64,000 bases of DNA from NCBI RefSeq assembly GCF_000165425.1, contig NW_001798957.1, forward strand, positions 1-64,000. The letters run 5' to 3'. Origin of the DNA: Paramecium tetraurelia. Its lineage: Eukaryota; Ciliophora; Oligohymenophorea; Peniculida; Parameciidae. A model generated the notes under the pieces. That model did not search any database and was not told the DNA's origin. It was given only the letters and a program-made list of their open reading frames with translations. Both the position numbers and the translations under genes were made by a program. How positions within the stretch are numbered: position 1 is the first letter of the stretch; each line of letters begins with the position of its first letter. Shown piece after piece: positions 1 to 64,000 of the stretch.

Positions 1-1860
1 TCTAGCAATAGAAAAAAATCCAGAAGATTCACATTATTTTCATAATAAAGGTTTAAGAAAATATGGATGATATTTTAGCAGCGACATTACAGAAAATGAA
101 CAGATATGAAGAAGCTTTGGATAATTATAATTTAGCAATAGAAAAAAATCCAGAAGATTCAAAATATTTTAATAATAAAGGTTTAAGAAAATATGGATGA
201 TATTTTAGCTGTGACATTACAGAAAATGAATAGACATGAAGAAGCTTTTGATAATTATAATTTAGCAATAGAAAAAAATCCAGAAGATTCAGGGTATTAT
301 TGTCAGAAAGGTTCAATTAAAAATTGTTGATATTTTAGCTATTATTCTATATAAAATGAACAGATTTGAAGAAGCTTTAGAAAATTCTAATTTAGCAATA
401 GAAAAAAATCCAGAAGTTAATTTATATTTTTCTGTAAAAGGTTTAATTATATTTGGATGATATTTTAGCTTTTATTTTACTTGCAATGAACAGATTTGGA
501 GAATCTTTAGAAAGTTGTTTTTAAACAAATTTATAGGATCCAACAAGTTATTTTATAAAGGGTACAAATACAAAATGTATGATATTTTAGCTTATACTTT
601 ACATTTAATGAACAGATTTGAAGAAGCTTTGGATAATTATAATTTAGCAATAGAAAAAACTCCAGAAGATTCAATATATTATATTGGTAAAGGTTTAAGA
701 AAATATGGATTATATTTAGCTGCGACATTACAGAAAATGAACAGATATGAAGAAGCTTTGGATAATAATAATTTAGCAATAGAAAAAAATCCAGATGATT
801 CAAATTATTTTAATAATAAAGGTTTAAGAAAATATGGATGATATTTTAGCTGTGACATTACAAAAAATGAACAGATATGAAGAAGCTTTAGAAAATTATA
901 ATCTAGCAATAGAAAAAAATCCAGAAGATTCAAGATATTTTAATAATAAAGGTTTAAGAAAATATGGATGATATTTTAGCTGTGACATTACAAAAAATGA
1001 ACAGATATGAAGAAGCTTTAGAAAATTATAATTTAGCAATAGAAAAAAATCCAGATGATTCAAGTTATTTTAATAATAAAGGTTTAAGAAAATATGGATG
1101 ATATTTTAGCTGAGACATTACAAAAAATGAACAGATATGAAGAGGCTTTAAAAAATTTAATTTTAGCAATAAAAAAAAATCCAGAAGATTCAGATATTTT
1201 AGCTAATACTCTATGTAACTTGAACAGATTTGAAGAAGCTTTAGAAAATTATAATTTTGCAATATAAAAAAATCCAGAAGATTCAAGATATTTTAATAAT
1301 AAAGGTTTAAGTAAATATGGATGATATTTTAGCTGAGACTTTACAGAAAATGAACAGACAAGAAGAGGCTTTGGAAATTTAAAATTTAGCAATAGAAAAA
1401 AATCCAGAAGATTCAGGGTATTATTGTCATAAAGGTTCAATTAAAAATTGTTGATATTTTAGCTATTATTCTATATAAAATGAACAGATTTGAAGAAGCT
1501 TTAGAAAATTCTAATTTAGCAATAGAAAAAAATCCAGAAGTTAATTTATATTTTTCTGTAAAAGGTTTAATTATAATGGATGATATTTTAGCTTTTATTT
1601 TACTAAAAATGAACAGATTTGAAGAAGCTTTGGATAATTGTGATTTAGCATTATTCAGAAATCCAATAGATTTTGGATCTTGTTTTCTAAAAGGTACAAT
1701 TAAAATCGACGATATTTTTTAGATTTTACTCTAATAAAAATGAACAGATTTGGAGAATCTTTGGAAAATTAGAATTTAGCAATAAAACACAATCCAAAAA
1801 ATTTTGACTATTGTTATACCGAAGGTCTATTAATTTATTCATTATTTTTAGAAATGATAT
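1..1860 (+). repeat. 130-bp tandem repeat (102 nt exon + 28 nt intron)
   Basis: The DNA repeats with a period of 130 bp: equivalent intron starts fall at 51, 181, 311 and 441, and again at 822, 952 and 1082. The unit is a 34-codon TPR plus one 28-nt intron. Later copies vary by 1 to 2 nt in the intron (27 or 29 nt), and one copy has lost the exon-intron junction. Neighbouring copies are nearly identical, which suggests recent unequal exchange of exon-plus-intron units. Confidence 0.9.
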
Positions 1861-1910
1861 TATTTGCAGTATTAAAGGCTTTAGAAATTCTAATCACCAC
1901 TTCTTTATGA
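1..1910 (+). CDS. TPR repeat protein, 3' part (5' end outside window)
   Basis: The exons encode a tandem array of 34-residue tetratricopeptide units of the form MNRYEEALDNYNLAIEKNP, so a protein-protein interaction scaffold is likely. Almost every unit carries a phase-1 intron at the same place, just after the Lys of the linker (AAA G|CT). Introns seen: 51-78, 181-208, 311-338, 441-468, 562-590, 693-719, 822-849, 952-979, 1082-1109, 1305-1332, 1435-1462, 1565-1591, 1694-1722 and 1825-1851. With them removed the frame is open to TGA at 1908-1910. The unit near 1141-1230 lacks an intron because a deletion joined the end of one unit to the 3' end of the intron. One unit (about 485-610) is three residues short. 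The last units diverge and the C-terminal tail is hydrophobic. The partner is unknown. Confidence 0.82.
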
Positions 1911-4900
1911 ATTATATTATCAATATGTAAATCATAAAACATTTGAGATCATGATTTTATAATTTTATTCATTTGACCTCACTTTTAGTTAACAACTAAT
2001 TTCTAATATGGGTAAAACATTAAATTATCTATCTAATTTTTATTCATTATTGGAAATCTTGTTTCTTATATTTAAAATTTCCTACAGATAATTATTTTCT
2101 TTAGTAAAAACAAAAGCATTTTATAAACATGAATTATTTAAATTAGAATGCCATCAAATCAATTTGACATTTCCTTCCACTCTTTTTTAAAAAAAATATG
2201 ATTCAAGAAATTAGACCATATCAAAATTTGTTACAAATCAAGATTATTTCTAAGATTTTTGATATGTGAATTGTTATTCAACAAACATTCTTAAATTAAA
2301 GAGAAAACATTAACATTATTTTAGGCTAAATTTACGCCTTTTCAATAGTTTATGTAATTAAAATAGTTACCCTCCAATTCTACAATTTCAGCTCTCTTTT
2401 CAGTTCTCGTATAATTAATCTTATAAATTATTTGGAATCTTATTAGCAAAGTGTTTAATTATCAAGCCAACTTAAAGTGTGGAGTTTTAGTAGAATTTCA
2501 AAATCGTTTGTTAATTCAAGCGTAACTTTTTAAATTACTAAATTACCTAATAAACATCCTTAAAATCAATTTTATATATTTTTAAAAGAGTTATTCTCAT
2601 GCAGAATTAAATGTTTTACATTAATTATATTAGAACCTAATTAAATGCAATCAAAAAAAAATTTTTTAGATATTTTAATGAGTTTTATAATTTATTTTAT
2701 TATAACTTAATCTATACATAATATAAACTAATAATTACAGTATACAAACCTAAAAATAATTCTATCGGTAGTAAATAAGGATGGAACATGAGTAATCGAA
2801 TCTATTTGTTTAATTTACAATCTATTCCTTACAATTGGTTTGATTTGTTGAAAAATTGTTTTCTCTAACTCTATGATACGTCAAAATATCTTCTCCAAAA
2901 ATAATAATTCTTTCTCAACCTTTTTTTAAAACTTCAATTCCAAATTAAATGGCTTAGCCAATAGCAACTTTTGATGGCTTCATTTTATTATTAATTTGAG
3001 ATACTTATTATTTTGGTTTTTCCAAAATTAAAATAATTAGATACCTAAGGGAAATGATTACATTTCTATTTTTGCATTTTTTGGTTTGAATTGAAAAATC
3101 AATTGATTATATCAATCACTTTCATTGGAAGAGTGCCATTCGCTATGGTGAAAATAATCATATTAATTTGGCAATATCTTAAGAGCTACGTTTATCTTCA
3201 AAATAGAAATTTTATATGAGGAATCAGAAGTAGGGTTGTCTAAGTAGTAGACAAAGACTATAAGGATTTGCCTAATTATCATTCTAGAACAACAAGCACA
3301 TTATTCAGGCATATTAAATTTTAAGAATTTTTTAATAGCATATTTAAAGAATAATTGGAATCTATAAAAAATGAAAAAATTATATCCGCTTCAATTGATG
3401 TCACCTAATTTCTAGAATGCGAGAGTTGTAACATGTGAGCAGGTAAGTGGTTGTCATGAAATATTTGCAGAATAACTACAAATTTATTGAATAAATATTG
3501 AACTGCATGCTATTCTTGCATTACCTTCATCAGTTGTGTCCCCATAATAATAGCCTATATCCATAATTACCAATACAATAAGGCAGATAATGTATTGATT
3601 CGAAAGGAGAGTTTGAAGTAAAATTCATTCCAAAAAATTACTTGCATTTTTATTAAAGAATATCAAACCATTCACATATTTCTTGGCTTAAGCTTTATGC
3701 ATTAAAAGCACCAAAGCAATTTTATTAAATCAAAATATAGTTAAGGTGTTTAGGATCCAAAATTCAAATATATTGTATTTATCTTTATAAATTCAACATT
3801 TTAAAAACATTATATATTAATCAGTAAATTTTACCAAATTTTAAAGTATCACCTTAAAAATCTCATATACTTTATTATTTGAATCAAATTAATAACTACC
3901 TGCCTGATGGGAACACGATAGACTATGCTATAATCCCCTCTAGGATCAGATATCACTGTATTAGAATTTTGCAAGTGTAACTTAGTTCATGAAACACCCA
4001 TGAAAATTAATCTTCAATTGCTTCTATAATCCCAATTATAACCTCCCAAATAGAGGAATTAGTGTGGCTATCAGACACACTTGAAGAGTCGATATAAATA
4101 TAGAGATTATATGTTTATTTTCATAAACAAATGGGTGATTGAGATCAAATTAAAGTCAATGTAAAGTTGTTGAACAAGATTGATGAGTAATATTGAATCG
4201 TAGATATTCTAATTATCAAACTATTGCAGAAACTACCACAAATTTGGAGGTTATCATTATTTTCCATAGAATTAAATTATTGGATGATATGTTTACCTTT
4301 TGTAACTATAAACTCAACATTTCAATATCTATTTAGTGTTCCTCTCGACTATATCAAGTATTGATAATTGAATACAAATTTAAGGAGTATTTCCAAAATA
4401 ATGCTGGTTTTGTAGGATATAAACGCTTTATTTCCAGTTTCATATTATGGAATTCGAAAATTATAATCAGCATAAAAAGTGTAATTGGTTAGTTGCTTTT
4501 GCAAGTATACTCCAGATAATTTGGAGAGAATATCAAAATACTAATTATAAGTCGAAAAAATTACTACACTATCATTATCATACTTGCAAATAATGATAAC
4601 TTTAATACTTTTAATATTCTATTTTTTGGGCAATTTTTATGCTTTTTAATTACTATTTGTGTAATATTGTTATGGGAAAGGATATTCAACATTTTTCAAT
4701 AGGAACAAGTAACATCAGTCAATAATTAAGAAGTTAATTGAATATGACCTTACCTTTATATTTCTTCTTTGGAGTGGCTGGGTAGGTATTACTTATTCAA
4801 TTGTTATAATTGAGAATGATATATAGATTCATCATACTCTTTATAAATTATCATTAATTTGTGTAATTATGGAAAGTGTAAAACTTAGATGATGCTTATT

Positions 4901-5860
4901 CTTAGTTTTAGTTTCGTTTCTAATCTATCCCGTTAGGAATAATATGCAAAAGAGATATATATTCTAATTCATTGAATTTGTATAGAGTTTTAATTTTAAT
5001 AAATGTATTAGATATAATATTAATTTCATCAACTTAATTTACTAATTATATTAGTTTAATTTTAAAATATATTTGACTTTAAATTATATAAACTGAAAGA
5101 TTCAATTTACATCCAAAATCATGAATGTAAACATATTCTTATGTTTAATAGTGATTAAAAGATTTAAGTGATCATTTTTTTAATTGCCTTGTATATTACA
5201 GTATTTATGATAGAACTGTGTAAATTAATTCAAAAATTTAATTATAATTAATAAATTTAGAATGTTCTTGATTTTTCATTTTGTACTTCTTTTGGAGTTT
5301 GAAATATCCAATTACAAATTTTTTTAGATTTTAAATAAATGTTAAAAAAAATAAATAATCATATGAAATATTAGTTGTGGATATAAGTCATCATAAAAAC
5401 AAACGCATTTGGAATGCATTGTAACCATTACCCTTTGGATCAAGAAGCTTTTGTTCTAAAAACTAAAGGGATTTTAAGTCAAAAAACTAGGTTCATTCAA
5501 TTATTTTAAAAATGCATATGTGGAAACAAAGCGTACAAACTTAGGATGCGTTCCTAATTTGAATTAAGTGAAATGTTGAAAAACATAACCCCAGTGTTTG
5601 CAGAGTTATGCCGATGTACTGTTACTATGACGAAATAAATCATTAATGTTTATCTCCGAATTCAAATTTAAAGCAAAACTTGCACAACAAATTGTCTTAA
5701 TGAAGTTAGTTGTTGAAGTATAAAGAATTAAAAATTTATTTATAGAGTTAATTATTTGCAATGTTATTGCTTTCGATCATAATAATAATTGATAAATGAA
5801 CAATTATAAAAATATTTCATTATTATTGTACCAACAAATGATTATTTAGTATTTATTTTA
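1911..5860. other. Gene-poor AT-rich stretch, no supported gene
   Basis: I found no frame on either strand that stays open with convincing protein character. The part about 3360-4500 is less AT-rich than its surroundings and looks like old, scrambled coding sequence with many frame changes, but no family could be recognised. The rest (1911-3060, 4600-5860) is very AT-rich and looks non-coding. Confidence 0.45.
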
Positions 5861-5862
5861 GC

Positions 5863-7114
5863 AAAGAAGGTTGTTCTGAACTGGGAGATGATCAATTAAA
5901 TAATTTAGGTTGTAATGATTCAATAACTGAAGAAGCTTGTATAATCAAATAGTATAATTTACACTATGATTTAGATTGCCCTCTGCCTAAGGAAAATGGA
6001 TAGTATTATTAAGTAAATGGAAACGTTTGTTAAGCGATTTCAAAATAGAATTTAAGAGGTAAATATAACTTAACAACTAAACTCTGTGAAAGAAGTATTG
6101 GATAAGAGATCTGTACTTCTCCTTATCTGAATTTAACAGGATGTGTCTAAATCACACAAGCTACGTCTTGTCGTTGGAGGGAAGAAATTAACAAATGTGA
6201 AATAGTAGAAGTGATTGATTAAGTCACTAAATGCACAGAATTAAAATATTCAAATCCATCGGCATGCTCTTCGATTTCTGAGTTTGTAAATAACAAGGCT
6301 ATAGAATGTTATTTTAACAGCAATAAGCAATTATGGGAAATTATAATTAAGGAGAATTTAACTGAAATTGAATGTTTGCAACAGGGGTTAAACAAATATG
6401 GGTGTACTATGATTACAAAGGTTGGATAGAGATGTAGATGGTTTAGAGGTTAATGTACAAACATTAGAAGTAAAGAATAAATAGCTTAAATTTCATGTAT
6501 TGAACTCAAATATGTTAATCCAGGAACTTGTAGTCTTTGTAACTTTTAGCAAAAATGTTTGTAAATATAGTTTTGATTTTTATGGGTGTGTGAACAGTAT
6601 AAATTCTACTTACACGGGAGATTATTGTAATACTTTCGGCTTGAACTCGTTTGATTGGTCTTAGATTACAAGAAATACTGAAGGGTGTTATTTTGATAAA
6701 ATCAACAATGTTTGTGTATTAGTTCCCTAGAGAGAATCATCAGATCAAATTGTGTAGGCTACTTCAAATCTACTACTAAATACAACCAAATGTATGGCAA
6801 GTTCTCCAACACAAAATTTTTGTATTTCTATCGAAACTTTAGGGGAGTAATTTACTTGGAATTCTAGATCGAGTTAATGTTTATGCGAGCATTCTCACGA
6901 ATTATGTAATATTAAATTATTATTATTCAGCCTAATAAAGATCCATCAGTATTAACAAAAGAAGCGGACTCGCTAAGAGGGTACTTGTAAATGTGGTAAG
7001 GAAACAAATGGGTTAAATAAAGGAGCTTGTTTTAGCATTCCTAATGAGAATTGCAGATGGATTCCTGCTCAATCAAGATGTGCAGAGTATTTAAGTTTAT
7101 GTGATATTAAATGA
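5863..7114 (+). pseudogene. Cysteine-rich surface-type protein relic
   Basis: Long glutamine-code frames with regularly spaced cysteines and short aromatic or charged blocks between them. This is the style of Paramecium surface-antigen (PSA-like) repeats, which are GPI-anchored, disulphide-rich coat proteins. The frame is open from about 5863 to about 6555. It then changes near 6545-6560 and again in the low-complexity stretch near 6905-6930, and resumes with Cys-rich sequence to TGA at 7112-7114. No start codon with signal peptide and no C-terminal hydrophobic anchor was found. The frame changes could not be explained by any single 20-36 nt GT-AG intron I tried. Probably a fragment of a once larger gene. 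Family assignment rests on cysteine pattern only. Confidence 0.5.
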
Positions 7115-7851
7115 TTCTCGATGAGATTTCGATATTTTTTAAAACTTAATAAGTTATTATTCAATTATATTAAAATATATACTAAGGGATTTTCGCTTTA
7201 TGTGCATATTAAGAGTTTCTGTTTCTAATTATTGTTAAGCTTCAACAAGCAAAAAATACTGGGAAGACTGATTTAGTTGAGAACCAAATCAAATTAACTA
7301 TTAATTGCATCAAATTTGGAGAGACCTTAAATAAAATAATCAAACAAGATCAATTGTCTAATTTATTTTGAAGTTCATGAAGAAACAGAAATGATGAATG
7401 AACTCCTCATAGATATGATGGAATTAGATAATCCAATCAATAGAAAATAATAACTTTGAGGCTAAGTTAGATCTGTACCAGATGAGTCCTTCTATAAAAC
7501 TTTAAAGATATTCAGATCACTTATTTCAATTTCAATAATTTAAATGTAAGCTAATAGTTAAGGGAATAAATCTCATAATTATAAATATTTAATATAGATT
7601 ATCTTTTCAAAAATCAAATATGGTATCCATCAACCACAAGAGATTTACAAAATCTTTAATTTAATTTCGAATTTCAATCTCTCTCAATTCATTTTGTAGG
7701 TGGTAATAATGATCTTCTTATCTTTTCACTTTTTTTTATAACTTCATTTGTACATAGTATTAATCACGAGTTTATTTTTATAGGCGTATACTATCTTATT
7801 TTTATCTATTTATTTAGATTTATAAATTTTAAGTCTGCTACCCTTACTTAT
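7115..7851. other. AT-rich gap
   Basis: About 740 bp between the Cys-rich relic and the 3' end of the GTPase gene. Short forward frames around 7290-7500 have some coding flavour (Asp/Glu/Met-rich), but in-frame TGAs are frequent and no gene can be defended. Confidence 0.4.
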
Positions 7852-8529
7852 TCACTTCTTATTTTAATTATTCCTTTTAAGATGAAAGAATTGCAATTTG
7901 AGATTCCCTTTAAATTTTTTCCTTTTGATTTTTAATTCTCTTCTTATATTTCTTTTCAATTCAAAATTTGACAAATCTTCTAAATAACAATTTAATAATA
8001 AATTAAACTTATTAATATCTAAATTACTATTTTTAAATAATTAATCTATAAATTCTATTATTTACATTCCTCTATTAGGCAGAGTGCTTTCATTATTCTT
8101 TATAACATATATCACTTTAATAGGTAGTTAAGTGACTACCTTTTAAAATATTAATTCAATTAACAGTTGATCTAATTTACCATTTGTATCTTAAAAACCA
8201 GGGAAGTCAATTAATAAATGATTATATTCTGAATTAAAATAATAATTGGGCTCTTTTGAAACAGAATTCATTCCACCTTTCATCTCTGAAAATTTATTAG
8301 AAGGATTTCTTAATTTTAATACTCTCTCTTGAATTTTGAACTCTGCTCCGCAAAGGAAGTTGAATAAAGTGCTCTTTCCTGCTCCTGTTTATCCTACAAA
8401 TAAAACAATTTCTATATTCTTTTTTGTAGTATCACTAAAAGTAGATAAAAGTCCTTGACATTTATCTATTATTTTTATTATCTCTGTTTCAATCTAACGT
8501 TGAAGTTGATTGCTCAATTAGCTTTCCAT
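7852..8529 (-). CDS. Small P-loop GTPase-like protein
   Basis: A single open frame of 225 residues, no intron needed, ATG at 8529 and TGA at 7854-7852. Residues about 44-55 read FVGQTGAGKSTL, a Walker A/G1 motif of the TRAFAC GTPase class. About 60 residues later comes LLIDFPGFQD, a G3 (DxPG) motif. After that there is no clear NKxD (G4); the stretch LLLNCYLED occupies roughly that place. The C-terminus is Lys/Arg-rich and stops soon after the G domain, so this may be a truncated member of a family whose relatives carry a further coiled-coil region. Role unknown. It is not closely similar to the GTPase at 27038-28666, whose P-loop differs. Confidence 0.7.
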
Positions 8530-8785
8530 AAAAAAATATTATTTTTAATATTAATTGAAAATAAACTTCAGATTTGCTTAATAATCCCAATTTATAGAAT
8601 TAAAATTATGTATTAATTATAGAATTATATTCCTCAAACTCTTTGCTAGAATTTTAAATTGATTTTGTAAAATTCTATGCAGAAAAATAGGTCAGGGTGT
8701 GATTATCAGTCTAACTATATAATTATATTATAATATTGTAATTTAGTAGAATTTTGAATAATATATTAACAGAACAATATTTATC

Positions 8786-9160
8786 ATGTCAAAGTCATCA
8801 TTTTATTTTTAATAAGCAACGATTCGAATTTAATCCATAGTGACAGGTAAATACACTATTCTAGTACCTGAACACATTATTTCCATTTTAATTAATAAAC
8901 TATAAATTAAAAATTTTGGGAGAGAGATAATTATTGGTCGGAAGATCTAAGAAATAATTATTTAAGAGCTTCTATGTTTATGATTGGAATATTAAGATGA
9001 AATTGTTGTCTTCAAGGAAGAATTGCTTTATGAAGAATTATCAACTCATTGACTAAAAATGAGAAAAGAATTTGAAAATGATCATCTTCAATTTCTTACT
9101 GATTTTGTATCTCACAAAATGCTCTCCAGTTTTTCTTTGCCCTTTACGTAAAAATTTTGA
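8786..9160 (+). pseudogene. Unidentified frame with two in-frame TGAs
   Basis: From ATG 8786 one reading frame runs 125 codons to TGA 9158-9160 with a charged, plausible protein composition, but it is interrupted by two internal TGAs about 66 and 88 codons in. No GT-AG window of usual size removes either. No family recognised. It may be a relic or a chance frame. Confidence 0.25.
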
Positions 9161-9271
9161 ATATTGCTTAATAATTATTATTCATCCTTCAGATTTTAAT
9201 GCATTCAAAATTCTTAAAATGAAATGAATGATAATAATTATTTTGCATTCATTTGATAAGGTGTTATTTAA

Positions 9272-9553
9272 TTGGACAATAAAAAAGTTCGAAATCCCTT
9301 AATTAGCAGTTATCAAGGGCATTTAGAGTCTTTATATCTAGCCTTAATATTGGATCAGGATGATTACTTATTAATATCTCTGTTGATGTGTCTTACGCTT
9401 AAAATGAAGGACTTATTTATCAAATTTATTTTAATTGTATTCATTAGTAGTTATCTATTACCCATAGTCTATAATTACTTAAACACCGTTCTGTTTATAG
9501 AACCTGTTTAATAAATGTTAATGAGGAGGGAGTTATCGATAATAGCTAATTGA
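9272..9553 (+). pseudogene. WD40-like fragment
   Basis: A short frame containing a stretch like a WD-repeat GH...LALILDQDDYLLIS strand pair, similar in style to the WD40 genes at 11347-12315, 13604-14632 and 23511-25043. The WD dipeptide end of the blade is missing and the remainder is hydrophobic and unlike WD40. There is no proper start codon, and an upstream TGA closes the frame. Best read as a relic of one blade. Confidence 0.3.
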
Positions 9554-9875
9554 GTTGAACAATAAAAAATTTGTAATTACCACATTAAGGATCGGTAGTA
9601 TATGTAAATGTCCACCCTTCAGAAAAGTAATTTGATTTCTTATCTAAAGAATAATTAAATTGTTTCCATTCTTAACAGCTTTTCATATAATTATCTACTC
9701 ATGCTTCACATCCAGACTAACATTTAATGGTGCTTAATTAAAATGATGTTATTCCTCCAAAAGCTATACTATTGTGAGACCCTAAATATCCAAAATATTT
9801 AATATATCCACAATCCAAGAATCTTGCCTTACTTTACCAATCTAATGCATAGATATGATCAAAATTTACTATCTT
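9505..9875 (-). pseudogene. Cys-containing extracellular-type fragment
   Basis: Minus-strand frame with Gly/Tyr-rich and Cys-containing sequence (KYFGYLGSHNSIAFGG, then Cys residues spaced SGC...SC) typical of large secreted or surface proteins of ciliates. One in-frame TGA interrupts it near 9708. Neither a start nor further exons were found. It overlaps the end of the WD40-like fragment on the other strand. Relic. Confidence 0.3.
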
Positions 9876-10260
9876 TCTATTAAAAATTTATGTTAATGGA
9901 ATATACAATAGGTTCATTAGTAACATAGAGTAAAGTCATAATTATTAACATTATTGTTAATATTAAATACTTTTTTTTACAAGAAGTATCTAAAATATTA
10001 AATTTATACAAGATATTACATGAAAAAATAATATTGACAGTGGTCAAAGGCTCTGGTTAATAATCTTTTTAATCTTGGGGCAAAAGATTATATAATATTA
10101 GGATATTTTAAATTGAATCATTAATTCATCCTATTTCTAAGAAATATTTAAATCTAAAATGTAGTTGTTGTTCAATTATATAATAATTAATTTGAAAAAT
10201 TTCTAAAAAACTCCCATTTCTTTAGTTGAAATAAAATATTTTATAATAATAAATTTATCA

Positions 10261-10962
10261 ATGCAATTTATATATTATCTGAAATCATGTACTTTTTATA
10301 TAAAAATTATTTGCTGTTCTGAATTTTAAATAAGTATTAGTAATGATAGTCTATTAAATAAATATTTTGAAACTAAAAACAATGGTGATTCATAAAAGTT
10401 TGTTGAATTAGAAAAATCCTAAACCCATTTAAGGCATACTACTGTCTCAGCCAAATTTATAATCTAAAGGTACAAGAATCATTTTAGAGGGTAAAATTTT
10501 AAGGATTTAATTTTTTATAACTTTTATCCATATTTCTCACTCAAAGTAGTCTAAAATCTTCATTTTCACTTCTAAATAAAAGCAGAATTGATAAATTAAT
10601 CACCTAATTTATTTAGAGATTTTGATATTCATGTTACTTAGAATAATCTCTTTTGTGAATTTGCAAATGTGTGTGAATTTTTAGACTAATATCTCAGAAT
10701 AATGTTCAATTTAATTTAATTTAAATTCACTCTTATTAAATTAAATAGATAAACAACGCAATAAGATAGGAAACTCTTTATTCATTAATCACAAATAAAC
10801 TTGTTTAATGATAAATATCAAAGATGTAGAAAAATTAGTATAAGAAATTTAAATAAGAATTTGATTATGGAAAATTTAGAGAAGTAAATCAAAAATTCTT
10901 TTCTACAGTCAAAGAGAAATAACTATTGGTTTAATTAAAGTTAGATTGAGTTGAAAGGATGA
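10261..10962 (+). CDS. Hypothetical ORF, 233 residues, doubtful
   Basis: Open in the TGA-only code from ATG 10261 to TGA 10960-10962 without an intron. The composition is rich in Asn, Lys, Ile and Phe as expected from AT-rich DNA, but it contains charged stretches such as KFVELEKSQTHLRHTTVSAK. In DNA this AT-rich a TGA-free run of 234 codons is unusual but possible by chance. No domain recognised and no homologue in the window. Confidence 0.3.
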
Positions 10963-11346
10963 AAGGATCTAAAATAGACGAAGAAAATATCCTTTAAAAA
11001 TCATTTCAATAGAAATGGCTTTCTAGATTTCTACTATTCTATTAAGGTGGTAGGTCTTTGATTCTTAATAATTGATTTGGCCAAACGTTTCTTCTTTGAA
11101 AATTTTAATTTTCATCTTCCCATTATCTTAGCTAAATCATAATTCAAATATTTATAATGTTTATTTAGAGTTAAAAGAGCCTTTAATTACCTTAATTGTT
11201 ATAATCATATTCTCTAGCTTCTTAATCTCTGATATTTAGGTAAGCACTTTACAATATAATCTAAAGGAATATCTTTGCTTCAACTTCAAAGAATAACTAA
11301 TAATTTATAATAAAAGTTAATTATTTTTTATTAATAAGAAATATAA

Positions 11347-12315
11347 TCAAAAAATCTAACAATTTTTTTAACTTGATGTTTTGTTTTATTATTAAAACTC
11401 TTTATATTCCCGAATTTATATTTGTTTCGTTTTGCTGTCCCATGTAATCAAAAAGTCTCCTCCTTCGCTCATAGTGCCAAAGATATTCCCCAACCAATTA
11501 TTAGGATAATTGAAATCGATAGCTTACTCTAATTTACCCTCAAACAATTAAGAATTGGTTTTGAATTTGATAAAATTCAAATTATAACCATTTTTGGATA
11601 ATAAAATGTTCTTTGAAGAAACAAAGAAGCATGGAAATAAATTAGCACAGAATTATCTACATCATTAAATTGGTAATTCCTGATATTTATAATATAATCC
11701 ACTCTATGTTGAATATGTATAGAGTTCAAGTTTACTACCTTACCATGGTTAAAATACAAATATGTCCTTAGATATAAATGACAATCTAACACCCTATCCT
11801 TCCAATTTTTAAACAACCTTCCATTGATGATCATCCTAACATTTTATAATGTTGATAACATCATCCTCTCCACAAGAAATTAAAGTGTTGCCTTCTTAAT
11901 TTAAAGACAACCCACAAACTGTATTTGAATGCTCTCTAATTGTTTATTTACAAATCCACTGCGCTTCCTATTAATACCAAAATTTTATATTCTTGTCTTT
12001 AGAACCACTAATTATAACCAACGGGTTTAAATTACGAAGTACTAAACATTGAATATTTGAAATGTGCTCTGATAATTTCATTAGAAACTTTGGATTGGCT
12101 TACTAGTTTTAAGACCATATTTTAATGCAAGATGATCCAGATATAAATAATGGCATTTATCTGAAGAAATTAAGGGTAGTTATCCAGGATTCATGTTTTT
12201 AAATAATTTGAATCCTTTTTAATGCCCCACTTTTGAATTGCATAGTTATGATGTTGGATTCAGCTCCCGTTATTAAAAATTTTGTATGATAATCAAAGGC
12301 AATTGCCCAACACAT
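11347..12315 (-). pseudogene. WD40 repeat protein, N-truncated, one in-frame TGA
   Basis: Minus-strand frame encoding at least five WD40 blades: CWAIAFDYHTKFLITG, then FISGSS..IKIW, VIISGSKDKNIKFW, TLISCGEDD, and a C-terminal blade with FLITWD before TGA 11349-11347. It would form a beta-propeller scaffold. The first usable ATG (12315) sits directly behind a run of nine A/T. Upstream sequence continues in another frame, so the N-terminal coiled-coil part present in relatives is lost or out of frame. One in-frame TGA near 11660 replaces a Gly of a GGG motif that the paralogue at 13604-14632 keeps. No GT-AG window was found that removes it. Likely a decaying copy. Confidence 0.6.
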
Positions 12316-13603
12316 TTTTTTTTGAATGTAAATTTGAGGAAGCAATTCATAAGTGAATTACGTTTCCTTTGATTATTCTTAAGATTATTATCTATCATTC
12401 TTATCCTTAAGCATGACAAAACAACTATTATTTTTTTAGATATTATATTAACATCAAACATTGAATAATTAGAAAATAAGTTAATTGGTTTAATAATGCT
12501 CATTTTTCATCTAACTTAATTAAATTATAAAATTTAATATTATTTAATTAAGTAAAATATCAAATGCTTAATAATTATTATACAAGCATAAAGAATTAAC
12601 CAAAATTTAACTGAGTATTAAAGCTCTAAATTTCTTTTAATCAATAAATGTTTCTAGAATTATGGCAACCCTTTACTCTACTATCATAAATATTGTGATA
12701 TATAGAAAAATCACTAAATTCGCATAAAACACCAAGATATCTAAGTTCTTCTAACAAAGTTTCAATAAAATCTAATTGAATATCCCAATTGTTAAAAATT
12801 TAATATATATATGAATAAATATATGATGTATTAAAAAAGGCTGAAAAAAATACTAATCTAGAACAGCAATATTGTAAAAAGAGTGGGAATAAACTTTAAC
12901 AATACTCTTTAATAACTGCGTAAGATTATTATTTTTTTATTAGATTATCGTTTTTGGTATAAGATAATTTCAAGGATTTCAAAACGGTAACTTTTTAATT
13001 AATTTTTTAAAAGCTTATTCTCTTAATATTTCTCACGTAAGTTAGCTTAATAAAAACATCGAGCCAGATAAGATTTCTAACATTAGTGATACTTATTAGA
13101 GAATTAAGATATGAATCATAATTTAAATTATAGGTAGATAAATGCAATAATGGTATTTTTGGTTTTTGTATATTTGAAAATATAGAAAGATAAACTCAAA
13201 TTAAGAGTGTATAAAACCCATTCTGTTGATAAGTAACAGGTTATTGTATTCATCTAAGTTTAAAATAGTTAAACGACCTGGTTTATCAGTTTAAGGAATT
13301 ATCTCAGAGTCATCAATATATAATGAAATTTATGATTATAAATTTCACTTAAATAAGCCAAGTGAGGTAATAATTCTAAATTCTCCCTCTGAATAATCTA
13401 TAAATATACAATTTTTATTATTTTATATTTTGCTCTAATGCATTTATATTGGTTTATATGATGATTTAGTTAATTGGAATTAATTTTTCATCCTTCTACT
13501 AATTGCCAATTTAGTATGGAGATGAAATTTCATTAATGAATTTACCTTCTAACACAGATACATTAGAAATCGAATATCAAAAATTAATATAAATTAATTT
13601 TAT
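12316..13603. other. AT-rich spacer with weak relic signal
   Basis: Between the two WD40 copies. The stretch about 12316-12503 continues the minus-strand WD40 gene in a shifted frame. About 13230-13603 has a plus-strand frame free of TGA, but with low-complexity, AT-driven composition. Nothing else seen. Confidence 0.35.
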
Positions 13604-14632
13604 ATGTCTGACATTAATATGTAATAGGTTAGAAAACCCTTTTCTTATGAAATAATCAGAGAAAGTACTATCAAATAAAACGAATACAGTAGTGCAATAG
13701 CAATAAGTAAGGATAATTTACTGGTTTTGGCTACTGCTGACAAGGCTATAAAAGTTTATTAACTTAAATTGGGAAAGCTTAAGCAGTTTCAACATTTAAA
13801 TATGTTTAGAAAAGATGGCACAGCAATTAGTTTATTTGAAAAATCTTCCTTGTTTATAACTGGTGCAATTGATTCAACCATTCGCATTTCTTCAACTACT
13901 TTATTCTCTTCAGCCAAATATATTTAATAATTATATGGGCATACTAGTTGGATTTCAAATTTAATTATTCACCCTGTTGATTAAGATGTTCTATTTTCAA
14001 GTTCGAATGATAGTCAAATAAGAGTATGGCAAAATATGCAGAGTTGGTGTTGTTGTTAAATAATAAAAGAGCATAAAAATGATGTGAAAGGATTATCAAT
14101 AAGTAAAACAGGTAATCAATTGCTATCTTGTTCGGAGGACTTGCAAATCTTGATTATGGAACCAGTAAGCAATAAAAATTATTTTCCTTGGCAGGTAGTC
14201 TAGAAAATAAAAGTCGATTAGTAAGGTTATCGAATATGTTCTATTGATGATAGTATATTCACATTTTAATAGGATTCATAAAATCATATGCACATCTACT
14301 CAAAAGATGAAAATGGATTGTATTGTAAAACAGGATGACTTGAAGTTGCAGGTGGTGGATAATCTTGCGATTTTTTATTTCCATCTATTTATCATTCTAG
14401 CAAATAGCTTTTGATCATTAAAAATGGATATGCGATAAACATAATACGATTCTATAAAGAACTTCCAGTAAATGACCAAAATAAATCTTAATTTCTTTTA
14501 GAATAAGTCATAGATTTTGGAAGTAATACTTATGGGCATATTTGGGGAGCATTGAGTTAAGATCAAGAATACTTGATAACATGGGATTGTGATTCACAGG
14601 AAATATAAATAAGGAAATTTTAAGAGAATTGA
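13604..14632 (+). CDS. WD40 repeat protein, frame crossed by one TGA that an apparent 27-nt intron would remove
   Basis: ATG 13604 (MSDINMQQ), then WD40 blades: LVLATADKAIKVYQ, LFITGAIDSTIRI, LFSSSNDSQIRVW, QLLSCSEDLQILI, and a last blade ending EYLITWDCDSQ before TGA 14630-14632. It is a paralogue of the minus-strand copy at 11347-12315, with matching C-termini. The only in-frame TGA is at 14336-14338. It lies inside 14325-14351, which begins GTAAAAC, ends GCAG, is 27 nt long and leaves the frame intact if removed (TTG TAT T|GT GGT GGA). The same stretch aligns with coding sequence in the paralogue, so it is either a pseudogene nonsense mutation or a newly used intron. The N-terminal half typical of relatives is absent. 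Confidence 0.6.
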
Positions 14633-14754
14633 TACAATTTTAACTTAATTTTATATTAGTATTAGTGTTTATAAATCTTCGATAATTAGTTTGTTGCAAA
14701 AACAATTAAAATTGAATAGAATAATATTTATAGACGTAATATTTAATATATAGG

Positions 14755-15009
14755 CTCTAGTAGTTGAAAAAATAATTAGCGCTGTTTGAAACTAATCATG
14801 AACAAATTTTGGATAATACTTTATAAGAATTAAGTGGTATAAATAATCAATTAGCACATAATTCTGATCAGATTATTTAAAATGAAATACAAATTTATAT
14901 ATTAAATATAATTTATTTTCTATAGAAGCTACTTAGTAAATAAATTTGGAAGAAAAGTTAGAATTTCTTTTATTTATTTGTAATGTCTAGCAATATTGAT
15001 ATCTTTTGA
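14755..15009 (+). pseudogene. Coiled-coil fragment
   Basis: Downstream of the WD40 copy a short frame reads LQQLKKQLALFETNHEQIL and continues with heptad-like hydrophobic spacing (LQELSGINNQLAHNSDQI), then loses coding character. No ATG in frame. It could be one exon of a gene whose other exons have decayed. Low confidence. Confidence 0.25.
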
Positions 15010-16212
15010 TATTTACTGCTATTTGACTTATTTGTGAGTCTGATTTCAAAAACAGAACAATATAATTTCAATTAAATATTTTTGTGTAATTAAAATTAAT
15101 AGAAAATTTAGAATTATAGATTAGTTAGGATTAAAAATGTAACTTCATTTCATATACAAATTTCTATTGAATCAATATGATTTATGATGCCTTTTGGGTT
15201 TAAGCTTATTTTATTTTCATTTTATTCTTTATCCTCAATTTAATTAGTATCTGTTTTTAATTTAATCAACTTCCTATTCTGTAATTTTTTTCTATACATT
15301 AATTAATATTGATGTCTTTAATAAAGTTTCTATGTTTCAAAAATTTTATTACAATGATTGCAAGTTGCTTAAACTTTTTATTTTAACTGTCCTTTCCCGA
15401 TAGTTTTTCCAAATATTTTGGATTTTTTCTTATTTAGTTATTTTTTATGATGTTTTTTCATTATTTATTTTTCGTTTTTCTGATTAATTTACTCCTAAAG
15501 TAAATTATTCCAGTGTTTTTTTATATTCTCTTATTCCAGAACTTAAGAATTAGTCCTAATCTATGATATTGTTTCTTCGTTTTCTATCTAAACATTCAAT
15601 CTTTTTTATTATGAAAGAGAATCAATTTATTTTGATATATCAGCACATTTCTCATAAATAAGCGCTATAGTTTAATAGTGTTAAGTCAAGGGTATGAATT
15701 TCATTAAATTTTAATATTGTCTTAAGATTATAAATCGCTGCTTTATAATTAATTTATCATTATTATATTTATAAAAGGTTTCTTAATTTTTTCTAGAATA
15801 ATTGATATTGATAAATCTGTTTGATTTTTTAAATTTAGTATCTTGACAAATTACATTAATTGATTACTTCAAAACCATTCTTGATTTAATGTGTTCTTTA
15901 TTAATGATATTAAATTGCTTCAATCAGTTAAAATGTCTAAATTAATTTAATCAATAATGAAAATAACTATTTTAAAATACTAAATGATTGTAAAAATTTG
16001 TTTTTATTAAAATGGTAAGAAACAAAGTAGTGACTTTTTAATATTTTATTATCTAATAAAATATTAGTTTGTCCAAACTAAAATGAAACAGGCAAGATAA
16101 TCAATTATTTTAAAATTAAAATTACAATTATTTTCAAAAATTATAAGCTAGAACTTCAATTAAAATATTTACATATATAATTGATTCAATTATAAAATTT
16201 ATTTCTAATCAA
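15010..16212. other. Very AT-rich non-coding stretch
   Basis: Long T-rich and A-rich runs on both strands with frequent TGAs in all frames. I see no gene, no RNA-like structure and no tandem repeat here. Confidence 0.5.
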
Positions 16213-17122
16213 ATGGTTATCTTTATAAATTCATTGGAATCCTGAGCTTACCAGATATAACTTCGCAAGAGCCTAATAGTAAAGGCCCTTGGATATTCTT
16301 AAGTAATGTGATAAGGTTGGTGGCTATATAGTTCTGGTTGGTCTTTTAAGTTTTTAATGGATAAAGTTATTTTGGAAAATTCACCAAAGTGGAAGAAGTA
16401 AGTTATTGTGTAAATTTAAAGCGTAAAGGGAATTGCGTTTGAATTTTTAGCACTTAACTTAACTGGATATTTATTTTTAAGTGCTTACAGTTTGTCTGGT
16501 TATTTAAAAGGAGGGGAGAACGGTTGGCCATTCACTGGAAACATTACTTTATAGGATCTTATTTTTGCACTTCATTCAGTGGTAATCACAATCCTGACTA
16601 TACTCCAAACAGCTTATTATTATAAAAAAGAAGATAACCCAGGAGTAAGCTTATGGTGTATAATTGTTTTGATAATTCTATGGGCATAGGCGATATTGTA
16701 TATAATTCTGACATGCATTTTTGGTTGGGAAGTGATATTTACTTAAGAAAAATTAAATGTCCTATATTGGATGGGATATGAGAAATTATTTGTTACTCTC
16801 ATAAAAAATATTCCTTAGGTGTATTTGAATTATAAACGTAAGTCAACAGTTGGCTGGAGTATATTCAACATACTATTAGCCTTTATTGGAGGTATTTTAT
16901 CCTTTTTACAAATGCTGATAGATCAAATCAATGGAAGTATATATATTTTTATGTTAGTAAGAAAGTGCTAATTTAGTTGACATGAACATTGTTAAGTTTA
17001 TTTTGAGTTGGATAGTTTTGGGTTTCGATTTAATCTTCATGTTCTAGCACTATGTATTATATAATCCAAAAAGGAACAAATCAAAGGCTATTAAAGATGA
17101 ATATTAATATATGAAAGAATGA
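16213..17122 (+). pseudogene. Cystinosin-like PQ-loop lysosomal transporter, 5' part disrupted
   Basis: Cystinosins export cystine from lysosomes with protons and have seven membrane helices and two PQ-loops. The core is clear: KGIAFEFLALNLTGYLFLSA matches the first PQ-loop region, and [20 protein letters not shown] the second PQ-loop with its KST motif. Several further hydrophobic helices follow, and TGA is at 17120-17122. Introns 16398-16421 (24 nt) and 16937-16961 (25 nt) join the conserved blocks in frame. Upstream, the expected LSNVIGWWLY is present but split by one extra A near 16311, and no ATG lies in the upstream frame. ATG 16357 could start a shorter protein. A 37-nt GT-AG excision could also bridge the shift. 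Either a decaying duplicate or a base-calling error. Confidence 0.68.
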
Positions 17123-17683
17123 TTTTATTTATATTTATAAATCTTTCCGTAATTCAGATTAACAAATAAGAATTAAAGATATCAATAATTATTAGATATT
17201 TTAAATTGATTTTAATAATCAATTATTTTTTTGGTAATCATATGCTAAATTAGAAGTTACTTGTTTATCGACATTCTGATCTATTAATATTTTATATTTT
17301 TTGATTTCTAATGCTGTAAAAGTAATTGTTTGTTTCTAATACAACTGTTATTATATATTAATTCGAAAAGCGTTTAAAGATTCATTAGGTATCACAATAG
17401 AGAGAACAGCTATTTCTTTTCATCTTATGATCGCAAAAATAATTACTGATTTATAAGAATCATAGCATAATAACTTTATTCTAAGAGATTTAATTGAAAA
17501 AGAATTGAAACTCAAATGGGTCTTAAATAAAATTACAAATGTCTAAAATTCAGTCCTTAAAAATGATAATTATACATTATAAAAAGTAATATTTATAAAT
17601 TTAAGAAAAAATATATTAATATTTAATTCAATTTTAATACTCAAAAAATTTATATTTTATATATTCTGGTTTATTCTGAATAA

Positions 17684-18655
17684 ATGGAATGCTCTATTTG
17701 TTGTGAAACAACAGAACTTTTAGAATTGCAATGCAGTTGTCAAATCTGTTCATGCTGTATGTTAAAATCAATTGATGCAAAATATTATGAAGTAATTGAG
17801 GAAATTCATTGTCCAGGTTCATGTCAAAGTAAACATTCAGTATAAGGATTAATGTCCAATTTGGGGGGGTTGAATGATCTTTTACTAGAAAAATATATAA
17901 AAACTACTTAAGACATTAGGTTATGTCCCAAAAATGATTGCTAGTATGGCGGAATAATAAAGCACAATTGTTAACACTTTGAATGCGAATGTGGATATCA
18001 ATTCAAGATAAAAGATGAAAAGTGGAATTTAAGGAGCATATTTTTGAATTTTATCACTATAAAGGATTGTCCAAAATGTTAAAGAAGGATTTTTAAAAAT
18101 GGAGGATGTAATCATATGACCTGTAAATGTTAATATGAATTCTGTTGGATTTGTACATAGAATTTCAAAGAACATAACAAATTAAAGTGCTATTCGAACA
18201 TCTTTATTAAGATATCTTTACTAGTGTTGATGTTTATAAATATAGTATATTCATTGAGATTGCTAGAAAGTTTTATGACAGTAGTTTTAGTACTTGTGAA
18301 GTAATTATAGTAAATTAAATTATTTAGACTAGTGCTATTTAATGGAAGTCTAATATTCTTATATTTGGGTATTATTGAACTGTACTAAATATCAAAATTG
18401 AATTTGGAATGCTCAAAATATTATAGTAATGGAAATGAAACCTTTAAAAGGATTATTAATTAGAAATGGATTATGTTTACATTGCTTATGGGTCAGTTTT
18501 GTCTACTATGTTTCTTTTTTTATTTATGCTACCAAGAATAGTATTAATTATTTGTATTATTAAGATTTATCGAAACTTACTGTCATTTCTTATTTTCGGA
18601 ATTTTCAATATTTATAATATTAGGAGCAACACTTTGGATAAGATCTAGGAAATGA
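17684..18655 (+). CDS. RBR-type E3 ubiquitin ligase with membrane helices
   Basis: A 323-residue protein, single exon, ATG 17684, TGA 18653-18655. RBR ligases take ubiquitin from an E2 onto a cysteine of RING2 before passing it to the substrate. Three zinc-binding blocks are visible in the right order: RING1 at the very start (MECSICCETT...CSCQICSCC), an in-between-RING block around residues 85-115 (CPKNDC...HFECECGYQF), and RING2 around 127-160 (CPKCQRR..NGGCNHMTC.C..EFCWIC). The Cys of GGCNHM, about residue 142, is at the position of the catalytic Cys of Parkin-type enzymes. The C-terminal half holds three or four strongly hydrophobic segments, so the enzyme should be anchored in a membrane with its catalytic part cytosolic. 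It starts directly with RING1, so it is shorter than most family members. Best-preserved gene of the left arm. Confidence 0.85.
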
Positions 18656-18935
18656 TTTAATATGTATTAATTAATTTTAACAATAATTTTTCATAAAGCA
18701 AATATATTTATTTTCCCTTGAATTTCCAATTACTAAAGAGGTATAAAAACCTGTTTCTCACTATGATAAAGACAGTAATTTTGGAATATCTTAGAGATAT
18801 TTTCAAATTCTTCTTGAGATTCAAAGGATATATATTTGAGTAAATTCAATAGTTAAACTATATCCAATAAAATCCCTTCAAAAATAAGAATTTAATATAT
18901 AAAATTCAATTAATAGGTTATTAATTAGGTTTATT

Positions 18936-19268
18936 ATGATATTAGCACTTTTACTTATCGACATTCCAGATAAAGAGAATTAAATCAAAATTATAAATTT
19001 AACAGAGAAGACAATAAATTTTATTCAAATGATAAGACTCGCATTATCTTCGGCCTATTTAAAATTGTAATATAATATTCACGCTAATTTATAAGTAACT
19101 TAGATAGATGTAATTTTAGGGTATGAGAAAGTGTTATTAGTAAAAAGAATAGAATAATCAAATAATTTGAAATTAATATAGATCAAACATTATTTTAAAA
19201 TAAATAAGATAGCTACTTTGAAATATCTGATAATGATGATTATTATTCATGATATAGAATATTTTTGA
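18936..19268 (+). CDS. Hypothetical 110-residue ORF
   Basis: Open in the TGA-only code from ATG 18936 to TGA 19266-19268. It begins MILALLLIDIPDKENQIKII and continues with mixed hydrophobic and charged residues. No domain recognised. It sits between the RBR ligase and the convergent eS4 gene. It could be a chance frame in AT-rich DNA. Confidence 0.3.
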
Positions 19269-19389
19269 TGAATAACTTTTAACCCATAAATAGATTTTGA
19301 TAATTTATATCAAGAGAATAGAATTAAGAAGTAAAAATGAATGATTAGATATATAATTTTGTACTATACTGATATGTTTTAATGAATCA

Positions 19390-20298
19390 TCATTACTTTT
19401 CAACTTCCTAGTGATCTTTGGCTTATTTTTTTTCAAGTGCGGTCAAATACAAACCATTATCGTCTGGGAGGGAGATCAATGACTTTTTGCCTTTACCAAT
19501 AGTGAAGATATTGTTGATTCTGGTGGAGAAGTGTTTTCCGTTAGAATCCTAGGGATATGTGGAAATGAATGATTACTTTAACATGGACAATATCAAATGA
19601 TCCAAGATGTCTTTCTCTGTGTTGAATGAGTCCAACTCTTCCAATATTGTTACCTCCAATGATGTAACATAAATTTCCTAAAATGAATAGTAATTTTGTA
19701 ATACCTGGTTCTTCTTTGAGGAATTCAACAACCTTTCCTGATTCTAAATCGATTTTAAGAGTGTCATTAACATGGATATCTGGATTTGGATATCTGATGG
19801 TTCTGGCATCATTGGTGACAATGTATGGAACATTGTTTGGACCAACCTTCTTTTAGGTGACTTTGACAAGTTTGAATTTAGCTTCTTCTGGTTTGATGGA
19901 TTTTAAGATGAATTTGCCTTGAACATCATATAAAACTCTATAACTTTCTCTTGTTTTATCAATTGTGATGACATCTATAAGGAAGATATGATAAGTAGAT
20001 ACCCTATAATCCGACTGGATATCCACTATCAGTTCTCACTTTTCCATCAACCTTAATGTTGCCGTCCTTATCAGCAAGTATCATGGTAGATTCTCTAGCA
20101 TACAAGGCATATTTCAATTTATGTTGCAATATGACAGAAAGTGGAATTGATTCTCTCAATTTATGAGGTCCTTATGATGGTCTTGTGGTCCAATTTCCTC
20201 CTAATTTTGAAAGCATCCAACTTTTGGGTGCTGTGATTCTTTTCATGTGTTTCTTTGGTCCTCTTGCCTAAAATTGAGATCGATATAGTTTTTACCAT
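19390..20298 (-). CDS. RPS4: 40S ribosomal protein eS4 (RPS4)
   Basis: Small-subunit ribosomal protein on the rRNA-facing solvent side, with an S4-type RNA-binding domain, a central domain and a C-terminal KOW domain. The protein begins [20 protein letters not shown], followed by [63 protein letters not shown] and FDIVHVK, all hallmark eS4 blocks. Four introns: 20268-20295 (right after the start ATG), 19975-20002, 19678-19704 and 19549-19576. Spliced length is 265 residues against about 263 in the family. TGA at 19392-19390. Intact and surely expressed; the intron directly behind the ATG is typical of ribosomal protein genes. Confidence 0.97.
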
Positions 20299-20418
20299 AA
20301 TTGTTTCAAGAAAAAATTAAAATCTTTTTTAATTTATTTCAAAATGTTCACATTATAAACTAAAACTAGACGTTGGCATCTAAATATTTTATGATCATAT
20401 ATATATAAATAAAGAAAT

Positions 20419-22656
<2,238 letters not shown>

Positions 22657-22685
22657 CCTCCTATTATATTTAATTAATAATAATT
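22657..22685. promoter_or_regulatory. 29-bp divergent intergenic region
   Basis: Only 29 bp separate the start codons of the DDX42 gene (-) and the membrane protein gene (+). It is A/T-only apart from a few bases and must contain, or overlap, both 5' leaders and start signals. No defined motif was recognised. Confidence 0.5.
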
Positions 22686-23389
22686 ATGTTTAAATTAAAT
22701 CCTAAAAAGGTACTCATCAAGACTCCCACTATTTATGATTATTAAGCTAATTTACCTGTCGAAGTAATTGTCCAATCTAAAACTAGACTAGGAAAGCCAT
22801 TGTGCTACATGTGATGAATAAGAATCCAAAACTTAGAATCAAAGGAGGAAATTCAATGACCAATCCATATAAAATACCCTATGAATTGGCTGTTGCAGAC
22901 TAAATTGAATAAATGGAAAAATACAAAAATTCCATTCTTTGGTCACCCAGAATGACTCCTAAAAAATTCACTTTTACTTTCATCTATCCGATGGGATTTG
23001 CTTTAGTCTTACTTTGGTATATACATAATGTTGCGATTCCGAGAAGAATGGTTGAGATGAAAAGAAAATACGGTTACGTCTATCCTGAATTAGAATCGAA
23101 GGGCTGGCTGGATGGTTGGTGGGATTATGAGTAGGAAGAGACAGAGCAGATATTTGATATCATCAATATGGAGTTCAAGAAAACAGAGGATAAAGTTAGA
23201 AACAAACAATATACAGATTTCACTATTTCAGATTTGCAAAACTTTGGAAACAAACCTACTTATGAGAATTCCGAATAAACAGCTAACATTACTAAATCTG
23301 GAAAATAAATTATGCAAACAAAGGAAAAATAGAAAATACAATCCCAATTTGAGAAGATCTTATAGTTGTAGACTAAACCATCGCAATGA
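22686..23389 (+). CDS. Small membrane protein of unknown function, 226 residues
   Basis: ATG 22686, one 23-nt intron at 22764-22786 (phase 0), TGA 23387-23389. Residues about 70-115 contain one clear membrane helix (FTFIYPMGFALVLLWYI) followed by a basic segment (IPRRMVEMKRKYG) and a Trp-rich stretch (GWLDGWWDYE). The C-terminal half is hydrophilic and Lys/Gln-rich. The single helix with a basic matrix-type flank resembles small accessory subunits of mitochondrial respiratory complexes, but that is only a suggestion. Family not recognised. It shares its short upstream region with the helicase gene. Confidence 0.75.
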
Positions 23390-23510
23390 TTATTACATCT
23401 TTTATATATTTAAATATAACAATACAGAGAAAGAACATAATCGAAATTTATTAATGTATAGTAAAATTTAAAATTCTAATTAATATATCCTTTTAAATCA
23501 TTGATTCGCA

Positions 23511-25043
23511 ATGTCTTATCAAATTGAGAAGTGCCAAATTCATAATCTCGACAAACTATATATAAATTTAGAGAAGAACACTTAAGCATTCATGAAAACA
23601 GAATGCCTCTAATGTATTAAAAAGGAATCAATTAGCGTAGAAGAAATATTGATGAAATTCAAATAAATGATATCTATGCAATCAAAAGTAATTCAGAATC
23701 AACAGATAATGGTTGTCTTGTAAAAAATTGTGCAATCATCAGATTTAGCATTACATTCATTTCAACAAATGCATAAAACAATCTAAGATCAGCATGAAAA
23801 GTGGTAAAAAATACATTCATAATTCGAACAGATTTAGAAACTATCAAAATCTACTTATTACAATCAAGAAGAATTGTCTTAAATTGTAGAATTAACTCTG
23901 AATTCAAATCTTACTAATGTACCAAGTTTTGCAATAGCTTAATTAGATAATTTTCAAAAACTAACTATTAAACTTCAATAAATTAATGAGATTTTGCATT
24001 CAAATCCTCAAATAGCTAAGGTGATTCCCCAATAAGCAGCTAAATAGGAAGAATAATAATTATTATAACCCGTATAAAAAGGTGGTACTGATTAAAAAAA
24101 GGATTTCGAACAATTATCTTAATTTTAAACTAATATCACTGTGTACGCAATTGCTTTTAGTTTTGATAATTCTAAAATTGTAATTGGAGGAGGAAATTAT
24201 AATTAAATTTAAAATAAGAATTTAATGGTTTTGAATTTATCTGGCGACAGTAAATTGTAGAGTGAAACCATTTTATATGGTCATTCTAAGAGAGTTACAG
24301 CAATCTGTTATAGCAAGAACGAGCATTTTTTTGTCTCTGGAAGTCTAGATAGTACATTGAGGTTGTGGAGATATGAAATCAAAAATTAAAATTGGGACTG
24401 CATTAAATAATTGAATAAACACACCTCAACTGTCTTAGGATTAGCTATTAGTAATTATGATAACTTAATAATATCATGTGGACATGATTCTAAAATATTT
24501 ATTTGGAAAAATAGCAATCAAATTTGGTAGGAATCTCAGACTATATCTGAACATATAGCTGCTGTAAATAGTATAAGTTTATCAGATGATAATCATTTAT
24601 TAGCTTCAGGAAGTGAAGATACAAAAGTGTATATTTGGAAAAATGAAAATAATATTTTTAGTAAGTTAAGTCAAATCGATGTTCCTAGTTCAAGTTTTAT
24701 TTATTCTGTTCATTTCATTAAATACCATTCACTTATAGTGGGTACATTCGGCGGTAACATATCGATATGGTAAATTAATGAAGATAATAATCAATTATGT
24801 TATGAAAATAATCCAAATTTTGGATACATAAAGAAAATAGTATATAATTAGAATCAATCATTGATGATTACAAAATGTGAACATAGAACAATTATGTGGA
24901 AAATTATAAACAACGAAAAAATTGAGTAGATTAAAGATCAGGAAGGTGAATACTTAGGAATAGGATTATCACAAGGTCCATCAATAATTGCTATGTTTAA
25001 TTGTGAAAAAAAAGCACTTGAGTTGCTTTAATGTAATGTATGA
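23511..25043 (+). CDS. WD40 repeat protein with N-terminal Cys/His motif and coiled coil
   Basis: 510 residues, no intron, ATG 23511, TGA 25041-25043. The N-terminus has CQIHNL...CLQC, a small possible zinc site, followed by about 170 residues of Gln-rich helical or coiled-coil sequence. WD40 blades fill the rest: VYAIAFSFDNSKIVIG, FVSGSLDSTLRLW, LIISCGHDSKIFIW, LLASGSEDTKVYIW, LIVGTFGGNISIW and ITKCEHRTIMWK. It belongs to the same ciliate-style family as the degraded copies at 11347-12315 and 13604-14632, and shows what their missing N-terminal halves looked like. Presumably a scaffold; partner unknown. Confidence 0.85.
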
Positions 25044-25197
25044 CAATATTTTTTTTTGTGTTATATTTATATCATATTATTATAATTGTAAAATGATTAT
25101 CTGTTAATTATCTATACTGAATAACCTAATAATATCGTTTGAAAACTTAAATTTAATAAAAAGTCATATTATAAATGCCTATTTGAGATAGAATTAA

Positions 25198-27013
25198 TCA
25201 ATCAGAATCATATCTTCTTGGTTTCTTAGATACATATATTTCTCTATAGATCGTATTCATAATTAAATTTATCATCCTAGGCTTCTCTTCTTTATCTCTT
25301 AAGAAAATTTCAGTTTATTTATTTAACTCTTTCAAATACCCTTACATGATCTTATTCAATAAATCTTAAATTTCATTATTCTTCTTTGTTTGAGCAGCCA
25401 AATACTTTAAATAAGGAGAAATTATTTGGATAGGAAGAAGATTCTTGATGACTGCTTTTTTACCATCAGGCTCGTCATCAAAAATCTAAGGAAGAATATT
25501 AATTTTATTCCAATTCACTTTTTTCCAATCAAATTTTAAGGGGATTTCATTTGCATATCTTTCTAAATATATGTGTACAAGAATTGATCCCACAATAAGA
25601 GCATTTCTATGTACAAAAAACAGAACATCCTAATCACTTTAGGATGGATGATATTCCCACGCTTTGAAAATCATCTGATTAACAAGTATTCTGAGTAAAA
25701 TTACTCCTTCTATAATCATCAATTGAATTGATTCGCCAATCTTACCGATCTAGCCTATAGTATTGAATCTGATCCTTTCCACTTCATATTGTATAAAGTA
25801 ATCAAGAGGGGGAAATTAATTAGGAATGCAAATAGATCTTAAAAAATCAAAAAATAAAGGACTTATATCATCTGCTTTAACAGTCTATGCTTAAGTGAGA
25901 AATCTAATAATGAAAGCAAAAACTTTATCATATTTCGCTTGATTTTCTTTGTCTTTTCCAATTTCTACTTTAAAGTCGACTTTATTATTCAAGAATTCAA
26001 TCATTTATTATTCTAAAGCTCCTTCATACTATCCTAGTAGATAATCCAATATATTTGGAATTTGAGCATCTTTCTCTCTGCATATTTTTAACTTTTTTTC
26101 AATCTCAGAATTTAAGGTTTTTATGTAATATGAAATGAAAATTATTGATGCTTTGAATATCCTAAACTTCTTGGTAGAAACGGGTAATTTCTTTTTAGCT
26201 TTCTTGAGAAAATTTTATTAGCTGGAATGAGAACTGCTCTTCATCAAACTGCTGGATAATTTTGATTTATGAAGAGAACTTTTGAATTCTTCTTTTAATT
26301 GTTTATCATTAAGTTATTCTTATTTTTTGTAAGGAATATGTTTGTCATATTAATTAGAAATAAGTAATTTATCAATCTCTTATTTTTACTATTGTTATTT
26401 TTGCAACTGTTGTTATTAGTACTGCTAATATTATTATTATTATTATTGGTATTATTATTATTATTATTAGTATTGTTATTAGTATTATTATGGATATTAA
26501 CTTAATTATGATGACCCCAAAGAAGACAATCTGGAATTATTAAAATATTGGGGATCATGAGGGTAAAGTATTTTATCCCCAGGCTTTTAAATTGGTTTAG
26601 GTTTGCCTTAAAAATTAATGGATATTTAAACCTAGATTCATTATGTTTTCTATTCTCTGTTAGCGAATTTCTTATTATTATTTAGATTTCTAGAAATCAA
26701 AACCCATTTAGATTTACGATTCCATTGGCCAAGGCATCATTGTAAAGGGAATAGGGATTACTGGCTATATTGATATTCAGAATTACCATTCCAGGTTGAG
26801 CAAGTGGAATGCTATCTAATGATGATCTGGTAAATATTGATGATGGATGTTCATATTGATTGAAATGCTTTGATTATGGAGGATTAAAGATACTTATGGT
26901 TATTATTAGAAAAAGTGAGCCTTTTTATTTCTAGCTCTTTCTTCTTCTTTCGAATATCTCAATTTAGCTAATTCTAATCCATATAATAATTATTAATCTT
27001 GAAAATTATACAT
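25198..27013 (-). CDS. Gln-rich protein of unknown function, 580 residues
   Basis: ATG 27013, three introns (26868-26893, 26765-26786, 26607-26631), TGA 25200-25198. The N-terminal third is low-complexity. Between about 26395 and 26505 the gene encodes a Gln/Tyr-rich tract written almost wholly with TAA codons, so in the universal code it would be a wall of stops. The C-terminal 330 residues are a compact, mainly helical region (IEFLNNKVDFKVEIG, IRFNTIGQIGKIGESIQL, FKAWEYHPSQ) ending in a basic tail KKPRRYDSD. No known domain recognised. Its start lies only 24 bp from the stop codon of the upstream GTPase-HSP20 gene on the same strand. Confidence 0.8.
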
Positions 27014-27037
27014 TGTTAATAATTATATGTGTATAAA

Positions 27038-28666
27038 TCAAAATTAATTCTTTTTTGGTAAAATCGAGTCCTCTGAATCGAGATTATAAACAATCCCAAG
27101 AACCCCATTATTCATTCCATAATATCTCCATTTGGGATCATACTCATCAGGGATCTTAAATCTTAAATCAAAAGGACCAGATTTTCTCTCTTACTTGATA
27201 TAAGTTGCTTTGTTTGTATACATCGAGATCTTTTTATGTCCTCGAACAATGGTAGAAACATTCTACCTATAGATTTCTACTTCCTCAAGTGATACACCTG
27301 GCAAATCGATAAGGATTATATATTGAGTTCCTTGGATAATATCGATCTAGGGTTCATATTCCTCACCTTCCTCATTGTCAATATCTACAGGTGTAGACAT
27401 CAGTTTAGCTGTGGAAATATTTTAAGTGAATTTGGGGGAGGTTGCTTATTACTTGACGATTCTTTTTTCATTTGGTAGATGCGTATCTTAAATGGTTAGT
27501 TTGATTTGCTTTTTCAAGAGAGTACTAATTTTTAATTCGCAAACTTCAACAATGTCATCATATTTTAGTGTTTTCTTTTGATGAGGCACGACAACCAATT
27601 TCAACCAATATTTGAGAAGACTATAAGTCCAAGGATTAATGCTCTTGCCCAAATCAGAGTTGTCATTTACAATACATATGTGTCTACTCGTTTCTGTGTT
27701 GAACCACAGAACAGACTTTTCTTCCAATTGATTTGTGAAAGGATTCATTGCTTCAACAGTAGACTTCTATATATTTCCTTCTAAGATTTTTTCAATTTAT
27801 ACTTACCAAACATGCTGAATCAGATTTGGATTTGTAATATCTTTAAGATTGTGGATTACTATAATTTCCTTAAATTGTTTGAGAGAGGTGCTTAATTTAC
27901 GAGCTAATTAATCTAAATATCTAACTTCAATGCTTGTGAAATCATTGACAACGCAAATGAAATAGTCAGTTAATTCGAATGATATCTCCAGGATTGCAGT
28001 TTCAATTTATTATTTCTCTTTTAAATTCTTAAGATTCTCAGGTGCATAACTACCTGCTGTATCTATCAACACAAATGAATTATTTTTGTCAACAATGCAT
28101 TGTTTGAAACTGATGCCTTTGGTTGTTATTTTGGATCCTGTGGGGAGATTTTGATTGGTTAATTGATTTAGAATATGGGTTTTCCCTTTGTCATACAAAC
28201 CAAGCACTGCAACTCTAGCTCCCTTCAGTTCATTGTTGTTCACCAACAACTTGAAATATTGGATTAACAACTACCTTCCAAGACGAACTCATATTGATAT
28301 CCATCACTAGGTCATAAATTTGGGTATCAATTATGTTGTACTCTTGGATTGATGGTTTTTGATCATTAGTTATAATATTGGGTATTTCATTGCTTTTCCC
28401 CAGAATTTGGGGATTGTTCAGTTATCCAATAATGCTTAAGGTTTCTTCGCATCTGATTTTCAGTTCATAATGCAAAGCTTCATAAAGATCAAAAAATTCA
28501 TTTATTGACTGCATCTTCCTAAACATCTCAGCAAAAGTTTCCAGCAGATCCAAATTCTCCTTTAACAGATTTCCCAAGATCTATAGACAACTCCGGAATG
28601 CATCTTAGTCCTTAATTACATCAATTCCTTTACTAAATTAATATCACCCTCCTATGGAGAACTCAT
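27038..28666 (-). CDS. GTPase fused to a C-terminal HSP20-like domain
   Basis: About 514 residues. ATG 28666, introns 28611-28633 and 28250-28274, TGA 27040-27038. The middle holds a G domain: P-loop GLYDKGKTHILNQL, G3 DTAG, and NLKD at the G4 position, in the style of dynamin/GBP-like or SEY1-like large GTPases. A linker with a Trp/Tyr-rich block (NPWTYSLLKYWLK) follows. The last 100 residues read like an alpha-crystallin/small heat-shock domain: YIILIDLPGVSLEEVEIYRQ, then SGPFDLRFKIPDEYD and NNGVLGIVY. One junction near 27767-27802 joins in frame only by a 36-nt GT-AG intron, longer than usual, or else holds a 1-nt error. The sHSP domain may bind membrane or client proteins; this is inference. 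Confidence 0.78.
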
Positions 28667-28815
28667 ACTACGTAAAACGAAATTTATTATTTAATATAAA
28701 TATATTTGGTTTTTCTAATACTCTTTAAGTTTCTAGATGGATTTAACGAGTTTCTAACAACCCTCATAATTAATTAGATATTTATTTATCTGACTATTAT
28801 TTTTTCCCCTTTCGC

Positions 28816-29969
28816 ATGTCAGTACCATCAAGAAATTCAAAAAGAAGTTACGCTCCTCTTATATTTCTTTAGATCACACGACCTCAATCAATCAAAATCT
28901 TCCAGGTCCAGCCAGCTATGAACCCAAAATAGAAGTCTCACATACCAACGCTCCGAAATGGACTATGAGTGGAACTTACTCCAGAGAAATCCCCATTATT
29001 AAAAACCTTCCAGGCCCAGGTCAATATGACCCTCGATTACCATCGTCATAGAGAAAAACTTTGATTTACGGCAAAGCCTATTAAAAAGACAAAGAATCAT
29101 AACAAAAACCAGGCCCAGGAGCATACAAGGTTGAAATCTCACAGCTCTCCAGAATAGGATTCAAAATAGGCAGTGAGAAAAGGTATAAGGAAGAAAAGAA
29201 ATTATCCCCAGGACCTGGAGATTATCAGGTTGAAGTCAAGAATCATGTTCAATCATACATAATTGGTTAATAAACAAGATCAGGAAAAATCTATAGCAAT
29301 CATGTAGGTCCTGGATAATATGAAATTCCTTCCTTATTAAAAACTGATGGAGGATTTAAGATGGTTCCTCGCAGAGAGAAAACTCTATCAATGATCACTC
29401 CTGGTCCTGATGCATACGAACAACTCAGGTAAGAAAGAGTAAAATCATTTAAAATTGGGACAAGCAAAAGAGAAGGCATTTTTTAAAAGTCCGTTTCTCC
29501 AGGTCCTGGCAACTACGAGGTCTAAGCAATCAAAGAGAGTGTTGCCTACTCAATAGGCAAAAAACAACGATAAGATACAAAACTTGATGCACTTCCAGGA
29601 CCAGGAAGTTATTAACCAATTAAACCTAGCACTGCTCCCAAATACTCAATCTATCAGAGATATAGAGAAAAGACTGAAGCTTCAGGTCCAGGACCTTAAT
29701 CTTATACTATTGGAGAGTTTCGAGAAACTAAAAGCATAATATTTTGTCAGGCTAAAAGAGATAGTTACAATAGGATATAAATACCTGTATGATTATTTGT
29801 CTCATTTTAGGGACCAGGGGAGTATGAAACAGAATTAAAAATTAAGAAGCCTCAAGTGAGTATTGTATTTGGAAGTGAGAAAAGATCACAGAGTTGCTCC
29901 GAAAATACGAAAATGCCTGGACCAGGTGCGTATGATATAGCATCCACTTTTTATGTGAAAAAGAAATGA
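28816..29969 (+). CDS. STPGR/SHIPPO repeat protein (ODF3/CIMAP-like)
   Basis: About 367 residues with eleven copies of a proline-glycine motif (PGPGxY and variants: LPGPASY, LPGPGQY, KPGPGAY, SPGPGDY, TPGPDAY, SPGPGNY, LPGPGSY, GPGEY, MPGPGAY), each followed by 20 to 35 residues containing an Ile-Gly or Phe-x-Ile-Gly turn. Members of this family are microtubule-associated or inner proteins of cilia and flagella. An ATG at 28816 reaches the frame through an intron starting at 28822 and ending at 28844 or 28847; both fit. A second intron is at 29787-29810. TGA 29967-29969. It fits a ciliated cell. Confidence 0.9.
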
Positions 29970-30169
29970 TTCGATTAGATTCAAATTATTATTATTCACT
30001 TTATGAATACAGTTTCACAGTATCAAAATCTCTTTAAATTACTTTTCTTATTTTATTAGTGGTTGTCTTGACTCTAATCTGAGAGAGCATAAAGGGGATT
30101 ATTTTAACTTCGATTTTATTGAATACTTTAATGTGTGCTTATGTTATTACTATAAGATTAATTAAATTA

Positions 30170-30917
30170 ATGGGCTCGGTATGTTAGAAAGGTGATAATA
30201 TAGTGAATTGGCCTTGTAAAAGCAATCCGAGAGGTTCCAACCCAAGAACAACTTTCACAATAATTCCTGAGGAGGACTCTGTAATATACTCTTAATAAGA
30301 TCGGTCGGTTTTTACAGCCAGCCAATTTTATCAGAATCCAGATAGTTAAGTAATTCAATATGAGTAATGTAGAGACAAACAGTAATGTTAGGAAATGCAA
30401 TCGCTGTAGATAACAAACTTTAAATTCTAAATGTGTACATATCTAAACTACTTTCTTCTCATTCAATTAAGTAAATAAATGATGTATAATGAGATTAACA
30501 AATACAAGAAGCAATTCGTATGAAGTATCTTTAACCAACCTAAATCCTGAATTGGGCTGTTATTGTGAATGGCATTTGGAGTCAGACAAGTTGCCAATTC
30601 GTTCTGGGGATAAAATTGATGTAAATTGACTTATAATGATTTAGTTAATCCATATTCTGACAGGAAGATATCTTATGGCCACAGAGATGGATGAAGAGGG
30701 TATAGTCTATTGTGGTTAAGGTTCTAGTAGATGCTGGACAATTGAATTTGATGATAACATTTTAAAAGATGGGGCAATATTTGAATTGAAACATAATGAA
30801 ATTACTAAATACTTATCTTTCATTAATAAAAAAGCATCGTTGTCACATAATCGGTAGGTTTGCTTAAACGACAATGAAGGGAAGAATAACTATTGGAAAT
30901 TAGTTTTGATTTAATGA
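30170..30917 (+). CDS. MIR-domain protein (SDF2-like)
   Basis: About 225 residues. MIR domains form beta-trefoils found in SDF2, protein O-mannosyltransferases and calcium release channels. Visible MIR strands are SIKLTNTRSNSY (compare LLNTRHN of SDF2), IRSGDKIDLIHILTGRYL (compare GQPIRLTHVNTGRNLH), GAIFELKHNEITKYLSF and NNYWKLVL. Introns 30350-30372, 30471-30493 and 30621-30644, each of 23 or 24 nt, are needed to keep frame. TGA 30915-30917. The N-terminal 60 residues, before the first intron, look unrelated to MIR. An alternative in-frame ATG at 30131 would add 13 hydrophobic residues, perhaps part of a signal sequence. No ER retrieval signal. Confidence 0.72.
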
Positions 30918-30941
30918 TTAAACATAATTATTATTATTAAA

Positions 30942-32439
30942 ATGATTATTAGATAAGCTCAGCTATTTCTAAGATGGGTCCCTCAACCTAAATACTATCA
31001 TGGAGGATTGAAAGATCAAGATCGTATCTTTACTAATGTCTATCGCGATGGAGATCCTTATATTCAAGGTGCCTTGAAAAGAGTAAGTATAATCATAATC
31101 ATAGGGTGACTGGCATAGAACAAAGGACATATTGACAATGGGTTAAGATTGGATTATAGATGAAATCAAAAAGAGTGGTCTTAGAGGCAGAGGAGGTGCT
31201 GGATTTCCAAGTGGTTTGAAATACCTCATTCATGCCAAAAGTCAATCCAGATGGAAGGTATTTTGATTAATGCAATTATGAAATAAAGGCCTTCTTATTT
31301 GGTTATAAATGCAGATGAATCTGAGCCAGGCACATGCAAAGATAGAGAAATCTTGAGGCACGATCCTCATAAATTAGTAGAAGGAGCCTTGTGTGTGGGA
31401 TTTGCAATGAGAGCCAGAGCAGCATATATATATTGCAGAGGAGAATTCTGGGTAGAAGCTAATGCCTTGTAATAAGCAGTGGATGAGGCCTATAAAAAGG
31501 GATTTTTGGGTAAAAATGCATGCGGAAGTGGATACGATTTCGATGTCTATGTTCACAGTGGAGCAGGTGCCTACATTTGTGGAGAAGAAACAGTAATTAT
31601 TTAATAAAAATGAATAGGGTTTAATTGAATCCTTGGAAGGAAAGCCAGGAAAGCCAAGACTCAAGCCACCCTTTCCAGCAAATGCAGGTTTATGGGGTTG
31701 TCCAACCACTGTTAGCCAATGTTGAAACAGTTTCAGTTTGTCGCAACCATTCTTAGAAGAGGAGCAAATTGGTTTGCATCTTTTGGCAGACCCAACAATC
31801 GAGGCACTAAACTATTCTGTATTTCTGGTCATGTTAACAATCCTTGTACTGTTGAAGAGGAAATGTCCATTCCTCTTAAAGAATTGATTGAAAGACATTG
31901 TGGAGGAGTCAGAGGAGGTTGGGACAATCTTAAATGCATTATTCCTGGAGGATCATCAGTCCCAATGTTACCTAAAGAGACATGTGAAACTGTGCTAATG
32001 GACTTTGATGCTTTGAGAGATGTTAGATCTGGATTAGGAACTGCTGCTGTCATTGTCATTGATAAATCTACTGATATTATTGATGCTATCTTAAGATTGA
32101 GCAAATTCTACAAACATGAATCATGTGGTCAATGCACACCTTGCAGAGAAGGTACTTCATGGTTAGTTGATTTGTTGGAAAGAATGAAGGTTGGAAATGC
32201 TGATTTTGCTGAAATTGATTAATTAGAAGTACTCTAAATCTTATTTATATTGAAAGGAATTAACATATTAAATTGAAGGACATACTATTTGCGCTCTTGG
32301 AGATGCAGCTGCATGGCCAGTTTAAGGATTGATTAGAACCTATAGAGAAGAGATTGAAGAAAGAATTGAAGACTATCATGCCAAACATCCAGTGAAGGCT
32401 AGACAATTACGTAGTAATCCTTAATCATCAAGCCATTGA
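30942..32439 (+). CDS. NDUFV1: NADH dehydrogenase (complex I) 51-kDa flavoprotein NDUFV1, with frame interruptions
   Basis: Subunit of the matrix arm of mitochondrial complex I that binds NADH, FMN and a 4Fe-4S cluster (N3). Highly conserved blocks: [12 protein letters not shown] (nucleotide site), [20 protein letters not shown] (followed by T across an intron), [25 protein letters not shown] (three cluster Cys) and [12 protein letters not shown] (fourth Cys). Introns 31083-31104, 31258-31288, 31593-31617 and 32229-32256. Against the family there are three extra bases: near 31224 (TAC|C|TCA), near 31716 (AGC|C|AAT) and near 31738 (GTT|T|GTC). Together they restore frame. Protein sequence around them is perfectly conserved, so this is either a base-calling or assembly error or a very young pseudogene. 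The N-terminus looks like a mitochondrial presequence. Confidence 0.85.
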
Positions 32440-32460
32440 TATACACATAAAATATTAATA

Positions 32461-32950
32461 TCACCATCTTGGGATTGTTTGAGATCTCTTTTTCTCTTAT
32501 TTTAATAATTTTAAACTCTTATTCTTTGCTTCTTCATCCAAAATCTGTTATATCTTCTCTAAGGTTCTTATTTCAACTAATAAGATGAAAATACATTCTA
32601 CAAAGGCTTTTCTTTTGATCTAGATATTTCAAATTAAAATTATTATGAGTTATTGTATTTTTCAACATAACTTTATCCTTTACTTCTTTTTTCTTGGATT
32701 CTATTTATACCTTTTAATTTACTATTTAATCTTAATTATCTATAAATTAAAATTTCTTATTTTGTCTTTATATAAATCACTTACTCTCCTCAACTTTGTA
32801 GATCTTATTTTTATTTTAGTTCCAAAATTCAATCTTGTAATTAATACTGCATGCTTTTATGTGATACTTCTAGTCTCCTTAGTTAGATGTTTGAATAATC
32901 ATAATTATTTAACTTTTTTGAAAGAGCTCCTAAATTATTAGTGAAATCTA
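32461..32950 (-). pseudogene. Coiled-coil relic
   Basis: Minus-strand sequence with clear heptad-like coding character in more than one frame: LGALSKKLNNYDYSNIQLRR, then further Lys/Gln/Glu-rich segments, and near the end TLEKIQQILDEEAKNKSL with TGA 32463-32461. In-frame TGAs and at least one frame change break it. Convergent with the NDUFV1 gene, whose stop is about 20 bp away. No start defined. Probably a degraded gene. Confidence 0.35.
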
Positions 32951-33786
32951 CTATTTATTTATTTTCATATTTTTATATGTCTAATTAATAAGAGAGTTCA
33001 TTTGCCTATCCCATCAGGCTGTTGAGGATTATGAGAGTATACAACTATTTTCTTTTCGAACTGCTTCAGTTGGATGAGTTGAGGCTTTGTGTTTCTATCA
33101 AACCAAGGGTTCTGTCAACAACTCTCATTTATTCTTATCAAAAAACTAAAATTAATCACTTGCAATCAGTAAATAATATTAATTATAAATTTTCACTAAG
33201 AATTTTATCATCCAATTACATTTATCCAAATTTACTGTCCTAAATTAAGGAGAATTTGTCACTACAATAGAATATTCCTTTTATAATTTACCTTTTATAA
33301 TTCTTTGTCCATGCTAATGAAATCTAATTAAGCAATGCTCAAATTCTGATAGGATTACTTCTTAATTGTTTGTGTGATTATTATTATATAATTCGTTTTA
33401 AATTAATAATCCACTGTAAATTCTTATAAAGTATCCTCAACTATTACTCAATGATATCATTACCCAATATTTTAATATCTAAATCATTCAATTTATTATC
33501 TACATATATCTTTAAAAGTTTCCATGTCGGCTTATGCAAGATATTATTGAGATTGTTCATTTAGGATTCAAAGAACACAGCTGAGCCTGGAATTATGGAA
33601 TGATTTAGGTAATCTACTATGTTTTACTGAAATTTTGAATTAGGCTAGTTAATCAATCAAAACATATTATTATACTGAGAAGTTGAAGCTAAAAATTTAT
33701 AGATTGAAAAGTTTAACAATATTAAGAGAAATATATTTGAGTGAAGTTATGTTAATTATAATTAGTGAACAAAATAATAATTATAA
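32951..33786. other. AT-rich gap
   Basis: Between the coiled-coil relic and the 3' end of the oxidoreductase gene. A short minus-strand coding-like piece lies about 33020-33130 (TKPQLIQLKQFEKK...). Otherwise nothing recognisable. Confidence 0.35.
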
Positions 33787-34968
33787 TCAACTCTATAATT
33801 TTGTAATCACTTTAGTAATAGTGAGCATAAATTTATAGAAACCAACAGCATGTTGATATGATCCATTAGCATCAAGTACTTTTTCTGGGAAAGCAATTCC
33901 GAAGCCATAGTTATTGGAGATCTCTCTTCCTCCGTAAACTAATGTCATATTTTCATCATCATAATTAATCTTATTATCGATCAATTCCATGTCATTTATG
34001 GATATGATAGGTAGAGTATTTCTTTGGAATCCAGTAGCTACAATAACTTTGGTGCACAATGGCATGTAATTCTTGTACTCAGCTGAGTCAATTTCTGAGA
34101 TGCACTTGGGCTTTTCTCCAATTAGGATGTTTTTGGCCCATTCAGCCACTCTCCCTTTAAGACCTGTAGAGTCATTCATGATTTTTCCATTTGGCAAATA
34201 CTCGGCCACAATGATTGGTCTTCTTTAGAAAATGTATATGTGTTTAGGCCTATTTGGTGAGTTGTAGAGATTCATTGCAGCCAAAATTCCAGAGTGACTG
34301 TTACCAAATATACAGACTGTATCCTCATTTGTAATGTGTTAATGAACATCTTCTGGACTCATGGCAGCGTAGAGGTCAATTTCTTTGAGGGTAGGGTAAA
34401 GTTTGTAGAGTGAAGCATCTACAGTCTCTATTGTATTTCTTTTCGAACCAGTACAATGGAAGACGTATTCGCTCTCGAACTAATAAAATAATCGTCATTA
34501 TTAATACCTAACAATTATTTTTTAATGTAATTTTATTAGTGTGGCCTAGGTTCTCTATTTTTTCTACAACACTTTCCATCTTCGCTAGTAACCCTTTGCA
34601 TGTTTGATCCAATATCACCATGACTTTCTTAAACATCTCATAGGAGAAGCCGAGTTCACAAGTAGTGTTTGGGTCGAAATTTTTAAATACCTAAATTAAC
34701 TAAAATTTCATACTTCAGCGGGGTCTTCTACTTCCTTATGATCCTCAATCCATCCCATTCTCTTTAAGGTGTTTAGGAATAGTTGAATCTAATTTTTATG
34801 TTTAAAAAATACTTTTGTGTTGGATGGTATGTGATTAAACTGGTTCAAAGCTCCACAATTGAATTGGGGATCCACCCATGCAATCGGAGTCATGTTGTTT
34901 TTAAGCAATTAACACACTGTTATGATACCAGCAGGTCCTGCACCAATTACTGTAGATTTAAAATTCAT
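33787..34968 (-). CDS. FAD/NADPH-dependent monooxygenase-like oxidoreductase
   Basis: 376 residues, ATG 34968, introns 34691-34713 and 34480-34507, TGA 33789-33787. The N-terminus MNFKSTVIGAGPAGI carries the GxGxxG FAD-binding Rossmann motif at residues 9-14. A second dinucleotide-binding motif, FGNSHSGILAAMNL, lies in the middle and fits the NADPH site of flavin monooxygenase or ornithine-hydroxylase-like enzymes. VIVATGFQRNTLP near residue 280 is the typical ATG motif linking the two sites. No signal peptide or membrane anchor. Substrate unknown; it may hydroxylate an amine or S/N compound. Intact. Confidence 0.82.
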
Positions 34969-35723
34969 ATATAATATATCGTTTTTAACAAGTGTTAGAA
35001 AATGAGTTGTATTGTCACAAATAATAAGTCATTAATAAAAGTTCGTCATCGAATACTACGATTTCGTTTTGAAAATTAATTAATTAAGTATATAAAAGTT
35101 TATTCATTAAAATTGTAAACAAGTATCTAACTTATATTAATCAAATTATATTAATTTAATTAAATGATGATTAACTATAAATTATTTTATCATTAATTCA
35201 AAATATACGTTATTGGTTAATAAATACAATATACAATTATACTCATTTTAAATCCAATACCAATTGTTCCTGAAGGGGAAAATCTTCCTCTTCATATTTT
35301 GATCTTGCTATTTGAGTCTTAAGATAAATTGATGAATGAAAGGGGAATTTTGGATCTGAATTATATTTTAGTTTTTTCCCCTTTTGAGCCTCTTCATGAT
35401 TTCTATATCACATTTATACTATGTATTATGAAAGATCTCCACATTCTTGATAGAAAATTAGCTTCTTTTAATAAATCCACAAACAAAGAGATTGAAGGTA
35501 TTAATATCGAATATTGAAGGAGAAAAAACATAATTAGAGAGCTATTATGACTATGGAGATAGAAAATAGCATATTTTATATTAATTATATATTGATACCA
35601 TTTTATACCTAATTAATATAATGAAATTTGTAAATCATAATGAGGGCAATTTTATTAATTATAATTATAATTTTGAAATGACTTTTAAATGTATATAATG
35701 TTTAACATATATAGATAAAACAA
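34969..35723. other. Intergenic; possible small minus-strand coding piece
   Basis: Mostly AT-rich. On the minus strand between about 35243 and 35400 a frame ends LQEQLVLDLK before TGA 35245-35243 and has protein character (ARSKYEEEDFP). It cannot be joined to a start by a normal intron, and a second minus frame is also open here. Possibly a relic; not called as a gene. Confidence 0.3.
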
Positions 35724-37204
35724 TCAACAAGATTGACACCTAGCCAAAAATTATAAGAAATGTCTACCTAGAAATAGGGTTAAGGGATAAAAATACCAAA
35801 TTATGTGAATTGATGTTCTTCATATTTATTGATTTAGATCTGAATTATTTCTTTTTATTTGTCATTGCATTTCGAATAGAAGTTTTGCATCACATAATTA
35901 CCAAATTAATTATTGATTAAAATTAGTAACATTGGTGGTACGCAATTATTCATCAGGATTTTGCAGATGCTTGCAATATCTTCATCTGATGCCAATGTTA
36001 TATATTTCTAAGCCACGTTGCTTAACGAAATTCAATCTAAATAAATACCTGGCATATTTATCTTAACTGACTTCCAGAATTCTGGCTTTGACGAATTTCC
36101 CAATTACTTCAAATCCTTTAGGCGGTCCTTGGGTGATCATGTGCTGTACAATGTAGTTCCCGTATTGACAAAATTGTAATCTCTCACATAAAGGTATAAG
36201 GGAGATGTAGAGTTGTTGTAACTTTTGGTTGGGAAAGATTTCAAGGCATTTTTAAGCAATTCTGCATCCATAGGGATGAGACACGATGTGATCGACGTTG
36301 TTTGTGACAATGTCAATTATGAACTCAGCCTCGGATGCCAAGTCTATGATTTTCTGGATTACATGATTTCCACATTGATCGAAGATGAGATTCAACACTT
36401 GACTTTTGATTGATTAGATTAATTGTATTTTTTGATGGTTTTAAATGAACTCTAGTAATTTTTAGATGACTCGACATCCGAATTTGTCATAGCACATGTC
36501 GATGAGGTAAGGGTGAAGCTATTCAAAGATGAGGGTTCTGAGGTTCTGATTGCTGTTTTCTATAATTTTCTGAATGACATAATTTCCAAATTTGTGTTTA
36601 GAGAGGAGTGGTAAATCATCGATTAAGGCTTTAAATATTTTGTCTCTCTAAAAGTCGTTTCCTTAAATGAAGGACTATTGGATAATTAGGGACGCATATT
36701 GATCTTAGCATTGTTGTGACTACAATAGGAATGGGAGATTTACTATGGTTTGTTCTGAATCTGTGGACGATTGCATTCTCTTGGTTCGTTTTTATGAGAA
36801 GTATCCGTCTTGATAAGGGTAATAGATTGAAGATTGAGAGACCATGTATTGGTGGAATTCGTAACTCATGGAGTGTTACCTTTGTTGGATGAAGGCTGGT
36901 TAGACAGTAAAATAAAAGTTGTTTGGATCATTGGAAGGAAATTCTTATTAACTTTTTTTAATATTGACGATAATACCCTGGATCATCAAGAACGAGTGGA
37001 CTTTCTTTAACATCTTTGAAGCTTTTGGCAGGCTAGATGGTTTAATAGAGAGAATTGTTTACAGATTGAGAATGCTGTTGGGATTTAGTGATGGAAGATC
37101 TGAATTCTGAACATTCTGACTCATCCTCTAATGAGATAAGAAATGTAATTACCGTCTAGCAGAGAACCTATCATATTTTTTTCTGATTGCTCTGTTTCTT
37201 GCAT
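35724..37204 (-). CDS. Pumilio/PUF RNA-binding protein
   Basis: 457 residues. PUF proteins bind 3' UTRs with eight helical repeats, each reading one base, and repress or localise mRNAs. The repeats fill the C-terminal two thirds: KHKFGNYVIQKII, YDKFGCRVIQKLLE, DQCGNHVIQKII, HPYGCRIAQKCLE, CQYGNYIVQHMI, DKYASNVAQKYI and NNQFGNYVMQNF, ending QFGRHFLQFLARCQSC. The base-reading triplets (N-Y-Q, C-R-Q, N-H-Q, C-R-Q, N-Y-Q, S-N-Q, N-Y-Q) are intact. ATG 37204, introns 37128-37152, 36952-36976, 36021-36048 and 35768-35796, TGA 35726-35724. The N-terminal 150 residues are Ser/Gln-rich and disordered. Intact. Confidence 0.93.
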
Positions 37205-37253
37205 TGATTTTATTAAGTAATAAATACAAACAAAATTATATATATATACAAAT

Positions 37254-37925
37254 TCAGCATTGTTTGGCTTTAGAGGAGTTGAAGAATTCTCTAATGAGAC
37301 ATTTAAATTTGCTTTGGAGTTGTTGTTGTTTGGGTAAAGGTTTCAATTGTTTCAAGTAGATTTTTTTATTTTTTTGATGAGATTTATTGATGGGTATAGT
37401 ACCACTTGGCGAGAATTATAGAGATTATACAGCCTTGCGATCTCTGAGCAATCTGTTGATGGTTTTTTCTTGTCGCAGGACTTATTGTTTGATATTTTGG
37501 AGAAAGCAATTCGAACTTGGGACATATTTATGAGTGCGAGATTGGACAATTTGAGGATGTTCAGTTTTCATGCGTTGTTGTTCAGGCGTGTTAGTTTTTG
37601 TGGGTGAAGTTTGTTAATGCATACTTTCATCTAGGTCAGGCTTGGATCGTAGAATGAATAAGGGATTTCTTGCGAAGATTCTGAAATTCTTTCTTTTTTG
37701 ATCATTTCTCATGTATTTCTTGGTTCCATCAAGTTTGCTAAGGAAGACTTCTTCTAATCTGGCTTTTTTGTGATGGGCAATTTCGCATAGTTGATTGGGG
37801 AGACGATCTTCTTTGAGTGCAGTGAGGCCGCAATGATCACAAACACAGCTTTTACGTCGAACTTGGGTTGTATCTAATTTTGGGCCGTCAAGGTTCTTGG
37901 TAGAGATATGATGTTTGTTATACAT
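37254..37925 (-). CDS. Unknown basic protein, 223 residues
   Basis: Single exon, ATG 37925, TGA 37256-37254. Very basic and rich in Lys, Gln and Ser. Near the N-terminus it has RKSCVCDHCGL, two closely spaced Cys pairs that could bind zinc. The rest lacks clear domains (KRKNFRIFARNPLF, KKIYLKQLKPLPKQQQLQSK). It lies 49 bp upstream of the Pumilio gene on the same strand, and its start is 13 bp from that of the divergent PX-WD40 gene at 37939. Probably nucleic-acid binding by composition; not recognised. Confidence 0.7.
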
Positions 37926-37938
37926 AATATATTAATTA

Positions 37939-39699
37939 ATGGATTAATCTGTAGTGGCTTTAAAGGTTGATATAAATTCAATAATTGTTAGGCTGAGGTG
38001 AAGGAGTATCAGATGAGCAAAATAGATAGTAATGTCATCCTATTCATCTTGCTGGTATCCAAGAGGGATGGGTAGTAATGGACATTAGAGAAGAGGTATT
38101 CGGAATTTGACGATCTGAATACTAACTTGAAGAAGGTGGGATTATTATTCATTGATTATAGGTGTTCACGAATTTGCCTCCATTGCCAGGGAAAACATTG
38201 TTTAAGTTGAAGGAACATGTCGACATCGAGAAGCGAAGAGTGGGACTGGATTATTACATTAAGGTAAAAAGATATGCATAAGAGTAGGAATTATTAAAAA
38301 GACCAGATGTGTTTAATTCTGAGCAGATGAAACAATTTTTATAGTTGGAGAAGCATGCTTAAGAATAAGTGGTCAATCCACCCAAGATGTTAGGAGAAAT
38401 TACAGGATTCATTCACGGATTAAGAGATTTCTATATAGAGAGATCACAGAGTAAAAAAATCAATTCACAATATTGTAGATGTCATTTTCGTCTTATCTTC
38501 TGACATGAATGTGGCTAGCAGATTCGATGCCTACTTAACTAATATGAAAATGCCATGGGAAAAGGAAGCTCCTCCAACTCTCTTGGCTGTTGGATGTTTG
38601 GAATGTTGGGTGAAGACTAATGATGAGAACGAATTCAAGTATGAGAGAATGTGGAATAAAACCTATCCATCATAAGCAATATGTTTGTATTGGGATGCAG
38701 TGACGTCAACTCTAATCGTTGGATTAGATGAGGGAAAATTGAATTTGCTTAAAGTACCTCAAGAGAGTCAATTTATCAGATACGATGAAGTACCTCAATC
38801 ATATATCAACCTTAGTAAGCAGATATCAAGGCACATTAGGGTAGAGTGATGGGTGTATTTTATGATTCCATAAATTCCCATATTCATTCTGTATCAGAAG
38901 ATAAGAAATATAAAGTACTTGACTTTTAAAGATAAATCACTGTTGCTGAAATCTAACCAAGTCAACATGGTTTGACTGGTTTGGCAGCTGATAAAGACAA
39001 TAGAAGAATATTTGTTTCAGATAGAGGAGGTTACGTTCACGTCTTTGAAATTACCTCTGCAACTATGGGTCCCTCTTTGGCTGTTTCAGTGGCATCCCAA
39101 ACACTCTCTCCTATCAGAGGAATCTTTTTTGATCCTGTCAAGAACTATTTATTCACAGCAGGTTTCGACCAAGGTGAAATTGGTATCTTCGAAGTTGGTA
39201 AGTCTGGCAGAGAAAAATTTACTAAATAAACAGCAAGTTTGAAAGATAAACCACAAGTGAGAGAAATAGTTTGGTCACCTTCCAGAGGAGAATGCATGGT
39301 TGGCAATAAAGACGGTACAGTCACAGTGTGGAGTGGCAAAAAAGCTGCACCAATATGTACTTTTTAGCTATGACATTCTTAGTTGTAATTAAGGCTCATA
39401 ATACTGACATCACCAAACTCCAGTGGTATGAAGATAAACATATGTTGGTTACCAGTGGAAAGGAGAAGTCTTTGAAAGTATGAAGCGTTCTTAATTCATA
39501 GTTCTGGCAATTACCAATGGAATGGAGAGACAAAAAGATTGAGTAGTAGGAAGCGTATGAATACGAACAATGGAAGAAATAAGAAAATATCAAAATAAGT
39601 ATTGAGTCTACTAAAAAGGTATTTCTATATATATAAACACATTCTTAGAAAGAGTTTGATTCTGATGAGGATGATCTTAAAGGATGGCATAAAATGTGA
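37939..39699 (+). CDS. PX domain + WD40 repeat protein
   Basis: 516 residues. A phosphoinositide-binding PX domain (about residues 10-110: SKRDGQQWTLEKRYSEFDDL, LPPLPGKTLF, LKRPDVFNSEQMKQFL) is followed by a WD40 propeller (WNKTYPSQAICLYWD, AHQGRVMGVFYD, GLTGLAADKDNRRIFVSDRG, SPIRGIFFDPVKNYLFTAGF, VREIVWSPSRGECMVGNKDG, MLVTSGKEKSLKFWQLP) and an acidic tail. Eight introns keep frame: 37966-37991, 38136-38161, 38264-38287, 38451-38478, 38790-38815, 39357-39382, 39478-39501 and 39619-39648. TGA 39697-39699. The combination suggests an endosomal or vesicle coat/scaffold role, as in other phosphoinositide-binding WD40 proteins. Confidence 0.88.
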
Positions 39700-39939
39700 A
39701 GTGAATATCAAAAATATAATAATATATTATTCAAATTTCTCATAATTTGGTATCCCTCAGTCTAAATTCATAATAAAAGTGCTGACTTTGCTTACTATTA
39801 CTTATGGCATGTTAATGAGTGTTTACGATGGTTACATCCTTACAAATTGAATTGCCATTTAATGCAAGGACAGAGGGGTGTTATTTAGCATTATAGAAAT
39901 AGATAATAATTATTATGTTATAAGTTTATTTAGTTAGAT

Positions 39940-40797
39940 ATGATTGTTTAAAAATACAATAACTCATACCGAGTAGAATATTTTGCGTTATCTTTTACAC
40001 TATTTGCATAATAGATCTCTTGCTGCTTCTATTCTCTTGCTCATTTTTTATTATTCCATATTAATAGCAAGAATTCGAACAATAATACATAATTGAAAAA
40101 GTATAGTTGTAATTCACCTTAGGAAACCTCGGATTGGGAACTTGATTTAAATTAACAAGATTTTAAAAAGTTCATTATTGAAGGCTCATTGAATCAAGAA
40201 AGGTTCAAATTCAATCAGGTTCATAGAGATCCCTACTTGCTATTGAATTCCACTACTCTATTTCAGAAAACAGGTTTTCATGAATATTTTGGATACATTA
40301 ATTATCAGATAGCCAAACTCACAAAATCAAAAAAGTTATGTCTGCAACTAATGTATAATCAGAGATTCAAATAACAAATGATCTAAGAATTACCACAATG
40401 CAGTAATAACATTGGAGTATCTATAATACCTTGGTTTTGGAAGGGTGATTCAATACAATACTTGGCGGAGATCTGTTTGAAGGTTTCCATTGAGGATAAT
40501 TAATTATAATACTAAGGGGGATGTTATAACAATGGGTTTATTTACAAAGAATTGGGAAAGGACAACTTACAAACATTTGAGAATTTGTCCATTTATATTC
40601 GCCATGTGAATGACCCATACATAAGTGGAGTGGAATATTCAAATAATTATGAAAAGCCAAAACAGGATAACCATAATCAATTCCCTAAATTCATATATTA
40701 TTGTTTTTTATTTGGATGTGCAGGGATAATTTACTTGATATTTATATACTTGATATTGACTCTGAGAAGGAATAGTGAGAAGACACAATTTGTGTGA
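39940..40797 (+). CDS. Membrane glycoprotein-like protein, 285 residues
   Basis: Single exon, ATG 39940, TGA 40795-40797. A hydrophobic segment near the N-terminus (YFALSFTLFAQQISCCFYSL) could be a signal anchor. It is followed by a region of about 190 residues with scattered Cys and Asn-x-Ser/Thr sites, then one strong C-terminal membrane helix (GCAGIIYLIFIYLILTL) and a short basic cytosolic tail RRNSEKTQFV. Topology suggests a type I-like surface or endomembrane protein. No family recognised. The 240 bp before it show nothing. Confidence 0.7.
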
Positions 40798-40840
40798 ATA
40801 GAATATTGGTGATAAGTTGATGAAATAAATTGTAAATGTA

Positions 40841-42051
40841 TCATGCTTATTGTTATGTTTGCCTTTATTCGGCCACTCTATTTAATGATAATGTTATGGC
40901 TTTAGACCAATTTTCAACATAGAAATCGTATTATTCTTTCTCTTCTGGATTGAAATATTTGAAACATTCATCAGGTGGCATTTCTTTGCTAATAATGAGA
41001 GTTTGATATACGTGGAGGTGGTGGCAAAACAGGAATGGTCTCTTAGTAATTAATCTAATTTATCTTCTTCTGTGATTTTATGTTTGTTATGGGAGGATTG
41101 GACTTCTAAAAATTTGAGGGCATGCTTTTTGGTTCTAACATCTAGGCCTCCGTGATAGATTTCAAATGTGAATGAATAGGGAATCTAAAAATGATAAACT
41201 ATAAATAGTCTGCCTTCAAATCATCATAAGCATAATCCATTGAAGTACCTGGTGAAAGATATCCAATTTCATGGCCACAAGATCCCATTTTACAAGTCTC
41301 ACAATGTTTCTCTCTAACTTCTGTCAGGATCTGCATCATGTTGGAGAGATTCTCGGATGCTAAATATAGGAATTTATGCTCTACGTTATTCTTTGCTATA
41401 AGCATAGGGAGTGAAGAGTGCTAGGGTGCCAGAATGAATGGAGAAGAAAACGTGGGGTGAGAATTTCTTGAGTTCATCTCTCACTGTTTGGGTCTCGGCT
41501 TCTGAGAATGCAAAGGGTCCAGGAGCTGTTCTTACCATTTCTGGGTCGTGTTCCTGAGTAATTAGTGTTATGTACTTTAGACCAATGGGATTTGTAGTTT
41601 CGATTCAAATCGACTCCATTTTCATTTTCTCTTTTACAAAAATCTCCAGATTCAACTTTCTCTCTTGAGAGTGGATTTAGGTTGACTATCATTCTTAATT
41701 CGTAATTGTCTTTGATTGATTTCATTTCTTCATTTTCACTACAGAGTTTTTTGACAAAATGCAAACCCGTTTCTGGAGAGATCAATTCTCTTGCGTGTTC
41801 TCCGAAGAGTACAAAGCCCTTATTTGGTTTGTTCTGATTCTTGTTGAGAGTGACCATGGACAATTTGGGGTAATCTCTGACCATTTCCAATTCGACTCCA
41901 TCACACTTTTGTAGGGTTTATGCGATTTCGACATGAATATCCTAGATGGGTTGTTTTAGGTGAATAATACTGAGGAACGATGGTAAAAGGAGGGGAATCC
42001 AAGGGAATGAGCGATCGCAAAGATCAATGTAAACAGAATGAGCTTCTTCAT
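40841..42051 (-). CDS. Secreted M14 zinc carboxypeptidase
   Basis: 360 residues. Signal peptide MKKLILFTLIFAIAHSLG. The zinc site is FGEHARELISPETG (HxxE) plus the His of FFSIHSGT. Substrate-binding Arg lies in NGVDLNRNY, and the catalytic Glu is in FTFEIYHGG. It removes C-terminal residues from peptides in the secretory or digestive pathway. Five introns: 41942-41970, 41554-41575, 41360-41384, 41185-41213 and 40989-41011. The fourth starts with GC instead of GT (TTG AAG|GC...AG|ATT CCC) and is required to join SMDYAYDDLK to IPYSFTFE. TGA 40843-40841. Intact with these introns; without them the frame seems broken twice. Confidence 0.9.
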
Positions 42052-42085
42052 TTTTCTAATTTAATATACTTACTTATAATTTAAG

Positions 42086-45000
42086 ATGTCATATATAAGC
42101 TTTAAGGTAATAGCAGAGACGAGATATTTGCAAAATGTCAGAATCTGTGGCAACCATGTCTTACTTGGAGATTGGGATCCAAATCGTTCAATGATGTTGA
42201 GTACAACCAACAGTACCTATCCGGAATGGACTCACGAAAGCAAAATTCAAATTGATCCAAGTATGATCAATGTTTCATCTCGATAGCTGTCAGACTGGAA
42301 TTCAAGTGCTTAATACAAGATGGCGACAACTTCATTTGGGAAGAGGTTCCAAATCGGCTACACAAATGTGATTTCAGACGCAATTTTTTGATTATCACTT
42401 TCAATAAGGAAGAAATGAATGTCAGAACCTTTTAGAAATACGAAATCTCTCATGAATTCGTATAGGAAGACTTGAGTAAGATCTCTCAATTTATCCATTA
42501 TAGTGAATGTGTAAAGACTCAGTAGGTCCAGGGATTACGACCCATTTAATAATGATTTAGATTCAGTATTTAAACTACATTTATATTACAGTCTGACAAC
42601 GAGAGCCTGCCAGAATTGGTCAAGAAAATTACAGGAATCACGTAGATCTCCATCCGTTAATTGGAAAGTGATTGGAGAGACATTATCAGAGTAAACATAT
42701 AACTAAACATTCATAGACTCATTTTGAAGGCAAGCAAAAGTAAAAGTCCATATCGAAATTCCGCAAGATTTCAGAGCAGTACGGTTCTCCAGATATCGTA
42801 TTTGATTACAAAAGAAAGAGGTCCCAATCTTCCTCTCAAATTTTCACTGACTCCTTTGTCATATGCTTGACCTTGAAGATACCAATTTAAATAACCACTA
42901 TCGATTAATAAATTTAAGTAAGAACCAAAAAAGGTAATTAATTTACACTTTAATAAAAAGACATTCTTAATAAATATAAATTCACTTCCACCTAGGATCC
43001 CTATTATAACAACATGTACGATCTATTTAGCAATCGATTGAGTCTCAAAGCCATATGGATTGGATGGTTGGGAATTACAATCCCTGATGAAATAGAATTC
43101 AATCTTATCTAACAATACATGTATGCATTCCCTATCAAATTTAGTTATGATCAATATAAGTGTTATGGCATTCAATTGGATGAATCCAAATTATCCTGTT
43201 TCTCCCAATTTATAGAGCCAGTCTTTAGTAATTTAACTCCGCATTTGAAATTCGAATCAGAAGATGATTATATGACCATCAATCAAATATTTGCCAGATT
43301 TGTACAGGATGCCATGTTCTGCACACTTTTTAATAATCAATTCACTCACTTGCATTCGATCTTCATATTTGATTACCAACTCTTTATGATTCCTATTTTT
43401 CTTAAGGAAGGGCTGATAAAGAAGAATGAGTACAGACCTCGTATTTGCACTGTCATGAGAAGATCCTTTCCGAATCCTAAACAATTTAGAACATTCACTT
43501 TCAGTTAGATCATGCTCTCATCATTATTAATGAGTGATTTGATTTCACTAGTTGAATTGAAGGATTTACACAACTTTATATAGTGCATTCCATTCCAATA
43601 CCAAAAATTAACATAAGTAGCAGGAATGACTGCATTTACAATTGAGGTGTTGGGCAGAAAGATAATACTTGATTATGGAAATGTAGGTTTAGATGAAAAA
43701 CAATTAAATAATTTGATTTCTACAGAAGATTGCATAAATGAAGATTCAATCACACTCCTAGGTGTTGATAGTATTTCTGTCTAGAGTGGACTGAATCTCA
43801 AATTTTAAATTGTAGAATAACTGCATTCATCTGGACTCCATCAAATCTAATTGATCCAAATATTATACAAAAATAATGAAGACGATTTTGAAAATAATAC
43901 CTCGCTTCTCCTACTTCATGAAGAGTTAACCAACTTAGCTTAATCCATTAATAATAAATACTAGAAACCATTAATTCTATTAATATAAGATGCTTCTCAA
44001 TAAGACCGAATCAGATTATATAATAAGGCTGATGTTTTAATCAAAACTTCATTGAGAGATGTCATTTCATCAACTCACTTGGAGTATATATATGTCAGAC
44101 AGTCACAAAAGCAACGAGCAAAGATCATCTTAAGCCAATGGTGCAAATCTAAGGTAGAGCATTAAAAAATCAATCCCTTCAATATCAAAATGTCAGCTTA
44201 AATCATTTCTGATTATATTAAAAATGATCTGCCTTCAATTATTAATGTACCTAGCAGTAATGATTGGCTTCACAGATTAAATGATCATCTAAGCTATTGT
44301 GAGGATTATTGGCTTGATAAACAGTTGTATGATTCAGCCAAGGAACTTACAGTAGGATTGAAGGACAGATAGTTTTGCTCTATTGAAACCACCAAGATAA
44401 TCTCCAGATTCAATAACAATCAATAACACGATAATCAAAGAGTAATCATCTTGGCTTATACTGAAAGTTTCAAATAAAAAATACATAAAATTGATCAATT
44501 AGTTTAAGCACTCGAACAATTGGCCTAAGATGAAAATAATACCTTGATTTTGATATCAGATCAAGAATGCGAACTTCTAGAACTAACCTTTGGTTCCATC
44601 AACAATCTGTATATGATTGCCCAAGATGGCTTATTTATTAAGTAAAACAACTAAACTACGTTTTAATAAATTATTGACAAGGATGAAATGGTTGAAGCTA
44701 AACTGCAATAATTATCTTATCAAGAGCATTTCATTCTCTCTTAGAAAAATCTTATCTATACTATGTCATTTTAAGAGAAGATCCAGGACTCCAATGCTGC
44801 TGCCAACATCCTTATTTCAAATCTGATAAAAGAGTTAAGACTAGAGTTAGATGACTTTATAATCACCTAAGATAATTACTCCATCAAAATCAAACATCAA
44901 TATCAACAGATCGAGGAATTGTTGAAGATCATCATTGTGAATGAGGTAGATAAGAAAGGATTGGTTTCTTTTGCAAGCCTTATCTCTTTCGATCGATAAT

Positions 45001-45203
45001 GGCTAGAAAAAATTATCTAGATTTTTCAATTTGCTAATATGCCTTTAAATAAAGTAAGCATGTCATTTTTATGATAATAGAAATTCCACTGCGTTTCCAT
45101 CTCAGATCAAATAGGAAAGAATAGCAATCTTGTAATTGAAACTACTTAAGATATTATATTATTGTTAAATAGGTATGCTATCGAGAGCAAAGATAAAAAA
45201 TGA
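42086..45203 (+). CDS. CBM20 + trehalose-6-phosphate synthase-like + TPP-like fusion, probably non-catalytic
   Basis: 994 residues (985 if 42934-42960 is a sixth intron). N-terminal CBM20 starch-binding domain: NVRICGNHVLLGDWDPNRS, WTHESKIQID, and FIWEEVPNR. Then a GT20/TPS-like domain: KAIWIGWLGITIP, HSIFIFDYQLFMIPIFL, ICTVMRRSFPNPKQF and NKADVLIKTSLRD. In the UDP-glucose/G6P loop, VDSISVQSGLN replaces the family VxRLDYxKGLP, so both the Arg and the Lys are Ser. The phosphatase part has RVIILAYTESF where TPPs have DYDGTL, so the Asp nucleophile is gone. Introns 42261-42286, 42476-42503, 42566-42591, 42691-42716 and 45054-45080. TGA 45201-45203. It resembles class II TPS of plants, which are regulatory. 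Confidence 0.85.
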
Positions 45204-45220
45204 AATTTATATAACTACAA

Positions 45221-46789
45221 TCAACCTACTGATTAAAAAAAATTATGTGGAAAGTACCCTCTTACTTAATTCTTGTCTTCTCCATACCACCACCCATTCG
45301 TTGTTTTCTTTAACAGTTTAATCTGATCTCCCTTCTTAAAACTTAAATCTACATCCTGCCTAAATCAATTTAATTTCTTTACTTTTTATGCTTTATAATC
45401 ATATTTTGCTATAACATATTAACAATTTTATTATTGGTTCTCCTTATTTCTTTTTGATTATTTATCCTGTTCTCTGAATACGTGCTGATCCATGTAGATA
45501 GTCTCATTTTCATTACTCTCCTAGACAATTTGAAAATAATTAGAATTCTCGCAGATTTCCTGGTTCATTCTATTGGCTGCATTTAACTATAAGGCTAATT
45601 GATTCCTTTATTTTTCTTTATTTAACACTCTCTGCTTCTCAATTGTGTCTAATTCTGTAAAATATGGGTTAGCCTATGTTATAGATAAAGGCCCACTTGC
45701 ATCTAAGAAGGAATGATATTATTCATGCAAAGAAGCCGAAGCATTTCGAATTGGTTTTAGAGGTTCAGGAGGTGGAGGAGTGTTATTGGTTCTTTGAATT
45801 GAATGTTTGGTAACATTGTTGATTTTATTTCGAAAGGATATTTCCAAAGATTCATTCAATTTTAAAGATTCAACAGTTTAAAAGAAGCCATTGACATCGA
45901 ATTCCTCTGGCAGCACACAATTCCTAAGTGCTGGTAAGTTGAGATTCTAAGTTTTGGAAATGAACTCTAGAATAAATGCTGTTGAGTGTTTCGATATTTA
46001 AATGAGGGATTCATAAGCCTATGTGACTTAGGGTTGGAAATGTAACACAATTTTCTAAAAAAAGGATAGAAACTCTATACAGAGTAAACAATTATCACAG
46101 ATAAATGATTTCAATCCATTATTGATTGCTATTTAATCCTATAATTGTTTAGTTAAGGATTCGCTTTTCTTCTGTTCCATTTATAGATTTTATTTCAAAG
46201 GTTTCATGGATTGAATTTGTTCGTTGATATGGAGTAATTGATTCTAATAGAGCTGACGTTCGCGTTATAGATTTTGGTGCAGATCTTTATTAGTTAATTC
46301 TGATGATTAATACTTTTTTTTTAATTCATTTAGGGTTAATTACAATTTTGTCAATTAGTCTTTCAAATCTTGGTTGTCTTTTAGAATTTTCTAGTAGTAC
46401 TCATCTTTATTGAGGATATTTTCAATGATCATGTTGGCCATGGCATTGCTTGAATTCAGGAAGAGTGCATCTTATTCAGTAATTTGATTAAAATTCAATT
46501 TTCTGTTACTTCTTTATTTTTGAGGAGTGGTAGTGGGTGAAATTGATTTGGTTTATCTTTAATTGTTCTATGCGTTTCCAAGAATTTATAATAGTTCTTA
46601 TTTGTTATTTAACTATTTTGAAGGCTCTTTTTTATTGACGATTTAGATCTGAGTTTGAAGTTATTGTTATGACTTTTATTGAATCTGCAGTACTCCATCA
46701 ACGCTTTGGTTTAATTTCTGGTGTTATGAGAATGCTCCAGGTTTTATTTGAATTTTATTATTAGGCACTAATTTCTAAAGTGAATACAT
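45221..46789 (-). CDS. Coiled-coil protein with C-terminal SH3 domain
   Basis: 513 residues, ATG 46789, one 27-nt intron at 45356-45382 ending CAG, TGA 45223-45221. A Gln/Asn-rich N-terminus leads to a long coiled coil (about residues 140-250: KDNQDLKDQLTKLQLTLNEL). Then come a globular part with Cys residues, a Pro-rich linker (NNTPPPPEPLKP), another helical stretch, and an SH3 domain: IAKYDYKAQK|DVDLSFKKGDQIKLL, TTNGWWYGED, RGYFPHNFFQ. The ALYDY, WW and P-N-Y landmarks are in place. SH3 domains bind Pro-rich peptides, so this is probably a cortical or endocytic adaptor. The intron cuts the SH3 domain after its first strand; without it the domain ends at a TGA. Stop codon 17 bp from that of the convergent TPS gene. 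Confidence 0.88.
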
Positions 46790-46850
46790 TTTAAATTTAA
46801 TTATCGTTATATCATAATTCGATATTATTTTGATTTTACATTACAAAAAT

Positions 46851-49117
46851 TCACTCATTTGATTTGAAAACAATAGCACACCTATTTGGCAAATAAATTT
46901 GTATATGATTAGGTCTTCCCTACCACCCTTCTCTGACTAAGGTGAATGGCTTATCATATTATGGAGAAACCCTTGAATGTCCCCCAAACCTCACATCGTC
47001 GGTATCCAAAACTATAAAATGATCTCCATTAAATTTGGTTCCTACTTTGAAATGCTCATAAGACTAACTTAAATATGATTATGCATACTTGTGAGGGATG
47101 AAAGTTGAATACAAAAAGCAATGAACCCCTTTCAAAGATGATGACTTTCATGTCATTATGCTTCTCAGTAACCCATTATTGGCCATCAGGTAACCAGGGA
47201 TTCTTAGATTCTAAACTGAGCATCTCAATATCGAATTATAATAGTTTAGAAAACCTTAAAGTTTAATTGTCAGCTAAATCCCATCTTCTTGTTGCATGAT
47301 GATACGACCACCCATTGCCTTCTCTTGGAAAATCAATCCATTCAGGATGGCCAAACTCGTTCCCCATAAAAGTTAGATAGCCTTCACCTCCAAGAGCAAA
47401 GGTTATCAATCTGATCATCTTATGCAAAGCCATTCCTCTGAAAGTGACCAAGGTTTCTGGTGTAAGAGTGCTCATCTAAGTGTATATCTCCTTGTCAAAC
47501 AGCCACATCGACAAGGTCTTATCTCCAACCAAAGCCTAATCATGACATTCAGCATAACAGATACAATTTTCAAGATGTCTTCTATTCGTAAGAGTGTTAG
47601 TGATGTCTTCCATATCCCAATCATCATCCTTTATTTCCTTTAACAATTTAATCCATTTGTCTGGTACTGCCATAGCCATTCTATAATCGAATCCGATTCC
47701 TCCCTCTTTAATTGTCCTGCACAATGAAGGATATCCAGATACTTCTTCTGCAATAGTTATTGCATCTGGATTGATTTCATGAATTAAATCATTTGCCAAC
47801 ATCAAATAAACCAAAGAGTCTAGGTCTGCTTGTTCATTGAAATATTCATGTAAGCCTCCAGTGTATCCCTGTCCATTACCATGATGAACATACAACATGG
47901 AGGTTATACCATCAAATCGGAAACCATCAAATTAGTATTCGTTGATCCACCATGACAAATTTGAGAGCAGGAATCTCATCACTTCCCATTTAGAATAGTC
48001 GAACACTTTGGAGTCCCATAAATCATGATTACCCTTTGTTCCCGCATGGAAATATTGATATTCTGTTCCGTCCCATTAATTTATCCCATCCTACACATTA
48101 CTAGATGCGTGACTATGTACTAAATCCATTAATACATGTATCCCGTATTGATGGGCTGTATCAATCAGTTCCTTCAAATCGTCTGGACTGCCAAATCTAC
48201 TACTTACTGCAAAGAAATTCGTAACATGATACCCAAAACTACCATAATACGCATGCTCCTATATTGCCATTATCTAAATCACGTTGTATCCTAATTTAAC
48301 CACTCTTGGTAAAACTTACTGCGTGAATTCTTTGAAAGTGTGAACTCGTGGCTCAATTCCTGCCATCCCTATATGCACCTCATATATTTTCAAACTCTTT
48401 GGCTTCACAGGCCTACCATGCTTGAACTCGTATTTATTCTCTGGATTGTGGAAGACTCCATCAAACATCTGAAAAATAAATTTATAAATCAAAAATACTT
48501 TATTTTCTTCATTTTGCCAGGTTGCTCTAATCCATGCAGGTATCTTATAAACATACTCATCTTTGGCATTCTTTATGTAAGTCTTCACTCTAGAACCATG
48601 GGCTATCACATATGTTCCATCTTCATTTCTGGGCAGAAATATCTCCCAATTTCCGAAGGTATCTGAAGTCAAAGAATACTGAGTTTTATCCCAATTATTA
48701 AAATCCCCAGTTAGATATACTTCCTTAGCTCCAGGAGCCCATTCCTTGTACAATATCCCTGACTCTGAGACAACAAAGCCATATTTTTCATAACTAAGGC
48801 AATTATAGATTAAAAATACCCTTTGGCAAAATCTTTGAGAGATGATTCAACTTTGACTATTTGTTCTAGTTATTCAAAAAATCTTGCATTTCTAATTGAG
48901 AAATGTTATTTGTATGGTTGAAGTTGGTGATCATCTTTGAAGATTTTCAATTCGTCGATGTTCTTCTCATATCTTTGAGTAAATTCCTGGTTTTCTAGGA
49001 CGGATTGCTAGATGAGATGGGATGTGGTACTTAATAGAAGAGGGAGTTCTTTTTTTGCAATCTTCTACCTGAGACTGATTTGGTTGATATGGCACTTCCT
49101 TGATCAATATATTACAT
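46851..49117 (-). CDS. GBE1: 1,4-alpha-glucan (glycogen) branching enzyme
   Basis: 721 residues. GH13 branching enzyme that makes alpha-1,6 branches in storage glucan. CBM48 region: [20 protein letters not shown]. Catalytic domain: [50 protein letters not shown] (nucleophile Asp), [11 protein letters not shown] (acid/base Glu), [21 protein letters not shown] (third Asp), [11 protein letters not shown], then the C-terminal beta domain [16 protein letters not shown]. All catalytic residues are present, and it is close to the eukaryotic GBE1 sequence. ATG 49117 is reached through a 20-nt intron at 49049-49068. Other introns: 48794-48819, 48469-48498 and 47064-47088. TGA 46853-46851. The N-terminal 40 residues are the least certain part. 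Confidence 0.95.
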
Positions 49118-49256
49118 TATTATTAATATTTTAAGATTTAATATGAGCAAGAGATGATCATAATCAAATGAGTGAGTTAAATAAATGATGTCAAGGGGTT
49201 TATTGATTAAGAAAAAAAGGGAAAAATCGTATCTAAATATATTATAATTAATTTAA

Positions 49257-50284
49257 ATGGCTGGAGAGAAAATTTCAGGATAGGGGAAACGCAAGTGCTA
49301 ACCAAGATGTCAAGAGCATTAGTTTAATCTCAATCCAAAAAATTAAAAGTGTTGGTTTAAGTCACCCACTAACATAGATTTCTGTCCCTTGTACAACGAT
49401 GCTGTAATAGATATATAATATAATGTATAGCTGGCCTGTTTTGAAAATATCGTTCCAGTCTTTAATTAAGATGAACAACAATGTTTGCCCGGTTTCATTT
49501 TAGAAGTGGACAGAGTAAGAATTGGCTGTCTAATATTTACATTAGAATGACTACTTGAGGAGCATGCAAAAATACAAAGAAGATCATCAAAGAAAGATCC
49601 AAGAATATACGATGAAGAAGACCAAATTGGTAATCGATTTAGTTAAGTTTAGTAAATTCCAAAACCCGGCCGCAAGCATAGGTATTGTGGAGTGTGTCGT
49701 AAACCTTATTAAGATTATTTGGAAGTAATGAAGATATTCCTAAAACATAGCATATAAAATCTTCGGATCACATAAATTGCTTTAACAGACATGATTTTGT
49801 CCATGTGATACTCAAAATAATAGATGAAGATTATAAATCAAGAGATGAAAATAAAAATTAAAACGATTCCAGCACTTACCCTGCCAAAGTCGTGATGCCT
49901 AAAAAAAGGGGTCCAAAGCCAAAAGTTCAAGTGGAACAAGGAGAACCTAAAAAGAGAGGAAGAAAACCTCTTGAACCTCAGCCCGCAAAGCGAATTAAAA
50001 CCCAACAAATGAGGGAAGTTATGATCCCAGTTAGACAATAACAACCTCATCCTCCTCCACCTCCACAGCCATTCTTTCCTTAGCCATACTACTTTCAATA
50101 CCATCCTTTGAATTAGATGATTCAATATGGGGCATTGCAAATACCACCACAATTTCGTGTTGGTTTCCCGTTCCAAATGCCAGTTGTCTCAGATATGTAA
50201 ATGGAAATGAAATGCGAAGATATGAGTAACTTATTCAATTACCTTAGTTATAGATGGCAAAATAGAGGATCGTCCTCAATTTGA
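49257..50284 (+). CDS. Dbf4-type zinc finger protein
   Basis: 315 residues, ATG 49257, introns 49515-49545, 49630-49652 and 49725-49750, TGA 50282-50284. The middle holds KHRYCGVCRKPYQDYLE|HIKSSDH, the CxxC...L..H..S..H pattern of the DBF-type zinc finger found in Dbf4, the activating subunit of the Cdc7 (DDK) replication kinase. Downstream are two AT-hook-like motifs (KKRGPKPK and KKRGRKPL) and a Pro/His-rich region. The N-terminal 90 residues are Cys-rich and have NLNPKNQKCWFKSP, which may correspond to motif N or another small fold. Likely a replication-initiation or chromatin factor; assignment rests on the zinc finger. 139 bp separate it from the divergent branching-enzyme gene. Confidence 0.75.
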
Positions 50285-50386
50285 TTGAATATTATAATAA
50301 TTATTATATTTCAACACCTAAATAAAACCATCCTAAATTCTCTCTTCACATAAAAAATCAACCTCAAACACTCCCTCACTTCATTA

Positions 50387-53232
50387 ATGTTTCATAAAAA
50401 CAACCAAAGTGCTGTCTACTCAAACAGCAGCATCCTACATAGAAAATAACTCTACTTATCCACTGAAACATTCATCTGGATGAACTTTGTCAATATCCTA
50501 ACAGGAATACTTCAAAATACTAAAACTCATCTCATTTTTGAACCTAATGCTATATATTTGGCAGGTATTTCACCCATTATGACATAGGCCATGATGAAGA
50601 TTAATTGCGAGTAGCCCAATTCAAAATCGAATACATTGCCTTCCAAGAGTTCAAAATGATCTATGTCATGAAGGATCAACGAACTATATACTCCTATAAA
50701 CCATATACTTCCATATTCTATTCCAAAAACTACAAGGACCTCTACTCTAAATATCGAGGAACTTGCTTATTTGTTAAGGACAAGCTGATAAAGGAACAGA
50801 AGCAATTGCAAGATTAAACTGGCTATTAAAAGGATTTTGATTTTGAGAAATATGAATCTTTTGTGATTGCCTGGGTTCCTAAGAAGAAAGAATAAAAAAT
50901 CTCTAAATTATTTCAAACTTGGATTGCTGAGTATAATCAATCTAATACCTTTACTCCAAAACTTGAATTAAGGCCGACAATGAATAAAGAATACTTTAAT
51001 GATGCTGACCCTCTCTAATAAATTGCCATGACTTATATTGATTTTATTCTTTTCTATTCTGAAAATGATGTAGAATAATTCCAATTGCAAAATAAAATTT
51101 TGATTAAATTGGTTGATGATGGAAGAAAAATTCAATTCAAAATCTATTCATCCAATCTACTTTATTGCCAATAGGCTTAACAAAATATTAATGATTTTTT
51201 GAATTAGCAATCTTTGGAAATATTCAATATGGAATTGTTTGATCTGTGTGAAGACTTTGACAAGTTCCTTTTTGATTTGGAAGGAATATTGAAGAAAAAA
51301 TGCAATTTGCCTGTCAGATTATATAAACTCGATTCGATTCTATCCTTAGTTAAAGAGATTGATCGAAAATTCGACACTTAAATTCAAAATTATGTTTACA
51401 GCCTCAGATTTAAGTAATGTTTATTTTATTCTAAACAACGAGAAAATACTCAAGCTTCAAAAGTTATTAAAGATATTGTTGAATTAAGGCTGAAATTTAA
51501 TTAAATAATGAAGAAGAAATAATTGGAGATGTCATATTTATCGTAATCATTCCAAAGTAATAAATCCTCATTGCTTAATACTCAATAATGCAAATCTTCT
51601 ATCCTGCCTTAAATAATTAAAGATAAAGAGTAATTAATCCCTTAGGAATACAGAGAGTAATCTATTCATCCAGACAGTACATCTAAATATCAATATGATA
51701 AAAATTCAAGTAGTTTTTCATTCGAACAAAAATCAAGAGTAACCAAAGAAAATATTTAATAGATTTAAAAAGGAACTATGAATGATTAATTTCAAAAAAA
51801 ATCAGATTATTCAAATGGGGGAACTTATAATTCAATGGAATCATTAAAAAAAAATTAAAATAGTTTCGATAGCATTGATAATAGTGATACGAATGAATTG
51901 CAAGAATTTTGCAATGATCTCAACTTAAAATCGCAAGTTCAAAATAAAAAGAACAAAATCTTTGAAGAAGAAAAGGTCTCTTAAATGATTTCAATCCATC
52001 ACATTTCACATCAATTTGTTAGGTAGATACTGTAAATAGGGTTTGATTAAAATTCAATTGTGTATAAATTAAAAGATTAGATGGTATTGCATTTAAAAGA
52101 TTGGGAATAAAGTTTAAGAGACTTTTTAATAAATTAAGATATCTAAATTAATGATTTAGAGTTTATTGTTGCTGATGATTAAATAACAATAAATACTAAA
52201 TTGAATTATCAATATGTTTCTGCTATTTGCGATTAATTTTTTTCAGGTACAACTTGCTTCGTTGTACGATTAAATTAAAATTCTTTGGATTTTAGAGATG
52301 AATTAAAGGACTCTTATGAAATAGAATCAAAGCAAACATAATACTAATAGATTGGATTAATTACAAAAAAATAATATGAATAATTGCAGGTTGATGAAAA
52401 GGGTAAGTATTTGGCTATGGAGATATAAAATTATATGTACTTTGAAAAAAATATCTAATAAAGAATTAATTAATTCATCAATAAAACAGAGTTAGATGAA
52501 CCTCAACCTATATCTGAATTGGGTAAGATGATAATTGTATTGTCACAATCGTAATTAAATTACTTAGAAGAAAATTATCAGGAACCATTATGCAATAGAT
52601 TGATTAAATTTGGAAAATACCTATCAAACGCATTTTATTTTGTGGAGATAGAAAACAATAAAAAATAGTTTTATGAGGAAGCATAAGATTAGCTTAAAAA
52701 AATAGGTTATGAAATGGTGGAAGATTATTGTAATAGAAAAAAGTAGAAATACAAGAATTAGCAGATAATTCAATTAAAATAAAATAGCTGGAAGTTATGC
52801 ATATATTCTAATATAAATAAGTTTTATACTAAATTAATAAATGATCTATTAGAAATCAAATTAAATGAGAAGGAATATCTCTAAATATTTTAAGGAGGCT
52901 TAAAGCTATCTGAGCTTTAAATAGATTTGGGGAAATTTTAAGTAAAGCATGAGAAGGACATAGGCATATTGGAATAAATATTATTGGGGGAGTAAAATTG
53001 TAATTATTATAATTTAATCGATTAAGATAAATGTGCATCTCAAAAAATAGATCAGTTTACACCAGGAAATTATTTGACTATAGTTGTTAGATCAGATCAA
53101 TTACCTATAGAAAACACAAATCACCTTCAACCTGATACGACTCTCATCAGGTAATTTATTTAATATTATAATTTAAGAGGTTATTATGAAGTACAAGGTA
53201 ATCATATCAAATAATAACAATAAAACTGTTGA
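50387..53232 (+). CDS. Large protein of unknown function, 940 residues
   Basis: ATG 50387, one 23-nt intron at 50565-50587 (without it the frame appears shifted), TGA 53230-53232. The first 230 residues are compact, with aromatic-rich strands (FKMIYVMKDQRTIYSYKPY). Then follow helical stretches, a Ser/Gln/Asn-rich linker (about residues 380-500), and a long helical C-terminal half (IGLITKKQYEQLQVDEKG, LCNRLIKFGKYLSNAFYF). Overall acidic to neutral with no membrane segment. No family recognised; probably ciliate-specific. Codon use and intact frame over 2.8 kb say it is real. Confidence 0.8.
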
Positions 53233-53815
53233 AATTATATATATATATATATGCATATATTTTAATTTTTATAAATATTTTACTTTAAACATAAAATTGG
53301 TTAATTAAAATTCTTAACTTTGATATTGAATTAAACATAGATTGATATGTTTTGTGTATACAAAATAATTGCAGTTGAGATGATATAATTTATACATTAA
53401 TTATACATTCTTTATACTACAACTTATAGAGGAAGGAAACTTGCTTTTAACAATGTTAAAAATTGTGTAACATGGTTGGCAGTGATTTACAATGAAAAAT
53501 CTCCATTTCAACAATTCTAATATCTACTCTATTCTTGCCAATACAATTATATGTTAAAGATTTTTTATTTCTAATCTCAATGTTATGTTATAGAAGGACA
53601 ATTAATATTTTTGATTAATAGATTTTCTGAATAATCTATTTTAGAATATTTTATAGGTATTGCATTACTATAATATGCTTCAATCATTTATTCCAAATTG
53701 AATAGATTTTAGAAAACATAGATTTTAATAGATTGAGGACTATTAAACATACTCAATATATAATAAGTGTTTATTATGAATATCCATATATTTTATATTT
53801 TATAATTAATTATTA
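53233..53815. other. Intergenic, with short (TA)n run
   Basis: A run of alternating T and A at 53236-53252 followed by GCATATAT. The remaining about 550 bp are AT-rich without a supported gene. Confidence 0.5.
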
Positions 53816-54369
53816 ATGTCTGGTAGTGACTCAGAACTTGAGATGGTACCTTTTGAGGTAGCAAAGTAAGCAGAGGTTCAAAGAAAAAGATAAGTGGCTG
53901 AATAGAAAACATAGGCAAACATGAAGAAACAATAGTAGAAGGAATAGATTAAGCAAAAAATTAAAAATGATAAGGAAATACAATTGAAAGCTAAACAAAA
54001 AAATTTATTTGAAGAAGAACCTCCTGAATAAAGTAGCAGCACTTAGTCACATTTCACTAATAATAAAATTGATGAATCATTCCAAAGGAATTTGAATGAA
54101 AAATTATCTGAAAAAGTTATTAAATCCATTAAAATGCCACAAATATAATAAGCAACTACTATTCCAATTGAAATCAAATCTAAAAAAAGTATGCAGTGTC
54201 CATTATCATAGTCATCAAAAGATTTAATGAAAAAGTTACAATAGAAACATTAGGAAGAGATATAAATCACAAGCAAAACTCGTAATAATCACTAAATTTC
54301 CTGAAATAGCATTTGGTTGATAAGCAGTAAAGAGTTCCGATTTCCAAGATAATTCCTAAAAAAATTTGA
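53816..54369 (+). CDS. Lys/Gln-rich protein of unknown function, 176 residues
   Basis: ATG 53816, one 23-nt intron at 54189-54211, TGA 54367-54369. Highly charged: an N-terminal helix (EVAKQAEVQRKRQVAEQ), an acidic patch, and a conserved-looking C-terminus RFNEKVTIETLGRDINHK...NFLKQHLVDKQQRVPISK ending in KIIPKKI. The composition would suit a nucleolar or ribosome-assembly factor, but no family was recognised. The intron is needed to bring the C-terminal block into frame. Confidence 0.65.
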
Positions 54370-54410
54370 GTTGTCCTTAGTTTTGTTTAATATTTATTTT
54401 GATTAATATT

Positions 54411-54811
54411 ATGTCTGAATAACTAGAACAAACAGAACTGTTGGAGAGACATATAAAGAATATTACTTTTGGTTTGATTATAAGCTAGAAAAGCTTCCTC
54501 CTCAAGATGCAATTATGTTAGACTTTGTAGTTTGTTAAAACTGTCAAGATTATGCTTGGTGTATGCATCATGATGAAGAAAATATATAAAGTTATTCATT
54601 GATTTGTTAATAATGTAGTTATTAATTTATTACTTATAGTGATTGAAAGTTCTATCCAAAACAGTATTTGTACTTTTAGTTAAGGAATCATACCAAGTAC
54701 AAGATCTTTCGAGATTATACATAAAGGTTAATAGAATATTCATAATATTTAGAGGTGCTCATTTATTCAAAATTGATAACTAATTATTTCCACATCTTCT
54801 ATTTTACTTGA
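54411..54811 (+). pseudogene. SelW/Rdx-like thioredoxin-fold fragment, frame unresolved
   Basis: A block VVCQNCQDYAWCMHHDEEN, then after a possible 25-nt intron a C-terminal SFEIIHK..VLIYSKLITN, recalls small selenoprotein-W/Rdx-like proteins (Cys pair near the N-terminus, GxFEV...G..IYSK near the end). The ATG at 54411 is in another frame from the Cys block, and the last residues are split between two frames around 54760-54800. No combination of normal introns I tried joins all parts. Either a degraded gene or one with a missed exon. Confidence 0.35.
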
Positions 54812-54960
54812 AAGACTCAAATGTTTCTAGATGACTTCGAGAATAATAAAGATGTTACTAAATGGTTAACAAAAAGGAAGTTAAGTATAAATTAAGGAGT
54901 GAAATTATAATTATTCTAGCCTCTAAAATTGAAGCTTGAAAGGGAAACTTTCAAATTTAT

Positions 54961-55365
54961 ATGAATAAAAGAGAACAAGTGGAAAAAGATAGAAATAATT
55001 AAAAGAGAAGAAAAAGAATAAGTAGATAAGAACAATTACAAAAGGAAAAAGAAGAGAAATATAAAGAATAGAATGAATAAGAAAAAAGATTAGCTTAGCA
55101 GAAAGAAGATGATGATAGATTATTGGATCAAATAAGAAGGGTGAAATTTTTAGGGAACAATAATAGAATCAATAGGAGACTAACAAAGAAGAATAAAATA
55201 AGTAAGGAGGATGAATAAATAAATTAATATCATTATCATAATATTTAATATGTTAAGTTTAATGATGTTAAGTGGTATTTCTTGAAAATACGTGAATTTC
55301 ATTCACATCACTTATAGATATAATACTAATTGGAGACAACTTATATTATTATTTTGCTTTTTTGA
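54961..55365 (+). CDS. Coiled-coil ORF, 134 residues, may be partial
   Basis: From ATG 54961 to TGA 55363-55365 the frame is open; its first 75 residues are a highly charged helix (KEKEEKYKEQNEQEKRLAQQ, DDDRLLDQIRRVKFLG). The upstream piece in another frame (KWKKIEIIKREEKEQ) continues the same coiled-coil style, so the true gene may extend upstream through a frame change near 55020. The C-terminal 40 residues look non-coding. No function assigned. Confidence 0.4.
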
Positions 55366-55374
55366 TATAATTTT

Positions 55375-56076
55375 TCAAGATTCTTTCCATTAATTCAAAG
55401 CATCTGAATTGAGGCATCCTTGATAAAATTTATTTAAATATTTTATTGGAGGTCCAACATCTTATAATCTCTCTGATCCTAATAGTTGATCGAAAAATTC
55501 AAAGCTAGTTAGATACTCAATTGATATTTTATTAATCAAAGGATCTTGGAGCATTTCTCTTAAAGTTTTCAAAGAAGGTGACTTTTTGGCAAATTTAGAA
55601 ATTTTCTTCTTGATCTAAGGGTTTTGTTTTGGGTTTTTCAGGCTCAGACTTTCTAACTGATTTAAAATTATTTTAGCATAGAGTTTGGGCAAATTTTTGG
55701 TTTCGGATTATTTTGTCTGTTCCTTCTTTTCACTTCTTCCAACAATAGGCCCCTATTTAAATTCTTCTTAAGGTTTTTTAGATCTATTTTTTTTAATATT
55801 AGTTTTATTTCCAATATTATCTGTACTTTTTTATGATTATGGTGAATTTTCTTGATCCTAGCCTTAATCTGAGTCGAATTCAAGCCTCTTGATGCTTCTT
55901 TCTATATTGGTTTAACCTTAAAACTGTTCATTGAATGAATTGAATTCAAAATTCTCATTTTATTAAGAAAGATCATTGTTGTTTTACTCAAATTCTTGAT
56001 CATATAGAATTCTCTCGTCATTTTCATTGTAAAAACTATTTTATGGATAGTAGCTTTCTTCCTTATATTAATGCAT
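55375..56076 (-). CDS. Unknown protein, 233 residues
   Basis: Single exon, ATG 56076, TGA 55377-55375. The N-terminal half is disordered and rich in Asn, Gln, Glu and Ser (QNSFYNENDERILYDQEFEQ). The C-terminal half is helical and more conserved-looking (SPSLKTLREMLQDPLINKIS, FEFFDQLLGSERLQDVGPP). It may be a short adaptor. No family recognised; its stop is 9 bp from that of the convergent coiled-coil ORF. Confidence 0.7.
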
Positions 56077-56630
56077 TTAAAGAATAAAAATTAAAATACT
56101 TCAGAGTGAATAATATTAAGATTGCTTGATAATATAATAATAATAATAGATAAGATATCAGTTGAATTATTGTCTCCAAGTTTTAATTAATAATTTTTTT
56201 TGAAGTAATTTAACCAAAAATTATATTGTGATCATTATTCTATTTGTACACAAGTAATACAAAAAGAACTAACACTAAAATAAAATCAAATTCTTATTAT
56301 AATATATATTATTTCAGTTAGCTCACTTTAATAAACTATTGTTATTACCTTATTTAAAAGGTTCTAGCTTTTTTAATGTTTTATAATTATTGAAGAATAA
56401 ATAAAATTATATTCTAATTATTATCAAAATAATAATTTAAGAAGATTAATAATTAGAACATTGAAATGGAAAGGTTGAGCTAATCTACTGTCTCTTATCC
56501 TCTTTATTATATGTATATTGTAAAATAGTTGCAAAGATTCTAATTGAGATCTTTTTTTTTTAATTATTTTTTAGTTGAGTCATCTTTATAACTCATAAAT
56601 ATAAAATGTACAATAAATAATCATATTGAA
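56077..56630. other. AT-rich gap
   Basis: No frame with protein character on either strand; long A- and T-runs. Confidence 0.45.
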
Positions 56631-57472
56631 AGGTAATTGCATAGATTTTGGATATCAGCTAAACAATCTGCTTCAAATTAAGATGTTAATATGTCGGATA
56701 TCAATTAAAAACTAGAAAAATATTGCAAAGCTAGCTGTTTAGCTTGAATGTCCTCTTTAAGTTTTTATAGATTATTCAAGGTTTTCTTATCGAGCAATCT
56801 TCTAAAATTTTGGTTTTGCTCAAAAATATTCTTATAATTGGTTTCTTAATAAATGCAACTATTATTTACTAATATGATTTAACAAGAGACAAGCAATTTG
56901 GCGATACCTTAACTTCCTTGAAGTTGATTTGGATGTATTAAATATTGGTAGCATGATATATTTATAATTTTGTGATATGAAAATAATTGGAATTTAAAAA
57001 GTAAATGTCATTATTCTATTTATCAACTTAATTAAAAAATCAGAAAGATTTTTGCTTAAAGTCTACAAGAATAATCTAATATAAAATATTTAAGATAAAA
57101 GGTGCATTCAACCTGAACTTAATATTTGTAAATGAGAATATATCTGAAGGCTTCACATGCATACTTTATAGTGAGTAGAGAATGAGATTGGAATTTTTCA
57201 TATTTTCTTACATTAACGATTATTAATTCATGGATTATGGTGGGGCTACTTTTCTAAGAAAATAATAGAATAATCTGATGACTTGGATGAACTGTATAAA
57301 AATTATTAATATTTTATAAATTTTCTACAATATCCTCTCTGATTGGAATCAAAACTTATATTTCCAATACATAGTCATATTTTGATGGCATTGATTTCAA
57401 TCTGCACTATGTAAATTCTTCAAAGTATTTGAAAACTGGCAATTATTTTGTACTTCATTCTTGGTTACACAT
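56631..57472 (-). pseudogene. Unidentified minus-strand coding relic
   Basis: One minus-strand frame has coding character over most of this stretch: first FKYFEEFTQCRLKSMPSKYD and a following strand-rich part, later NQLQGSQGIAKLLV and a C-terminal helix LLDKKTLNNLQKLKEDIQAK, ending TGA 56633-56631. An ATG at 57472 can join the frame through a 33-nt intron that removes one TGA. Two further in-frame TGAs about 57040-57025 remain, so it is either two short genes or, more likely, a decaying one. Family unknown. Confidence 0.4.
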
Positions 57473-57632
57473 AAATTAAATGTTGATCGAAAAATCTTTA
57501 ACATTTAATTTGCAATTAAACAAATATAATTAATTAAATGATATGATTTAAATGTGAAGTAGTGAGAATAAAGTGATAAATATCAATAAATGATACCATA
57601 TTATTTATCTAATTATAAAACATATAAATTTT

Positions 57633-59564
57633 TCATTTTCCAATTATATCTAAAATTGCTTACAAACTATTGCTAATACCTCTATTCTCGTTCAGAGGTA
57701 TTGATTTAAGATTGATTTAATATTTATTCAATATTTTCTTTTTATATACTGTTTGAGTTACTACATCAAGCCTAATATCAAAGTGGCAGGATCCATCAAT
57801 TTCAATAAAAGTATTACCTATTTCATCCTTTCTATCTATTGTAGCATCATCATATTTATTTTATTTAACCTCCAGAAATTCTGTCTACAAGTCATTACTT
57901 TTTTGCATTTATTTTAATTCTTATATATCTAATTTCTCAATATTAATATCCCAAATTCTATAATCAATAAGATAACATCCGACACGACTTTCTTTGATAT
58001 ACTTCAATAAACCTTGTTTTTCAAATAGGAATAAGTTGTATTCAAAGTTGTTTTCCATAAATCCTTAAAAATACTTGAATTACCTCTAAAATTAAAAATT
58101 CGAGATGAATTTTTCCATTTAATCTTTTTTTATAGTTTCAATTAATTTAATTTATATTTTCTTGTCATCATAATAGGCCTAAAGCACCTTAGCTATTGGA
58201 AATTAATCTTCTAATAATTATAAAGCGATAACAAATTAAAGGTGCTTTGAAATGTTTAGAGTTTGGATTTCATGAGCATGAATATTGATAAGGGCTGTTA
58301 AACAATCATTAATTTATTAATGAAATTAATGAGAGTATTTTTCAATGCAATATAAGAATGATACACTATCTTCTAAGATCATATGAAAATTTTAGATTTT
58401 ATTTTTAACCTTCTCCAGGATTAATTTTTCAGACTCGAATAAGCTTGCCATATTGATGATATCTATTAGGGATTCATTTGTAAAATGTTCGATATTATTA
58501 AGGATAAATCTTTCATATTATTTAATTGGCTATAAAAATTTCTATCTCACTTCACTATTAATCTGTGATGGAATGTAAAGCAATGTTTTGATACCTAATA
58601 TAGATTTTTATAAATCTTTGTCTTCCATTTGAAAGTATTCATCAAATTATTCTTTCAAAGCAATTACTATTTAATATTAATATAAGATTTGATTCATGGG
58701 ACTTTTCAAATATTTTGATAAAAGCGACAATAATGAACTTGTACTATATATTTTTAGATCTTTAACAATTTATTCTATACATTCTTTATCATTAAATCGA
58801 AACTGCCCTAAGGCAATTAGGACTTTAGCCTATTAGTCTTCTTTCAGTTTATGAAAATCAGATTTAATTCTGTCTACTATTTATTTGTTCTCCAATAACT
58901 ATATACTAAATTACACTAATTGCTTATTTGATCCAGAAACTAGACTCCACAATAGAAATTGAATGTCAAAAATGCTGAAAGTTGAAAAGTCCTATTGGGT
59001 TAATAATGTATCCACTACTTTATCAACATACTCAGGTTTAATTTCATATTGATTTATTAATGCTATAAAGTGGGTTATATTTTATGGGGTCTAATCCTTT
59101 AGAAATTTTGGTAAGCGATGAATTAAGAAATTGCTACATTGTTGATATACAATAATATCATTCTTATTTTATAAGTAGTTTTTTCTTCTGAGTTGTCCAA
59201 AGATGTATGCTAGCTAAGCAAGGCAGAAAGAATTATTAAAATTTTTATTTTCCTTTAATAATTTAGTCAATCTGTTCCCAATTTATTACCAAAATTCTTT
59301 ATTATTACATTCATTTTGCAAGTAGAAATACATTATACTTTTTATAGCATGGAAGGAGTTGAACTTAGGGATATTCGTGAGAATATCTTTATACAATCCT
59401 TTGACAATGTCATCTTTGCAATCAAGTCCTTTGCATGATTCTCTTAGATTTTCTATTTAAGACTGATTGAGTTTAAATAATTGATTTTTGAGATCGACCT
59501 CTAAGAATCTGGTGTTTACATTGGCAAAATATGCAAAACGAAATCTACATATTAGTGAGCGCAT
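57633..59564 (-). CDS. RAP-domain-like mitochondrial protein, 643 residues
   Basis: Single exon of 1932 bp, ATG 59564, TGA 57635-57633. The N-terminus MRSLICRFRFAYFANVNTRF is Arg/aromatic-rich with no acid, typical of a mitochondrial presequence. About 500 residues of repeated helical pairs follow (QQDFSTFSIFDIQFLLWSL, LQKSILGIKTLLYI, ESLIDIINMASLFE), like FASTK- or OPR-type helical repeat proteins of organelle RNA metabolism. Near the C-terminus, TFIEIDGSCHFDIRL resembles the EIDGPSHF core of the RAP domain. Inferred role: processing or stability of mitochondrial RNAs. Its start is 14 bp from the stop of the upstream gene on the same strand. Confidence 0.75.
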
Positions 59565-59578
59565 ATTAAATTTAATAA

Positions 59579-61349
59579 TCATTATTATTTAACTACTTTT
59601 CTTAAGGCGTAACAAATTTTATGTTCTAAAGTGGTCTCAATGTCCACATCGACCTCGAAAGTCTTTCCTTACAGCGGGAATTTGATCCTATACTTAACTG
59701 TTAGAAGTCTAAACAGGAACAGATAATCTTTATTTTTGTCATAGGCTTCTGCCTCCTTCTTTTAAACGGTAAAGGCTAAAGTCCCTTCTAGCCATTTATT
59801 AATATTATTTCTGAAATCCATATCATGTTTCAGCAATTTACCCATTGCTAATTCCACTTTCTAGAGTAATCCATTCTGAACTTTTGCATCTATAAGGATT
59901 GGCACAGAATGTCTTAAAGCCTTTCTCAATTTGGCATAAGTTTCCAAAGCTAGCCACAATCCTTTGCTAGATTTTTGTTACATTTCTTTAAGAGATTCAA
60001 AGAATAGAACGAAAGAGTTGAGTTTTTTATTATTCGCTTTATTAACACTTTTGACAAAGATATCAAAAACAACATTAGATATCGCATCTCTGGCAAACGT
60101 AATGGCAGCCACAAATGAATCTATAAAATATGTAGTTACTCTCATATCAGTTCCTCCACTTACAACTACACTTTTACCAAGATTTGAATTCTCTTCAACC
60201 ATGGCTTTATTCTATTTGTTTCTTGCTTTTAATTCCATTTTTGCTTTCCAGAGATTAAGACACAGTTATTTTAATGATTTTGCATGATTTCTTTCAAATA
60301 AATCCAAACAAGCATCTATCTTGATATGGAATTTTTCAGCCCATGCTGGTGGCATTCTAGGCTCCATACCACCTGATTAGACACTAATTTACTATGGCAT
60401 AGCAGGTTTCTAGAAATGATATGATAAAATACTGCATCCTCTCTAACTTTGGCTATCTCTTCCTATTTAAATCTATTGTCTCTTGCCAACATGCTCAATT
60501 CTTAGGCGTAACTTCTATTCAAATCTAAAATACGTCTAACTTCATGTTCTAAGATTCTGATCTTATCAAATGCATCTACTAATTCATTGTCTTTGAGATA
60601 AAGGGCTTCAGCAAATTGTTTATCAAGTGCTTCTAATTTAAGTACTTTTTCTCTCAATTCTGCTTCCAATCTTGCAGTTTGATGATCAAGTGTAAATCTT
60701 AAGGATGCTATTTCCTCATCAGCCTTTCTTTTCAATTCAGTTAATTCATTAATTCTTTTTCTCTAATCTTAGATCTCCGCATTCTTATCATTGAGTTGCT
60801 GAGTCAAGCTTTGGACATCAAAATTGTATTGTTTATCACCCAGTTCTAATTTATTAAGCAAAAGATCTCTATCCAGTATGAGATTTTGCACATCATTTTT
60901 AATTTCAAATTGCTTTTCATATGTTTTTTCAGCATTTAGATTTGATTCTTGTGTTTTCTTTTTGATAGTTTCGAATTGAGCAGTTTGTTGTTGATAGATG
61001 GTGTATAATTTCTTTAATTGATCCTTGTACATCTATAATTCATAGGCTACTTTTTGATAATCTGCTTCAAATCCCTGTTTGGCATGTTCGGATACATCCA
61101 AGTCATGTTATAATTGCTATTATGATTAGGGTTATGTACTTGGATATAGTCGTTCATTTTTTAGATCTGATAATTGTATTGTTCTTCTCTTTCCTCGAAT
61201 TCTCGATACCTATCATCTTAATAATCTGGTTGATTGAGTTGTTGGGTTGATTGTTGGTATTGCTGAGGTATTGGATATTGTGGATATTATTTTTTGGTGA
61301 CATATGGAGAATTGTCATAACGTTGAACACCTGTAGGGGATGTAGACAT
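59579..61349 (-). CDS. Long coiled-coil protein, 574 residues
   Basis: ATG 61349, introns 61117-61139 and 60410-60432, TGA 59581-59579. After a Tyr/Gln/Pro-rich head (about 60 residues) comes a nearly unbroken coiled coil of some 230 residues (EFEEREEQYNYQIQKMNDYI, LERD-like heptads, ELTELKRKADEEIASLRF, KVLKLEALDKQFAEALYLKD), then a globular C-terminal half (PRMPPAWAEKFHIKIDACLD, TYFIDSFVAAITFARDAIS, FRNNINKWLEGTLAFT). The layout suits a basal-body, cortical or ciliary structural protein. No exact family recognised. Confidence 0.82.
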
Positions 61350-61399
61350 TTTAAATTCTGTCTGTTATTTAAATAAAATTCTAGAATAAATTAAAATTA

Positions 61400-62967
61400 A
61401 TGAAATTCGTGTTGCTGGCAATTTTCTTGTTGCTTGTATTGGCTGGAGAAGATTATTATCAATTGCTAGGATTAAAGAAGGGTGCAAGTGAAGCTGAAAT
61501 CAAGAAGGCCTTCAAGAAATAGTCTCTGAAATATCACCCAGACAAAAACAAGGGAAATGAGGAGAAGGTAATCAATTATTCTTATTTTTGTACAGGCTCA
61601 GAAATAATTCTAAAAAATAGTGAATGCCTATGAAACATTAAAAGACCCAGAGAAAAGAAAGATTTACGATTAATATGGTGAAGAGGGTGTCAATAAGCAT
61701 GAACAATAATAATAATAAGGTGGTGGAGGAACATATCAAAATTTTGGAGGTGGTTTCGAAGAAATGTTCTCATAATTCTTTAGAGGAGGCAGTGGCGGTG
61801 GTGGTGGTGGTCGCCAGCAATTTCATTTTAATTTTGGAAATCAAGGTGGTGGAGGATTTGGTAATTAAGGTGGTGGATTTGGCAATCAAGACTTCTATGA
61901 GGAAGAAGGTCAGAGAAAAAAAGAAAATCTGTTTGAAAATACAGATGTTTATACACTTGATATGAGTAATCTCTCTCGATTTTACAGAAGAGAAGAAGTT
62001 TGGCTAATATATTTCTATTTACCAAATGGTGAAGGATAGAAACATAAGAAACTTATAATTGAATTGGCTGAAAAATACGCAGGTATTTTTAGAGTCGCTG
62101 CTATTGATTGTGAAGATGATGAGGCATTGTGTGAAGATGAGTTCTCAGTCAAACGATATCCCTCTGTTTCCATTTATGCATCTCGTCTCTCTGCAGAACC
62201 AATTAAGTATAAGGGAAAGTGGGAATTAAATGAATTAGCAAAGGAGGCTGTTGATTTGATGGAAGATTTTGTTATTGTTTTAAGTGGTTTCAATTTCCAA
62301 GAGTATATTGAAAAATCAAAACCTAAAGTTATTCTATTTACCAATAAAAAATCAACACCTCCTTTGTTTAAGGCCCTTTCAAAAGAATTCAAAGGCAAAT
62401 TGGAATTTGCTATGATTAGACAATCTGAAAGACAATTGTCATAGATATTCAAGATAACAGAGTATCCGAGTTTGATAGTTGCTTAAAATGATCAAGATTT
62501 CAAATTGTTTGAATCGGAATTCAAAAAAGATTAGATTGTTAAGTTTCTGAGATAATTTGCATATGGATAGAAGAAGGAACCATAATAGAAAGTAATTTAA
62601 CAGTTGACTGGTTAAAATTATGAATAATGTATATCGAAAGGGAAGGACTTATGTTTCCTATTGTTAATATAAAATGAATTAGATTTAGAGATGATATCTA
62701 AAATACCAAGTAAATATTAAAATGAAAATATTTCATTCTATTATGGATCTCTTAAGTATTTAATTTGATCATTATAGGTAATTGGCATCCAAATTTGAAC
62801 CAAATTAGACCTCTTCATATGCTGTGATTATCAAACCAAAGCGATAAACTTATGCTGTTTAAAATTCAATAGAAACAAATGATATCATAACATTTATTGA
62901 TGATGTACTTGGCGGAGGTAGAACTTTCAACAAAATGCATTCCACTATTAGAAGAGAAGAGTTGTGA
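61400..62967 (+). CDS. ER-lumenal J-domain protein with thioredoxin-like region
   Basis: 505 residues. Signal peptide MKFVLLAIFLLLVLAGE, then a J domain (DYYQLLGLKKGASEAEIKKA, KYHPDKNKG with intact HPD), and a Gly/Phe-rich linker. Next is a thioredoxin-fold region without a CxxC pair (FRVAAIDCEDDEALC, VKRYPSVSIY), followed by a second such region with KPKVILFTNKKSTPPL. The C-terminus is RREEL, so the last four residues REEL fit the KDEL-type retrieval pattern. Introns 61568-61595 and 62756-62777, TGA 62965-62967. It resembles DNAJC16/ERdj5-like co-chaperones that feed clients to ER Hsp70 (BiP). Intact. Confidence 0.88.
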
Positions 62968-63020
62968 ATTATTTTTGTTAATTTAATTTGCTTTTATTCG
63001 TTAATTTTAACAACTAACTA

Positions 63021-64000
63021 ATGGATAACATAGTATAACATGTGGATGATGAATATAATGAAGGGAAACAGGATTCTTATCAACAACCTGAAAAACTATC
63101 AGACAATTTAGCAAGAACAGTTTTCTTTGATTCCAACAATCTTCCTTAAGTGGAATGTTACTACCATAAAGGATATTATATATCTAACATGTGTCGAGCA
63201 CCTCAATGTATAATACCCTTATGTCCTCTTTGCATACATCTTCATTCTAAGGAACATGTCAACGAAGGCACATATCCAGTATTTGAGTCATTAGAAGTCT
63301 TATTAAATCAAGCAAGTGATCATGTTAATAATGAATGTAAGCTTTAGATTATATCCTTTTAGTGAAGAAATTTACTAATTCATATTACGATATCAAAAAG
63401 CATGTGAATACTTTTGAGGTTCATGCAGATAAAACTATAAAAAAGATTAGAGAAATTAAGAAACGTATATAAGATGTCGTTGAACAATTCTTCAATGGTT
63501 TAGAGAATGAAGTCTAACATAAATAGAAGAAGAATGTGAATAATTAAGAGAGAGATGCTAAACATTTACTATCAATGATTGAAGAGAGATGGAGATCAAT
63601 GAAATAGATGTTAAATACATTTTAGAGTTCTGATTGTTTAACAGCTCTCATTCCCTATTTCACAACAACCTTTTAAGAAGACAATCATGTTTATTATAAA
63701 AAGATAGGGGAGTACATAAATGCATTTCCAACTGTCAGTAGTGAAGTCTAAATCGATTAACATAGAGCGTATTTTAATTTATATATATTAGCTCTGAGTT
63801 GAGTTTGTTTTTAGGTTCAATAATACGAGTTCAGCATACATCAATTCCTGATTTTATTGGCATTCATTAATTGCCTACTACCAATGTTACTGAAAGCACT
63901 AAAATCAATTCTCTTTAGGGTAGCAGAATCAAGGAACCATTGCGTGTCACCATCCAGGAAAAGAAAACTCAATTTGAATCTTAAGATCATCAGAAATTAC
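63021..64000 (+). CDS. B-box zinc finger protein, 5' part (runs off window)
   Basis: ATG 63021, introns 63337-63362 and 63769-63791, open to the last base. Residues about 45-85 hold a B-box-like zinc site: CYYHKGYYISNMC...QCIIPLCPLCIHLHSKEH, with the C-H, C-C and H-H spacing of that fold. A coiled coil follows (KIREIKKRIQDVVEQFF, EERWRSMKQMLNTF) in the RBCC/TRIM order, but without a RING. Many such proteins exist in Paramecium. Function unknown; the C-terminal part is outside the window. Confidence 0.75.

Follow-up and report, generated by a model that had tools for sequence, protein, structure and literature searches.

A tandem array of TPR exons in Paramecium tetraurelia, very probably multiplied together with its short intron

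A TPR gene with many predicted short introns at the start of a contig

The stretch of DNA analyzed here, hereafter the window, comprises the initial 64 kb of contig C4, which belongs to a 69-Mb, 231-contig assembly of P. tetraurelia. Positions 1-1910 of its forward strand carry the 3' portion of a TPR gene, which is read with TAA and TAG as Gln, as are the other long open frames of the window, and which ends at a TGA (1908-1910). The contig begins at position 1, so that the 5' part of the gene lies outside the window. Once 14 predicted introns are removed, a single open frame runs to the TGA. The spliced product of 505 amino acids matches Pfam TPR_1 at 1.6e-65 (214.9 bits, seven stretches), which places it among the TPR proteins, and the longest unspliced piece (461-840) matches the same family at 4e-10. 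A TPR scaffold protein is the predicted product.

A scan of 1-1950 for the pattern GT..TTAG over 20-35 nt yielded 19 candidates, 14 of which fit the repeat frame; those at 434-468, 687-719, 1558-1591, 1215-1244, and 1311-1332 were dropped, being longer or shorter alternatives or lying inside an exon. All 14 predicted introns are on the forward strand and have GT..TAG ends. Nine of them are 28 nt long and begin with GTT, namely intron 1 (51-78), which interrupts TPR position 8 in phase 1, and introns 2 (181-208), 3 (311-338), 4 (441-468), 7 (822-849), 8 (952-979), 9 (1082-1109), 10 (1305-1332), and 11 (1435-1462), the last of which is identical to intron 3. Introns 6 (693-719) and 12 (1565-1591) also begin with GTT and measure 27 nt, while introns 5 (562-590), which is preceded by a 93-nt exon, and 13 (1694-1722) are of 29 nt and begin with GTA. 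Intron 14 (1825-1851; 27 nt, GTC..TAG) lies past the last TPR and is followed by a tail exon and the TGA, its frame having been assigned by eye. With their lengths of 27-29 nt, all 14 conform to the Paramecium type of intron (20-35 nt, GT..AG). In P. tetraurelia, 99.9% of introns measure 20-35 bp, and genes have a mean of 2.3 introns (PMC5663052).

Among the 13 exons that are flanked by introns on both sides, 11 measure 102 nt, one 93 nt, and one 195 nt, and 13 of the 14 repeat cores are preceded by an intron. An earlier note on this DNA had described 14 introns of 28 nt, all in phase 1 and one per 34-residue repeat, with a period of 130 bp. Thirteen introns do occupy position 8 in phase 1, but one core has no intron; the length of 28 nt applies to nine introns, the others being of 27 nt (three) or 29 nt (two); and the spacing of the cores is 122-131 with a single value of 93, so that the period is not strict.

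The sole repeat boundary that lacks an intron is found within the 195-nt exon (1110-1304, forward strand), which is a fusion of 102 and 93 nt. The donor side was lost through a 37-bp deletion, a size worked out by hand against the neighboring units, and 10 nt of the former intron end are read as codons, for a net change of -9 nt that keeps the frame. A deletion between 9-bp GATATTTTA repeats was considered and rejected, since it would remove 36 bp and the unit needs 37. In pattern coordinates, both exon length changes are multiples of 3, and four of the 13 inner introns deviate from 28 nt by 1 nt.

Position and phase of the introns

Intron placement was assessed with a splice-aware dynamic-programming parser that used a generic TPR consensus and left introns free to fall at any codon and in any phase. 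The spliced parse of the window array scored 568, against 367 with nine frameshifts for the unspliced one and 76 for the reverse strand. With this consensus 13 introns were placed, all of them in phase 1, at TPR position 8 (six introns), 10 (four), 6 (two), and 4 (one); at three sites longer introns were taken (37, 37, and 41 nt), and the parse continued beyond the TGA with one frameshift. A second profile, trained on other arrays with the window array excluded and with intron length limited to 34 nt, placed 13 of 13 introns at position 8 in phase 1, with neither frameshifts nor stops. Over the family of arrays described below, 208 of 332 introns fell at position 8 with the generic consensus and 302 of 320 with the trained profile, and the sharpness of that position hinges on the trained profile. 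As the parser preserves the codon frame, exon lengths in multiples of 3 are built into it; the length of 102 nt is not.

The site was also found by a scan that makes no use of splice sites and is anchored on a RYEEAL-like motif. Of 146 unit pairs of the family, 128 had GT where the donor was expected, 144 had AG where the acceptor was expected, and 127 had both, the chance of finding both being about 0.0006 per unit; in the window array, both were present in 11 of 12 units. Other offsets gave 0-10 occurrences of GT and 0-8 of AG, save for 41 of AG at offset +12, and the implied intron length was 21-31 nt. Seven other TPR loci (C10, C229, C78:78k, C230, C172:222k, C76:167k, and C14:559k) gave no intron at position 8 in phase 1 over 151 good units, which indicates that the site is no artifact of the parser. 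A parser with free boundaries, allowed to remove any 20-32-nt piece and applied to 11 of the 18 arrays, returned GT or GC..AG ends in 0 of 243 cases. Although this outcome counts against the explanation proposed here, we judge the test to be over-fitted and uninformative, because such a parser makes favorable hybrid codons and scatters over positions. From the frame and the splice signals, we infer that the array introns are spliced.

A family of arrays and an intron site common to other TPR loci

A DNA search of the genome with the window array retrieved arrays on 17 further contigs, at 64-79% identity, one 51-base match apart. Three further queries returned the same 18 contigs and a short piece on C11, one of them also giving short matches on C178 and elsewhere on C14. 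The arrays thus number at least 18, since the genome searches score the best candidates only. Parsing of 18 arrays with the trained profile, from which C138:545k was excluded, gave 332 introns, including 309 at position 8 in phase 1 (core introns) distributed over 17 arrays; the 18th, at a contig end of C24, has no core introns.

The 309 core introns are 21-34 nt long with a mode at 28 nt (123 introns, the other 186 departing from it), and 52 of them have 25 nt or less. Their donors are GTA (267), GTT (26), GCA (8), GTG (7), and GTC (1), their acceptors TAG (210), AAG (62), CAG (35), and GAG (2), and 175 combine GTA with TAG, the consensus pair that accounts for 70-77% of P. tetraurelia introns (PMC5663052). 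The eight shared-site introns with GCA donors, of the GC-AG type, belong to the C173, C174, C14, C50, and C78 arrays. An in-frame TGA occurs inside 46 of 261 family introns, and 61 have a length in multiples of 3 and no TGA; with so few in-frame TGAs, degradation of unspliced RNA cannot act as a check on every family intron from within the intron itself.

Exon length was evaluated over the stretches between core introns, to which the interval counts are restricted. Of these 292 intervals, 272 contain no frameshifts or other introns, and 260 of the 272 exons measure exactly 102 nt. Several arrays, for example C158 (26 against 14) and C14 (40 against 30), have more units by the parser's rough count than introns, on account of parse wraps and array edges. 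When 11 long or oddly spliced intervals were inspected by eye, nine proved to contain the shared-site intron, and the two that did not were 1110-1304 of the window and a decayed stretch of C155; exact removal of an intron was seen in none of the 292 intervals of the family arrays. The flanking ORFs of 13 arrays settled neither a start nor a fused domain, and none of the 14 pattern matches from a viral_contigs scan for relatives was confirmed.

Beyond this family, the generic consensus was applied to 26 other TPR loci, comprising five seen earlier, C178, and 20 from the upper part of the best 150 of 950 candidates. At least three introns at position 8 in phase 1 were found in 12 of the 26, and such introns make up 119 of the 216 placed. 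A further 32 come from C24:252k and 7 from C196, two loci selected by hand; with them the proportion becomes 14 of 28, a biased rate since both were chosen for their spacing. The intron site is common to TPR families that the DNA search with the window array did not retrieve, and the pairing of exon and intron, common to the family arrays and to other TPR families, predates the window array. Altogether, 467 predicted introns (309 + 119 + 32 + 7) share one codon and one phase in a single genome.

The locus at C24:251500-256500 represents a separate TPR family, in which 29 of the 32 position-8 phase-1 introns are of 27 nt and 28 have GTT donors. Four of seven of its introns looked at by eye start with GTTGA and would, if retained, immediately present an in-frame TGA. 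GTT donors are found in 52 of 142 introns over 13 other TPR loci, most of the 52 coming from this one.

Probable copying of exon and intron as one unit

Within the window array, two stretches recur almost unchanged together with their introns. Positions 123-451 (forward strand) have a copy at 1247-1575, 329 nt long and 95.7% identical, and positions 724-1013 (forward strand) have one shifted by a single unit, at 854-1143, 290 nt long and 95.9% identical; each block spans two whole introns. The distance between exons covaries with that between their downstream introns (r=0.72, p=0.003). Such covariation reaches p<0.05, uncorrected, in nine of 16 arrays, and no significant covariation was seen in the other seven (C12, C174, C153, C76, C190, C78, and C165). 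The nearest neighbor of an exon lies in its own array for 151 of 260 exons, mostly one to three units away. Across arrays, the interiors of the 123 introns of 28 nt have a similarity of 0.478, against 0.359 for shuffled ones (maximum 0.362), a likeness that fits common descent and to which a shared intron composition may contribute.

The co-copying of exon and intron that these patterns suggest is supported for the window array, because near-identical blocks span whole introns, intron distance tracks exon distance, and 13 of 14 cores come with the matching intron. The proposal of the earlier note that the copied unit was exon plus intron is borne out by the same observations, the blocks being of 290-330 bp with two introns each at about 96% identity.

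The inherited unit is very probably a 102-nt exon with one phase-1 intron, multiplied by the copying of whole units. Its exon would extend from TPR codon 8 to the next TPR codon 8, and its intron would be about 28 nt long. Copying would have taken place in germline DNA, where units paired out of register would recombine unequally or undergo gene conversion; slippage would fit the copying step too, and crossover is what we infer. A shift by a whole unit would add or remove exon-intron pairs and keep the frame, because the units share exon length and phase, and such frame-neutral shifts would let introns multiply along with repeats and would require no intron insertion. An exon of exactly one repeat may enable germline recombination to multiply introns in the absence of an insertion mechanism. 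The notion that the array provides a natural test of how tiny introns spread is to be narrowed, as it would apply to their multiplication as passengers of repeat copying and not to insertion, of which no convincing case at a new site was noticed. The window array would be one recent wave within a larger and older set.

Other readings of the arrays

A shared position might instead reflect target preference, had introns been gained separately at an AAAG|GT-like site in TPR codons. The exon does end in AAAG at 274 of the 309 family introns, and in AAAG or AGAG at 108 of 142 introns of other loci, as such a preference would have it, but introns within an array are near-identical and track their own exons, and the window array contains block copies, all of which makes separate gains very unlikely for the arrays. 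For distant TPR families, separate gains may nevertheless lie behind the site, which may go back to one ancient gain or to an AAAG|GT preference. The 28-nt pieces might also be taken for internal eliminated sequences (IESs), removed from DNA and not from RNA. The shortest IES class is close to 28 nt; IESs are not known, however, to be as short as the 52 of the 309 introns that have 25 nt or less. The pieces are part of an assembly in which some contigs bear telomeres, they end in GT..AG at a fixed codon and not in TA, and the unit at 311-338 lacks the one TA-to-TA 28-bp alternative that was derived manually from the commonest unit. Even though IESs in three to six copies have been ascribed to the expansion or recombination of repeats such as TPR or WD40 (Arnaiz et al., 2012; PMC3464196), elimination from DNA is a highly improbable account of these pieces.

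Misassembly at a contig end, through collapsed or chimeric repeats, is a potential source of error, given that nine of the 18 arrays lie less than 600 bases from one, but the same structure is found in the C211, C190, and C138 arrays, well inside contigs, and the units differ in sequence, which leaves hardly any room for an artifact of this kind. Finally, the window array might be a pseudogene fragment or a non-coding satellite of a TPR gene. Its contig-end position, the missing 5' end, a pN/pS of 0.89, and the GTT donors would all agree with such a status, against which stand a spliced reading that passes 13 introns without stop or frameshift, two exon length changes that are both in frame, and a terminal TGA; on balance, this appears unlikely.

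State, age and genomic location of the arrays

The introns of the window array have GTT donors in 11 of 13 cases and GTA in two, against 15 GTT donors among 296 introns in the other family arrays, and in this they resemble the C24:252k locus. Elsewhere in the window, 13 of 40 predicted introns are well supported (12 GTA, 1 GTT), too few to serve as a baseline. The pN/pS ratio among the units of the window array (0.89, or 0.73 for close pairs) is tied for the highest of 17 arrays, whose range is 0.44-0.89. Its GTT donors and this ratio raise the possibility that the window copy is under weak constraint or in decay. In the commonest unit, the intron would present an in-frame TGA if retained, as judged by eye. 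The window array is probably young, weakly constrained, and, by prediction, still spliced.

Over 17 arrays, mean within-array divergence is negatively correlated with mean intron length (Spearman -0.57, p=0.017) and positively with the spread of intron length (0.62, p=0.008). With nearest-neighbor divergence, the correlation is -0.60 for mean length (p=0.011) and 0.41 for spread (p=0.10, not significant). The arrays are related to one another, which makes these p-values optimistic.

Counting those closest to a contig end, 10 of 18 arrays are located within 5 kb and 14 of 18 within 25 kb of one, where fractions of 0.033 and 0.167 would be expected (binomial 6e-11 and 2e-8), an enrichment that is inflated by repeat-induced assembly breaks. 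Some contigs of the assembly terminate in CCCAAA/CCCCAA repeats, which together with the tiny introns and the frames open under the TAA/TAG reading marks a Paramecium-like somatic genome. Telomere repeats are present on the array-near end at the starts of C76 and C50 and at the end of C165; none were found at the near ends of C4, C12, C14, C24, C78, C91, C138, C153, C155, C158, C173, and C202, and N is found at the starts of C174, C190, C211, and C138. Telomere-like repeats also occur inside C174, at about 16.7 kb (L011 6734-6850), just past a TPR array.

Relation to known exon arrays

Judged from their predicted structure, the TPR arrays are of the same kind as the LRR arrays of Tetrahymena, the genus, the domain, and the phase being new. 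The traits of a tandem exon array, i.e., exons of uniform length, a single intron in each repeat, a common intron phase, and co-copying, were all found here, and the LRR arrays likewise consist, in a ciliate, of tandem exons of exact length with one intron per repeat in a single phase (PMC6564038). Those arrays have been explained by duplication of an exon/intron unit via ectopic recombination (Xiong et al., 2019; PMC6564038). The present ones are not LRR arrays, as they are built of 102-nt TPR exons in phase 1 and those of Tetrahymena of 90-nt LRR exons in phase 2; their introns are of about 28 nt, in contrast with peaks at about 56, 122, and 257 bp for the Tetrahymena LRR arrays (PMC6564038).

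According to the same report, the youngest LRR arrays are mostly found in pericentromeric and subtelomeric germline regions, younger arrays have longer introns, and a retrotransposon is linked to the arrays (PMC6564038). The trend of length with divergence in the TPR arrays resembles the intron length cycle described there. LRR genes of P. tetraurelia are said there to have no 90-bp peak, and the authors were aware of comparable uniformity in no other eukaryote and considered it possible that genes of this kind had a single evolutionary origin (PMC6564038). Multi-copy IESs of Paramecium are comparable in that non-coding inserts of TPR genes multiplied there along with a coding repeat (Arnaiz et al., 2012; PMC3464196). 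They differ in that they are eliminated from DNA and occur in three to six copies, with no mention of constant exon length or phase in the available text of that study, whereas the inserts described here are predicted introns.

No paper on TPR exon arrays in Paramecium appeared among the open-licence papers that literature searches listed. Exon shuffling reportedly proceeds by symmetrical exons, a principle attributed to Patthy. As in the window array, tandem duplication of a 1-1 symmetrical exon preserves the frame. In animal repeats, exon junctions are enriched in inter-domain linkers (Björklund et al., 2006; PMC1553488), whereas the tiny intron considered here lies inside the TPR, at codon 8.

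A broader reading, on which our judgment is evenly divided, is that exon arrays evolved independently in another ciliate genus and from a different kind of repeat protein, that one ancestral TPR exon-intron unit founded many TPR genes, and that repeated waves, often near chromosome ends, multiplied one intron hundreds of times, its length drifting down with age. A second case of exon arrays, differing in repeat protein and phase and having tiny introns, would suggest that germline recombination offers a general route to intron multiplication. The 467 predicted intron copies, of varied age, would lend themselves to measuring donor drift (GTA, GTT, GCA), length drift, and loss.

Other features of the loci

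Cys/His-rich stretches lie N-terminal to the TPR arrays of C178 and C212 and resemble B-box zinc fingers; a similar stretch is present in a window ORF at 62904-63365. The window also contains two ORFs with WD40-like repeats, recognized by eye, at 11662-12453 on the reverse strand and 13526-14338 on the forward strand.
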